DNA of 50,721 nucleotides from Flavobacteriales bacterium (lineage in GTDB: Bacteria > Bacteroidota > Bacteroidia > NS11-12g > UBA955). Every line of letters starts with the position of its first letter. Positions within the stretch are counted from its first letter, which is position 1. The position numbers were made by a program, and so were the translations under genes. Location: assembly GCA_947463095.1 (NCBI GenBank), contig CANHRE010000010.1, positions 1 through 50,721 on the forward strand, read 5' to 3'. The notes under the pieces are model-generated. The model had not been told where the DNA came from. It did no database searches and saw nothing but the letters and a program-made list of their open reading frames with translations. Of the stretch, positions 1 through 50,721 are shown in pieces.

Positions 1-518
1 CAATCCTGCCTGGTTTTCTTCAACCGGCCCACATCGAAACCGAGCGCGGTGGCCTTATCCAGCGAAGCCTGATAGGTAGGCTCATCCATATTCCGTTGCC
101 GGCTAAGGATCCAAAGAGTATTCCTGTCGGGCGAACCCACCATGGCACGTTGGTAATTGCTGTCCAGATCGATGATGTAGTAATCGCCGCGGAAGGGCCA
201 GAAAAACTGCACGCGCAACTTACCATTCCCGCTGTTCTTCACCGGAAATGCCTTGCCCCGTATGCTGTCAACGCTGTTCGTTTTGGTGTTCAGGCACTGG
301 TTATACACCCGTACAAAACCCTGTTCATCTGCCGTGTACTCAGCGAAAGTGCAGGCACAATTCCGAGAAAACCGCAAAGGGATGCTTGCTATTTCATACC
401 ACCTTCCCTGGTATTTCTTCAAATCAACCTGAACCACAGGCAGGCTTCTGGAAGGCCGGCAGGAATACCAGAGTACCGCAGCGGTTATTGCGAACATAAG
501 AACCAGCAAGATTTTCAT
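1..518 (-). CDS. blc: Lipocalin family lipoprotein (Blc-like), 3' end cut off by window edge
   Basis: Translating the minus strand from the ATG at 518-516 gives 172 codons open to the window edge. The protein begins with a lipoprotein signal peptide ending in WYSC (Cys20), so it is predicted to be lipid-anchored in the envelope. Residues 35-45 hold the lipocalin signature YQGRWYEIASIP (G-x-W), followed by NCACTFAEYT, a VRVYNQC strand and WPFRGDYYIIDLD, all in the order seen in E. coli Blc. Blc proteins are about 177 residues, so only a few C-terminal residues are missing. The family binds fatty acids or lysophospholipids and is linked to membrane repair; the ligand here is inferred. It is read the same way as the NrtR-type gene, 55 bases downstream of that gene's stop, and may have its own promoter (TAAATTG at 524-530, one base short of consensus). 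Confidence 0.88.
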   Translation of the reverse strand, partial: MKILLVLMFAITAAVLWYSCRPSRSLPVVQVDLKKYQGRWYEIASIPLRFSRNCACTFAEYTADEQGFVRVYNQCLNTKTNSVDSIRGKAFPVKNSGNGKLRVQFFWPFRGDYYIIDLDSNYQRAMVGSPDRNTLWILSRQRNMDEPTYQASLDKATALGFDVGRLKKTRQD

Positions 519-573
519 TCCCGCAATTTAGCCGATACAGGCAGATGCTGCCGATGACCTGGTAGGATTAAAA

Positions 574-1347
574 TCAATTTAAGAAATAATCATCGTCACC
601 TTCCAGCCTCAGGTTCACATAGGCTTCACCCAGCTCCTCATACTTCTGGCGGTTGAACTGATAAAACTGAGCTGGCTTATTCGCCACGCCCTGCTGCTTC
701 TCTTCCAAAGGAATTACAAAACCGCTGCGCAGCATCTTCCTTCTGAAATTGCGCTTGTCCAGCTCTCTGCCCAATATCGCTTCGTACAAATTTTGCAGTT
801 CGCTCAGGGTGAACTTTTCAGGCAGCAGCTCAAAGCCAATCGGACGCAACTGAATTTTGCGCTTCAGCTGGTTCAGGGCGTGTTCGAAAATCTCGTTGTG
901 GTCAAAAGCCAGTTCGGGTACTTCACGGATGGGAATCCATACCGCCTGTGCACTGAATGATCCAGGCAGCAGCATGCACGCAGCTGCATCTATCAGGCTG
1001 AAATAAGCCACGGTGATTACCCGCGCCTCCGGATTCTCGCGCACCGACTGCAACCACTGCTTATCCTTTTCCTTCTTCACACGCTCGGGCGCTCCAAAGG
1101 CCGCAAACTGCTCCAGGAACACATTATCCAGACCGGTAAGCTCTTTCAACACCCGTTTGGCCGCCTGGTTCAGATCCTCATCTTCCAGCACTAAGTCGCC
1201 AGGCAAAGCCATAAAACGGTCTGATGCATCCTGCTTGGCAAGTTGCAAAGTGCGGCGTATCAACAAGAGCTTTAACTGTTGCTCCGCATATCCAAAGATC
1301 ACGCAATCCACCGAAACATGGGGATTCTGATTCTTATTTCCCGTCAT
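574..1347 (-). CDS. NrtR-type transcriptional regulator (degenerate Nudix domain plus winged helix)
   Basis: The 257-residue protein has an N-terminal Nudix-like domain (about 8-150) and a C-terminal winged-helix region (about 165-250, with LSELQNLYEAILGRELDKRN and FRRKMLRSGFV). The Nudix box is eroded: the stretch GDLVLEDEDLNQAAKRVLKE lacks the REUxEE core of active pyrophosphohydrolases, as expected when the domain is a ligand sensor. Family members were first described as NAD-metabolism repressors; in Bacteroides a Nudix-type regulator (AraR) controls arabinose use. The divergent neighbours here are sugar-phosphorylase genes, and a strong palindrome lies in the intergenic space, so a sugar-phosphate-responsive repressor of that operon is the best inference. 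A near-consensus -7 element (TTATTTTG, 1358-1365 minus) lies 10 bases before the ATG. Confidence 0.87.
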   Translation of the reverse strand: MTGNKNQNPHVSVDCVIFGYAEQQLKLLLIRRTLQLAKQDASDRFMALPGDLVLEDEDLNQAAKRVLKELTGLDNVFLEQFAAFGAPERVKKEKDKQWLQSVRENPEARVITVAYFSLIDAAACMLLPGSFSAQAVWIPIREVPELAFDHNEIFEHALNQLKRKIQLRPIGFELLPEKFTLSELQNLYEAILGRELDKRNFRRKMLRSGFVIPLEEKQQGVANKPAQFYQFNRQKYEELGEAYVNLRLEGDDDYFLN

Positions 1348-1426
1348 CAGCAGGGCACAAAATAAATGATGAAGTTCGAACCCCGCGTCAACGATTTTTC
1401 CCCTGCCTTTGTTCAGCTTTTTTAGC

Positions 1427-1447
1427 TTAGTGTCATTTATACACTAA
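1427..1447. promoter_or_regulatory. Palindromic operator, probable binding site of the adjacent NrtR-type regulator
   Basis: A perfect 7-base inverted repeat, TTAGTGT-N7-ACACTAA, is seen between the divergent regulator and sugar-kinase genes. Total length is 21 bases, and the A+T-rich arms resemble known NrtR-family operators. It ends 34 bases before the kinase ATG and about 10 bases before a weak -7-like TATCTTG (1458-1464), so a bound protein would cover the -33 region. That geometry fits repression. A further half-site-like TAGTGT lies at 1452-1457. Confidence 0.75.
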
Positions 1448-1481
1448 GAAATAGTGTTATCTTGCAGGCTCATAATTGCTC

Positions 1482-2342
1482 ATGTTACTGATAGCAGACA
1501 GCGGAAGCACAAAGTGCGATTGGGTTATGGTAAGCCCACAGGGTGAGGAACAGAGTTTCCATACCATGGGCTTTAACCCTTTTTTCCACAACACCGGGTT
1601 CATTGCCCAGGAAATCAGGAAAAACACGGACCTCCTGGATCACGCGGCACAAATCAGCGAAGTGTTTTTCTATGGTGCCGGATGCAGCAGCCCGGAGCGC
1701 AATGAAGTACTTGTTGCCGCTCTTCGCGAGGTGTTTCCCGCTGCGGGTGTTACCGTTGACCACGACCTAACCGGCGCGGCCTATGCCACCTGCGGAACAG
1801 AACCTGGCATAGCCTGCATTTTGGGCACTGGCTCCAACAGCTGCTATTTCGACGGCAATCAGCTGCATGAAAAGGTGCCCGCCCTGGGTTATGTGCTTGG
1901 CGATGAAGCCGGCGGAACCTGGTACGGAAAAGAACTGCTGCGCCTGTTTTTGTACAAGGAACTTCCCGAAAACCTGCACAAGGCGTTGGTTGAAGAATAC
2001 GGACTGAGTAAAGAATCCATCTTCGAACACGTGTACAACCTGCCCAATGCCAATGTATATCTGGCCTCCTTCATGCGCTTTCTGAGCAGCAGAAGCCAGG
2101 ATGCCTGGGTGCGCGATTTTATGTACAACGGCTTCAGCAAGTTCATCAACATCCACATTTGGAAATATGAAAACCACCTGGAAGTTCCCGTGCATTTTGT
2201 TGGCTCCGTGGCTTATCACTTTGCTGATTTGCTGCGCGAGGCATGCAAAATCCACCGCCTCCAGGTTGGCGTGATCACCCGTGAACCGGTTAAAAACCTC
2301 GTTCAATACCACCTGAAGAGATCCGGCAGCGTAACGGTTTAA
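1482..2342 (+). CDS. BadF/BadG-type sugar kinase (N-acetylglucosamine kinase-like)
   Basis: The 286-residue protein belongs to the ASKHA superfamily, BadF/BadG/BcrA/BcrD branch. The phosphate-1 loop DSGSTKCDW begins at residue 6, a second phosphate loop GTGSNSC lies near residue 110, and GDEAGGTWYGK near 133 is the segment typical of Bacteroidota GlcNAc-kinase-like proteins. The ATG at 1482 is chosen over the in-frame TTG six bases upstream because it puts the beta-strand LLIADSG directly at the N terminus. It is the first gene of an operon with pgmB (9-base gap) and a GH65 phosphorylase. Phosphorolysis of a glucose disaccharide releases free glucose, so this kinase may act as a glucokinase; GlcNAc is the alternative substrate. 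The substrate is not provable from sequence. Confidence 0.85.
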   Translation: MLLIADSGSTKCDWVMVSPQGEEQSFHTMGFNPFFHNTGFIAQEIRKNTDLLDHAAQISEVFFYGAGCSSPERNEVLVAALREVFPAAGVTVDHDLTGAAYATCGTEPGIACILGTGSNSCYFDGNQLHEKVPALGYVLGDEAGGTWYGKELLRLFLYKELPENLHKALVEEYGLSKESIFEHVYNLPNANVYLASFMRFLSSRSQDAWVRDFMYNGFSKFINIHIWKYENHLEVPVHFVGSVAYHFADLLREACKIHRLQVGVITREPVKNLVQYHLKRSGSVTV

Positions 2343-2351
2343 GCGGGCGTT

Positions 2352-2987
2352 ATGAAGGTGAAAGGCTACATCCTGGATCTGGATGGGGTGATTTGTGATA
2401 CGGCAAGGTTTCATTTTCAGGCCTGGAGCCGTTTGGCGCTGGAATACGGCATTACCCTGAACGATGAAGACCACGAAAAGCTGAAGGGTGTAGACAGGGA
2501 GGGATCCCTGCGCTATATCCTGAACAAGGCCCACATCAGCCCGGAGGCTGATTTACTGCTGCGCGACATGGAGCGCAAGAATGCATGGTACCTGGATATG
2601 GTGGCCCAGATGAGTCCCGCCGACTTGTTCCCAGGCACTCTTGATTTCCTAAGGCAGGCCAAAGAAAACGACATGCGCATTGCCCTGGGTTCTGCCAGCC
2701 GGAACGCCGGATTGGTTTTGAAAAAGCTGAACATCGAACCTTGGTTCGACGCAGTAGTAGATGGCAACATCGTAGAAAACGGCAAACCGCATCCGGAAAC
2801 CTTTCAAAAGGCCGCAACCCTGTTGCACTTGAAGCCGGAAGAATGCATCGTTTTTGAAGATGCTCCATCAGGAATTCAGGCTGCACTGGCAGCCGGTTGC
2901 ATTGCCATAGGCATAGGCAATCCCGATTCGCTCAAAGGAGCCCGCGTGGTATTGCCCTCCCTGGCATCCTTTGTACCCCGTCATTAA
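2352..2987 (+). CDS. pgmB: Beta-phosphoglucomutase
   Basis: This HAD-superfamily enzyme of 211 residues converts beta-glucose 1-phosphate to glucose 6-phosphate in the cytoplasm. The nucleophile and acid/base aspartates are in DLDGV (Asp9 and Asp11, equivalent to Asp8 and Asp10 of the Lactococcus enzyme). The cap-domain segment KGVDREGSL, the GSASRN motif II, the GKPHPE motif III and EDAPSGIQAA motif IV follow in order. Length is typical of the family. The gene lies 9 bases after the kinase and 17 bases before the GH65 gene. The product of GH65 phosphorylases is exactly the beta-glucose 1-phosphate this enzyme uses, so gene order and biochemistry agree. Confidence 0.94.
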   Translation: MKVKGYILDLDGVICDTARFHFQAWSRLALEYGITLNDEDHEKLKGVDREGSLRYILNKAHISPEADLLLRDMERKNAWYLDMVAQMSPADLFPGTLDFLRQAKENDMRIALGSASRNAGLVLKKLNIEPWFDAVVDGNIVENGKPHPETFQKAATLLHLKPEECIVFEDAPSGIQAALAAGCIAIGIGNPDSLKGARVVLPSLASFVPRH

Positions 2988-3004
2988 TACTCAGTTCCCA
3001 CATC

Positions 3005-5320
3005 ATGATTCAATACTTTAAGCACGAGCCCTGGAGTGTAGTTGAAGAGGGGTTCAGCCCGGCCATGCAAGAGGTTGCCGAGAGCGTATGCAGCATTGGC
3101 AACGGCTTCATGGGCCAAAGGGGCAACTTTGAAGAAACTTATTCCGGTAACACCCTGCTGGGAAGCTATATCGGCGGTGTTTATTACCCAGACAAAACCC
3201 GGGTGGGTTGGTGGAAAAATGGTTATCCTGAATACTTCGCCAAAGTGCTGAACAGCACCAACTGGATAGGTCTGTCTATAGAAGTGGAAGGCGAAGTGCT
3301 GGACCTGCATACATGGACCGTGAATCTATTCCGGAGGGAATTAGATATGAAACGCGGCCTGCTGAAACGCAGCTTTACCGCAACATCACCACAAGGCAGG
3401 AGCATAGAGGTAGCGTGTACCCGCTTCTACAGCTTGAAACATCCCGATTTTGCAGCACTGGAATACCAGCTAAAACCTTTGAATTTCTCCGGTTCGGTGC
3501 GCGTGAAGATGTTCAATGACGGCGCCGCACGCAATAAAGACAGCAACTACGAAGAGCTGTTCTGGGAGCCTATTCCCGGGGGAGCACAAACCTTTCAGGA
3601 ACACAGCCTGCTGAGCATGCGCACCAAAAAACTCAACTGGGTACTGAGTACTGCCACCAGAAACCGTTGCAGCCTGAACGGACAAGCCCTGCAAGGCATT
3701 GGCGAGGCAACGGCAGCGCATACCGCACATGTGTTTTCAGCAACGATAAAGCCCGGCGACAGCATGCGCCTGGAAAAATTCACCGTGCTGTGCAGCAACT
3801 TCAGGTACCCTAATGCCGACCCTGCACAAACTGCGGAAGCATTGCTTCAGAATTGCGGGAACACCACCTTTGAAAACCACCTGCTGGAACAGGAACAATC
3901 GTGGGCTGAAATATGGAAACGCAGCGATGTGGTGATTGACGGCGACGTGCCGGCACAACAGGCGGTGCGCTTCAACATCTTCCACCTAAACCAGACCTAT
4001 ACCGGTGCAGACGCCCGCCTGAACATCGGACCTAAGGGATTCACCGGCGAGAAATACGGCGGCAGCACCTACTGGGATACCGAAGCCTATTGCATTCCCT
4101 TCTTTTTACTTTCCGCGCCATCCTCCATCAGCAGACAACTGCTGGAATACCGCCACCGCCAGTTGCCAAAAGCTATTGAAAACGCAACCAAACTGGGTTT
4201 CGAAAAGGGTGCCGCGCTGTTTCCCATGGTCACCATGAATGGCGAAGAATGCCACAATGAATGGGAAATCACCTTTGAAGAAATTCATCGCAACGGCGCT
4301 ATGGCATGGGCCATCCATACCTATATGGAGCACACCGGCGACCGCAGTTATCTGGAAGAAGGCGGGCTGGAAGTACTCATCGCTATTGCGCGGTTCTGGG
4401 CCCAGCGCGTGCACTGGAGCGAGATGAAGCAGCAGTATGTGATGCACGGCGTAACCGGCCCCAACGAATACGAAAACAACGTCAACAATAACTGGTACAC
4501 CAATTACCTGGCCGTATGGTGTATGAATTTCACCATGCGCTGCCTGAGTGAGCTTTCTGCTTCCCATCCAGAGCACTATGCCCAAATCATCCACCTTACA
4601 AACCTGAATACTGAATCGGAACTAGCGAAATGGAAGGAAGTGGCCTCTTCCATGTTCCTGCCCGAGGATGCCAAACGCGGCGTATTTGTGCAGCATGAGG
4701 GCTTCCTCGATAAGGAACTGATGCCTGCTTCTGCGCTGGATAAAAAACACCTACCCCTAAACCAGAAATGGAGTTGGGACCGAATCCTCCGTTCCTGCTT
4801 CATCAAACAGGCCGATGTGCTGCAAGGCATGTACTTCTTCGAAGACCACTTCAGCCTTGACCAGCTGGAACGCAACTTCAGTTTCTACGAGCCTATGACC
4901 GTACATGAAAGCTCCCTTTCTCCCTGTATCCACAGCATACAGGCTTCACGCCTGGGCAGGAAAGAAAAAGCTTATGAGCTTTACCTGCGCACCGCCCGAC
5001 TGGATCTGGACAATTACAACAACGACACGGAAGACGGCCTGCACATTACCAGCATGGCCGGAAGTTATCTGAGCATCGTTCAGGGCTTCGCCGGCGTGCG
5101 CATTCGGCAGGGCGTGCTGCACCTGAACCCCGTGTTGCCCGCCCATTGGAACAGTTGCTCCTTTTCGTTGCTCGTTTCCGGTAATTTAGTGAAGGTATTT
5201 TTCGACCAAAAACAAATACGGATACAAAATCTTGGTACTCAAGCCGTTAAGATCCGTATAAAAAATGAAGAGTCGGTAACATTAGGCCCTGCGGATGTCC
5301 GCTTGTTAAAAGTGGATTGA
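3005..5320 (+). CDS. Glycoside hydrolase family 65 disaccharide phosphorylase (maltose phosphorylase-like)
   Basis: The protein has 771 residues, the usual size for GH65. The ATG at 3005 is chosen because MIQYFKHEPWSVVEEGF matches the family N terminus; an in-frame extension back into pgmB is ignored. The N-terminal beta-sandwich (about 1-270) is followed by an (alpha/alpha)6 barrel and a small C-terminal sheet. The catalytic acid is Glu488 in VTGPNEYENN, at nearly the same position as Glu487 of Lactobacillus brevis maltose phosphorylase. The phosphate-binding segment HESSLSP near residue 634 and KQADVLQGMYF support a phosphorylase rather than a hydrolase. Known GH65 substrates include maltose, trehalose, kojibiose and nigerose; the sequence alone does not choose between them. 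With pgmB and the kinase it forms a complete phosphorolytic module. There is no signal peptide, so the disaccharide must be imported by a transporter outside the operon. Confidence 0.92.
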   Translation: MIQYFKHEPWSVVEEGFSPAMQEVAESVCSIGNGFMGQRGNFEETYSGNTLLGSYIGGVYYPDKTRVGWWKNGYPEYFAKVLNSTNWIGLSIEVEGEVLDLHTWTVNLFRRELDMKRGLLKRSFTATSPQGRSIEVACTRFYSLKHPDFAALEYQLKPLNFSGSVRVKMFNDGAARNKDSNYEELFWEPIPGGAQTFQEHSLLSMRTKKLNWVLSTATRNRCSLNGQALQGIGEATAAHTAHVFSATIKPGDSMRLEKFTVLCSNFRYPNADPAQTAEALLQNCGNTTFENHLLEQEQSWAEIWKRSDVVIDGDVPAQQAVRFNIFHLNQTYTGADARLNIGPKGFTGEKYGGSTYWDTEAYCIPFFLLSAPSSISRQLLEYRHRQLPKAIENATKLGFEKGAALFPMVTMNGEECHNEWEITFEEIHRNGAMAWAIHTYMEHTGDRSYLEEGGLEVLIAIARFWAQRVHWSEMKQQYVMHGVTGPNEYENNVNNNWYTNYLAVWCMNFTMRCLSELSASHPEHYAQIIHLTNLNTESELAKWKEVASSMFLPEDAKRGVFVQHEGFLDKELMPASALDKKHLPLNQKWSWDRILRSCFIKQADVLQGMYFFEDHFSLDQLERNFSFYEPMTVHESSLSPCIHSIQASRLGRKEKAYELYLRTARLDLDNYNNDTEDGLHITSMAGSYLSIVQGFAGVRIRQGVLHLNPVLPAHWNSCSFSLLVSGNLVKVFFDQKQIRIQNLGTQAVKIRIKNEESVTLGPADVRLLKVD

Positions 5321-5328
5321 TTACATAC

Positions 5329-5350
5329 CTGCAAGGCATACAACTTGCAG
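5329..5350. repeat. Short inverted repeat after the GH65 gene
   Basis: CTGCAAG and CTTGCAG (7 bases each) flank an 8-base loop, starting 8 bases after the GH65 stop. There is no T-run on either strand, so it is not a clear intrinsic terminator. It immediately precedes a -7-like TAAATTGG (5351-5358) of the next gene and might be an operator or a processing site. Confidence 0.4.
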
Positions 5351-5358
5351 TAAATTGG
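5351..5358 (+). promoter_or_regulatory. Candidate -7 element for the outer-membrane protein gene at 5368
   Basis: TAAATTGG matches the Bacteroidota TAnnTTTG consensus at all but one base and lies 9 bases before the ATG, the spacing seen repeatedly in this window. No clear -33 TTG is visible at the right distance. Confidence 0.3.
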
Positions 5359-5367
5359 TTCACCAAA

Positions 5368-6057
5368 ATGAACACTATGAGATACATTTTCTTCTTCACT
5401 CTGGCCGCCGGCACCTTGCTGCCCGCCACCGCACAGGTACAAACCCGCAACAAAGAAGTGGGCATCAACGGCCTCAACATGCTGTTCAGCCGACAGGTAG
5501 AACTGATTTTCCGCAAACCCCTGAAACAGGAAGGGCAGATGCGCCGCATTGAACTCAACGGCATGCCTTCTTACAACAATACACCCGTGTACGGCCAGCA
5601 ACAAGGCTTCGAAAAAGCCCCCGACCAATACCAGAAAGAATTTGACGCCTATGCCCGCATTGGCATTCAGGTGGCTAAGGAACGCTACAGCCAACTGGGC
5701 GGCAACTTCGCCCTGTACCGCGGAACGCTTTGGTGCCTGGACCTGAATTATAGCTCCTCACGGGATGTAATAGTGAACCCGAACTATGTAAGCCGCTATT
5801 CCAGCGGGAGACTCAGTGTTACTCCCGGCATTGGTTATCTGGTGGGTTTCAAATACCAGGCAGGCAGGCATATTGCGCTGTCGCTCGACAACAACATCAC
5901 CTTGAATGCCTCCATACAGCGTTCAAATAACGAAAGCAGCTCATACGACTTTCAAACCAGGCAAGAGAACAAACCCTATTCAAGCACCTACTTAAGCCAG
6001 TCAGTGTTCCTTTCTCCAGGTATCGTTAGCCGCCTCTGGATTACCTATTGCTTCTGA
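5368..6057 (+). CDS. Secreted/outer-membrane protein of unknown function
   Basis: I do not recognise a named family. The 229-residue product starts with a clean signal peptide (MNTMRYIFFFTLAAGTLLPA, then TAQ and a predicted cut after Gln23). The body has alternating polar and hydrophobic strands (GTLWCLDLNYSSS, LSVTPGIGYLVGFKYQ, IALSLDNNITLNAS), and the chain ends in the aromatic residue Phe (SRLWITYCF), which together suggest a small outer-membrane beta-barrel. The ATG at 5368 is preferred to an in-frame TTG at 5317 that would overlap the GH65 stop and put 17 residues before the signal peptide. It lies 47 bases after the sugar operon and could be co-transcribed, but it has a promoter-like element of its own. 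A link to sugar uptake is not shown. Confidence 0.7.
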   Translation: MNTMRYIFFFTLAAGTLLPATAQVQTRNKEVGINGLNMLFSRQVELIFRKPLKQEGQMRRIELNGMPSYNNTPVYGQQQGFEKAPDQYQKEFDAYARIGIQVAKERYSQLGGNFALYRGTLWCLDLNYSSSRDVIVNPNYVSRYSSGRLSVTPGIGYLVGFKYQAGRHIALSLDNNITLNASIQRSNNESSSYDFQTRQENKPYSSTYLSQSVFLSPGIVSRLWITYCF

Positions 6058-6123
6058 GCGGTATTTGTTCCTGATTTTTCGCATTTGATGGAATTCCGCT
6101 GACAAAATGGCAGCGAAAGGCCT

Positions 6124-6131
6124 TAATTTTG
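6124..6131 (+). promoter_or_regulatory. Consensus -7 promoter element of the AAA+ regulator gene
   Basis: TAATTTTG is an exact match to TAnnTTTG and lies 7 bases before the ATG at 6139. Transcription would start within a few bases of the start codon. No good -33 TTG is seen 17-23 bases upstream. Confidence 0.6.
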
Positions 6132-6138
6132 CTGCATC

Positions 6139-7365
6139 ATGGAACTACAGGCCGTCAAGCAGCGTTTCGGGATTGTGGGCAATGCGCCCCGACTGAATAA
6201 TGCCCTCGAAACTGCTATTAAAGTGGCGCCTACCGACATGAACGTGCTGATTGCTGGAGAAAGTGGTGTGGGGAAGGAGAGTTTTTCCAAAATCATCCAC
6301 CACCTGAGCCACCGGAAACACGGGCCTTTCATCGCTGTAAATTGCGGCGCCATACCCGAAGGAACCATAGACAGCGAATTGTTTGGCCATGAGAAGGGTG
6401 CTTTTACCGGTGCAACAGACAAGCGCAAGGGTTATTTTGAAACGGTGAACGGCGGAACCATCTTTTTGGATGAAGTGGGTGAACTTCCACTGGGAACACA
6501 GGCGCGCCTGCTCCGCATCCTTGAAACCGGAGAATTCATTAAAGTGGGCTCATCTTCTGTTCAAAAAACAGATGTCCGCGTAGTGGCTGCCACCAATCGC
6601 GACTTGCTGGAACGCGCCTCTCAGGGGAAATTTCGTGAAGACCTTTATTACCGATTGGCCACCGTGCCCATACGCGTACCACGGCTCAGCGAACGCAAAG
6701 AAGATATATATCTATTGTTCCGACGATTCGCCCACAGCTTTGCTGAAAGCCACCACACCAGCCTGATTACCATGAGCGCAGATGCGCAACGCATGCTGGA
6801 GGAATATTCTTGGCCGGGAAATGTGCGTCAATTGAAAAACATCTCAGAACAAATTTGTGTTCTGGAACAAGGACCGCTGATTACGGAAGAAATATTAAAC
6901 CGATACCTGCCAGCAGCAGAATCTACACTGCCCATGTTGCTTGGAAAACAGGAAGAATTCAGCAGCGGTATGAGCGAACGGGATATCTTCTACAAAGTAT
7001 TGGTGGAATTACGCAAGGATGTTAACGACTTGAAAAGAGTGGTATTCGGCCTGCTTGAGGGCGGCAGGAACGAAACTGTCAACGTTGCGCCCATTGCTGT
7101 GCCTGCTCAGACGCCTGCCACTGCTGCACCGTTGCGTTCTGAACCTGCAGTTATCAGACCTTCAGCACCCATGGAAGAAGAACACGAATTTGTTGAAGCG
7201 GAAGAAGCAGATACCACTGAAAGCCTTTCCCTGGAAGACAAAGAACTGGAGATGATCCGGAAAGCCCTGATCAAAAATAAGGGCAGACGTAAAAAAGCCG
7301 CTCAGGACCTGGGCATCAGCGAACGCACCCTGTACCGTAAAATCAAGCAGTATGGCCTGGAATAA
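6139..7365 (+). CDS. Sigma-54-dependent transcriptional activator without receiver domain (AAA+ / Fis-type HTH)
   Basis: The 408-residue protein begins almost directly with the AAA+ domain: Walker A GESGVGKES at 40-48, the sigma-54 contact loop GAFTGA at 87-92, Walker B GGTIFLDEVGE at 105-115, and the C-terminal part of the module with SWPGNVRQLKN near 234. A region of low complexity rich in Pro, Ala and Glu (about 300-365) leads to a Fis-type helix-turn-helix (KALIKNKGRRKKAAQDLGIS and ERTLYRKIKQYGLE at the end). The intact GAFTGA loop says it can engage RpoN. No phosphorylation or ligand-binding domain precedes the AAA+ module, so its input is unknown. In many Bacteroidota this gene sits in front of lptE and secG, as here; it overlaps lptE by 14 bases, implying translational coupling. 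Confidence 0.9.
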   Translation: MELQAVKQRFGIVGNAPRLNNALETAIKVAPTDMNVLIAGESGVGKESFSKIIHHLSHRKHGPFIAVNCGAIPEGTIDSELFGHEKGAFTGATDKRKGYFETVNGGTIFLDEVGELPLGTQARLLRILETGEFIKVGSSSVQKTDVRVVAATNRDLLERASQGKFREDLYYRLATVPIRVPRLSERKEDIYLLFRRFAHSFAESHHTSLITMSADAQRMLEEYSWPGNVRQLKNISEQICVLEQGPLITEEILNRYLPAAESTLPMLLGKQEEFSSGMSERDIFYKVLVELRKDVNDLKRVVFGLLEGGRNETVNVAPIAVPAQTPATAAPLRSEPAVIRPSAPMEEEHEFVEAEEADTTESLSLEDKELEMIRKALIKNKGRRKKAAQDLGISERTLYRKIKQYGLE

Positions 7366-7864
7366 ATTCTTGTTGGCACTGATGGCCTTCGGCTTCAGCT
7401 TGCCCTCCTGCTTCCTGAAAAACTACTCCCTGTCGGGCGTGAATATTCCCGAAGATGTTCGCAATTTCTCCGTGGCCTTCTTCCCAAATGAAGCTACCCT
7501 GGTTAATCCACAACTCAGCAACCTGTTTACCGAAAAACTACGCAGCAAATTTGTAGGTGAAACACGGCTCGACCTGGTATCACAGGATGGAGATTTCCGC
7601 TTCTCCGGCACCATACGCGAATACCGTATTGACCCCGTTGCGGTGCAGAACAATGCCACAGCTACCCAAAACCGCTTGCAAATTGGCATACAGGTCAAAT
7701 TCGAAAGTCCACTGCATCCTGAATTGAACTTTGATGATCCATTTTCGTTTTTTGTCGATTACGATGCCAACCAAAACTTCCAATCCCTGGAGCGCAGCCT
7801 TTCCGACCAGGTTTGCGACCAGATTGTACAGCAGATATTCAACCGCGTAGCCCTTAACTGGTAA
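7352..7864 (+). CDS. lptE: LPS assembly lipoprotein LptE
   Basis: The 170-residue protein has a lipoprotein signal peptide ending in LPSC (Cys20) and the compact alpha/beta body of Bacteroidota LptE: YSLSGVNIPEDVRNFSVAFF, then FTEKLRSKF and LDLVSQDGDFRFSGTIREYR. LptE plugs the LptD barrel that inserts lipopolysaccharide into the outer leaflet. The ATG at 7352 lies inside the last codons of the AAA+ regulator gene in another frame, so translation is probably coupled. The next gene starts 6 bases after its stop. The OstA-like LPS protein encoded near 15-16 kb belongs to the same transport process. Confidence 0.88.
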   Translation: MAWNKFLLALMAFGFSLPSCFLKNYSLSGVNIPEDVRNFSVAFFPNEATLVNPQLSNLFTEKLRSKFVGETRLDLVSQDGDFRFSGTIREYRIDPVAVQNNATATQNRLQIGIQVKFESPLHPELNFDDPFSFFVDYDANQNFQSLERSLSDQVCDQIVQQIFNRVALNW

Positions 7865-7870
7865 ATCAAC

Positions 7871-8731
7871 ATGAATAAAGATTACCTCAACCGGTTACTG
7901 GATAACCCGGCACTCATCAGCGAAACCGACAGCTATTCGCTGGAACAGTTGTGCCGTCAATTTCCATATTTCAGCGTTCCTTTCCTGCTGTTGGCGCACG
8001 CCCACAAACAGAAAAACGACTACCGGGCTTCCGATACACTGCATTCGGCAGCCCTGCGCCTTTCCAAACGCCCCTGGCTCAGGGCGTTCATTGAACCGCA
8101 TACACCGGAAAATAAAGCAGTTACCATAACCGAAACAGGCATCAACGCCGTTGCGTCTGAAATCCCTGCGGAAATGTTGGAACAAGAAATTACAGCACTT
8201 CCGGTACTGCACATCGAAGAATCAATAATCCAGCACCCGGTAGAGCAAACAGAAATAACCAGCGAACCGGTGGCTATGCCGAAATTAAAGAAACGCAGGC
8301 CTGCACATGAACCCCTGCCGGCATATTCCATCGAACAATATTTCCCGGAAACCCGCGAAGAGCCAAGCAGCAGCAAAGAACCCACGGATTTCTATTCCTG
8401 GCTGAAACAGCCCAAAAGACAGGATAACCCTCCACCCGTTGCACCGGCTGCAGAAAAGAAACAGGACGACTTGATAGCACATTTTCTGCGCAACAATCCC
8501 AGCATCAGCAGGCCAAAGAAAGAGTTCTTTAACCCTTTGAATGTGGCGAAAAAGAGTGAACAGATGGACGACAACCTCGTTACAGAAACCCTGGCCCACA
8601 TTTATTGGAAACAAAAAAACCTGAAGGCGGCCCTGCAGGCCTTTGAACGTCTGATGTTGAAATTTCCGGAGAAAAGGCCGTATTTTGCCGGGCTGATTCA
8701 AAGAATCAGCAACGAACTAAACCAATCCTGA
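7871..8731 (+). CDS. Conserved Bacteroidota protein of unknown function between lptE and secG
   Basis: The 286-residue product has no signal peptide. Its N-terminal part (about 1-75) is helical (YSLEQLCRQFPYFSVPFLLL, LHSAALRLSKRPWLRAFI). The middle (about 85-215) is Pro/Glu/Lys-rich and likely disordered. A C-terminal helical hairpin (LVTETLAHIYWKQKNLKAAL, QAFERLMLKFPEKRPYFAGL) looks like a single TPR-type repeat. I recognise it only as the protein usually found between LptE and SecG in this phylum. It is 6 bases after lptE and 2 bases before secG, so it is in the same operon. A scaffold or assembly role is possible but not shown. Confidence 0.75.
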   Translation: MNKDYLNRLLDNPALISETDSYSLEQLCRQFPYFSVPFLLLAHAHKQKNDYRASDTLHSAALRLSKRPWLRAFIEPHTPENKAVTITETGINAVASEIPAEMLEQEITALPVLHIEESIIQHPVEQTEITSEPVAMPKLKKRRPAHEPLPAYSIEQYFPETREEPSSSKEPTDFYSWLKQPKRQDNPPPVAPAAEKKQDDLIAHFLRNNPSISRPKKEFFNPLNVAKKSEQMDDNLVTETLAHIYWKQKNLKAALQAFERLMLKFPEKRPYFAGLIQRISNELNQS

Positions 8732-8733
8732 AC

Positions 8734-9066
8734 ATGAAAATTCTGCTTATACTCGGAATCATCGTCGCACTCCTGCTGATGCTGATTGTACTGATTCAAA
8801 ATCCTAAAGGCGGAGGCATTGCCAGCAATTTCTCAGCAGGCAACTCCATCCTCGGCGTAGCCAAAACCAGCGACATCGTTGAAAAACTTACCTGGGGCGG
8901 CGCCATTCTAATCCTCGTTATCAGCCTTGTGGCTGCCATGTGGAACGGTGCACCCGATGACACGAAGCAGAAAACCCAAAATGCTGACCCCATGATTGAA
9001 CGGGTCATTGAAAATGCGCCAGCAGCACCTGCAGCGCCTGCAACACCAGCAGCGCCTCAGAATTAA
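8734..9066 (+). CDS. secG: Preprotein translocase subunit SecG
   Basis: The 110-residue protein has two membrane segments (about 3-22 and 52-72) separated by the conserved cytoplasmic loop NPKGGGIASNFSAGNSILGV, the hallmark of SecG. SecG joins SecYE in the inner membrane and aids SecA-driven export. The C-terminal tail is Ala/Pro-rich (APAAPAAPATPAAPQN), which is common in this phylum. The gene is the last of the regulator-lptE-unknown-secG operon and is followed by an intrinsic terminator at 9087. Confidence 0.93.
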   Translation: MKILLILGIIVALLLMLIVLIQNPKGGGIASNFSAGNSILGVAKTSDIVEKLTWGGAILILVISLVAAMWNGAPDDTKQKTQNADPMIERVIENAPAAPAAPATPAAPQN

Positions 9067-9086
9067 GAATTACAATTTGTCCCTAC

Positions 9087-9118
9087 AAAGCCGTTGTTAC
9101 TCCTGTAGCAACGGCTTT
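9087..9118 (+). terminator. Intrinsic terminator of the lptE-secG operon
   Basis: AAAGCCGTTG and CAACGGCTTT form a 10-base-pair stem, extended by TAC/GTA inside the loop, followed by a T-run to 9120. It begins 21 bases after the secG stop. Confidence 0.85.
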
Positions 9119-9162
9119 TTGTTATGTTCGTGGTAAGTACCGGTTTTCAAGCAGTGTGCACT

Positions 9163-9221
9163 CCTGTCGCTCGTTTCATTCGCTTACGCCTGCCCCGTAA
9201 GCACAGCGACAGGGGGCAGGC
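9163..9221. repeat. Nested and competing inverted repeats in the secG / T9SS-cargo intergenic region
   Basis: CCTGTCGCT (9163-9171) pairs with AGCGACAGG (9205-9213), and inside it GCTTAC (9182-9187) pairs with GTAAGC (9197-9202). A second, mutually exclusive stem joins GCCTGCCCC (9188-9196) and GGGGCAGGC (9213-9221). No gene is seen in 9119-9290. Such C/G-rich hairpins without coding potential resemble dispersed intergenic repeats. Confidence 0.7.
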
Positions 9222-9290
9222 ATGAATACCACTTGTTCTTGCCGCGAATTTTGAGTTTAAACGGTCAACGTATTTCAGGCATTGACAACT

Positions 9291-9346
9291 TACCACTTAC
9301 CACTTACCACTTACCACTTACCACTTACCACTTACCACTTACCACT
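9291..9346. repeat. Eight tandem copies of the heptamer TACCACT
   Basis: Eight perfect 7-base units run without interruption. One inverted partial copy, GTGGTAAGT, stands alone at 9130-9138. The array abuts the terminator of the minus-strand gene. It lies in the 336-base gene-free stretch 9067-9402, between convergent genes. Confidence 0.95.
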
Positions 9347-9348
9347 AT

Positions 9349-9384
9349 AAAAAAAGCACCCGCCTTGCGACGGGTGCTTTTTTT
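9349..9384 (-). terminator. Bidirectional intrinsic terminator of the T9SS cargo gene
   Basis: A 14-base-pair perfect stem (A7-GCACCCG with CGGGTGC-T7) around an 8-base loop lies 18 bases past the minus-strand stop. A- and T-runs flank both sides, so it can act on both strands. Confidence 0.9.
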
Positions 9385-9402
9385 ATAGAATTCCTTAGAA
9401 TA

Positions 9403-11439
9403 TCAGCGCTGAACCATCACCTTGCGGCTGCTCAACTTGCTTCCGTCCTGTACCTGAATCATGTACAGACCGGGAGTCCAGCCCAAGGTATTGATACGGG
9501 TATGGTTCTGAACAGCCTGCTGAACCAGCAACTTGCCGTTCATGTCGAACACAGAAAGCTGAGCATTGGCAGCGGAGGGAAGTTCAACATGAACCTCGTC
9601 GCGGGCTGGGTTAGGATAAACCATCAAGCCGCTCAACTCTTCCTGGTTGACGCCGGTATTGAGGGCAACGTTTTTTGATTCAGACTGCACCACTTCCTTA
9701 GTGCTGTTGTTCTGCAGGAATACCACCACTTCCAGATCCCAGAAATCCTCTACGGTAGTTTCTGAAGCGAGGTTGATTTTATCAACGGCGCTGGAGGGCA
9801 GGCGGTACACATCGGGGAAGGTGTAGCTCAGGTTGAATTTCTGGGCTGTGCCTTTCACCAGATTACTCAAGGTAGTACCATTAGGACCGGGGACCATTTT
9901 CTTTACTACATGGGTAAATTCGGTTTCGCCGTTGGTCTTCACGTTTTTAAAGGTGGTTTTCTCCGCGATCACAGCCATTAAGCGCCAGTTGCTGCCGGTC
10001 ATATAATCTTCAAGAGGCATAACTTCCACTTCAAAATCAACCTTGCCTTTCCAGCTCAGCTGTGCGCTGTTGATTTTAATACGGGCGAAGCTGGGCTTAG
10101 CCTGAAGCGCGTCGTAGTCATCAATGGTATAACCGCCGTTGGGGTTAACTCCGGGGAGACCATCACGCACGGTAGCAGGGATAGAATTCACACCATAAAT
10201 ACCGCGGCGTGTTCCTACTTCAGTCGTGTAATAAGGGTCACCGCTACCGGGGAAATCACACTGGTATTTCAACTTGGAATGCGTTCCGGGGCGTGCATCA
10301 AAGATAGCCTGAAGGGCTGCATTGCCGGGATTACATGGGGGGCAGGTACTGCTGGTGAACACCTCGTGCATCACCTTACGGATAGCAGAAGAATCGTATG
10401 CGTAGGTGCGTGCGCTGGCAGTATCGTTGGCGGGTGCTGCATCACCGGTGTTGTTCAGGTTGCTGGCCCAGGCCTTCACGGTATACCAACCGGCTGTGGG
10501 AGGATTCCACTTGATGGCATGGGTCAATACCGGAACCGCGTTGGGTGCGATGTTGGCACTGCTCACATTGGCTGACACCGGAGTTCCACCGTTTACACTG
10601 TAGTTCAAAGTGTATGAAGTAACGGCTGAAGTGCCTTGGTTGCGCACAACAAACTTGATGTCGATGGGTGCCTTCCTGGATACATAGGTGGGAAGATCAA
10701 CCTTCATACCGGCCAAATCCAAGGCGGGCTGAACACCATAGATGAACTCGTAGTAGTCGTTGTCTTCAACAATAAGATCGCTGGTCTGGTTGGTGATGTT
10801 CGGCGAACCGGCCACCATAACTGCACTGGTTCCGTCAACCTGAATGCCGAAGGTATGCTTGGGGCTCACGTAAGCATTGCTGCCCTGAAGACAGTTCTGC
10901 ATGACAACGTAAATCTTGTTGCTGCCTTCTTCCAGAACCACACTGGCATAAGTCCAGGAGTTGCTGGCATCACCGGGAGTGGTCATAGAATAGAACTTCA
11001 CCCAGAACTGACGCTTACCTGCTGTACCGAAGGTTTTGGTATAAATACCATCATTGGATCCTGATGCACTCATACCCCAAATAGATACCGATTTATCGGG
11101 AAGCGTAGCCGTTGGCAGTGCTGCCGGACCTGTGATTGGCGTCACTTTAGTGCCGGTGTCGAAGGTGATAAATCCACTGGAGGCCGCTTTTAAGTGCGTT
11201 ACCGCATTACCGGCAAACTTGAAGCTGAATGGGATGGCAATATTGCCGGAGTACACCACATTGGCCTGGGTGCCCGTAATTTTGGTCCAGCCGCCACTGT
11301 TCTGATCATTGGCCTGGTCGCTCTCCGTGTTTAACCCACCTGGGTTTCCTTCACGGATGTGGGAAATGTAATAGTAGGACTGTGCTTGCAATCCAAGGCT
11401 CAACATAAGTGCGGAGCCAAATAGTAATTTTTTAATCAT
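9403..11439 (-). CDS. T9SS-secreted Omp28-like protein with CPPC motif and CARDB-like domain
   Basis: The 678-residue protein has a signal peptide (MIKKLLFGSALMLSLGLQAQ). A beta-rich N-terminal half (about 30-235) is followed by a CARDB-like adhesion module (about 240-350, with LPTYVSRKAPIDIKFVVRNQ). Next comes an Omp28-type thioredoxin-like domain carrying FTSSTCPPCNPGN near residue 365. The last 75 residues are a type A T9SS sorting domain (LMVYPNPARDEVHVELP, then FDMNGKLL and PGLYMIQVQDG...KVMVQR), so the protein should cross the outer membrane through the type IX system and be anchored or released. CPPC is a thioredoxin-like redox motif, but redox activity outside the cell is not shown. 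The gene stands alone on the minus strand between secG and groES. Confidence 0.85.
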   Translation of the reverse strand: MIKKLLFGSALMLSLGLQAQSYYYISHIREGNPGGLNTESDQANDQNSGGWTKITGTQANVVYSGNIAIPFSFKFAGNAVTHLKAASSGFITFDTGTKVTPITGPAALPTATLPDKSVSIWGMSASGSNDGIYTKTFGTAGKRQFWVKFYSMTTPGDASNSWTYASVVLEEGSNKIYVVMQNCLQGSNAYVSPKHTFGIQVDGTSAVMVAGSPNITNQTSDLIVEDNDYYEFIYGVQPALDLAGMKVDLPTYVSRKAPIDIKFVVRNQGTSAVTSYTLNYSVNGGTPVSANVSSANIAPNAVPVLTHAIKWNPPTAGWYTVKAWASNLNNTGDAAPANDTASARTYAYDSSAIRKVMHEVFTSSTCPPCNPGNAALQAIFDARPGTHSKLKYQCDFPGSGDPYYTTEVGTRRGIYGVNSIPATVRDGLPGVNPNGGYTIDDYDALQAKPSFARIKINSAQLSWKGKVDFEVEVMPLEDYMTGSNWRLMAVIAEKTTFKNVKTNGETEFTHVVKKMVPGPNGTTLSNLVKGTAQKFNLSYTFPDVYRLPSSAVDKINLASETTVEDFWDLEVVVFLQNNSTKEVVQSESKNVALNTGVNQEELSGLMVYPNPARDEVHVELPSAANAQLSVFDMNGKLLVQQAVQNHTRINTLGWTPGLYMIQVQDGSKLSSRKVMVQR

Positions 11440-11663
11440 GGCTTTTTAACTTTGAAAATTAGGTGCAAGGTAAAGGAATTCACCATAAATAACGCCTTCA
11501 TTCATGCATAAAAAACCCCAAAGCCGTCGCCACGTGTGCCATTTTGGCCAGCAACCCGGGTAAAACTGCCAAAGAAGGATCTTTTACCGAAAAAATGTCA
11601 GCCATATGGTTCTGGCACAGAAATCGTTCTTTGGCGGCTGAACCATTTCAAAATCTATTGACT

Positions 11664-11939
11664 ATGTCAGTGAACATTCAACCATTATCAGACCGGGTAG
11701 TTGTAGAACCCGCAGCAGCAGAACAAAAAACTGCAGGTGGCATCATCATTCCAGACACTGCCAAGGAAAAACCCCAGAAAGGTACTGTTGTGGCGGTAGG
11801 CGGCGGTAAAAAAGACGAGCCGATGACCGTTAAAGTAGGTGATTCCGTGCTTTACGGAAAATACGCCGGCACCGAAATCACCATCGATGGCAAGGATTAC
11901 CTCATCATGCGTGAATCCGACATTTTCGCTGTAATCTAA
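11664..11939 (+). CDS. groES: Co-chaperonin GroES
   Basis: The 91-residue protein starts [20 protein letters not shown] and carries the mobile-loop segment [20 protein letters not shown] and the C-terminal [13 protein letters not shown], all diagnostic for GroES/Cpn10. The ATG at 11664 gives the canonical length; an in-frame extension back to 11544 has no GroES similarity. It caps the GroEL cavity during folding. groEL follows after 31 bases, the standard operon. No CIRCE element (TTAGCACTC-N9-GAGTGCTAA) is visible in the 224 bases upstream, so HrcA-type control is not supported. Confidence 0.97.
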
Positions 11940-11955
11940 ATCACCAGAAACCTAA

Positions 11956-13605
<1,650 letters not shown>

Positions 13606-13632
13606 GGAGTTCCTTCGGGAATCTTTATCAGG

Positions 13633-13662
13633 AAAGGCTGTTTGCTATCGCGAACAGCCTTT
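13633..13662 (+). terminator. Intrinsic terminator of groES-groEL
   Basis: AAAGGCTGTT and AACAGCCTTT make a perfect 10-base-pair stem with a 10-base loop, followed by CTTTTTT. It begins 27 bases after the groEL stop. Confidence 0.88.
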
Positions 13663-13694
13663 CTTTTTTGCGCCGGCAGCAATAATAATCACGA

Positions 13695-13906
13695 AGCCGT
13701 AGCCCGGTCACTGAGTAGGCGAAGCGCAGTGGAGCCGTATCGAAGTGAAACCTTGCAGCATCTCGATACACCTCCGCTTCGCTGCGGTCACTGAGTAGGC
13801 GAAACGCAGTGGAGCCGTAGCCCGGTCACTGAGTAGGCGAAACGCAGTGGAGCCGTATCGAAGTGAAACCTTGCAGCATCCCGATACACCTCCGCTTCGC
13901 TGCGGT
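13695..13906. repeat. Duplicated 94-base intergenic repeat with a third partial copy
   Basis: Two 94-base copies (13695-13788 and 13813-13906) are spaced 118 bases apart and differ at two positions. A 34-base subunit starting GGTCACTGAGTAGGCGAA occurs three times (13706-13739, 13786-13819, 13824-13857). Each copy contains a long stem TATCG...CGATA and a CCGCTTCGCTGCGG hairpin. It lies in the 441-base gap between groEL and the DUF5995 gene (13606-14046); no convincing gene is present there. It resembles the dispersed CACTGAG...TCGAAGTG elements common between genes in this phylum. Confidence 0.88.
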
Positions 13907-14046
13907 TACCGCGAGGCTATGCTCCCGGTCATAGACTCGATGACTGCAGCGAAGCGGAGGGGAGCTGTGAGGGCTGCGTCGCGCCGGATTTCTGAAGAAA
14001 GTCTGACCGGAAGGGCCTCATCGGGCCACCTCATTTCTTTGGTCGT

Positions 14047-14847
14047 TTAATCCTGACAAAGGGTGCGGATATTTCCGGCGATATCCCGCGGCTCAAACCA
14101 CTTCACCGGCCGGAGCAACAGATTAGGTATCCAGCCGGGCCGGATGATTTTTTCTGCCAGGACAGCAGTCAGTGTGTCCACCTCTGCGATAAAAGCTGCC
14201 TGCTGTTCGGCGGTGTTGAGACCTGCGTATGTTTCTGCCACCTGCCAGGCCGCCTTTCGCGCCACATTAATGCTGAAATTGGCCACCTGCTCATCACCCG
14301 TTCCGGCCAGCCGGTCCAGCAGGCGCATGGGCAGGCTCAGTTGCGCGAGCTTTTCCTGCACCACGTCCACCAGTCCGGCAATCACATCATTTATGGTTTC
14401 AAAATCGCGTTTCAGGTCCTGAATGGCAGGTCCGGGCGCGATTTGCCCTGCTGCCACTCCTAAATCCAGATTGATGTGCGCATTGATGCCCAACAACAAA
14501 TGCTGCAGCATGCACACCCTGTTGGCAGCAGCGGCCTCAAAGGCTTTGTTCCAGGCTTTTCCAGGATACAGGGCCTGATTGTGTTGTTCGCAGGCGTGCA
14601 GATAGCGATTTCCAAACACCACCATCAGCCGCTCCATGCGGGGGCCGTCATCAAAACGTCCGGCGGCTATTCCCTGCACCACTGCACGACTCATGCGGGC
14701 ATAGAGCGCGGCAAAATATCCGCCGGCCAATTTGTTGGCAATGGCCGTCTCCACGGTCATGTCGAGGGCATGTACCAGTTCTGCAGGGCTGTGTATCATC
14801 TCGGAAATATCGAGAATACCCTTGAATAAGCGTATGTCCTCATTCAA
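14047..14847 (-). CDS. DUF5995 family protein
   Basis: The 266-residue protein matches the DUF5995 family by its core segments: VVFGNRYLHACEQHN near residue 79, KAWNKAFEAAAANRVCMLQH near 98, and the diagnostic LLLGINAHINLDLGVAA near 118. It is almost entirely alpha-helical, has no signal peptide, and the conserved His/Asn/Asp in HINLDLG suggest a buried binding or catalytic site. No function is established that I can name. It starts 7 bases after the stop of the OstA-like gene, so the two are probably one transcript, but a role in LPS transport is only guilt by association. Confidence 0.8.
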   Translation of the reverse strand: MNEDIRLFKGILDISEMIHSPAELVHALDMTVETAIANKLAGGYFAALYARMSRAVVQGIAAGRFDDGPRMERLMVVFGNRYLHACEQHNQALYPGKAWNKAFEAAAANRVCMLQHLLLGINAHINLDLGVAAGQIAPGPAIQDLKRDFETINDVIAGLVDVVQEKLAQLSLPMRLLDRLAGTGDEQVANFSINVARKAAWQVAETYAGLNTAEQQAAFIAEVDTLTAVLAEKIIRPGWIPNLLLRPVKWFEPRDIAGNIRTLCQD

Positions 14848-14854
14848 TTCATAC

Positions 14855-16465
14855 TCAGCGCTTCACCTTCTGCGGCCGGGCCTGTTGCAGGGGTTTGGGT
14901 TCTTTGCGCTGCTTCAGGTTGCTTCGTCTTACTTCCGCCGAAGGCAAAACAGGCCAGCCGCCGGTAACGGCAAACTCCTCCCGCTTGGGCCTGGTACCCT
15001 CCAGCCAATTTAAGCCGGGAAGCACAGCCTTGCTTTCCGGAACTTGTGCCAATGGATATACATGGCCTTCCGGGGTTCCATAAAAGCGCACCTCGCTGAT
15101 TCTGGACGAATCAAAATAAAAAGCCATATCGGCGCAGCGGATGATGTTGGCACTGCCCAGCGTACCGTCGTCGTTTTTGATGTAATAAACGCTTTCTCCC
15201 GAGCCCAGCACCCTGGTGTTCCGGATTTTATTATCCGCTCCGAACAAGTGCTCCATGTCGGTGCCGGAAATCTGGCTGAAGTGCAGGCTGTCTTCCTTCA
15301 TGGCCACAAAGCTGTGACCGCGAAGCAATACCTTGCTGATGCGGCGGTTCTTCATGAGCAGGCGTATGGTATCGCCGTTGATTTGACTCTGCTCGTTCCA
15401 CATGAGGGGGGTTCCATAGAGCGCAAACAAGCTGTCGCTCACGGCATAAACCAGGGAATCACAGGAGGCAGCGTAGGCCGTCTGCATCACCCGCGCCTTG
15501 TGGTAGGCCTTCAGGAGCCCGCCCTTCCGGCTGCTGTCCTGCAGGTACACGAAGGTATCGGCCTTCAGGTACATGGTATCGCCTTCCGCATCCAGACGAC
15601 GGGCCACGGGGTTTCCGTAAACACCAGAGTAGCGCTGCACACGGTTGTAGCGGCCGCTGCTTCCGTAGATAATCAATCCCTGTGCGGTGTCGCGCAGCAC
15701 CAGATTGCCCACGGCATGTCCGGTTCCTGCATCGCGGTCGTAACTCATGCTGTCGGCACGCAGTATGTTTTCCTTGGAAAAGATCATCACGTCGCGGTTG
15801 AACTGTGAACGCCCGCTGCGCGTATTGTACCAGCCGTAGTTGCAGAAGATGGTATTGTCTTCACTGCGGATTTCCGTAGGCCCGAAGAACCAGGCCGTGC
15901 GGGTGGCGGTATTGTATTGCAGGGTGTCGCCGTACATGCTGTATTCCGGATGCAGCAGCACCACGTTCCGCCGGAAATACAAAGTTTTGTTGGCAGGGTT
16001 ATAAGAACCGGAGCCGCTCTTCAGGTCGATATCACCGTTCACAATGTGCCCGCCCTGGTTGTAGAAGCCGATGCGTGTGCTGGTATTGTAGCTGATCGAG
16101 GGTGTTTTCAGCACCATTTCGCCATCGGTAAGCACGACATCCTGTTCAATACGAGCCACCTTGGAATTGGCGTCGTAGCGAATCACGCTGCCGCTCACGG
16201 TAACGCCGTCCTTGCTCAATACACGCACATTGCCGGTGCCGTAAAGCTGATTGCTGTTCAGCTCATATTCGGCACGGTCGCAGTACACGGTATTGCCTTC
16301 CTGATCGAAATGCACGTTGCCTTCCAAGATCTGCAGGCGTTTGCCACCTCCCGATTCGAAGGTGAGCATATCGCCCTGCAGGTTAACAGGTTGGGCCTGC
16401 AGCGGCAAACAGCATCCCAAAAGGCCTGCAAGCGTGATTATCTTTGAGTGAAAAATGCGCAACAC
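14855..16465 (-). CDS. OstA-like LPS transport protein (LptA/OstA repeats)
   Basis: The 536-residue protein has a signal peptide (SKIITLAGLLGCCLPLQAQ) and then repeated OstA/LptA-type strands: VNLQGDMLTFE, LEGNVHFDQEGNTVYCDRAE, LYGTGNVRVLSKDGVTVSG, LYFRRNVVLLHPEYSMYGDT and so on through about residue 450. These beta-jellyroll repeats bridge the periplasm and carry lipopolysaccharide to the outer membrane. It is much longer than E. coli LptA (185 residues), as in other Bacteroidota OstA-like proteins. The C terminus is basic (KQRKEPKPLQQARPQKVKR). The start is GTG at 16465 or TTG at 16462; no ATG is available before the signal peptide. Confidence 0.85.
   Translation of the reverse strand: MLRIFHSKIITLAGLLGCCLPLQAQPVNLQGDMLTFESGGGKRLQILEGNVHFDQEGNTVYCDRAEYELNSNQLYGTGNVRVLSKDGVTVSGSVIRYDANSKVARIEQDVVLTDGEMVLKTPSISYNTSTRIGFYNQGGHIVNGDIDLKSGSGSYNPANKTLYFRRNVVLLHPEYSMYGDTLQYNTATRTAWFFGPTEIRSEDNTIFCNYGWYNTRSGRSQFNRDVMIFSKENILRADSMSYDRDAGTGHAVGNLVLRDTAQGLIIYGSSGRYNRVQRYSGVYGNPVARRLDAEGDTMYLKADTFVYLQDSSRKGGLLKAYHKARVMQTAYAASCDSLVYAVSDSLFALYGTPLMWNEQSQINGDTIRLLMKNRRISKVLLRGHSFVAMKEDSLHFSQISGTDMEHLFGADNKIRNTRVLGSGESVYYIKNDDGTLGSANIIRCADMAFYFDSSRISEVRFYGTPEGHVYPLAQVPESKAVLPGLNWLEGTRPKREEFAVTGGWPVLPSAEVRRSNLKQRKEPKPLQQARPQKVKR
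16439..16446 (+). promoter_or_regulatory. Consensus -7 promoter element for tilS inside the 5' end of the OstA-like gene
   Basis: TATCTTTG is an exact TAnnTTTG match on the plus strand. It lies one base before an in-frame GTG (16448) and 37 bases before the GTG at 16484, so transcription would begin too late for the first GTG and favours the second. Confidence 0.5.
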
Positions 16466-16483
16466 GTTTCAGGCGCAAATAAC

Positions 16484-17836
16484 GTGCTAAACAGGTTCAG
16501 GCAACACATCGCAAGGCTGGGTATTCATGCCGACCGGCAAACGCCGCTGCTGCTGGCTGTGAGCGGAGGCCTGGATTCCACGGTCATGGCGCACCTGTTT
16601 CACCGCGCCGGCATTTCCTGTGCCATTGTCCATGTGCACTACGGGCTTCGCGGGGAAGAAAGCCTTGAGGATATGCATTTTGTACAAGCCCTGGCTCGTG
16701 AATTAAACTTTTCTTTTCATGGTTCTGATGCCGCAGCGTTTATGGGCAGCGTTCCCAAGGCGGAAATCCAGCAGACAGCCCGCGCATGGCGCTATCGTGT
16801 ATTCGGGGAACTGTGCACGGAATATGGTTACAGGTACATGGCCACAGCCCATCACCGCGACGACCAGGAAGAACATTTCTGGATGTACCGGCAGCGCGGA
16901 AATATGCTCAGCGCGCTGAGCGGCATGCCCGAGCAAAGGCCACTGAACCGTGAACAGGGTGATATCATGCTCATCCGGCCCTTGTTGTTCCTGGATAGAG
17001 AAGCGTTGCGGGCTTATGCCCTGGCCGAAGGCATCCGCTGGCGGGAAGACCGCAGCAATGCCGAGCCGGGCTACCTGCGCAACCGCTTACGTCTTCAGCA
17101 GATTCCGGCACTGAAAACAAAAAATCCGGAGGCTTACACGCGCTTCACAGAGCATCTGGCAGAGCAAAGACCGGTTTTTACTGCCTTTAACACTGGGCTA
17201 AAAGGTCTTGATAAACGCTTCGTCATTTCCGGTAAGGACATGATTACGCGCCTGGACCGAGAGGCCATCCTGAATGAGCCGCTGGGTAAATTATGGCTGA
17301 AGCAATACCTGGCGGGGTTTGGATTTCATGCTGACCTGGCGGCCCGCATTATGGCTTCAGGTAACAAAAACGGGCTTTGCTTTCGCGGAAAAACAGACTG
17401 GGAACTCCACAGCCATGCCGCGGGCTGGTTTATGGTGAAACAAACACCGCAACCGTTATCGGCAGCATTCCCAAGTCCGATGGAAACGGCAGTATTATGG
17501 TGTGGAAAGACCATCAGCGTCAGGCTCATAACAGCAGCCGAGGCCCGATTCCTTCCCCGCAACAAGAACACCATGCATTTTGACGTCAAAAGCCTGGAAT
17601 GGCCTTTGGTTGTGCGCAGTGTTCAGGCGGGCGACCGAATGTCGAAGCCATCGGGGGGCCATGTAAAAGTAAGTGACCTGTTCACAAACATGAAAATCCC
17701 TGCGTTTCAGCGGCCGCTGATGCCCTTGTTATACTCAGGAGGGGAATTGCTTGGCATTCCCGGATTGATGCGCTCAGGAGCCCATTTAATGACGGAACAG
17801 AGCGAACAGGTGCTGGTGGTGCAATATTTGGGATGA
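16484..17836 (+). CDS. tilS: tRNA(Ile)-lysidine synthetase TilS
   Basis: The enzyme attaches lysine to C34 of tRNA-Ile(CAU), changing it to read AUA. The PP-loop motif LLLAVSGGLDSTVMAHLF sits near residue 22. HVHYGLRGEESLEDMHFVQ and TAHHRDDQEEHFWMYRQRGN follow, and the C-terminal TilS domain (VRSVQAGDRMSKPSGGHVKV) is complete, giving about 450 residues. I prefer the GTG at 16484 (reads VLNRFRQHIARLG, the usual TilS beginning) to the in-frame GTG at 16448, which lies essentially on the -7 element. tilS is divergent from the OstA-like gene with only 18 bases between starts. It ends convergently with susD, sharing a terminator. Confidence 0.92.
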   Translation: MLNRFRQHIARLGIHADRQTPLLLAVSGGLDSTVMAHLFHRAGISCAIVHVHYGLRGEESLEDMHFVQALARELNFSFHGSDAAAFMGSVPKAEIQQTARAWRYRVFGELCTEYGYRYMATAHHRDDQEEHFWMYRQRGNMLSALSGMPEQRPLNREQGDIMLIRPLLFLDREALRAYALAEGIRWREDRSNAEPGYLRNRLRLQQIPALKTKNPEAYTRFTEHLAEQRPVFTAFNTGLKGLDKRFVISGKDMITRLDREAILNEPLGKLWLKQYLAGFGFHADLAARIMASGNKNGLCFRGKTDWELHSHAAGWFMVKQTPQPLSAAFPSPMETAVLWCGKTISVRLITAAEARFLPRNKNTMHFDVKSLEWPLVVRSVQAGDRMSKPSGGHVKVSDLFTNMKIPAFQRPLMPLLYSGGELLGIPGLMRSGAHLMTEQSEQVLVVQYLG

Positions 17837-17936
17837 TAGGTGTTTTGCTCTGGTGCGCGTAAATTCCTGTCATGGTGCGTTTATCGAACCATATTGAGGG
17901 GCAATCCTTCCCTTTTACGTTGCTCAGGTTAAACTA

Positions 17937-17979
17937 GCTCAGGATGACAGGGGGAAGACATCGTGGCTCAGAGTGACAA
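17937..17979. repeat. Imperfect direct repeat between tilS and susD
   Basis: GCTCAGGATGACAG (17937-17950) and GCTCAGAGTGACAA (17966-17979) are related 14-base units. They look like remnants of dispersed intergenic elements with a GTCATCCTGAGC core. Nothing else is seen in this 208-base gap besides the terminator. Confidence 0.4.
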
Positions 17980-17994
17980 TACCGGTTTAAAAAG

Positions 17995-18021
17995 AAAAAG
18001 GCCGGAATGACCGGCCTTTTT
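17995..18021. terminator. Bidirectional terminator between tilS and the SusD-like gene
   Basis: AAAAAGGCCGG and CCGGCCTTTTT form a perfect 11-base-pair stem with the loop AATGA. A/T tracts on both sides let it serve both convergent genes. Confidence 0.92.
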
Positions 18022-18044
18022 CTTGTGTAGCAGTGAGGATGGGA

Positions 18045-19430
18045 TTATTGATCCCACCAAACGGGCTCCATCAAATTCTGAACAACGGTTGCCTTGGAGT
18101 TGTACAAACGCTCGTCGATAGAGGTTGGCAAACGGCGGGCAATACCGCTCAGGTTTGAGTTCGGGTTTTTCACCAGGGCAGGGATGCCGGTACGGCGCCA
18201 GTCATGGTAGGGCTCCATCATGGTAAAACCAGCCACATATTTATGGGTCATAATTTTATCCTGAGCGATGCTGCCTGCGGTTTCGCTGGCCTGCGCGGCC
18301 ACGTATGCGGGGTCAGCAGCGCCGGTTACCTGGGTCAGGTGTGCCTTGATGGCATCGTTGTGGGCCTTGGCAGCGCGGGCTTTATCGCCCGCCGCCAGTG
18401 CAGCTTCAGCTTCGATGAACATGCTTTCTACATAGGTAGCTAGCGGAGTAACGCTTGAAGGGCTGGCAAAGTAGTTGCCAATTTCAGAAACGTTTTTCAG
18501 GTTGCTGGAACCCAGTGCAGAGCCTTCATAGCGACCGCTGTCGTTTTTGGTGAAGTACGCAGAACGACGTGGGTCGTTGATGGTATTCAGCAAATCTGTG
18601 AAGGTTTTACTGGCTTTGATGTAGTTACGGCGTGACACTTTGCAGAAGGCATACCACTGATTGTACTCGTTAGAGTTGGTACCGAAGATGCAATTGGCAT
18701 CCGCAGCTTCAGAGGTAACACCATAAGCGCGAGCGCTGTCAACAGCTTTCAGCGCATCTGTGTGCCAGGTGCTGTTGCGCTTGCTGGTACGCATGTGGTA
18801 GCGCGCCTTTAGCATGTAGGCCAAACCAATCCATTTTTCATTGTCGCCGCCGTAGATGAAGTCATCGGCGCCGGGTACAATTACATCATCACCTTTGCTG
18901 AGCAGGCTTACACCTTCAGTAAGGAGACTCTGGATGGTTTTCAGCACATCTTCCTGCTTATCATAGGCAGAAGACAGTTGCAGGTCTTCGCCCTTAAGAG
19001 CATCGCTGTAAGGCACATCGCCCCACAGGTCTGACGCAGTGCCAAGCATCATAGCCGTAAGCACGTTGGAGATACCCTGATAGGTAGGATTAGAAGCGCC
19101 GGCCTGGTTTTTCAGGATACGCAGGTTCTTGAGGCCACGGGTGTAGATTACGTCCCATTCGTTGGAGATATCTCCTTCGTCCACCACATATTCATCATTG
19201 GCTTCTGACTGGAACTGTACACCGGCATTTTGCTGTGCCCACATGGAAGTGATACGGCCCAGATTGCCGCCATAGGTGGCAAACACGGACAACTGCGATG
19301 CTGAAAGAATCAGCGGAGGAGTAGCAGCAGAGGGAGCATTCGGTGAAATGTCCTCTCCTTCTACATATTTCTTACATCCTGCTGAGAACAGCAGAACGCC
19401 CATTGCGATAAAAAGGCTTGTCTTTTTCAT
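18045..19430 (-). CDS. SusD/RagB-like nutrient-binding lipoprotein (SusD-like_2 type)
   Basis: The 461-residue protein has a lipoprotein signal peptide ending in SAGC (Cys19). The segments TPPLILSASQLSVFATYGGN, RITSMWAQQNAG and YTRGLKNLRILKNQA are typical of the SusD-like_2 branch, and the helical TPR scaffold follows (MMLGTASDLWGDVPYSDAL, WIGLAYMLKARYHMRTS, YVESMFIEAEAALAAGDKAR). Such proteins form the lid of the SusC barrel and capture ligands at the cell surface. The gene starts 22 bases after the susC stop. No glycoside hydrolase is nearby; an M28 peptidase lies upstream in the same orientation, so peptides are a plausible ligand. Confidence 0.92.
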   Translation of the reverse strand: MKKTSLFIAMGVLLFSAGCKKYVEGEDISPNAPSAATPPLILSASQLSVFATYGGNLGRITSMWAQQNAGVQFQSEANDEYVVDEGDISNEWDVIYTRGLKNLRILKNQAGASNPTYQGISNVLTAMMLGTASDLWGDVPYSDALKGEDLQLSSAYDKQEDVLKTIQSLLTEGVSLLSKGDDVIVPGADDFIYGGDNEKWIGLAYMLKARYHMRTSKRNSTWHTDALKAVDSARAYGVTSEAADANCIFGTNSNEYNQWYAFCKVSRRNYIKASKTFTDLLNTINDPRRSAYFTKNDSGRYEGSALGSSNLKNVSEIGNYFASPSSVTPLATYVESMFIEAEAALAAGDKARAAKAHNDAIKAHLTQVTGAADPAYVAAQASETAGSIAQDKIMTHKYVAGFTMMEPYHDWRRTGIPALVKNPNSNLSGIARRLPTSIDERLYNSKATVVQNLMEPVWWDQ

Positions 19431-19452
19431 AATTTTTGTTCTTGCTACAGGA

Positions 19453-22400
19453 TTAGAAGTTGAATTTCACGTTGGCAATCCATGACTTCATACCGGGGTT
19501 GTTGAAGTAATCAAAACCGCCGATGTTGGAGCCTGCACCTGTGAGTGAAGTTTCGGGGTCAACACCGGTATAGTCGGTGAACAGCAGTACGTTTTTGCCG
19601 GTGATTCCCAGGTCAATGCTCTGGAGGAATTTGTTACCCACCTTCACATTGTAGCTGAGGCCGAGTTCGCGCAGACGCACCCAGCTTCCGTCCTGAATGG
19701 CGTTTTCTGAAGCATAAGCTCCGGCATCGCCCTTGAAGGTACGGAAGTAGTCGTATGCGCTGATTTTGCGGGCATTTGGCTGTCCGTCGCTGGCGCGTAC
19801 ACCTTCAATCAGATATTCGCGGTCGCGGGCTTCAGACTCTTTGGTACGGCCGAGCTGCATCATGCGGCCCCAGGTTCCGTTCCAGATTTCGCCACCTTCG
19901 CGTACATCCCAAAGGAAGGTCAGGTTAACACCTTTGTAGCTCAGGGTATTGCGCAGGCCACCATACCACTTGGGATAGGGGCTTCCGATACGTCCGCGCT
20001 TAGGGTCAACCAGAGGAAGACCGTTGGCTCCGATCAGCAGCTGACCTGCTTCGTTGCGGCGCCACTTGGTTCCGTAGATTACGCCGTAAGGCTCACCTAC
20101 GATGGCATAAGAGCCGTTAGAGGCAAATGCAGCTTCAGTGCTGATTTCGTCCACACCGGGAGCCAATTTCAGAACTTCGTTCCTGTTAGATGCCCAGTTC
20201 AGGTTAATATCCCAGGTGAATTTGTCAGATTTAATAGGAGTAGCGCCGATTACCAGCTCGATACCCTTGTTCTGCATCTCGCCGGCGTTCTGTACTACGC
20301 TGCTGTAACCTGTGGAAGGTGCCAGCGGCATGCCGAGGATGATGTTGGTTGATTTCTGATTGTACAGGGTTACGTCCAGGCTGGCACGACCTTTCAGGAA
20401 GCGGAGGTCAAATCCGATTTCCATACCGGTGTTGCGCTCTGGCTCCAGGGCGCTGTTACCCAGTCCGTTGCTCTGACCGAAACCGTTCATGCCCAGGTAA
20501 GGGAAATTCAGACCTGAAGTGAAACCATCGGTGAACGTGGGCTGAGTGAAGTAGGTACGGGTAGCATATGCAGGGGGGTTGATACCGGCCTGTGCATAAG
20601 CAATACGCATTTTACCGTAGCTCAGGATGTCGTTTGAACCGATGGCCTCGGTAAATACGAATGAAGCGTTGGCAGAGGGGTAGAAGAAGCTGCTCTTGGC
20701 GGTACCGAAGGTAGAAGCCCATTCGTTACGGCCGGTTACGTTCAGGTAAAGCATGCTCTTATACGACAGTTCTGCGTTCAGGTACAGGGCTGCGGTCTTA
20801 ACACGACCGGTACCGGAGCTGGCATACAAATTAGAAGCATTGCTCATGTTGTAGAAATCAGGAATAGCCAGATCACGGCCACGCAGGTATTGATCTGAGC
20901 TGAAGCGGTTGTTCAGGTTGTTACCCAGAATCACGTTCAGGTTCAGGTCTTCATTCAGTTCGCGACGGGCGGTAATCAGCAGGTCGCTGTAGAATTCCTT
21001 GTAGCGCTGGATGTTCTCATTGATTTCTCCACCGGGAGCGTTATCGGGCTGGTTAGAACCAACGGCAAAGATTTGCTTGCGGCTATCGGTGTACTGGTCA
21101 ATACCTACGCGGTATGTTACGTCCAGCCAGTCCAGAGGACGGTAGGTGATGTAGGTGTTTCCGAGAATACGGTTCACGTCGTCGGTGAATGGATTCTCAT
21201 AACATGACCAGTAAGGGTTGTCATAGAAAGGAAGATAAGTATAGTTGCTTCCGTCAGGGTTTTTCCAGAAATCTTCACCCTGGCCACCGCGCAGGTTGAA
21301 GTCAACGGGGCTGCGAAGAATGGACAGCATCACACCGGAGAGGTTACTTCCGTTTTGTGCCCTGGTTCCACCGCTGTTGATGAAGTTGATGGAGCTTCCG
21401 AAGCTGATCTTGCTGGTCAGACGGGTATCGGTGTTTACACGTACGCTGGTACGCTTGAATTCCGTATTCGGAACGATACCAGTTTGGCGAAGGTTTCCAA
21501 TAGAGGCACGAACGGTTGTGCGCTCACCACCTGCGTTGAATGACAGGTTATTGTTGTATGCTACACCGGTCTGGAAGAAATCCTTCATGTTGTCAATAGG
21601 ATTGGCAACCTTGGGACCCCAGCTGGCAGGTGTGCCCGGGTTGGAAGTACCGGCATCTACGATGGTCCATCCGGGAGGAACTACGCCGGCATAAGCCCTG
21701 CGTACACCTGCAGAGTCGATAGAACGACCGCCACCAGTAGCACCCTGACCGTAGGTCATTTGGATTTCAGGCAGTTTGTTCACCTTGCTCCATTCTACTG
21801 AGCTGGAGAAGGTAGCACTGAAGTTCTTGCCTCCGCGTCCGGCTTTGCCGCGCTTGGTGGTAATGATGATGGCACCGTTGGCACCGCGCACACCGTACAA
21901 TGCAGCAGCAGCAGGGCCTTTCAGCACGTTGATGCTTTCTACGTCGTCGGGGTTTATGTCCACACCGCGGTTTGACTGGTTTACCCCTTGTAGGTTCATG
22001 TTGAAGGGATAGTCACCGGCCGTGGTTTGTGACGTACTGTTGTCAATTGGCACACCGTCAACCACCATCAAAGGCTGGTTATTGCCATTGAAGGTAGCAT
22101 TACCGCGAAGGATGATTTTCGCAGATGCACCGGGCGTTCCGCCGGAACCCTGTACGAAGGCACCGGCCACCTTAGAGCTGATGGCCTGTACTACGTTCTG
22201 TTCGCCGGAACCGGCAATCTCCTTACCGGAAACGTTCTGCGTGGCGTAACCCAAAGCACGTTGCTGACGGCTGATGCCCAGCGCAGTGATGGTGATTGTG
22301 CTCATCCCTACCGGATCTTCTTCCATGGTAACATCCAAACGGTCGGAGCCCGAAGGAATGTCAGAAGAAAGAGCCTTGTAGTTGTTCAACAAGAACACAA

Positions 22401-22623
22401 TCTGCTTAGCGGATTGTGGTGCATTGATGGCATAACGTCCTTCGTTATCAGTAAAGGTTGAAATATTGGTACCTTTAACCGTTACCGAAACGTTTGCCAG
22501 AGAACCCTGATCCTTAGCGGATTTCACAGTTCCCACGATGAGTCGGGTCTGAGCCCAGGCGTTTAACGCGCTGAAAGCCCCGATCAACATCACCGCTTTG
22601 AGAAGTGGTTTGAAATTCTTCAT
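19453..22623 (-). CDS. SusC/RagA family TonB-linked outer-membrane transporter
   Basis: The protein has 1056 residues from the ATG at 22623, which directly precedes the signal peptide (MKNFKPLLKAVMLIGAFSAL, then NAWAQ). An N-terminal carboxypeptidase-D-like domain (GTVKSAKDQGSLANVSVTVK) leads to the plug domain with the SusC signature VNVLKGPAAAALYGVRGANG followed by AIIITTKRGK. The 22-strand barrel runs to the terminal aromatic NVKFNF. It works with the SusD-like lipoprotein and TonB-ExbBD to import bound ligands. The longer in-frame reading from 22701 is rejected because it puts 26 unrelated residues before the signal peptide. Confidence 0.95.
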   Translation of the reverse strand: MKNFKPLLKAVMLIGAFSALNAWAQTRLIVGTVKSAKDQGSLANVSVTVKGTNISTFTDNEGRYAINAPQSAKQIVFLLNNYKALSSDIPSGSDRLDVTMEEDPVGMSTITITALGISRQQRALGYATQNVSGKEIAGSGEQNVVQAISSKVAGAFVQGSGGTPGASAKIILRGNATFNGNNQPLMVVDGVPIDNSTSQTTAGDYPFNMNLQGVNQSNRGVDINPDDVESINVLKGPAAAALYGVRGANGAIIITTKRGKAGRGGKNFSATFSSSVEWSKVNKLPEIQMTYGQGATGGGRSIDSAGVRRAYAGVVPPGWTIVDAGTSNPGTPASWGPKVANPIDNMKDFFQTGVAYNNNLSFNAGGERTTVRASIGNLRQTGIVPNTEFKRTSVRVNTDTRLTSKISFGSSINFINSGGTRAQNGSNLSGVMLSILRSPVDFNLRGGQGEDFWKNPDGSNYTYLPFYDNPYWSCYENPFTDDVNRILGNTYITYRPLDWLDVTYRVGIDQYTDSRKQIFAVGSNQPDNAPGGEINENIQRYKEFYSDLLITARRELNEDLNLNVILGNNLNNRFSSDQYLRGRDLAIPDFYNMSNASNLYASSGTGRVKTAALYLNAELSYKSMLYLNVTGRNEWASTFGTAKSSFFYPSANASFVFTEAIGSNDILSYGKMRIAYAQAGINPPAYATRTYFTQPTFTDGFTSGLNFPYLGMNGFGQSNGLGNSALEPERNTGMEIGFDLRFLKGRASLDVTLYNQKSTNIILGMPLAPSTGYSSVVQNAGEMQNKGIELVIGATPIKSDKFTWDINLNWASNRNEVLKLAPGVDEISTEAAFASNGSYAIVGEPYGVIYGTKWRRNEAGQLLIGANGLPLVDPKRGRIGSPYPKWYGGLRNTLSYKGVNLTFLWDVREGGEIWNGTWGRMMQLGRTKESEARDREYLIEGVRASDGQPNARKISAYDYFRTFKGDAGAYASENAIQDGSWVRLRELGLSYNVKVGNKFLQSIDLGITGKNVLLFTDYTGVDPETSLTGAGSNIGGFDYFNNPGMKSWIANVKFNF

Positions 22624-22653
22624 AGGCGTGTTGTTTTTATAGGTATTGGGCGA

Positions 22654-22684
22654 CAATCTTAAACCATTCATCCTGAAAAAACAA
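22654..22684 (-). promoter_or_regulatory. Candidate promoter of the SusCD pair
   Basis: On the minus strand, TTG (22684-22682) and TAAGATTG (22661-22654) are 20 bases apart. The second matches TAnnTTTG at all but one base. The leader to the susC ATG would be about 30 bases. Confidence 0.35.
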
Positions 22685-22762
22685 CTTTCTAACGTCACCA
22701 ACTTGTGGTCTGTCGAATTTAATGTACAGAATATTTCAAGATAAAATCGCGGCTAGTACCCA

Positions 22763-24241
22763 TCAGTCGCGGTCTAGCGACTGATCCAAGAGGTAAATCA
22801 TGGCCGCCAGGGTAGCTGCGCCCAGGTGTAACTCTCTGCGGTTTACAGACTCGAACACATCCGTTTCGGCGTGGTGGTAATCGAAGTAGCGTTGGGAGTC
22901 GGGAATCAGGCCCATCTGAAGCATACCTCTATTGATGCTTGAAGGGCCGTGCTTCAAAGGGGCCACATCTACTCCGGCGCCGCCTTTTTCAAACAGGTGT
23001 ATTCCATAAGGCGCCAACAGAGGTGCCCAGGTTTTAATGCTGTCGATGCGCGCATCTTCAGCATCTATGGAAAAGCCTCTGGGTGTGAAGCCACCGCGGT
23101 CGCTCTCAATGGCCGCCACATGAAATTCGCCGGCAACAGCGGCATGATCTGCATAGGCAGCGGCGCCGCGTGCCCCGTTTTCTTCATTCATCCAAAACAC
23201 ACAACGCAAGGTATGGCGAGGGGTATAGCCCAGAGCTTTCAGCAAGCGCAATGCTTCGAAGGCGTGCATGCAGCCTGCGCCGTCATCATGGGCACCTTCA
23301 CCCTGATCCCAACTGTCGAAATGCCCGCCAAAGGCAATGTAGCGTTGGGGAAATATAGCTCCCCGCTGCTCGGCAATGGCGTTATGCGACTGCCGATCTG
23401 GCAAAGTCTGGCAATCCAGGTGCATGGTGAGAACAAGGTCGCGGTCATTGGCCACGGCAGCCAGGGTATTGGCTACAGAGGTGGCCACGGCCATAGCCGG
23501 GATTTTCGGCAGGCTATCCACATAGTGCATTACACCTGTATGTGGGTGCAGGTCGCAGGAGTTGCTCATGCTGCGCACCAGCACGGCCAGGGCTCCGTAG
23601 CGGGCAGCCATAGAAGCACCATTCACCCGCTGATATACACAGCCGCCGTATGCAGAGAAGGTACTGATTTTTGTTTCATCAAAGGGTTCATTGAACAACA
23701 CCAGGCAGCCTTTAAGTTTACCGGCTTTCCCCAGGGTTTGGAGTTCAGTTTGGCTGTTAACCACACACATACGACCGCTGATAATACCATTGGAACCCAC
23801 ACTACCGCCCAGCGCACAGGCAGGCAGGGTGTACCATGAAGCTTGTTTCCTGTACCGCTCTTCCAGCGCTTCACAAGCCCAGCCCGCAGTATCGTTGAAC
23901 TGCCTGAGCCTTTTGTTGAGCAGGGGTGAAGATACCTTCAGCAGCTCTGTACCACCCCGTTGCCAGCGCGGCACCATGCATGGCTGGAGCATTACTGTGT
24001 CAAATCCATAGCTGCGCAACATATTACCGGCCCAAAACACAGCCCGCTCAGCCTGGTCAGAGCCGCTCAGGCGGCTGCCATAGCCCTTGCACAACTCCTC
24101 CAGTTTTTTGTAAGCGTGGCCATTCACCAGCGCCTCATCAAAAATGCGCCGGATGAACAGGCTGTCCGAAGCCTGCTGCGCGTTCAGGCCCGGAAAAATA
24201 AGGGCTCCGGTAATGAGCCAGGAAAACCATTGTATTTTCAT
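22763..24241 (-). CDS. M28 family metallopeptidase (carboxypeptidase Q-like), secreted
   Basis: The 492-residue protein has a signal peptide (MKIQWFSWLITGALIFPGLN). An N-terminal PA-domain-containing region (about 100-260) precedes the zinc-peptidase core. Metal ligands are visible: His307 in FGGHFDSWD, Asp319 in HDDGAG, the Glu pair in NEENGARG, Asp in ESDRGG and His in DYHHAETD. The fold and order match M28B aminopeptidases or plasma carboxypeptidase Q-type enzymes. It should cleave peptides in the periplasm or outside. It begins 9 bases after the GyrI-like gene and lies upstream of the SusCD genes in the same direction (139-base gap). Confidence 0.9.
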   Translation of the reverse strand: MKIQWFSWLITGALIFPGLNAQQASDSLFIRRIFDEALVNGHAYKKLEELCKGYGSRLSGSDQAERAVFWAGNMLRSYGFDTVMLQPCMVPRWQRGGTELLKVSSPLLNKRLRQFNDTAGWACEALEERYRKQASWYTLPACALGGSVGSNGIISGRMCVVNSQTELQTLGKAGKLKGCLVLFNEPFDETKISTFSAYGGCVYQRVNGASMAARYGALAVLVRSMSNSCDLHPHTGVMHYVDSLPKIPAMAVATSVANTLAAVANDRDLVLTMHLDCQTLPDRQSHNAIAEQRGAIFPQRYIAFGGHFDSWDQGEGAHDDGAGCMHAFEALRLLKALGYTPRHTLRCVFWMNEENGARGAAAYADHAAVAGEFHVAAIESDRGGFTPRGFSIDAEDARIDSIKTWAPLLAPYGIHLFEKGGAGVDVAPLKHGPSSINRGMLQMGLIPDSQRYFDYHHAETDVFESVNRRELHLGAATLAAMIYLLDQSLDRD

Positions 24242-24250
24242 GTTGTGCTG

Positions 24251-25309
24251 TTAAGGAATGAGTGCGTATTGACGGGTTTTAACGGCATCGGTGCGCTTGG
24301 CGTTAAGTGCATCGAACAGGTATTCTTCGATGGTAAAAGGTTCTGTTTGTACCCTTTTTTTTGTAAGGTATTGCTGAAGAGCCCGACGAGCAGGACCTCC
24401 CGGGCCATGCCATCCGCTTTGGTCGGCGGCAAGTGCCCGGCGCTCGGGCAATTCAAACAGGTAGAGGTTTCCAGTGGTTTTTCCCTTGGGAACTTCCACC
24501 GGCATGCACACGGCAACATCCATCATCCCCGAGGCGGCATCGTTCATGTAGTGAAACACGAATACCGAACCACTTACGCGCAATCCATTCTGCGCAATCC
24601 CTGCCATGATGCTGAGTACCGACTGCTTCAGGTATTCGCCGTCTTCCAATTGCGCTGATGTAACCACATTACGAATACCCACATACGTACGCGCCGGCAG
24701 GCTTACCTCGTAAATAGGAACACCTTGTTCCGTGGCCAGGGGCGCGGCTTCATGATTGGTTTCCAATGCTACGCCCTGTTCGCAAACCCTTTTCAGCGTT
24801 GCCAGCCCTTGTTCGTAATCCTTACCCAACATATGATCCATCCCGCCTAAAAACAAGGCAAATGAACGCTCCAGCAGTGATTGCTTGCCCTGCATACTCC
24901 AACTCACAAGTACCTGCCCATCTCCGCCTTCCATGGCAATGCTGGTATTCGACTTACTTTCCCAGGGTTCGGTAAATTCCAGTTCAGCTTCTACAGATTT
25001 CAGCGGATCAATACGCCAAGTGCGCATGCTGCCGGAGCCCATATCGCTGTTGCCTTTCCAGGAAATAAAGGAACCCACACTGCCGTCATTACCTCCGAAT
25101 GCATACACCGCCTGGCTGTCCAGGGCTGCCCAGGGATTCCAGTTGTTAAACGCTTTCCAGCGTGATATTTGAGCCCATACCACCGCACGTGGCGCATGGA
25201 TGACGATGCTTCTTTGCACTTTGTATTCAGGATTCCTGAACCAGGCAAGGGTGAGAACGGTGGCGATTAACGACAACATCACCAGCACGAAGTACTTCAT
25301 GATTTTCAT
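24251..25309 (-). CDS. SRPBCC-GyrI fusion protein with N-terminal membrane anchor
   Basis: From the ATG at 25309 the product has 352 residues. It begins with one membrane segment (YFVLVMLSLIATVLTLAWF), followed by an SRPBCC/polyketide-cyclase domain (about 27-165: VQRSIVIHAPRAVVWAQISR, WNPWAALD, GSFISWKGN). A C-terminal GyrI-like small-molecule-binding domain follows (about 190-350: LPARTYVGIRN, MDVAVCMPVE, GNLYLFELPERRALAADQSG). GyrI-like domains are the ligand-binding parts of some AraC regulators, but no DNA-binding domain is present. Ligand and function are unknown. A -7-like CAATTTTG (25322-25329 minus) precedes the start by 12 bases. The in-frame extension to 25366 is ignored. Confidence 0.8.
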   Translation of the reverse strand: MKIMKYFVLVMLSLIATVLTLAWFRNPEYKVQRSIVIHAPRAVVWAQISRWKAFNNWNPWAALDSQAVYAFGGNDGSVGSFISWKGNSDMGSGSMRTWRIDPLKSVEAELEFTEPWESKSNTSIAMEGGDGQVLVSWSMQGKQSLLERSFALFLGGMDHMLGKDYEQGLATLKRVCEQGVALETNHEAAPLATEQGVPIYEVSLPARTYVGIRNVVTSAQLEDGEYLKQSVLSIMAGIAQNGLRVSGSVFVFHYMNDAASGMMDVAVCMPVEVPKGKTTGNLYLFELPERRALAADQSGWHGPGGPARRALQQYLTKKRVQTEPFTIEEYLFDALNAKRTDAVKTRQYALIP

Positions 25310-25387
25310 GGGCGTAGCGGTCAAAATTGCAGCAGTTTGAACGTTCTTGCAAACGTTTCTTTCCATTAAGTGTTAGGCTTTTAGTTC

Positions 25388-26479
25388 ATGCGTCCCGGAT
25401 TCATCTTTTCAAAACCCCTGAAAGGGAAGCATAAAAACCCATTCGACACCCTGTACCCCTTGTTCAGGGAGTTGTTGGTGCACACCAGCGGCGACGTTGC
25501 GGAAGCGCTGGACTGGCTTACGGAATTAGACAAACAATACGACCTTACAGAAGGTCAATACGGCATTGGTGACTTTATAGAAGATCTGAAGCAGCTGGGC
25601 TATCTGAAGGAGGGCGAAGACGGCACCTTATCAGCTTCCCCGAAAACGGAACAGGACATGAGGCGCGGGGCGCTGGAACAAGTATTCGGCACCTTAAAAA
25701 AGGGGAAAGATGGACAGCATAAAACTACATTGCCCGGTGCCGGTTCTGAATTAGGCAGCGGGTTCAGGGCCTTTCAGTTCGGCGACGCTCCTGACCATAT
25801 CAACGCCACGGAAAGCATCCGCAATGCGCATATACGCACCGGCCATCGTGGCGGTCCACTGAGTGAGCAGGACTTGGTGGTTTCGGAACAGGAGCATTCC
25901 ACCCAAACAAGTACGGTGCTGATGATTGATGTGAGCCACAGCATGATTCTGTATGGCGAAGACCGCATCACGCCTGCAAAAAAGGTGGCCATGGCACTGG
26001 CTGAACTCATCCGCATCCGATACCCCAAGGATACCCTTGATGTGCTGGCCTTCGGCGACGACGCCTGGCCCATTGAAGTGAAAGATTTGCCCTACCTCAG
26101 CGCAGGTCCATTTCACACCAATACCATTGCCGGCCTGGAACTTGCTATGAACTTGCTTCGCCGCAGGCGCAATCCCAACAAGCAAATCCTGATGATTACC
26201 GATGGCAAGCCCACCTGCATGAAAGAAGGCGGGAAGTACTACAAAAACAGTTTCGGGCTGGACAGAAAAATCGTGAACCGCACGCTGGACATGGCCGCAC
26301 AATGCCGTCGGCTCCACATTCCCATCACCACGTTTATGATTGCCCGCGATTCATGGCTGCAGGAATTTGTACAGCGCTTTACCGAGGTGAATGCAGGCAA
26401 GGCCTATTATACTCAGGCCGATGGTCTGGGATCCTTCATTATGGAAGATTTCGAGCGCAACCGCAAGAAACGGGTCTAG
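25388..26479 (+). CDS. Cytoplasmic VWA-domain protein
   Basis: The 363-residue protein has no signal peptide or membrane segment. Its C-terminal half is a von Willebrand factor A domain with the MIDAS motif DVSHSM at Asp181, followed by TNTIAGLELAMNLLRRRRNP and QILMITDGKPT; the N-terminal part (about 1-150) is helical and specific to a bacterial VWA group. Members usually work with a MoxR-type AAA+ ATPase encoded next door, as in magnesium-chelatase-like complexes, but no such ATPase is adjacent here. It overlaps the convergent kynureninase gene by 4 bases. Confidence 0.86.
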   Translation: MRPGFIFSKPLKGKHKNPFDTLYPLFRELLVHTSGDVAEALDWLTELDKQYDLTEGQYGIGDFIEDLKQLGYLKEGEDGTLSASPKTEQDMRRGALEQVFGTLKKGKDGQHKTTLPGAGSELGSGFRAFQFGDAPDHINATESIRNAHIRTGHRGGPLSEQDLVVSEQEHSTQTSTVLMIDVSHSMILYGEDRITPAKKVAMALAELIRIRYPKDTLDVLAFGDDAWPIEVKDLPYLSAGPFHTNTIAGLELAMNLLRRRRNPNKQILMITDGKPTCMKEGGKYYKNSFGLDRKIVNRTLDMAAQCRRLHIPITTFMIARDSWLQEFVQRFTEVNAGKAYYTQADGLGSFIMEDFERNRKKRV

Positions 26480-27744
26480 ACGAAGCTGCGCAGGGCCGCT
26501 CCCAGTCGGTACACATCATCAAAGCTGTTGTACATAGGCACGGGTGCCAGCCTGATAACATCAGGTTCGCGCCAGTCGGCCACAATACCCTGTTCGCTCA
26601 GGTGCTGAAACAAGGCTCTTCCTCCCGAACCGCACAAAACGGAAATCTGCGCGCCGCGATGTGGCAATGGTGGGGTAATGATGTTAAAGGAAAGCCGTTC
26701 ATTTTGCCGCGCAGACTCCAGCAGCGTATACTCCAGATAGGCTGTGAGCTGTTCGCTTTTTTGCCACAGCGCCTCCATACCTGCCTGATCAAATAATTCC
26801 AGGCTGGCCAGGTGGGCGGCCATGCTCAGCACCGGAGCATTGCTCAACTGCCATCCCGCAGCACCGGGTTCTGGGATATACCCTTTCTGCATCAGGAAAC
26901 GCTCGTCTTCCTTATGTCCCCACCAGCCTGCAAAGCGAGGCGTATCAGGATTCAGTGCATGCCGCTCATGGATGAATACGCCGCTCACCCCTCCTGGGCC
27001 GCTGTTCAGGTACTTGTAGGAGCACCATGCTGCAAAATCAACCCCCCAGTCATGCAGCGACAAACGCAGGTTTCCAGCAGCATGTGCCAGGTCGAAACCT
27101 ACCAGCGCTCCCTGTTCATGCGCTGCTTTAGTGATTGCCTTTAAGTCGAAGGCCTGACCGGTATAATACTGTACACCGCTAAAGAACACGAGTGACAGCG
27201 CGGGGCCATGTTCGCCGATGGCCTCGAGGATATCGTCGGGACGCAACGCATATTCACCTTCTCGGGGTTTGAGTTCAACAATGGCTTCATCGGGATTGAA
27301 GCCGTGAAAGCGCACCTGGCTCTCCACTGCGTACATATCGCTGGGAAAAGCTGCTGCTTCCATGAGTATCTTGAAACGACCTGCAGTGGGGCGGTAAAAA
27401 CTCACCATCAGCAGGTGCAGATTCACGGTAAGGTTGTTCATCACCACCACTTCAAGGGGTTTCGCGCCGACCAGCCGTGCTGCCGGTTCGGTAAGAAACT
27501 TATGATAATGAAACCAGGGGCGAGTACCGTTAAAATGGCCTTCTACCCCATGTTGCGCCCACTGATCCAATTCCTCTTTCAGGTAATGCCCTGTTTGCAC
27601 AGGCTGAAGACCCAAGGAGTTCCCGCAGAAATAAGCCACAGGCTCACCCTGATGCTTCGGGAAAAAAAATTGATTGCGGAACGCGGCCAGGGGGTCTTTC
27701 GCATCGGCCTCCAGGGCATAAGCCCGCGACAGGTTCATGTGCAT
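26476..27744 (-). CDS. kynU: Kynureninase
   Basis: This PLP enzyme (422 residues) splits kynurenine or 3-hydroxykynurenine into anthranilate or 3-hydroxyanthranilate plus alanine. Recognisable segments are YFCGNSLGLQPVQTGHYLKE, WFHYHKFLTEPAARLVGA, VVVMNNLTVNLHLLM, FDLAHAAGNLRL and the PLP-lysine motif WCSYKYLNSGPGG (Lys244). The C-terminal LCGSGGRALFQHLSEQGIVA and REPDVIRLAPVPMYNS are also typical. The ATG at 27744 is chosen because an exact -7 element ends 6 bases before it; the next ATG (27738) is possible, and the in-frame extension to 27810 would start upstream of the promoter. No other tryptophan-catabolism gene is in the window. Confidence 0.95.
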   Translation of the reverse strand: MHMNLSRAYALEADAKDPLAAFRNQFFFPKHQGEPVAYFCGNSLGLQPVQTGHYLKEELDQWAQHGVEGHFNGTRPWFHYHKFLTEPAARLVGAKPLEVVVMNNLTVNLHLLMVSFYRPTAGRFKILMEAAAFPSDMYAVESQVRFHGFNPDEAIVELKPREGEYALRPDDILEAIGEHGPALSLVFFSGVQYYTGQAFDLKAITKAAHEQGALVGFDLAHAAGNLRLSLHDWGVDFAAWCSYKYLNSGPGGVSGVFIHERHALNPDTPRFAGWWGHKEDERFLMQKGYIPEPGAAGWQLSNAPVLSMAAHLASLELFDQAGMEALWQKSEQLTAYLEYTLLESARQNERLSFNIITPPLPHRGAQISVLCGSGGRALFQHLSEQGIVADWREPDVIRLAPVPMYNSFDDVYRLGAALRSFV

Positions 27745-27750
27745 GCACGG

Positions 27751-27777
27751 CAAAAATACTGGCATTCTCATACACAA
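27751..27777 (-). promoter_or_regulatory. Promoter of kynU
   Basis: On the minus strand, TATTTTTG (27758-27751) is an exact TAnnTTTG match, with TTG (27777-27775) 16 bases upstream of it. The first ATG of kynU follows after only 6 bases. Confidence 0.6.
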
Positions 27778-27813
27778 TGACTCAGCGGTTTTTTCCATTC
27801 TTCCTTTCAAGAC

Positions 27814-27843
27814 TTTGTAAATGATTTTTTTTTGATAATTTTG
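27814..27843 (+). promoter_or_regulatory. Promoter of tRNA-Gln
   Basis: TTTG (27814-27817), an 18-base spacer and TAATTTTG (27836-27843) match the Bacteroidota -33/-7 consensus well. The tRNA begins 10 bases after the -7 element, leaving a short leader for RNase P. Confidence 0.75.
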
Positions 27844-27853
27844 CGGCCCCGAT

Positions 27854-27929
27854 TGTCCGATGGTGTAACTGGCAACACGTCTGATTTTGGTTCAGAAGAG
27901 TCTAGGTTCGAGCCCTAGTCGGACAACCA
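27854..27929 (+). tRNA. tRNA-Gln (anticodon UUG)
   Basis: The 76-base gene folds into a standard cloverleaf. The acceptor arm TGTCCGA (27854-27860) pairs with TCGGACA (27919-27925), followed by the discriminator A and an encoded CCA (27927-27929). The anticodon stem TCTGA/TCAGA encloses the loop TTTTGGT, giving the anticodon TTG at 27887-27889, which reads CAA (Gln). The T arm TCTAGGTTCGAGCCCTAG is regular. Confidence 0.96.
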
Positions 27930-27998
27930 ATTAACCCTGCATTGATGATAATCATTGAAAGCTTTAACTTTCGGTGATGAAAGTAAATTCTCAGCGGT

Positions 27999-28988
27999 AT
28001 GTCAAGTATTATAAACCCCGTTAAGCTGTTCTCTGGCAGCGCGTCGCTCGACCTTAGTCTGAGCATCTCCGAATACTACGGTAAAGAATTAGGCCAGATG
28101 GCCGTTAACCGATTCAGTGACGGTGAATTTCAACCCAGTTTCAATGAGAGCATCAGGGGATGCGACCTGTTCCTGATTCAAAGCACCTATCCTTCTGCAG
28201 ATAATCTTCTTGAGTTGCTGATGATGATTGATGCGGCCAAACGCGCCAGTGCCAACTACATCACGGCGGTTATTCCATATTTCGGCTTTGCCCGCCAAGA
28301 CCGTAAAGACAAGCCAAGGGTTTCCATCGGTTCCAAACTGGTGGCCGATTTACTCACGGCAGCAGGAACCAGCAGGATTATGACCATGGAGTTGCATGCG
28401 CCGCAAATTCAGGGCTTCTTCAACATACCCGTTGACCACTTGGAAAGCGCCATCATCTTTATTCCGTACATACGCAGCCTCAACTTGCCCAACCTCACCA
28501 TAGCCGCGCCCGATGTAGGAGCATCAAACCGCATCAGGGAAGTTGCGAAGCAGCTGAATGTACCTATGGTTATATGCGACAAGGAACGACGCAGGCCGAA
28601 TGAAGTAGCGAACATGACGGTGATTGGTGAAGTGAAAGACGCAGACATTGTGCTGGTTGACGACATCATCGATACCGGCGGAACCCTGTGCAAGGCTGCT
28701 GAGATGCTGATGGAAAAAGGTGCCAGAAGTGTTCGGGCTATGTGTGCGCATCCCGTGCTTTCCGGTAAGGCTTACGAGAACATCGAAAATTCTGCGCTTG
28801 CAGAACTGGTGGTTACGGACACCATACCGCTGAAAAAACACTGTTCAAAAATCAAGGTTCTCAGCGTGGCGCCGCTTTTTGCCCGTGCCATTCGCAATGT
28901 GCATGAATATGGCAGTATCAGTTCCCTCTTCCGAATACATCAGTCGGTACAGGGTACCCTCAATCTTAATAAGAATCAACAGGGTTAA
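27999..28988 (+). CDS. prs: Ribose-phosphate pyrophosphokinase (PRPP synthetase)
   Basis: The enzyme makes PRPP from ribose 5-phosphate and ATP for nucleotide, NAD, His and Trp synthesis. The 329-residue sequence shows NRFSDGEFQPSFNESIRG, YFGFARQDRKDKPRVSIGSK, the divalent-metal and ATP site MTMELHAPQIQGFF, and the PRPP-binding loop VLVDDIIDTGGTLCKAAE. The catalytic flexible loop CDKERRRPNEVANMTVIGEV is present. The ATG at 27999 follows a weak -7-like TAACTTTC (27965-27972). rplY follows after 37 bases, a pairing common in bacteria. Confidence 0.96.
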   Translation: MSSIINPVKLFSGSASLDLSLSISEYYGKELGQMAVNRFSDGEFQPSFNESIRGCDLFLIQSTYPSADNLLELLMMIDAAKRASANYITAVIPYFGFARQDRKDKPRVSIGSKLVADLLTAAGTSRIMTMELHAPQIQGFFNIPVDHLESAIIFIPYIRSLNLPNLTIAAPDVGASNRIREVAKQLNVPMVICDKERRRPNEVANMTVIGEVKDADIVLVDDIIDTGGTLCKAAEMLMEKGARSVRAMCAHPVLSGKAYENIENSALAELVVTDTIPLKKHCSKIKVLSVAPLFARAIRNVHEYGSISSLFRIHQSVQGTLNLNKNQQG

Positions 28989-29025
28989 GCCCTGAATCCC
29001 TTCTAAAACATAAAACGTTCAAAAC

Positions 29026-29619
29026 ATGAAAACCATTTTATTGAAAGCCGAAGAGCGCAAAACGCTCGGTACCAAAGAATCAAAGGCCCTTCGCAGCGAA
29101 GGAAAAGTTCCCTGCGTGATGTACGGCTTGAGCGAACCCCGTCATTTTGCTGTTTATGCAGCTGATTTTACCCATTTAGTATACACCCCAAGCGTGTATA
29201 AAGTTCAACTCGACATTGACGGCAAGCAATACAACGCCATCATGGCCGACCTGCAGTTCCATCCGGTATCTGAGGTTATTCTTCATGCAGACTTCTACGA
29301 AGTAGACCCCAGCAAGGCGGTGCTGATGAATATTCCCATCCAGATTGAAGGAAATGCTCCAGGTGTTCGTGCAGGTGGTAAGCTGGTGAAGAAGATTGCC
29401 AAGCTGCGCGTTCGCGGTTTAATAGGCAACCTCCCCGATTCTATTCCTGTAAATATTGATACCCTGGAAATTGGTCAGAGCGTGAAGGTAAAAGACCTCA
29501 GCGTGAATGGCTTTGAAATTCTTGACTCCAAGGAAAATGCCATTGTAAGCTGTAAAATTACCCGTGCTGCGCTGCAAGCCGAGCAGGCTGCTGCTGCCGA
29601 AGCAAAAGGAAAGAAATAA
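29026..29619 (+). CDS. rplY: 50S ribosomal protein L25 (CTC form)
   Basis: The 197-residue protein has the N-terminal L25 5S-rRNA-binding domain (about 1-92: LKAEERKTLGTKESKALRSE, GKVPCVMYG, ILHADFYEVD) and the C-terminal TL5/CTC beta domain (about 95-180: NIPIQIEGNAPGVRAGGKLV). It ends in an Ala/Glu/Lys-rich tail (AALQAEQAAAAEAKGKK). It binds 5S rRNA in the central protuberance of the 50S subunit. The longer CTC form, as opposed to the short E. coli L25, is normal in this phylum. It lies in a probable operon with prs. Confidence 0.95.
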   Translation: MKTILLKAEERKTLGTKESKALRSEGKVPCVMYGLSEPRHFAVYAADFTHLVYTPSVYKVQLDIDGKQYNAIMADLQFHPVSEVILHADFYEVDPSKAVLMNIPIQIEGNAPGVRAGGKLVKKIAKLRVRGLIGNLPDSIPVNIDTLEIGQSVKVKDLSVNGFEILDSKENAIVSCKITRAALQAEQAAAAEAKGKK

Positions 29620-29624
29620 ACAAC

Positions 29625-30308
29625 TTAAGGTTGTGCTTCAGATGACCCCGGCTCCTCCTGCAGGATCCGGGGTTTTTTGTTGGATGCCACAAACTTGTAT
29701 CGCAAGGCCATACCAAAACTATACTGAGCAGCAAAGGTGCTAAACCCGGATTTGTTGCTGCCGTCCATGCGTAGGGTGCCTTCGGCCTGAAGGATCCATT
29801 TATCGCCAAGGTTTTTTGCCAGTCCCAGGCGCACGTATGGCATCATCGCAAACTTCGGCCAGCTCCGTTCGGTTCCATCACGCACCACGCGATCCTGGAA
29901 ATATTCCACCTGGGAAGCCCTCCAGATGTTGAAGAACCCTGCCTGAACAAAAGGATGCATGCCTTTATCACCGGCCAGGTTCAAACCCAGGCCAACAGGA
30001 AGCGTGTATTGCCGCACCAGGGTTTTTTCAAGTAAGCCACGCGATGTTTGTATATATGGCCGGTAATTTGCCTCTCCCTGATTAAATCCCGCCTGCAGGT
30101 GCAGCAAGTAGTTCAACTCTATGCGTGTTTGGATTCCGGCTGACCATCCAACCGTATTGCTGGTGGTATAATCATTACCCAAAGGCTTACCATAATAAAT
30201 ACGGTAATTATTGAAGTCTGCACTGCCGCCCGGTCCAATAGAAACCTGCGCTCCAACTGCAGTTAAGCGCAACAAGAAAACTGATAAGAATAGAAAGTTC
30301 GGTTTCAT
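29625..30308 (-). CDS. Outer-membrane beta-barrel protein of unknown function
   Basis: The 227-residue product has a signal peptide (MKPNFLFLSVFLLRLTAVGAQ) and amphipathic strands typical of small Bacteroidota porin-like barrels: WSAGIQTRIELNYLLHLQAG, LPVGLGLNLAG, PFVQAGFFNIWRASQ, MPYVRLGLAKNLGDKWILQA and YSFGMALRYKFV. After the last strand is an unusual hydrophilic tail (ASNKKPRILQEEPGSSEAQP), so the chain does not end on the aromatic residue. I cannot name a family more precisely. A -7-like TAGCTTCG (30321-30314 minus) lies 5 bases before the ATG. Its 3' end overlaps the rplY terminator. Confidence 0.75.
   Translation of the reverse strand: MKPNFLFLSVFLLRLTAVGAQVSIGPGGSADFNNYRIYYGKPLGNDYTTSNTVGWSAGIQTRIELNYLLHLQAGFNQGEANYRPYIQTSRGLLEKTLVRQYTLPVGLGLNLAGDKGMHPFVQAGFFNIWRASQVEYFQDRVVRDGTERSWPKFAMMPYVRLGLAKNLGDKWILQAEGTLRMDGSNKSGFSTFAAQYSFGMALRYKFVASNKKPRILQEEPGSSEAQP
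29645..29678 (+). terminator. Intrinsic terminator of prs-rplY, located inside the neighbouring gene
   Basis: ACCCCGG and CCGGGGT enclose a 15-base loop (itself with a short CCT/AGG stem), followed by six Ts. It lies 26 bases past the rplY stop and within the last codons of the convergent outer-membrane gene. Confidence 0.8.
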
Positions 30309-30341
30309 AGAATCGAAGCTACTTCTTTACTATTTAAGAGA

Positions 30342-30365
30342 AAAGCCCCGGCTTAGCGGGGCTTT
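30342..30365 (-). terminator. Intrinsic terminator after the superoxide dismutase gene
   Basis: AAAGCCCCG and CGGGGCTTT form a 9-base-pair stem around a 6-base loop. It begins 18 bases past the sod stop, with A residues (T on the transcript) beyond. Confidence 0.75.
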
Positions 30366-30383
30366 ATAAACGTCGGGTTCGAT

Positions 30384-30989
30384 TTAAAGAGCGGACTCTA
30401 ACCTATGGTTTACCTCGTCCCAGTTAATCACATTCCAAAAGGCGTTGATGTAATCGGGGCGGCGGTTTTGGTAGTGCAGGTAATAAGCGTGCTCCCACAC
30501 ATCCAGACCAAGGATGGGCGTGCCTTTCACTTCCGCGATGTCCATCAATGGGTTGTCCTGATTCGGGGTGCTGGTGATGACCAGTTTTCCGTCATGCACA
30601 ATCAGCCAGGCCCAACCCGATCCGAAGCGGGTAGTAGCGGCCTGATTGAACTGCTCACGCATGGCTTCGAAACTTCCGAAAGCCGCGGAAATATGCTCGC
30701 CCAACTTTCCTGCGGGAACACCACCGCCGTTGGGCTTCATCACCTTCCAGAACATTGAGTGGTTCCAATGACCGCCGCCGTTGTTGCGCACCGCCATTGG
30801 ATACTTGCTGATGTTGCGTATCAGCTCTTCCAGGGGTTTATTGGCATCGGCATGGTCTTTCAGGGCATTATTCAGGTTGTTCACATAAGCCTGGTGGTGC
30901 TTGCCGTGGTGGATTTCCATGGTTCTTGCATCAATATGCGGCTCCAGCGCGTTGAACGCATAATCCAGTGCGGGTAATTCGAATGACAT
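30384..30989 (-). CDS. sodA: Superoxide dismutase, Mn-type
   Basis: The 201-residue enzyme converts superoxide to hydrogen peroxide and oxygen. Metal ligands are visible in [13 protein letters not shown] (His27 region), [11 protein letters not shown], and [11 protein letters not shown] (Asp and His). Family members differ between Fe and Mn by second-shell residues: here Gly-Gly-His in [10 protein letters not shown] and Gln in [11 protein letters not shown] follow the Mn pattern. A cambialistic enzyme cannot be excluded. The ATG at 30989 ([20 protein letters not shown]) is preferred to an in-frame start at 31013. No signal peptide, so it is cytoplasmic. It is a single-gene unit with its own terminator. 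Confidence 0.94.
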
Positions 30990-31110
30990 GATGATTGGGT
31001 TTTGTATCTTCAAAAAAACAACATTTAATTCAATTTGGTTTGTGCATTTTACCGTTGCCTCCCATCAGCCGTGCATGCGGTAGCTTCGCAGGCGAAACCC
31101 CTGGTACCTC

Positions 31111-31692
31111 ATGTCTGAAATCATGGAATACAGCGCAGCAGCACTGGCCCTTGCCGGAATTGGTTTGATGACCATGCGCAGGCGCCTGGGCTGGATATTG
31201 AATTTTGCCTCCTGTTTACTGTATGCCAGGGTGTTTTTTGAAAGTAAACTTTACGGCGATTCAGGCCTGCAGTTTTTTTTCGCAGCCATGCAGCTTTGGG
31301 GCTGGATGCATTGGAACCGACACCGCACCGATATCGGCCTGAGGCTGCGCTATTTGTCGTTCGACGAAGCCTGGAATACCTTGCTGATGGTATTAGCCGG
31401 AACGCTGCTTTTAGGCTCCTTGTTGCATCATTACACCGATACGGACGTTCCATGGATTGATGCCTTTTGCACCGCCGCCAGCATATTAGGCCAGGTTTTA
31501 CAGGTGATGCGGTTTAGGGAAAACTGGTGGGTATGGATGCTCGTCAACCTGGTTTATATGCCCTTATACCTGCAAAAAGGCCTGACGGCTACTGCGTTGC
31601 TGTATGGCTTGTTCTTCGCCATGGCCTGCTGGGGGTTGCTGCAATGGAACAACATCCTGCGCCAGCAGCAAAAGACTCAAGATTTTACCTGA
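31111..31692 (+). CDS. pnuC: PnuC-type nicotinamide/vitamin nucleoside transporter
   Basis: The 193-residue protein has about seven membrane segments and the PnuC signatures RRRLGWILNFASCLLYARVF, SKLYGDSGLQFFFAAMQLWG followed by WMHW, and ENWWVWMLVNLVYMPLYLQK with WGLLQW at the end. PnuC proteins move nicotinamide riboside by facilitated diffusion; close relatives (PnuT, PnuX) carry thiamine or riboflavin. No TPP or FMN riboswitch is visible in the 97 bases upstream, so the nicotinamide form is more likely, though not certain. The gene overlaps the convergent bshA by 16 bases. Confidence 0.87.
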   Translation: MSEIMEYSAAALALAGIGLMTMRRRLGWILNFASCLLYARVFFESKLYGDSGLQFFFAAMQLWGWMHWNRHRTDIGLRLRYLSFDEAWNTLLMVLAGTLLLGSLLHHYTDTDVPWIDAFCTAASILGQVLQVMRFRENWWVWMLVNLVYMPLYLQKGLTATALLYGLFFAMACWGLLQWNNILRQQQKTQDFT

Positions 31693-32813
31693 GCAGCAAT
31701 CACCTCTTCATAGTAGGATACATAGTCCTGCAGAATTTTTTTCAGGTCAAACTCTTTGGCTTTGTGGAGGGCGTTTTTCCTGAACTCGTGCAAGAGGGTT
31801 TCATCAGAAAGCAAGGCAATGGCATGTCCTGCCATAGCGGCCACATCGCCAACATCACTCAGATAACCGGTTACCCCATGCACATTCACCTCCGGGATAC
31901 CGCCGGCGTTGCTGCTCACCACAGGCACCTCGCAGGCCATGGCTTCCAAAGCAGCCAAACCAAAACTCTCGCTTTCCGATGGCAAAAGGAACAAATCGCA
32001 AACACTGAGGATTTCCTCTATCGCCTCCTGTTTCCCCAGGAAAGTTACCCGGTCGCAGGCATCCAACTCGCGGCATATTTTTTCGATGTTGCTCCGCTCC
32101 GGGCCGTCGCCAATCAGCAGCAATCTGGCTGGCATGGCCTTGCTTACCGCGGCAAATACACGCACCACATCTTCCACACGCTTCACCTTACGGAAATTGC
32201 TTGTATGCACAAGGATACGCTCACCATTGGGCGCGATGGCCTTTTTAAAATGCTCTTTCGGTTTTTTCGAGAAGCGGGTGAAGTCAATAAAGTTGGGAAT
32301 TACCTTGATGTCGCGGGTGATGTGGAAATTGGCATAGGTATCTCTTTTCAAGCTTTCTGAAACGGCCGTTACGCCATCACTGTGGTTGATGCTCCAGCTT
32401 ACTACCGGTTCGAAAGTGGCTTCACGCCCAACCAGAGTTATGTCGGTTCCATGCAGGGTGGTAATCACAGGAATGTTGATGCCCTGCTCCTTCAGGATGA
32501 ATTTGGCCAAAAGCGCTGCACTGGCATGGGGAATGGCATAATGCACGTGCAACAGGTCCAGATGCGCCGTTTTCACAATATCCACCATTTTGCTGGCCAG
32601 GGCCGTTTCATATGGTGCATACTCAAACAGCGGATACTTCAGCACGCTCACCTCATGGTAGAAGATGTTTTCTGAGAAGAAATCCAGCCTGGCGGGCTGA
32701 CTGTAGCTGATGAAGTGCACCGTATGCCCCTTGAAGGCCAGCGCCTTCCCCAATTCTGTGGCCACTACACCGCTGCCCCCGAAGGTGGGATACAAAACAA
32801 TACCAACGTTCAT
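31677..32813 (-). CDS. bshA: N-acetyl-alpha-D-glucosaminyl L-malate synthase BshA
   Basis: This GT4 glycosyltransferase (378 residues) makes GlcNAc-malate, the first step of bacillithiol synthesis. The BshA-specific N terminus GIVLYPTFGGSGVVATELGK is present, as are HVHYAIPHASAA, VITTLHGTDITLVGREATFE, and the donor-binding ESFGLAALEAMACEVPVVSS with GGIPEVN. Length matches the family. The BshB1 gene of the same pathway is encoded near 45 kb; bshC is not in the window. An exact -7 element lies 10 bases before the ATG. Confidence 0.95.
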   Translation of the reverse strand: MNVGIVLYPTFGGSGVVATELGKALAFKGHTVHFISYSQPARLDFFSENIFYHEVSVLKYPLFEYAPYETALASKMVDIVKTAHLDLLHVHYAIPHASAALLAKFILKEQGINIPVITTLHGTDITLVGREATFEPVVSWSINHSDGVTAVSESLKRDTYANFHITRDIKVIPNFIDFTRFSKKPKEHFKKAIAPNGERILVHTSNFRKVKRVEDVVRVFAAVSKAMPARLLLIGDGPERSNIEKICRELDACDRVTFLGKQEAIEEILSVCDLFLLPSESESFGLAALEAMACEVPVVSSNAGGIPEVNVHGVTGYLSDVGDVAAMAGHAIALLSDETLLHEFRKNALHKAKEFDLKKILQDYVSYYEEVIAAQVKS

Positions 32814-32823
32814 GTGATAACAA

Positions 32824-32831
32824 CAAAATTA
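32824..32831 (-). promoter_or_regulatory. Consensus -7 promoter element of bshA
   Basis: TAATTTTG on the minus strand matches TAnnTTTG exactly and is 10 bases before the bshA ATG. It overlaps the gap after the upstream membrane-protein gene. No clear -33 is seen. Confidence 0.55.
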
Positions 32832-32836
32832 CGGGG

Positions 32837-33292
32837 CTAATGGTTGGAAACAGGCCTGCGAATTCCCCGTTCGTAAAGTTCCTTCAGATGCAACAATAAT
32901 ACTGCAAGCCACAACAGCAGTCCCGGCATGGGATAAACGCTCAAATCCGCACCATCGCTGTTATTCATTACCCCGCCTGTATAGGCATAAAGCCAGAACG
33001 GAAACAACAGCAAGAGCAGCACATTCTGAAACAACCAGAAAAGGCGACGACTCATCCCATAGAATAGCACACTCAATGCGGTGTACAGGATCAAGCCCAA
33101 CTGCCATTTCCAGGCAATGCCGATGCCGAAGAACGAGGTGTCCTTACCGAGAATATACGCGCCCAAAATCCAGATATCCGGCACGTGGGAGCCGTAATAT
33201 TTATAACCTTCGGGACCAATAGGCATATACACAAAAGGCGCAGGAAGGCACAACAATGCCAATACAAAGGTCCACTTGATTCTTAGCGGCAT
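32837..33292 (-). CDS. Small integral membrane protein of unknown function
   Basis: The 151-residue protein has about four predicted membrane segments (residues 6-22, 65-80, 86-105 and 124-138). The loop between the first two carries YMPIGPEGYKYYGSHVPDIW, likely outside the membrane. There is a short basic tail (KELYERGIRRPVSNH). I do not recognise a family. It is in the same orientation as bshA, 23 bases upstream of it, so the two may be co-transcribed, but bshA also has its own -7 element. No functional claim is justified. Confidence 0.65.
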   Translation of the reverse strand: MPLRIKWTFVLALLCLPAPFVYMPIGPEGYKYYGSHVPDIWILGAYILGKDTSFFGIGIAWKWQLGLILYTALSVLFYGMSRRLFWLFQNVLLLLLFPFWLYAYTGGVMNNSDGADLSVYPMPGLLLWLAVLLLHLKELYERGIRRPVSNH

Positions 33293-33333
33293 GGCGCTAT
33301 AACGGCGGCACTACGGAAAAATTATTTCACGGG

Positions 33334-33341
33334 TACTTTTG
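33334..33341 (+). promoter_or_regulatory. Consensus -7 promoter element of tadA
   Basis: TACTTTTG matches TAnnTTTG exactly and is only 4 bases before the ATG at 33346, implying a leaderless or nearly leaderless mRNA. Confidence 0.6.
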
Positions 33342-33345
33342 CAGC

Positions 33346-33792
33346 ATGGAAGCACCTGGCGGCGATGAATATTTTATGTCGAAAGCCCTGCAGCTTGCGC
33401 AGGAAGCCGCTGCTGCGGACGAAATCCCGATTGGGGCCGTAGTGGTTTATAAGGGGCGAATCATTGGAAAGGGATTCAACCAGACCGAGCAGTTGAACGA
33501 CGTTACTGCCCATGCCGAAATGCTGGCCATCACGGCGGCAGCCTCCGCGCTGAACAATAAATTCCTGGAGGAATGTACGCTGTATGTTACCGTGGAACCC
33601 TGCCTGATGTGCGCCGGAGCGATCCGTTGGGCACGGCTGCAGAAGGTGGTTTACGGCTGCAAAGAACCTAAGACCGGCTACAGCAATGAGCTGAACACCG
33701 AAAAGCTGGGCCATACGGAGGTTTGCCCGGGACCTTTGGCCGATGAAGCCCGAATCCTGATGCAGGAATTCTTCCGCAGGCGCCGCGGGTAG
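33346..33792 (+). CDS. tadA: tRNA-specific adenosine deaminase TadA
   Basis: The 148-residue zinc deaminase converts A34 to inosine in tRNA-Arg(ACG). The zinc and catalytic motifs are TAHAEMLAI (His and Glu near residue 53-55) and VEPCLMCAGAIRWARL (two Cys near 86-89). Length and layout match TadA rather than cytosine or guanine deaminases, and the tail LADEARILMQEFFRRRRG is typical. The ATG at 33346 is supported by the adjacent -7 element. Confidence 0.94.
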   Translation: MEAPGGDEYFMSKALQLAQEAAAADEIPIGAVVVYKGRIIGKGFNQTEQLNDVTAHAEMLAITAAASALNNKFLEECTLYVTVEPCLMCAGAIRWARLQKVVYGCKEPKTGYSNELNTEKLGHTEVCPGPLADEARILMQEFFRRRRG

Positions 33793-33890
33793 TAACATAA
33801 ACGGCACTTTGGATCATGGGCGTTATATCCCCGGGTACTTGGTGTTCCGGTGGGTATTTAACACTTCGTTTTCAACCCAAAATAAAACGC

Positions 33891-34268
33891 ATGAAAAACT
33901 ATTTACCTGCCATCGTTGCGCGAATTTTAGTCGCCCTAGCTTTCATTGTTCTGGGCGCATTCCACCTGATGGGTGCCGTCAAAATGGCCACCTCAGTACC
34001 AGGCTGGCTGCCCGGAGGTGTGCTGTGGATTTACATCACCGGCCTGGCTCAGATTGCCGGTGGCTTTGCCATCATCCTGGATAAAATGATGCCGCAGGCT
34101 TCCAATTTACTGGCCCTGCTTATGCTGGTTTATGTACTCATTATCCATTACCCTTTGATGGAAAACGAGCTTACACAGCAAATTGGGCTTATCAGTGTGT
34201 TGAAAGACCCTGGACTGGCAGGCGGCGCCTTGTTGGCCGGTCATCTTTCTAGCAATAAGGAATCCTGA
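33891..34268 (+). CDS. DoxX family membrane protein
   Basis: The 125-residue protein has four membrane segments and DoxX-like features: VARILVALAFIVLGAFHLMG, VPGWLPGGVLWIYITGLAQI followed by AGGFAIILD, and a final short helix. DoxX proteins occur with oxidative-stress and thiol systems in other bacteria, but the function here is unknown. The ATG at 33891 is chosen because the 25 residues before it (from 33816) are not membrane-like. It ends with its own terminator. Confidence 0.82.
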   Translation: MKNYLPAIVARILVALAFIVLGAFHLMGAVKMATSVPGWLPGGVLWIYITGLAQIAGGFAIILDKMMPQASNLLALLMLVYVLIIHYPLMENELTQQIGLISVLKDPGLAGGALLAGHLSSNKES

Positions 34269-34280
34269 AAAACTGTTCGA

Positions 34281-34308
34281 AAAAAGCCGCCTGAGGGCGG
34301 CTTTTTTT
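34281..34308 (+). terminator. Intrinsic terminator after the DoxX gene
   Basis: AAAAAGCCGCC and GGCGGCTTTTT form an 11-base-pair stem with the loop TGAG; a T-run continues to 34308. It begins 13 bases after the stop. Confidence 0.92.
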
Positions 34309-34336
34309 ATGCGCCCCCGGTTCAAGAACGTGAAGT

Positions 34337-34344
34337 TATCTTTG
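34337..34344 (+). promoter_or_regulatory. Consensus -7 promoter element of the methyltransferase gene
   Basis: TATCTTTG matches TAnnTTTG exactly and is 7 bases before the ATG at 34352. Confidence 0.55.
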
Positions 34345-34351
34345 CCGTTCT

Positions 34352-35155
34352 ATGTACGAATTTCACGGTGACAAGCGCCGCTACTTCGACATGACCCTGT
34401 CGGTTACCCGTAAACACATCATCCCGTTTATACAGGAGCGATGGACTTTTCCGGAAGGAATGGAGGTACTTGAGATCGGCTGCGGTGAGGCCGGTGTGCT
34501 GAAAGCATTCACCGACCTTGGTTATTCCTGCACCGGCATAGAGCTGGAGGATGCCAGATTAGATCATGCCCGCACTTTTATGGCTGAAGAATTGAAACGC
34601 GGAGCAGTTCAGTTTCTAAATAAAGATATCTACGATACCGACCCGGAGCACGACCTGGGTCGTCGTTTCGACCTGATTATCCTGAAGGATGTGATTGAAC
34701 ACATACCCGATCAGGCCAGGTTCATGCCCCAATTGCATCGCTTTCTCAAGCCGGGCGGGGTGGTGTTTTTTGCCTTCCCTCCCTGGCAAATGCCCTATGG
34801 CGGACACCAACAGGTATTGCCGGGCAAGCTAGCCTCCAAAATGCCCTGGTATCATCTATTGCCCGGGCCATTTTACCGGGGTTTACTAAAATTATTCGGT
34901 GTGCGGCCCTCGGGTATCAGCACCATGATGGAGATAAAATCTACCGGCATCAGTATAGAACGCTTCCTGCGCATCAGCCGAAACACAGGTTTTTCAGTTG
35001 CCCACCAAAGGCACTACCTTTTTAACCCCATCTATGAACATAAGTTTGGCATCAAGCCACGAAGACAATGGGCCATCATCTCAGCCCTACCAGTGTTGCG
35101 CAACTTTTGCACCATGGGCGTTTACTATTTGATGAAAGAACAAAGTACACAATAA
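34352..35155 (+). CDS. Class I SAM-dependent methyltransferase
   Basis: The 267-residue protein has the SAM-binding motif VLEIGCGEAGVLKAFTDLG near residue 38, the acidic motif II residue in CTGIELEDARL, and FDLIILKDVIEHIPDQARFM with HRFLKPGGVVFFAFPPW, typical of UbiE/COQ5-like methyltransferases. The C-terminal third (about 165-265) is specific and hydrophobic in places (AIISALPVLRNFCTMGVYYL), perhaps membrane-associated. The substrate is unknown. It precedes the DUF6089-uppS-bamA operon by 77 bases; in many relatives NAD kinase and pdxJ hold the equivalent place, so its link to that operon is unclear. Confidence 0.82.
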   Translation: MYEFHGDKRRYFDMTLSVTRKHIIPFIQERWTFPEGMEVLEIGCGEAGVLKAFTDLGYSCTGIELEDARLDHARTFMAEELKRGAVQFLNKDIYDTDPEHDLGRRFDLIILKDVIEHIPDQARFMPQLHRFLKPGGVVFFAFPPWQMPYGGHQQVLPGKLASKMPWYHLLPGPFYRGLLKLFGVRPSGISTMMEIKSTGISIERFLRISRNTGFSVAHQRHYLFNPIYEHKFGIKPRRQWAIISALPVLRNFCTMGVYYLMKEQSTQ

Positions 35156-35232
35156 GAGGCGCGTAGGCGCGTTTTTCTATGGTCATTTCGGAGAAATTCT
35201 CAAATCAGAACAATATATTCGCAGATTCAGGC

Positions 35233-36150
35233 ATGAAAACAACATTCAGGATTACTGTGCTTTCGGCTGTCGTTCTGCTGCTTTGGCCCATTGAGGCCCA
35301 TGCCCAGCGCAGAGTTGGCAAGCCGCTTCAGGTAGGGGTTTTGCTTGGCGCGTCCAATTACATGGGCGATTTGGCTAAAACGTCTGCGGTGATGAAAGAA
35401 ACCAAGCCCGCCGGCGGTTTGATTTGCCGCTACGACCTGAACTATATGTTCACCTTGAGGGGCAGCGCCCTCTTTGGCACCATTTCTGGTACCGATGCCA
35501 ACTACAAAGGCATTGATGCCGGCAGGGAAGCCAGAAACCTTAGCTTCAAATCCAACGTAGTGGAATTTGGCGGTCAATTGGAGTGGAACTTATTCGGCTA
35601 TGAATCAGACCGCAACTCCATGGCCAACTCACCATACGTATTTGCGGGTTTCGCCGTTTATAAATTCAATCCCAAAGCCTACTTCGAGTACAACGCAGCC
35701 ATTTTCAATACCATTGACCCCAATGGAACATTGGCGCAATACGACAAAAAATGGGTAGAACTTCAACCCCTCGGCACTGAAGGCCAAGAAACCACAAAAT
35801 ACAACGACAGGCAACGCTACAGCCTGACACAAATTTCCATCCCCATGGGTATTGGTTATAAAGCACAACTGGATGAGGATTGGGCTCTCGGTATTGAACT
35901 GGGCTTGCGCAAAACCTTCACAGATTATTTGGATGATGTGAGCACGGAATATGTTGACGACCAGATTGTGGGTGGTGCCTATGGTTATCTCTCTGTTGCC
36001 ATGAAAGATAGAGCCCGCGAAGTGGGTAAGCCTTCTGCCATGAACAACCAAAAGAGGGGAAATGAGGATTTAAAAGACTGGTATATTTTTGGTGGCATTA
36101 CGCTTACCCGCCCTATTACAGGCGGACACCGCGGGTGCTTTAATTTCTGA
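35233..36150 (+). CDS. DUF6089 family outer-membrane protein (copy 1)
   Basis: The 305-residue protein has a signal peptide (TTFRITVLSAVVLLLWPIEA, then HAQ) and the DUF6089 pattern: VGVLLGASNYMGDLAK, then RYDLNYMFTLRGSALFGTIS, NVVEFGGQLEWNLF, PYVFAGFAVYKFNPKAYFE, MGIGYKAQLDEDWALGIELG and LRKTFTDYLDDVS. It is a predicted 8-stranded-type outer-membrane barrel. The gene is found before uppS and bamA in many Bacteroidota. The ATG at 35233 is chosen over an in-frame start at 35179 because it begins the signal peptide. A -7-like TATATTCG (35214-35221) precedes it by 11 bases. A second copy follows after 14 bases. Confidence 0.86.
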   Translation: MKTTFRITVLSAVVLLLWPIEAHAQRRVGKPLQVGVLLGASNYMGDLAKTSAVMKETKPAGGLICRYDLNYMFTLRGSALFGTISGTDANYKGIDAGREARNLSFKSNVVEFGGQLEWNLFGYESDRNSMANSPYVFAGFAVYKFNPKAYFEYNAAIFNTIDPNGTLAQYDKKWVELQPLGTEGQETTKYNDRQRYSLTQISIPMGIGYKAQLDEDWALGIELGLRKTFTDYLDDVSTEYVDDQIVGGAYGYLSVAMKDRAREVGKPSAMNNQKRGNEDLKDWYIFGGITLTRPITGGHRGCFNF

Positions 36151-36157
36151 GGAAAGG
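36149..36157 (+). promoter_or_regulatory. Shine-Dalgarno-like sequence before a TTG start
   Basis: GAGGAAAGG overlaps the end of the first DUF6089 gene and is 7 bases before the TTG at 36165. Ribosome binding sites of this kind are rare in this phylum; here it supports the non-ATG start. Confidence 0.5.
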
Positions 36158-36164
36158 TTACTGT

Positions 36165-36980
36165 TTGATAAGGACCATTTTGTTTGTGCTGGCTTTAGGC
36201 CAGGGTGTCTTTAATACGCTCTGTGCACAACGCTTTTTTAACGGAAAGCGGGAAATGGGCATATTCCTTGGCGGCTCCAATTACCATGGCGACCTAGCTC
36301 CTGAAATTGTTTGGCGCAATACCGGAGCAGCCTTTGGTCCCTTTTTCAGATATAATTTCAATCCTTACGTTTGTTACCGCGTTCAGGCAACTTATGCGAG
36401 CATCAGGGGTGCAGACTCCAACTACGCCCCACAGGCATCGCGCAATCTTGATTTTCACAGCGATGTCATTGAAGCTGCTCAAACCTTTGAGTTTAACTTC
36501 CACCGCTTTGGCGTGAACGTGCTTGATAAAAATTTCACTCCATACCTCAGCTTAGGCTTATCGGTATTCTATTTCAACCCGAAAACCGATTACGGAGTCG
36601 GAAAACAAGTGCTGAGAAACCACCATACCGAAGGTCAAAAACGCAGCTACAGCACCCTGCAGGTTGCTGTTCCCATAGGGTTGGGCATCAAATATAACCT
36701 GAGCAGGAACTGGGTTGTAGGGATGGAAGCTGTTTGGCGCAAGACCTTCACAGACTACCTGGATGATGTGAAAGGGAGCTATCCCGACTACAAGCAACAA
36801 AAGGATCAATACGGTGATTTATCTGCCGAACTGAGCCACCGCGAAACCGCTACGGGGCTCAAACCTTTCCGGGGAGGCACCCAACGCGGAGAACAAAGCC
36901 TGAAGGATTGGTACTTTTTCCTTGGTTTTACCCTCTCATATCGCTTTACTCCCGTAATTTGCAGGCTGAATAACGGCTGA
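36165..36980 (+). CDS. DUF6089 family outer-membrane protein (copy 2), TTG start
   Basis: The 271-residue paralogue of the preceding protein shares GIFLGGSNYHGDLA (compare GVLLGASNYMGDLAK), SIRGADSNYAPQASRNLDF, PYLSLGLSVFYFNPKTDYG, GLGIKYNLSRNWVVGMEAVW and RKTFTDYLDDVKGSYPDYKQ. The TTG at 36165 is the only start that keeps the signal peptide (IRTILFVLALGQGVFNTLCA then Q); the first ATG falls inside the mature domain. The gene lies between copy 1 (14-base gap) and uppS (4-base gap), so all four genes to bamA read as one operon. Confidence 0.85.
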   Translation: MIRTILFVLALGQGVFNTLCAQRFFNGKREMGIFLGGSNYHGDLAPEIVWRNTGAAFGPFFRYNFNPYVCYRVQATYASIRGADSNYAPQASRNLDFHSDVIEAAQTFEFNFHRFGVNVLDKNFTPYLSLGLSVFYFNPKTDYGVGKQVLRNHHTEGQKRSYSTLQVAVPIGLGIKYNLSRNWVVGMEAVWRKTFTDYLDDVKGSYPDYKQQKDQYGDLSAELSHRETATGLKPFRGGTQRGEQSLKDWYFFLGFTLSYRFTPVICRLNNG

Positions 36981-36984
36981 GTCT

Positions 36985-37731
36985 TTGCTCAAAGAACAAA
37001 TCATACCTGAACGCATGCCCAAACACGTAGCCATCATCATGGATGGCAACGGTCGTTGGGCGCTTCAGAAAGGCCATCTGCGCTCGTTGGGTCATGCCCA
37101 GGGTGTTGATGCAGTGCGTGCCGTAACTGAGGCAGCCGCCGAGGTAGGCGTGGAATACCTCACCTTGTATGCCTTTTCTACCGAGAATTGGCGCAGGCCT
37201 CAGGAAGAAATTAACGCGCTGATGACGCTGCTGGTGCATACCATCAAAAGCGAAACCGATACCCTGATGAAAAATGGCATCCGTTTGGAGGCCATCGGCA
37301 ATCTGGAACAATTACCCGAATCCTGTAACAATCAGTTGATGGAAACCGTCCATGCCACCAGAAACAACAACAGGATGACACTGATTCTTGCCCTTAGCTA
37401 CAGTGGTCGTTGGGACATCATGGAAGCAACCCGAAAAATTGCCCGCGAGGTGAAATTAGGAACCCTGAACCCCGAAGATATCAACGAGGAAGTGTTGAAC
37501 AATGCGTTGAACACAGCCCGTTATCCCAACCCCGAACTGTTGATACGCACCAGCGGTGAACAGCGCATCAGCAACTTTCTGCTATGGGAAATAGCCTATG
37601 CAGAAATGCATTTCACCCCGGTGCTGTGGCCGGATTTCACCAAAGACGATTTTTACACCGCCCTGCTTGATTACCAAAACCGCGAAAGGCGCTTTGGACT
37701 CACCGGCGCTCATGTACCAAGCATTTCCTGA
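36985..37731 (+). CDS. uppS: Isoprenyl transferase / undecaprenyl diphosphate synthase UppS
   Basis: The enzyme builds the C55 lipid carrier for peptidoglycan and O-antigen by cis-condensation of IPP. The 248-residue sequence has the catalytic HVAIIMDGNGRWALQKG near residue 14, GHAQGVDAVRAVTEAAAEVG, YLTLYAFSTENWRRPQEEI, LALSYSGRWDIMEATRKIA and the IPP-binding LLIRTSGEQRISNFLLWEIA with WPDF. The TTG at 36985 gives KEQIIPERMPKHVAIIMDG, the normal family N terminus; the alternative ATG at 37015 would start at MPKHVA. It lies 4 bases after the second DUF6089 gene and 5 bases before bamA. Confidence 0.94.
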   Translation: MLKEQIIPERMPKHVAIIMDGNGRWALQKGHLRSLGHAQGVDAVRAVTEAAAEVGVEYLTLYAFSTENWRRPQEEINALMTLLVHTIKSETDTLMKNGIRLEAIGNLEQLPESCNNQLMETVHATRNNNRMTLILALSYSGRWDIMEATRKIAREVKLGTLNPEDINEEVLNNALNTARYPNPELLIRTSGEQRISNFLLWEIAYAEMHFTPVLWPDFTKDDFYTALLDYQNRERRFGLTGAHVPSIS

Positions 37732-37736
37732 ATCCC

Positions 37737-40283
37737 TTGACACGCCGGCTTAAACACGCTTCCCTCTGGGTTATCCTGCTTTCAGGAGTCCTATTTCGCA
37801 ACCTTGCCGCGCAGGGTGATTCTTCACTGTACGAACCTTATAACTTCGTTGATCCGGAAGAATATGTCATCAAGGATATTCGTGTTTCCGGAGCCCGTTA
37901 CATCCAGGAAGCGCTGGTAACTATTTATTCCGGGCTGTCCATTAACCAGAAAATTAAAATCCCCGGAGATGCCATCCCTGCTGCCATTGAAAACCTCTGG
38001 AAACAGCAGTTTTTCGCTGACATCCAGATAGGCATGAAGAAACTGCCCGGCAGGCAGGTGGTGCTTACCATCTATGTTTCTGAACGGAGTAAACTCAGTA
38101 AGTTCAGCATCAAAGGCCTGAAGAAGGGTGAAACGAAAAACCTCCGCGAAGAGATTTCGCTGAAAAGCAATATGATCATCACCCAGAACCTGCTGAATAA
38201 AACGCGCAAGGAGATTCTGGATTATTATGTCAAAAAAGGTTACTACAGCGCTGCTGTAGCCTTCAAGCGCGAGCCGGAAACCAATAAACCCAACTTTGAA
38301 ATCATTCGTATTTCAGTAGAAAAGGGACCCAAGGTGAAGGTGTACGATATCCGTTTTGCCGGAAACGAAAAACTGGACGACGCTACCCTGCGCAGGGTTT
38401 TCAAAAAAACCAAAAGGCTTTACAAAAAATGGAACTTCCTGGCTGCCAGCAAGTTCATCGAGGATAAATACGAAGAAGAAAAAACCGGTATCGTTACCAA
38501 GTACAGCGAGCTGGGCTACAGGGATGCACAAGTTCTGTATGATTCCATCAATCAGATTGCCCCTGACCGCCTGGTAATCAATATTGGCATCAACGAAGGC
38601 AGTCAATACCGTTTCCGCAACATCTATTGGCGGGGTAATACCAAGTTCCGCAATGGTATGCTCGACACCCTGCTGGGCATTAAAAAGGGCGACGTGTATA
38701 ATCAGGCGCTGCTGCAGGAACGCCTGTTTGCCAATGCGGGCGGATATGACATCCAAAGCCTGTACATGGACGATGGTTATCTATTCTTCAACATGCAACC
38801 TGTTGAAGTGGCAGTGAGCAATGATTCCATCGACATGGAGATCAGGATTTACGAAGGCGAGCAAGCGCGTGTAAACCGGGTAACCGTGAGCGGAAATACC
38901 AAAACCAGTGATCATGTTGTTTTGCGGGAAATACGCACCAAACCGGGTGATAAATTCAGCCGCAGCGATATCCAGCGAACCATGCGCGATTTGGCACAGC
39001 TTGGCTATTTCGATCCGGAACAAATGGGCGTGGACCCTGTTCCCAACCAGATGGACGGGACAGTGGACATTCGCTACAAGGTTTCCGAAAAACCAAGCGA
39101 TCAAATTGAACTTTCCGGAGGCTGGGGCGCCAATGGCTTCACCGGAAGGCCGGCATTGCTGGGAACAGCCGGTGTGACCCTGAACAACTTCAGCATCCGT
39201 AAACTGGGTAAGCCTTCACTCTGGAATCCTATACCCAGTGGCGACGGTCAGCGACTGTCTCTTCGGGCACAAAGCAATGGAACTTTTTATCAGGGGTATA
39301 ATTTCAGCTTTACAGAACCCTGGCTGGGTGGTAAAAAGCCCAATTCATTCTCCGTTAGCCTGTTCCATACCATTAACGCCTATGATTACGCCGTAAAATC
39401 AGACCCCAACCGCAAGGTGCTTTACAATACCGGAGCTTCTGTGTCATTCGGTAAAAGGCTGCGCTGGCCGGACGATTTCTTCTCCATGCAGTGGGTATTC
39501 TCTTTCCAACGCTACCGTTTCCAAAACCTGTCAGGCTCCGGATTTGGCTTCCCTGCTGACTTTAAAAACGGAACTTCATATGTGCCCAGCATTCAATTTG
39601 TGCTTACCCGCAACTCCGTAAGCGCGCCCATCTTCCCGGAAAGTGGAAGCCAGTTTACCTTCAGCCTGCAGGCTACACCACCTTATTCTGCCTTCAATGG
39701 CAAAGACTACCGCACCATGCTGCCGGCGGATAAATACCGCTGGATAGAATACCATAAGTGGAAATTCGACGCCAACTGGTACACCCTGCTGTTCAAGAAC
39801 TGCGTGCTCAGCACACAGGCCCGATTTGGCTTCCTCGGATTCTACAACCGCGACTTGGGTATGACTTTCTTTGAGCGCTTCCGACTTGGCGGCAGCGGCC
39901 TGTTTGGATTTTCACTGGCGGGTACGGAAATTATCTCTCAACGAGGATACGACAACTTCACGGTGAGCGATGCAGCAAGCCGCAGCGAAAGCGGGGTTCC
40001 CATCTACAATAAACTCACCACGGAAATCCGCTACGCCATCACTAAAAACCCCACAGCCACCGTTTATGGCCATGTTTTTGCCGAGGCTGGTAATGCATAT
40101 GTGAACTTCAACAGCTTTAATCCCTTCCAGGATTTGCGCCGTGCAGTAGGTGTAGGTGTAAGGCTATTCATGCCCATGTTCGGCCTGATTGGCCTGGATT
40201 ATGCCTATGGATTCGACTGGCGCCTTGTATCTGGGAACAGCAAACCGGGTCAGTTCCACTTCTTCCTGGGTCAGCAATTCTGA
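37737..40283 (+). CDS. bamA: Outer-membrane protein assembly factor BamA, TTG start
   Basis: The 848-residue protein has a signal peptide (LWVILLSGVLFRNLAAQ), POTRA repeats (about 35-420: YVIKDIRVSGARYIQEALVT, KVKVYDIRFAGNEKLDDATL, QARVNRVTVSGNTKTSDHVV) and a 16-strand Omp85 barrel with LGGSGLFGF and the L6-type region. It ends FHFFLGQQF, with the terminal Phe of outer-membrane proteins. BamA inserts beta-barrels into the outer membrane. TTG is the only start that keeps the signal peptide. The usual ompH/skp genes do not follow; the next gene is convergent, just 5 bases away, so bamA ends the operon and has no room for a terminator of its own. Confidence 0.96.
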   Translation: MTRRLKHASLWVILLSGVLFRNLAAQGDSSLYEPYNFVDPEEYVIKDIRVSGARYIQEALVTIYSGLSINQKIKIPGDAIPAAIENLWKQQFFADIQIGMKKLPGRQVVLTIYVSERSKLSKFSIKGLKKGETKNLREEISLKSNMIITQNLLNKTRKEILDYYVKKGYYSAAVAFKREPETNKPNFEIIRISVEKGPKVKVYDIRFAGNEKLDDATLRRVFKKTKRLYKKWNFLAASKFIEDKYEEEKTGIVTKYSELGYRDAQVLYDSINQIAPDRLVINIGINEGSQYRFRNIYWRGNTKFRNGMLDTLLGIKKGDVYNQALLQERLFANAGGYDIQSLYMDDGYLFFNMQPVEVAVSNDSIDMEIRIYEGEQARVNRVTVSGNTKTSDHVVLREIRTKPGDKFSRSDIQRTMRDLAQLGYFDPEQMGVDPVPNQMDGTVDIRYKVSEKPSDQIELSGGWGANGFTGRPALLGTAGVTLNNFSIRKLGKPSLWNPIPSGDGQRLSLRAQSNGTFYQGYNFSFTEPWLGGKKPNSFSVSLFHTINAYDYAVKSDPNRKVLYNTGASVSFGKRLRWPDDFFSMQWVFSFQRYRFQNLSGSGFGFPADFKNGTSYVPSIQFVLTRNSVSAPIFPESGSQFTFSLQATPPYSAFNGKDYRTMLPADKYRWIEYHKWKFDANWYTLLFKNCVLSTQARFGFLGFYNRDLGMTFFERFRLGGSGLFGFSLAGTEIISQRGYDNFTVSDAASRSESGVPIYNKLTTEIRYAITKNPTATVYGHVFAEAGNAYVNFNSFNPFQDLRRAVGVGVRLFMPMFGLIGLDYAYGFDWRLVSGNSKPGQFHFFLGQQF

Positions 40284-40288
40284 GCTCA

Positions 40289-41356
40289 TCAGAACGCTTC
40301 GCCGAAGGCCACATAGAATCCTCGTTGGCCGGAAATTCCCCATGCATAATCAAACCGCAGGTTCACCTTTGACTTGCGATCGGCCTGATACCTGAATCCG
40401 ATACCTCCGTTGGGCTTCAACCTGAAGGCTTCTCCGGACGCGCGCATCCAGGCATTACCGATACCTGCAAACAAAGTAAAGCCCAGCCGCCGGCCAAAAG
40501 CATGCCTCCATTCGGTTTGCAGGCCGGCAATACGTTCCCCACGGTATCTTCCGGTAAAATATCCACGCGCGGCATCGCCACCATAGGCGGGCAAATCAAA
40601 AAAAGGTCCTCGTGCATGGCCTGTTTGCATATAAAAACGCAGGGCCAGCGTATGCCGGTCTTCGGTGAAGAACAGCCTTCCGTCAAACATTTGTGTTATG
40701 TAGCTGATGCGCTCTGCGCTGCGGTTTAAACCAAACTGCCAACGAAACAGCCCGCCATGCTGCGGGTTTAACAGGTTGTCGCGGCTGTCATAACTACCTA
40801 TTGCAGACAAGCCCAACAAACGGTTCGGGCGCAGGCTTTGCCACACGGCAGAATCACCTTCCATATAACGAAGTTGCTGCAATGAGGCATATCGCAGGGA
40901 CGGGCCAAGGAACAGGTTCTTATGCAACACGCTTTTCAGATATTCTGCGTGGAAATCGGTTTTCTTTGCCTGATAGCGTGCAAACAGTGCTCCGGGCGTA
41001 AAGGCCCCGGGCTTCCAGTAGTAATCCGGGTAACGCGCCGTAAGGATATTACCTGAGCTGAAGCCGCGGTTGTTACCCAGGTAATAATCCCAGGAAGCGC
41101 TGAATACACGTTGTCGGTTCTGGGTGAACGTGGCTTCCAGCTTTGCCGCCGACAAACGGTGTCTTTGGCTGATCTGAAAAGGCAGCATCACCACTGCTCC
41201 TGCGTAAAAGCGGGTTTCTGGAGCATAACCCAGTGTGGGTACAGGGAGGATACGGATTCTGGTAAAACTGTCAGCAGCACCAATGTTACCGGCACGTGCC
41301 TGGAAAGCGAACAGTGGAAGACCGCAAAGACATAAGGTCAGCCAATGGGCAACCAT
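40289..41356 (-). CDS. Omp85/D15-type outer-membrane barrel without POTRA domains
   Basis: The 355-residue protein has a signal peptide (MVAHWLTLCLCGLPLFAFQA). It then resembles the C-terminal barrel of BamA/TamA surface antigens: LPVPTLGYAPETRFYAGAVV, LLGLSAIGSYDSRDNLLNPQ, GGLFRWQFGLNRSAERISYI and GGIGFRYQADRKSKVNLRFD, ending YVAFGEAF with terminal Phe. No POTRA domain is present, unlike true BamA. Proteins of this type are known as secretion pores or orphan barrels; the role here is unknown. It overlaps the upstream gene by 19 bases. The long in-frame reading to 41497 is ignored because it lacks a signal peptide at its start. Confidence 0.8.
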   Translation of the reverse strand: MVAHWLTLCLCGLPLFAFQARAGNIGAADSFTRIRILPVPTLGYAPETRFYAGAVVMLPFQISQRHRLSAAKLEATFTQNRQRVFSASWDYYLGNNRGFSSGNILTARYPDYYWKPGAFTPGALFARYQAKKTDFHAEYLKSVLHKNLFLGPSLRYASLQQLRYMEGDSAVWQSLRPNRLLGLSAIGSYDSRDNLLNPQHGGLFRWQFGLNRSAERISYITQMFDGRLFFTEDRHTLALRFYMQTGHARGPFFDLPAYGGDAARGYFTGRYRGERIAGLQTEWRHAFGRRLGFTLFAGIGNAWMRASGEAFRLKPNGGIGFRYQADRKSKVNLRFDYAWGISGQRGFYVAFGEAF

Positions 41357-41976
41357 ACATGTGGATCCACTTTCCCTTCGAAAATTCGCCCCAGCATCAT
41401 TTGGATCAGGGCCTCGCGTTCCACATCTGCTTCGCGCAGCATTTGTTCTATACCGCGTTCTCCGGCGTCTACCAGGTGTGCCAAATCTAAGGTCCATTGG
41501 TGCTCCCGCACAAAACGCAACTTTAATTCTGTTTCAGTACCATCCATCAACAGCGAGGCCCAAGCTGTGTCATGATTTATGCGCACCGCACCGATAGCTG
41601 TTCCTGATTGCCCCACATTTCCTATCATCCCATTGCTGATGGCATATTGAAGCAGGGAAGTGCCGGTCATAACCCTGATTTCAGCATGCGGCACCCGTGC
41701 TCTGAGGGTAAGCGCCAATACCAGCCGCATCAGACTTTGAGCAGCCAGTTGCTGTGAGTCGGCAAAGCGCGCCAGGTGTAAAACGGAATCGTAATAGCTG
41801 AATGAATTGCTGCTGAACAACTTGAGTGCCGCAGTTGCATCCTTTCTGTTCATGGCTTCCTGATATTGCAAAAAGCACGCCTTTACCTGTGCAGCGTCAT
41901 CCTGCGCGTATAGCTTTTTTGGCCCCATACTAACGGCAAAAGCCAGCAAACACAAAAACATCAACTTTTTGTTCAT
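41338..41976 (-). CDS. Secreted NTF2/SnoaL-like protein of unknown function
   Basis: The 212-residue product has a signal peptide (MNKKLMFLCLLAFAVSMGPK then KLYAQ). The segment VKACFLQYQEAMNRKDATAA then LKLFSSNSFSYYDSVLHLAR resembles the start of NTF2-like (SnoaL/DUF4878) folds, and TAIGAVRINHDTAWASLLMD and LKLRFVREHQWTLDLAHLVD fit the later strands. No catalytic residue can be assigned. Its stop overlaps the start of the Omp85-like barrel gene, so it may act with that barrel. pgk lies 36 bases upstream. Confidence 0.68.
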   Translation of the reverse strand: MNKKLMFLCLLAFAVSMGPKKLYAQDDAAQVKACFLQYQEAMNRKDATAALKLFSSNSFSYYDSVLHLARFADSQQLAAQSLMRLVLALTLRARVPHAEIRVMTGTSLLQYAISNGMIGNVGQSGTAIGAVRINHDTAWASLLMDGTETELKLRFVREHQWTLDLAHLVDAGERGIEQMLREADVEREALIQMMLGRIFEGKVDPHVWLPIG

Positions 41977-42012
41977 CAGCATAAACATCATTTTACTTCA
42001 AACGCGCTTCCA

Positions 42013-43221
42013 TCATTGGGCCTGTTGCTCATCCATTACGGCAGCAATACCGGGAAGCACTTTACCTTCGAAATATTCAAGCAATGCTCCGCCGCCGGTG
42101 CTCACATAGCTCACCCGGTCGGCAAGACCAAACTTATGTATGGCAGCAGCACTATCGCCACCACCAATCAACGTAAAGCTGCCTGCGTCAGTAGCCTCGG
42201 CAACCGCTTCGGCTACGGTTTTGGTACCTTGAGAAAAATTACTCATTTCGAACACGCCCATCGGACCGTTCCACAAAACAGTTTTGCTTTCCAGAATCAC
42301 CTTGCGGTATGCTGCCGAGGCGTCGGCTCCGATATCCAGTCCCATCCATTCGTCAGGCACGTCGTTGCTGGGCGTATTTTGAATATGGGCGTCGTTGCTG
42401 AAAGCATCGGCGCATATGCTGTCCTGGGGAAGCAGGATGCGCACATTCTTTTCCGCTGCAAGGGCCAAAATTTCGCGACAGGTTTCCAAACGCTCGGTTT
42501 CACATAGGCTGTTTCCGATGTTTCCGCCCTGCGCCTTAAAGAAGGTATAAGCCATTCCACCACCGATAAGGATATTGTCGGCAATGTTGAGCAGGTTCTC
42601 TACTATCAGGATTTTATCGCTCACCTTCGCGCCTCCCACAATGGCCGTGAAAGGACGGGCGGGCTGTTCCAGCACCTTTTTGGCATTGGCTATTTCAGCT
42701 GCCATTACGTAGCCGAAGCATTTCTTTCCGGGGAAAAACCTTGCCATCACTGCGGTAGAAGCATGGGCACGGTGGGCAGTTCCGAAGGCATCATTGATAT
42801 AAAAATCACCTAATGCGGCCAGCTTGGCAGAAAATTCCGGGTCGCCTTTTTCTTCTTCTTTGTAGAAGCGAAGATTCTCCAGCAACAGCACTTCGCCGGG
42901 CTTCAGGTTGGCAGCGAGTTTTTGGGCATCTTCACCAATACAATCGGCGGCAAAATGCACGGGTAAATCACCTAGAAGCGAAGAAAGGCGCTGTCTTACA
43001 TGAGCGAGCGAGAACTTCTCTTCAGGACCGTTTTTAGGGCGCCCCAGGTGGCTCATTACTATCAGCGAGCCGCCATCAGACAGCACTTTTTTCAGGGTGG
43101 GGATGGCAGCAGCAATGCGGCTGTCGTCGGTGATGTTGAAGGATGCATCCAGCGGAACGTTGAAATCTACGCGGATGAGGGCCTTTCGGCCGGCAAAGCT
43201 GAAATGGTCAACAGTAATCAC
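42013..43221 (-). CDS. pgk: Phosphoglycerate kinase
   Basis: This glycolytic enzyme (402 residues) shows the full pattern: [12 protein letters not shown] near residue 14, HLGRPK near 58, [71 protein letters not shown] and the C-terminal [16 protein letters not shown]. The start is GTG at 43221 (V-I-T-V-D-H-F); no ATG is available. It is supported by an exact -7 element 4 bases upstream. That places a promoter in the 23-base gap after the VWA gene, so pgk can be transcribed separately from that gene. Confidence 0.96.
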
Positions 43222-43225
43222 AGGG

Positions 43226-43233
43226 CAAAGGTA
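43226..43233 (-). promoter_or_regulatory. Consensus -7 promoter element of pgk
   Basis: TACCTTTG on the minus strand matches TAnnTTTG exactly and is 4 bases before the GTG start, identical spacing to tadA. Confidence 0.6.
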
Positions 43234-43244
43234 CGGCGCAAGGC

Positions 43245-44615
43245 TTACCTCATGCCACGTTTCACATAGGAAAGGGTGAACTTCTGATTCTTGTATTCAA
43301 ACACGCGATTGCCCAATGTTAGCAGTTGTCCGTCGCGGGCCTTTTGAGGATCAAACCACACGCCGCCGGGAAACATCAGTTTGCCACCGGTCCTTTTTAC
43401 TATTTCGACCATTTGGGGATTGATGGTATTCTGGATGCCACACAGCAGCACATTGACGGGCCTGTTTACCTTGCTGATCAGGCGGATGTCCTTCACCGGC
43501 GCCTGATTATCGCCGAACATCAGGATGGTATCGGCCTCAGGGTATACCTCGATGGCTTTCAGGATGGCTTCCACATTATTTTCGGCTAGATCACCTCCGG
43601 TTCCCTTACCCATAGAACGGTAAAGCACGGATTTTAAAGTGTCGAACCCGGTATGCTGCACCAGGTATAAACCACCCGTTTTACCTGGAAGCTTCCATTC
43701 ATCGGGCATGTTGTCGCCATCATTGAAAAACAGAAATCGCCCCTCCTGCATCAAATGCGGCTTGATTTGCAGCCAAAGCAACACCTGGATGGTATAAGGC
43801 GACATGCTTCCTGTAACATCCTGAACCAGAGCATATTTCTTTAGCGATCTGATTTGATTCAAAGTGTTCAATACCATGGTATCAGGCAACGATTTAGGAT
43901 CAAAGGTTTTGGTATGCACCTCATAACCTCCGCTCCTTCCGCGTTCAATGCTGTCTTTTACCAACTTCACCTCCTGTTTGCGAAACCAGAGGCTCTTATG
44001 CTCGTAGCGGATTCCAAGATCGAGTTTAGCTTTGTTGCGTGGAAGATAGAATCCTGTGGATACTCGTCTTTTCTTGATTTTATAGTCTATGCGCAGGGGC
44101 ACCTGATACTGAGTATCCTTCATCAGGCTAAGCACATACTCCATCTTGCTGATTTCCACTGCTGTTTCTGCGGAAGGCACAACGCGGGATGTCATCACCA
44201 CGAAACCATGGAAACAACGCGCTGCATTTTCTCTGGTGATGGCATTGCGCTGTTCCAGAATTTCCCAGCGGATGCCGGGCTGCTTCAAGATGCCGGGCAA
44301 ACGTTTCTCCAGCGCCTCAAAGCGGCGGCGGTTCAGTTCCGGCTGGTCAAAGCGCTCCAGTTCTTTAAAACGAGTGTACACCAGCTTAATGCCAATGATG
44401 CTGTCGGCACTCAGGTTGCGAAAATCAGCGCTGCGTACAAAGCTGGCACCTGCAAAATCCATGTGCAGCAGGTGGGTACCCGCGGGCAGTTTATCCGTTC
44501 CCAGTTCACCCACAATTTCAGGCCTGATGGCCATGAGTTGTTCCAACCTTGCGGTTTGGGCACTGATGGTAAAGCCAGCCTGAAGAAATAAAACACATAT
44601 CAGGCGAATCCTCAT
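43245..44615 (-). CDS. Secreted VWA-domain protein of unknown function
   Basis: From the ATG at 44615 the product has 456 residues with a signal peptide ([20 protein letters not shown]). The N-terminal half (about 20-240) is unrecognised, including [24 protein letters not shown]-like domain follows: the MIDAS-type motif [10 protein letters not shown] near residue 266, then [12 protein letters not shown], the acidic [19 protein letters not shown], and the metal-like [12 protein letters not shown]. The C terminus is [19 protein letters not shown]. Such proteins are seen next to chelatase or adhesion systems; nothing like that is present here. It lies 56 bases downstream of the bshB1 stop and 23 bases upstream of pgk. 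The in-frame extension to 44963 would overlap bshB1 and is rejected. Confidence 0.75.
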
Positions 44616-44671
44616 CAGGTTTATAACGGCCGCAGGCAATAAATTATTGGTTCGGGCAACACCGGTGAACA

Positions 44672-45400
44672 TCAGCGCAGGTGAAACAGGTTGTCCACCA
44701 TAGGGATGCGCTGGACAAGAAAGCCTTCGGCGAAAGGCACTCCGGAAATGCGTCCCATCTCGCGGGCGCGGGCTTCCAGAAAGCCGATAAAGTCCTTTCC
44801 TGAAATAGGCGTTTCCGGTTCGTTGGCACCAGGAGTATAGAACTGTGATGTAAAGGCGCGGATGGCCCGCATTTTGTCCTCCCAAAACGGGGTGATATCC
44901 ACCACAAAATCCGGCTTGGCATGGCGGTCCTGGATGTAGTGAAACACCTGCTCCGGGCGCCAAGGTTCCTGAACATCGTTCTCCATCCAGGTTTCTATGC
45001 GTCGCAAGCCGGCCAGAAAGCAGGAGCGCGCCACCAACTCAGCGGCCCTTCCATGATCAGGATGGCGGTCGGACAAAGCATTTGCCAGCACTATCCGTGG
45101 CCGGAATTTGCGAATTACCCTGATTATGGCCAACTGATGTTCTTGGTCATTGCTGAAGAAACCATCGGCAAAGCCCAGGTTTTCGCGGATGCTCAAACCG
45201 AGGATGCCCGCCGCCGTCGCGGCTTCCTGCGCGCGGGTTTCTGCCGTGCCTCGGGTGCCTAACTCACCGGCGGTTAAATCTATAATGCCGATGCTGTTGC
45301 CCAGCGATTTTTGTAACAGCAGGGTTCCGGCAGCACTCAGCTCTACGTCATCAGGATGCGCCCCAAAGGCAAGTAAATCGAGTTTTACCGAGGCTTCCAT
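44672..45400 (-). CDS. bshB1: Bacillithiol biosynthesis deacetylase BshB1
   Basis: This zinc-dependent PIG-L/LmbE-family enzyme (242 residues) removes the acetyl group from GlcNAc-malate, the second step of bacillithiol synthesis. Zinc motif AHPDDVE is at residues 14-20, TAGELGTRGTAETRAQEA follows, and HPDHGRAAELV near residue 112 is the second metal site. WRPEQVFHYIQDRHAKPDF and FVVDITPFWEDKMRAI also match BshB1 specifically. The start overlaps the end of the upstream glutaminyl-cyclase-like gene by 16 bases, implying translational coupling. bshA is 12 kb away. Confidence 0.94.
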   Translation of the reverse strand: MEASVKLDLLAFGAHPDDVELSAAGTLLLQKSLGNSIGIIDLTAGELGTRGTAETRAQEAATAAGILGLSIRENLGFADGFFSNDQEHQLAIIRVIRKFRPRIVLANALSDRHPDHGRAAELVARSCFLAGLRRIETWMENDVQEPWRPEQVFHYIQDRHAKPDFVVDITPFWEDKMRAIRAFTSQFYTPGANEPETPISGKDFIGFLEARAREMGRISGVPFAEGFLVQRIPMVDNLFHLR

Positions 45401-46401
45401 TGAAGGTTTTCTGTGTAAATGAGGGCTGAAAGCGTGGCACCTACCGCTTTTAAGGTTGCAGCATCTACCGAGGCCATATTATCTGCTTTGGTATGCCAGT
45501 AGGAGGCAAACCTGCTGGATGTATTAGGATCGTATTGGATGATGTCGACCATGGGAATACCCAATATGCCCATTACGTAGATATGATCGTCCAGAATGGG
45601 ACCTCTGTCCAGGTTGATGAAGTGCTTCCCGTAGCCAAGCTTTCCTGCGGTATTCCAGATTCGGAACACCAGTTCCCTGGCACGTCCCAGGCTGTTTCCT
45701 TCCCAGGCAAACAAGGCATCTTTACCGCCAACCATGTCGAGCAGCACCCCATAAAGCGCTTTGTAACCGGGCACATGGGGGTTGTTGGCCCAATATTGTG
45801 AGCCTAAACAATAGGAATTTTTCACGCCACCTGAAGGGTCGCCCCAGTCTTCCGCATCAAAAAATACAATATCAACGCCAATATGTTCCAGGGGACTGTT
45901 CTTGATGATGGAAGCCAATTGCAACAGCACACCCACGCCGCTGCCACCATCATTGGCGCCGTCAAAAAGGGCTTTGGGTTCAGCGGGGTCCTGGTCGGCA
46001 AAAGGTCTGGTATCCCAATGAGCACAGAGCAGTATTCTGTTTTTTGCCGTTGGGTTGAAAGAGCCAATGATGTTCTTCATCACCAGCGGCGTGCCGTCAA
46101 AGGTGGTATCCAAACCTTGTTGAACCATTGCCGTATCACAAAATTTGCTCAAGGCCTGAAACAAGTAATCTGCACAGCGACTGTGTGCGCGGGTGCTGGG
46201 AATACGTGGACCAAAAGCAACCTGTTCGGCAACATAACTGTAGGCGCTGTCGCCAGAGAATGAGGGGTGTGCTGCAATCTGCAGTGTATCGCTTGTTGCA
46301 ACTTCGCCGCCTTCCTGTTGCGGCCTTCCCGGGGAACAGGAAGATAAAAAGCATAGGCTGCCTATTAAAACCGGAAAAAAGCCGTTTATTTTGATGAACA
46401 T
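45385..46401 (-). CDS. M28 family lipoprotein, glutaminyl-peptide cyclotransferase-like
   Basis: The 338-residue protein has a lipoprotein signal peptide ending in LSSC (Cys22). Metal-binding motifs are AHWDTRPFAD, DGANDGGSGVGVLL, FFDAEDWGDP and the later HTKADN; this arrangement, with FADQDP after the His-Asp pair, is closer to glutaminyl cyclases than to classic aminopeptidases. Glutaminyl cyclases form N-terminal pyroglutamate, which matters for T9SS-exported and lipoprotein N termini in this phylum, but peptidase activity remains possible. The ATG at 46401 is chosen because an exact -7 element lies 8 bases upstream; the in-frame reading to 46506 would start beyond that promoter. It overlaps bshB1. 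Confidence 0.86.
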   Translation of the reverse strand: MFIKINGFFPVLIGSLCFLSSCSPGRPQQEGGEVATSDTLQIAAHPSFSGDSAYSYVAEQVAFGPRIPSTRAHSRCADYLFQALSKFCDTAMVQQGLDTTFDGTPLVMKNIIGSFNPTAKNRILLCAHWDTRPFADQDPAEPKALFDGANDGGSGVGVLLQLASIIKNSPLEHIGVDIVFFDAEDWGDPSGGVKNSYCLGSQYWANNPHVPGYKALYGVLLDMVGGKDALFAWEGNSLGRARELVFRIWNTAGKLGYGKHFINLDRGPILDDHIYVMGILGIPMVDIIQYDPNTSSRFASYWHTKADNMASVDAATLKAVGATLSALIYTENLQWKPR

Positions 46402-46409
46402 GGCAAGTG

Positions 46410-46417
46410 CAAATTTA
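46410..46417 (-). promoter_or_regulatory. Consensus -7 promoter element of the glutaminyl-cyclase-like gene
   Basis: TAAATTTG on the minus strand matches TAnnTTTG exactly and lies 8 bases before the ATG at 46401. Confidence 0.55.
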
Positions 46418-46450
46418 GCTAAAGCTTCAGCTCTGCCGTTTTTTACCTTC

Positions 46451-47071
46451 TTGCCGCTCCATACCGGCAGGCTGATATTCATTTTGTTCTTTTTCTGCTG
46501 CTGCAACCGTTCCCATCAGGAGCAATCCATACCACAACATCGGCATGCACCAAACAATGTACATCAACGCGGCGACACACTATATATTCTGCATCCCAGG
46601 CAGGTTCCGGACCCAGAGCGCCTGCGCATCAACGGGCTCATTCCGTTGCGCAGCAACCTGAACAAGCTGAAAGCAGAATTCGGAAGACCAGACAGCATGC
46701 GCAGCGGTGGACTTCTGTGCAGCAATGGCCGGCAACTAACTACCCGAATCTGTTATTACGGCCTCAGCCGTTTCCATCTTTTACCTCCGGGTGTGGCCAC
46801 AGCCGATTCACTGTTGTTTGAATTTGCCGATTTCACAGGCATCCGCATCTACCTGAAAGAAGACGACTTTTTCTTCTACAAAGAAACCAAGTTGCAGGTC
46901 CTTCAGGATTATTTCGGAATACGGGATAGCCTGCCGGAAAATGGATACATCGCAGTGGATAACAGGCGTGGCGATATCCGTTGGTTGCTTCAGACTTCCC
47001 ATGGCATGTTGGCATCCATGCAATTGCTTTTGAAGTGCAGTGGGCCTTCGCTGGCGAAAAAAGGGCATTAA
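46451..47071 (+). CDS. Putative lipoprotein of unknown function
   Basis: I do not recognise a family. From the TTG at 46451 the product has 206 residues with a lipoprotein-like signal (PLHTGRLIFILFFFCCCN). An ATG further upstream in frame (46400) would put 17 extra residues before it and would overlap the start codon of the divergent cyclase gene. The body has LKAEFGRPDSMRSGGLLC, ICYYGLSRFHL, GIRIYLKEDDFFFYKETKLQ and DYFGIRDSLPENGYIAVDNR. The start is uncertain, and the function is unknown. It precedes the TonB-dependent receptor gene by 48 bases. Confidence 0.6.
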   Translation: MPLHTGRLIFILFFFCCCNRSHQEQSIPQHRHAPNNVHQRGDTLYILHPRQVPDPERLRINGLIPLRSNLNKLKAEFGRPDSMRSGGLLCSNGRQLTTRICYYGLSRFHLLPPGVATADSLLFEFADFTGIRIYLKEDDFFFYKETKLQVLQDYFGIRDSLPENGYIAVDNRRGDIRWLLQTSHGMLASMQLLLKCSGPSLAKKGH

Positions 47072-47119
47072 ATCAAAACCAGGGACAGGTTTTATTGTTT
47101 CATTAAAATATTATACTGC

Positions 47120-49477
47120 ATGAGTTCCTTTCGCATACTGCTGTTGTTTCTGTTGTTCTTTTCCCTTACTGCCCTAAAATCCCAAAACATCACCATCAGT
47201 GGCTATGTGCGGGAAGCCAGCAGCGGAGAAGAAATCATCAATGCTCAGGTTATTGAAGATAATTCCAGAAAGGCTGTTACCACCAACGCCTATGGTTTTT
47301 TCAGCCTTACGGTTCCCGGTGGCCGAATAAACCTGCTGGTGAGTTCCGGAGGGTTTGATACCAGAGAGCTGGGTTTCACCTGCAACAAAGACACCACGAT
47401 GGATGTTGAACTGATTAAAAGCAGCCTGCAGCTGGAAACGGTTACCATCAAAAGCCGGAGCAAGCAGGACAACGTGCGGAAGATTGACATGAGCACGAAC
47501 CGGCTCAGCGGCCAGGCCATCAAAAAAATACCGGCTTTTCTTGGAGAAGTGGATGTAGTTCGCTCTATCCAGTTGTTGCCCGGCGTGAGTACCGTGGGAG
47601 AAGGTTCTAGCGGTTTTAACGTGCGCGGCGGCAGCACCGATCAGAACCTGATTCTGCTGGATGAGGCTCCGGTGTTCAACAGCAGCCACCTGTTCGGCTT
47701 CTTCAGCATTTTTAACCCCGATGTGGTAAAAGACGTTCAACTGATTAAAGGAGGCATCAGCGCCAACTACGGTGGCCGTCTTTCCTCGGTGGTGGATGTG
47801 CGCAGCAAGGACGGCAACAAGAAAGAGGTGCAGGGCAGCGGTGGCATTGGTACTATTTTCAGCCGTCTGAATGTGGAAGGACCGCTCATCAAAAACAAAG
47901 CTTCCTTCATCGTGGCCGCCCGCAGAAGCTACATAGACGTGCTGGCAAAACCCTTCCTGCTGAACAACAAAGACCTGAAAGACAGCCGCTTCAACTTCTA
48001 CGACCTGAGTGGAAAAATGAACTTCACCCTCGGCAAGAAAGATCGGCTGTACATTGCTGGCTACAAAGGCAACGACGTGTTTGGTGCTGGCACCCAGGTG
48101 AAATTCATCTGGGGAAACACCACCCTGAGCACCCGCTGGAACCACGTGTACAGCGACAAGCTGTTCATGAACCTTACTTACTTTTACTCTAAATACGACT
48201 ATAATCTGGGCTTTGGCAACCGCGACAACAGCTTCGACTGGTACAGCAATATCTTCAACTACAGCGTCAAGCCTGAATTTACTTGGTATGCCAATGCTAA
48301 AAATACGGTAACCTTCGGCGGTCAAAGTACGTACTACGTGTTCCGTCCCGGCCGCGCAACCTCTAAACAGGCACAAGGCACCTTCAACTTCAGCCTGCCC
48401 GACAGGTATGCCTGGGAAAATGCACTGTACCTGAGCAATGACCAGACCCTGGGCAAGCGCTGGATGTTGCGCTACGGCATCCGCTGGAGCAGTTTTGACT
48501 ATATGGGTAAAGGAAAGGCCTACTACTACTCCGAGCCTTTGTTCACCGGCTACCGCAGAACCTTCGACAGCGCCACAGATTTCGCCCGGAATAAAAGCAT
48601 GGCTTTCTACCAAAACTGGGAACCACGCTTGGCCGTGAAATACCAAATAAACAGCCAATCGTCACTGAAACTCAGCTATAACCGCATGGCCCAGTACCTG
48701 CACCTGTTGAGCAATACCGCTGCTTCATCGCCACTGGATGTATGGACACCCAGCACGAACAACATCAAACCCCAGCTGGCCGACCAAATTGCCCTGGGGT
48801 ATTTCCGCAACTTTGGCAAGAACGACGCCATCGAGGCTTCCGCAGAAGTGTATTACAAAGACCTGTACAACCAGGTGGACTACATTGACGGCGCCGACCT
48901 GCTGCTGAATGAATACCTGGAAGGCGACCTGCTCTATGGAACCGGACGGGCCTATGGTGCTGAATTTTATGTGAAGAAGAACAGCGGAAAACTCAACGGC
49001 TGGATCAGCTATACCCTGTCCAAAAGCGAGCGCCGGGTACAAGGCATCAACAACAACGATTGGTTCCCTACCCGCTTTGACCGCCTGCACAACTTGTATG
49101 TGGTGGCCAGCTATGCTCTGAACAAAAAATGGGACCTTGGCGCCAGTTTTGTATTCAGCTCAGGCACACCCGCAACCTTCCCCACCAACCTATACCAGGT
49201 GCAAGGTCTGAATATCCCGCACAACACCTTCGGCGCGCGTAACAATGCCCGAAACCCCACATACAACCGCCTGGATTTCAGCGCGACCATGAAGGGAAAG
49301 CAAACTGAAAAGTGGCGCAGCGAATGGGTGTTCGGCGTATACAATGCCTATTCAAGAAAGAACCCCTATAGCGTGTATTTCCGTAGTGACCCCAACGACC
49401 CCAACCGCTTCCAGGGTGTTAAGTTCATTGTGGTTGGAGCTATGATTCCTGCCGTTTCCTATAATTTTAATTTCTGA
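47120..49477 (+). CDS. TonB-dependent outer-membrane receptor with N-terminal carboxypeptidase-like domain
   Basis: The 785-residue protein has a signal peptide (MSSFRILLLFLLFFSLTALK). A carboxypeptidase-regulatory-like domain follows (about 23-110: ITISGYVREASSGEEIINAQ), then the plug domain (IPAFLGEVDVVRSIQLLPGV, GFNVRGGSTDQNLILLDEAP, GGISANYGGRLSSVVDVRS) and a 22-strand barrel ending YNFNF. This is the FecA-like branch that pairs with DUF4249 lipoproteins, and the next gene encodes exactly that, 4 bases downstream. Substrate is unknown. Confidence 0.92.
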   Translation: MSSFRILLLFLLFFSLTALKSQNITISGYVREASSGEEIINAQVIEDNSRKAVTTNAYGFFSLTVPGGRINLLVSSGGFDTRELGFTCNKDTTMDVELIKSSLQLETVTIKSRSKQDNVRKIDMSTNRLSGQAIKKIPAFLGEVDVVRSIQLLPGVSTVGEGSSGFNVRGGSTDQNLILLDEAPVFNSSHLFGFFSIFNPDVVKDVQLIKGGISANYGGRLSSVVDVRSKDGNKKEVQGSGGIGTIFSRLNVEGPLIKNKASFIVAARRSYIDVLAKPFLLNNKDLKDSRFNFYDLSGKMNFTLGKKDRLYIAGYKGNDVFGAGTQVKFIWGNTTLSTRWNHVYSDKLFMNLTYFYSKYDYNLGFGNRDNSFDWYSNIFNYSVKPEFTWYANAKNTVTFGGQSTYYVFRPGRATSKQAQGTFNFSLPDRYAWENALYLSNDQTLGKRWMLRYGIRWSSFDYMGKGKAYYYSEPLFTGYRRTFDSATDFARNKSMAFYQNWEPRLAVKYQINSQSSLKLSYNRMAQYLHLLSNTAASSPLDVWTPSTNNIKPQLADQIALGYFRNFGKNDAIEASAEVYYKDLYNQVDYIDGADLLLNEYLEGDLLYGTGRAYGAEFYVKKNSGKLNGWISYTLSKSERRVQGINNNDWFPTRFDRLHNLYVVASYALNKKWDLGASFVFSSGTPATFPTNLYQVQGLNIPHNTFGARNNARNPTYNRLDFSATMKGKQTEKWRSEWVFGVYNAYSRKNPYSVYFRSDPNDPNRFQGVKFIVVGAMIPAVSYNFNF

Positions 49478-49481
49478 ACCC

Positions 49482-50363
49482 ATGATGCGTAAAATAACCA
49501 CCCTCGCTGTTTGTGCTAGCCTGTTGCTCACTGCCTGCGAACGCCCCTACGACATCAAGCTGGCCGATGGCATGCCGCAGTACACCATTGATGCGTTTGT
49601 CAACAATTCCGACTCCATACAAACCATCCGCATTACCAGAAGTATAACCTTCAACGCTGACCCCAATACCATACCCGGTGTAGAAGGTGCGCAGGTTGCC
49701 CTGATTGACTCCACCGACTTCAGGATTCATTTGTTCAACGACGGTGGAAAAGGTAATTATACCTTTACCCCCAGCCGCAGCAGCGGCGATACCTTCCGCG
49801 TAGGTCACCAGTATGTGCTGGCCGTAATTATTGGCAGCGATACTTTTATTTCCGGAAGCACCATGAACCCAACCGCAGCTGTGGATTCCCTGAGCCTGGT
49901 AAAAGAAGAAGATCGATTGGGTCTGAAAGCCGGGCAATATGTAGAACTGAATGCTGTTGATCTTCCCGGGAGGGGTAATTGTTATTGGATCAAAACTTTT
50001 GTGAACGGCACTTTGCGTAATAAAGTAACCGAACTGAACCTGGCCTACGACGGCGCCTTCAGCCCCAATGCAGGATCTGATGGTATTCCCTTCATTGTGC
50101 CCATCCGTTACGTTGCCTTAAACGATTTTCAGAAGCCTTACAAAAGTGGCGACCGCATCCGTGTGGAAATTCACTCCGTAACCCCGGAAACCCTGTACTT
50201 TTTTGCAGAAGTTCAACAGCAACTGCTAAATGCGGGCCTTTTTGCCACCATCCCAGCCAATGTAAAGAGCAATGTGTTCAACCTGAATACCAAATCACCG
50301 GTGAAGGCCAACGGCTTTTTCTGTATGAGCGCCGTAAGCAGCGAAAGCATTGTGATTCCCTGA
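49482..50363 (+). CDS. DUF4249 family lipoprotein
   Basis: The 293-residue product has a lipoprotein signal ending in LLTAC (Cys19), then the DUF4249 pattern: YTIDAFVNNSDSIQTIRITR, VEGAQVALIDSTDFRIHLFN, FRVGHQYVLAVIIGSDTFIS, and the C-terminal ALNDFQKPYKSGDRIRVEIH with YFFAEVQQQLLNAG. The family is found immediately after TonB-dependent receptors in Bacteroidota and probably acts as a surface accessory or lid lipoprotein, like SusD; this is inferred from gene order. The gap to the receptor gene is 4 bases. Confidence 0.9.
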   Translation: MMRKITTLAVCASLLLTACERPYDIKLADGMPQYTIDAFVNNSDSIQTIRITRSITFNADPNTIPGVEGAQVALIDSTDFRIHLFNDGGKGNYTFTPSRSSGDTFRVGHQYVLAVIIGSDTFISGSTMNPTAAVDSLSLVKEEDRLGLKAGQYVELNAVDLPGRGNCYWIKTFVNGTLRNKVTELNLAYDGAFSPNAGSDGIPFIVPIRYVALNDFQKPYKSGDRIRVEIHSVTPETLYFFAEVQQQLLNAGLFATIPANVKSNVFNLNTKSPVKANGFFCMSAVSSESIVIP

Positions 50364-50373
50364 AAATAATTTT

Positions 50374-50721
50374 CTATTCCTTCCAGGGAAGATGCAGTGC
50401 CTCGTAGGTGCATGCTTCCTGCACTTCAGGCACATCGCGGTTCATGCGCGCCATGGATGCCAACTTTGATACGGGGAAGGCTTCCAGGTCATTCTCTGCG
50501 TATGGCTTAATACACGCAGCAGCTTGCTCTTCGCTGCCGTGCAGCCACAAATCTTCGTGCTGCTTATCCAGAATCAAGGGCATACGCAGCTTCCCATTGT
50601 GTATATAAGCCAACAGCTCATTGGCTGCGCAGGTAACAATGCTGAAGCTGTGCAGCAGCTCCCCGGTTTCCGGGTCCACCCATTCAGCCCATAATCCGCC
50701 GAATACCATTACGTCCTCTTC
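50374..50721 (-). CDS. SOS response-associated peptidase (SRAP/YedK/HMCES family), 5' end outside window
   Basis: The visible 115 residues are the C-terminal half of an SRAP protein: GLWAEWVDPETGELLHSFSI, VTCAANELLAYIHNGKLRMP (which carries the HN-x-RMP signature His), and LILDKQHEDLWL. The reading frame continues through the window edge (codons EEDV before MVFGG). SRAP proteins crosslink to abasic sites in single-stranded DNA through an N-terminal Cys2, which is beyond the window and cannot be checked. The gene ends 10 bases from the convergent DUF4249 gene, with no terminator between them. Confidence 0.9.
   Translation of the reverse strand, partial: EEDVMVFGGLWAEWVDPETGELLHSFSIVTCAANELLAYIHNGKLRMPLILDKQHEDLWLHGSEEQAAACIKPYAENDLEAFPVSKLASMARMNRDVPEVQEACTYEALHLPWKE

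Follow-up and report, generated by a model that had tools for sequence, protein, structure and literature searches.

The window, as we call the whole stretch of 50,721 nucleotides analysed here, quite likely carries, as far as sequence comparisons can tell, a transcriptional repressor of the NrtR family that acts on the catabolism of alpha-glucans and glucose, along with one of the operons it targets. The first-pass annotation had described an NrtR-type regulator divergent from a kinase-pgmB-GH65 operon (1482-5320, forward strand) with a perfect 7-7-7 palindrome between them, and both the gene arrangement and the palindrome are present as described (Table 1). The window is part of contig C10 in a draft genome of 2.6 Mb (96% complete). 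We searched for the regulator in 108 genomes of its order and in a named genome collection; its named relatives come from uncultured Bacteroidota MAGs and, more distantly, from Cryomorphaceae and Crocinitomicaceae.

Table 1. Coordinates of the regulator gene, the operator and the divergent operon in the window.
Feature	Position	Strand	Basis
NrtR-family regulator, 257 aa	574..1347	-	Pfam domains, best solved relative, predicted fold
Operator TTAGTGTCATTTATACACTAA (TTAGTGT, spacer CATTTAT, ACACTAA)	1427..1447	.	Perfect palindrome, conserved in orthologous intergenic regions
Probable -7 box TATCTTGC of the kinase operon	1458..1465	+	Inferred from a conserved TATCTTGC-like box in the window's family
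BadF/NagK-type sugar kinase, 286 aa, probable glucokinase	1482..2342	+	Domain matches, gene context
Beta-phosphoglucomutase (pgmB), 211 aa	2352..2987	+	TIGR01990, 204.1 bits (above cut-off 189.4)
GH65 glycoside phosphorylase, 771 aa, probably maltose phosphorylase	3005..5320	+	Pfam GH65 N, M and C domains

The regulator is composed of a Nudix-like domain (residues ~9-153) and an NrtR/AraR winged helix (~169-239), with Pfam matches to PF21906 (6.7e-29), PF19368 (1e-13) and PF00293 (1.4e-07). Its closest solved relative is the Bacteroides arabinose repressor BtAraR (5bs6, 2e-43), and the predicted fold (pLDDT 85) retrieved AraR (5bs6 first) and NrtR as top Foldseek matches. The Nudix-like N-terminus followed by an NrtR winged-helix C-terminus, the impaired Nudix box (in alignments the box Gly is D51 and the two catalytic Glu are V66 and L70) and the 21-bp palindromic operator near its putative targets all agree with the NrtR family in the broad sense. 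Results were different for each of the characterized groups. The residues for ADP-ribose of NrtR sensu stricto are missing and no NAD biosynthesis gene is among the targets found; D51 and L52 replace Gly48 and Phe49 of AraR, and the protein is placed outside the AraR clade (support 100); no xylA or xylB lies near the loci of its own clade, hereafter clade A, and XylR (the BT0791 group) forms a separate clade. In addition, a Pfam search of the regulator found neither the RpiR-type HTH nor the SIS domain of HexR/RccR. In the tree, clade A stands apart from AraR and XylR with moderate support (SH-aLRT 90, against 100 for the XylR branch). We conclude that the regulator groups with AraR and XylR in the sugar-sensing part of the NrtR family, in a clade of its own, and that it is neither NrtR sensu stricto, nor AraR, nor XylR.

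One palindrome alone could be chance, but its conservation is not. The operator is the sole match in the window even when 3 mismatches are allowed, while shuffles of the window gave 1.28 matches at up to 3 mismatches. Of 76 non-redundant intergenic regions between divergent Nudix and kinase genes, 72 contain the exact core GTGT-N7-ACAC and the other 4 miss one base; these loci came from overlapping collections and were deduplicated by sequence, but they are still related, so that the 76 do not represent independent events. The first-pass annotation had staked its proposal on the palindrome recurring upstream of orthologous operons, and the proposal passed with this count. In 151-bp segments the core was present in 73/76, compared to a mean of 0.13 in dinucleotide shuffles, and spacings from 3 to 12 other than 7 gave it in 0 to 10 of the 76. 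The window's own genome contains five operator-like sites at no more than 1 mismatch, versus 1 for a reversed-pattern control. Across the order, the same count showed no enrichment over its control in most genomes, because the outer bases of the operator vary; the informative test is the 8-base core plus its position.

We also looked at how the operator is positioned relative to the promoters. A sigma-70-style promoter scan gave no match; Bacteroidota promoters follow another consensus, with TAnnTTTG as the -7 element. Among the aligned promoters, those of the window's family share a conserved TATCTTGC box ~10 bp downstream of the operator, which would then cover the place expected for the -33 element. 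In genus g15 of family f2, the right arm of the operator continues into TAAGTTTG, and in Crocinitomicaceae-type loci a TATATTTG-like box is found directly upstream of the operator, which covers the expected start site. The -7 box is therefore downstream of the operator, overlapping it or just upstream of it in three lineages. As an activator usually needs a fixed geometry and a blocker does not, these three arrangements favour repression over activation, as shown for AraR, and we infer that the regulator blocks rather than activates at the operon.

Which genes, other than the divergent operon, may be controlled by the regulator? A pattern search of the window's own genome revealed a site 43 bp before a SusC-SusD-SusE-like set (L007), one preceding a CBM20 protein and an alpha-amylase (L008), one before a threonine-aldolase-type gene and one before pckA, which is considered below. 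The SusC and threonine-aldolase-type sites are also found in a second genome of the genus. We note that the threonine-aldolase-type gene, which carries a site in both genomes, is a poor fit to a glucose regulon. In relatives, the site is upstream of an MFS sugar transporter, of a starch-binding protein with an amylase and of SusC/amylase pairs; in lineages without GH65, the regulator and the kinase are accompanied by phosphofructokinase, GAPDH, phosphoglucose isomerase, GH31 or a zwf-pgl-edd-eda operon. In the loci of clade A, the gene start has the exact core nearby for the kinase in 74/92, pfkA in 11/11, the starch-binding protein in 5/7, the amylase in 5/15, MFS in 8/37, gap in 2/3 and zwf in 3/13, while the inside-gene control gave 0 for all seven and 1 for SusC. 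Upstream of many of the pckA, zwf, MFS and amylase genes from clade-A genomes or loci, the exact core is missing, suggesting that the regulon differs from lineage to lineage. One gene that by eye was taken for pgi (L205:3152-4774) was rejected, being an aldehyde dehydrogenase. Restricting the regulator to disaccharide phosphorolysis, as was initially proposed, is thus too narrow, considering that the site precedes SusCD, amylase, MFS, pfkA, gap, zwf-pgl-edd-eda and pckA. The presence of the site upstream of starch, transporter, glycolytic and Entner-Doudoroff genes and of pckA points to a regulon of glucose and alpha-glucan metabolism; most likely, the regulator represses alpha-glucan and glucose catabolism, of which maltose phosphorolysis would be one branch.

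The pckA site deserves a separate description. It lies ~180 bp before pckA in the window's own genome (L005), and the core precedes pckA by 169-187 bp in 25 of the 42 genomes that have the regulator, versus 3 of the 29 without a full copy (Fisher p 2e-5, an optimistic value as the genomes are related). The 3 exceptions belong to regulator-bearing genera and have either an incomplete genome or a truncated copy of the regulator. As the -7 box of pckA is some 25-40 bp before the start codon, the operator would be ~140 bp upstream of the promoter. Simple blocking is unlikely at this distance, and activation in absence of glucose, or looping, is our guess. A divergent PAP2-family gene shares its first codons with the site in the window's family and could be a further target. 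Coding constraint (SVKxTL) as the sole cause of the site was rejected, because in family f2 the site is intergenic at an equal distance from pckA.

We then asked what the regulator may sense, taking the sugar contacts of AraR and the ADP-ribose contacts of NrtR from the published structures (PMC4666351) and judging the pocket by alignment only. Across 106 orthologues, R86 and H131 are kept in 106/106 and R34 in 96, its equivalent being Gln or Ser in the other 10. The place of AraR Gly48, the Nudix-box Gly, is occupied by Asp or Asn in 106/106, a feature also seen in paralogue group B. The NrtR nucleotide contacts N43, K76 and R98 correspond to L34, L70 and E107 in the window regulator. Considering that the AraR sugar residues are kept, that the ADP-ribose contacts are lost and that the pocket Asp/Asn is fixed, free D-glucose is the favoured effector, with chances that we estimate as about even; a sugar phosphate or glucose 1-phosphate looks less likely. 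A new effector specificity within the NrtR family is probable. D-xylose and D-glucose differ in the C6 hydroxymethyl. The Gly48 place is Ser in XylR (three XylR sequences compared) and Asp/Asn in clade A; therefore, this residue could hold the extra hydroxyl of glucose, and we hypothesize that one residue (Gly, Ser or Asp/Asn at AraR position 48) may set the choice of sugar.

The candidate targets also match those of HexR/RccR (zwf, edd, gap, the kinase and pckA), and the protein could, as do HexR/RccR or FruR, regulate central carbon metabolism in response to a phosphorylated intermediate (G6P, KDPG or fructose 1,6-bisphosphate). This seems rather doubtful, however, as the contacts with which NrtR binds phosphate are not retained, the pocket has a fixed acidic or amide residue and the AraR residues that bind the hydroxyls of free arabinose are kept.

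Among the enzymes of the operon, the nearest solved protein of the GH65 enzyme is the maltose phosphorylase 1h54 (6.5e-216, compared to 2.4e-112 for kojibiose phosphorylase), and its domains together with this nearest characterized protein suggest a maltose phosphorylase. For the kinase, the closest named solved relatives are GlcNAc/MurNAc kinases and not glucokinases. It always adjoins the regulator and is accompanied by glycolytic genes in relatives, and its neighbour genes are those of a glucokinase. Moreover, neither a ROK (PF00480) nor a Glk (PF02685) kinase was found in its own 96% complete draft genome, which fits the assignment as a probable glucokinase without thereby proving the substrate. 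The route from a disaccharide to glucose 6-phosphate with one ATP, put forward by the first-pass annotation, appears right: each maltose would yield two G6P for one ATP. In the window's order, the regulator is mostly adjoined by kinase-pgmB-GH65, and its targets in the own genome are mostly starch genes, as would be expected from a dedicated maltose/maltodextrin regulator sensing maltose or beta-glucose 1-phosphate. We consider this unlikely, since several orthologues adjoin the kinase with GH65 altogether absent: where GH65 or pgmB is missing, regulator, kinase and operator are retained and the predicted control extends to pfkA, gap or zwf-edd. In addition, pckA is linked to the regulator, and a pocket of the AraR type, being small, suits a monosaccharide.

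As the genome encodes two NrtR-type proteins, the second on contig C4, the operator might be bound by this paralogue, the window's regulator acting elsewhere. According to the structure of AraR with DNA (PMC4666351), it is Lys179 that reads the leading G of GTGT. Among the 106 orthologues, the AraR DNA-contact residues D178, R180 and N181 are invariant, and position 179 is Lys or Arg in 104/106. On the contrary, four order-level paralogues have Val or Thr at 179 and sites nearby that read TTGT-N7-ACAA; the paralogue on contig C4 is one with Thr179 and adjoins such a site, while the window's regulator has Lys, like AraR for GTGT. GTGT sites also lie near several K179 proteins from other groups, and a Bacteroides-type XylR with Val179 has a TTGT site; one XylR with Ile179 and a GTGT site is the single exception to this pairing. 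Since residue 179 tracks the operator half-site, the window's operator most likely belongs to the window's regulator, and the operator accompanies this type of regulator in 76 loci; binding by the paralogue instead is very improbable. This covariation between residue 179 and the leading base of the half-site could be useful for predicting the operators of the many unassigned Nudix regulators. Finally, that the regulator senses ADP-ribose and couples the NAD state to sugar use is hardly credible: besides the family name, it is suggested by an NCBIfam match to the ADP-ribose-responsive model whose 137 bits are far under the curated cut-off of 400, while the NrtR contacts N43, K76 and R98 are replaced and no NAD gene is among the targets found.

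We therefore return to a glucose-responsive repressor as the preferred reading. In this model, the apo-dimer would occupy the operator over the kinase promoter and block RNA polymerase, and may also limit the divergent gene of the regulator itself. Import of starch or maltose would yield cytoplasmic D-glucose through maltose phosphorylase or alpha-glucosidases; D-glucose would then bind the pocket (R32, R89, H150 and D51), and the regulator would leave the DNA, as AraR does with L-arabinose. The operon would convert maltose and Pi to glucose and beta-G1P, and the mutase and the kinase would bring both to G6P at the cost of one ATP. At pckA, the regulator may work in another way, perhaps as an activator of gluconeogenesis in the absence of glucose. 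Glucose as effector and the action at pckA are the least certain parts of the model.

Global central carbon regulators are known in Proteobacteria, namely HexR, FruR, CceR and GluR (PMC5507952), while no comparable regulator for these Bacteroidota was found in the literature searched. On NrtR/Nudix regulators of maltose, starch or glucose, the search returned only AraR/XylR papers, most subscription journals lying outside it. From its distribution and predicted targets, the regulator is probably a master switch of glucose metabolism across many Bacteroidota. Tentatively, clade A as a whole might be a glucose-sensing central carbon regulator in a large part of this phylum, repressing starch uptake, glycolysis and the Entner-Doudoroff pathway, with the distant pckA site switching gluconeogenesis oppositely. 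If true, clade A would be a functional counterpart of HexR/FruR/CceR derived from a Nudix enzyme. Glucose sensing would also add a hexose to the ADP-ribose and pentoses recognized in the NrtR family and offer a one-residue hypothesis for retuning a nucleotide-hydrolase pocket to different sugars. With a conserved regulator that has a clear operator, many predicted targets and a candidate effector, the control of glucose and starch use would become directly testable in abundant aquatic Bacteroidota.

Among known systems, BtAraR (BT0354; PDB 5bs6, 5deq; PMC4666351), the L-arabinose repressor, is the best match in both sequence and fold and shares the two-domain architecture, the impaired Nudix box, the GTGT-N7-ACAC geometry and the sugar contacts R34, R86 and H131. 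It differs in having Gly48 and Phe49 instead of Asp/Asn and Leu, in lacking an insertion of ~18 residues before the V92 strand, and in controlling arabinose instead of the predicted glucose/starch regulon. The Bacteroides xylose regulator XylR (BT0791 group; PMC3878776, PMC4666351), represented here by sequences picked for their xylA/xylB context and not by the BT0791 record, has in common the pocket Leu and the loop insertion, but it forms a separate clade, carries Ser at the Gly48 place and Val or Ile at 179, and sits with xylA/xylB. The ADP-ribose-responsive NAD regulator NrtR of Shewanella (PDB 3gz5, 3gz6, 3gz8) shares the fold and the operator class, while the window regulator has lost the nucleotide and phosphate contacts and has no NAD genes among the targets found. 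The maltose phosphorylase (1h54) and beta-phosphoglucomutase systems of lactobacilli share the GH65 match and the operon logic from maltose to G6P; here, the kinase of the operon is BadF/NagK-type and the control would be of the NrtR type. HexR and RccR of Proteobacteria (RpiR family; PMC5507952, PMC5489143) resemble it in their targets, since in relatives its site is found at zwf, edd, gap, the glucokinase-like kinase and pckA, but they belong to an unrelated protein family, and the regulator described here adds starch-uptake genes and probably responds to a free sugar.

The draft genome also encodes a second NrtR-type paralogue of the window regulator, and at its locus a perfect TTATTGT-N7-ACAATAA palindrome lies 12 bp upstream of a glycoside-hydrolase-like gene; this paralogue probably controls another glucan locus. 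Within the window itself, a pattern search found no good copy of the GTGT-N7-ACAC operator at the SusC/SusD-like pair, which by this search would fall outside the operator regulon.

Intact GTGT-N7-ACAC sites also accompany other NrtR-type clades (loci L271, L275, L277 and L279), and three of these four carry a tandem pair of sites, spaced by about 50 bp, directly before the regulator. At two loci the clade A regulator, orthologous to that of the window, is adjoined by a fast-evolving second Nudix-type copy, placed immediately before it in L206. The operator was observed upstream of a threonine-aldolase/GntG-type PLP gene in two genomes of the window's genus.

In the window's family, a divergently oriented PAP2-family gene contains the pckA-linked operator in its initial codons, where the site encodes the peptide SVKxTL. 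A second conserved element, TGTGCGTAA-like, is found about 75-100 bp upstream of pckA in several genera (loci L102-L143), between the operator and the promoter, and is possibly the site of another regulator.

Coordinates of the features discussed
Feature	Location	Remark
SusC/SusD-like pair	window 18045-22701	
Second NrtR-type paralogue	own-genome contig C4:522-1310 (locus L096 1-1310)	Thr at base-reading position
Second Nudix-type copy	L206 1000-1710; L288 5978	
pckA-linked operator	L102 1302-1322	and equivalents
Threonine-aldolase/GntG-type gene	L006 5321-6440; L302 2378-3487
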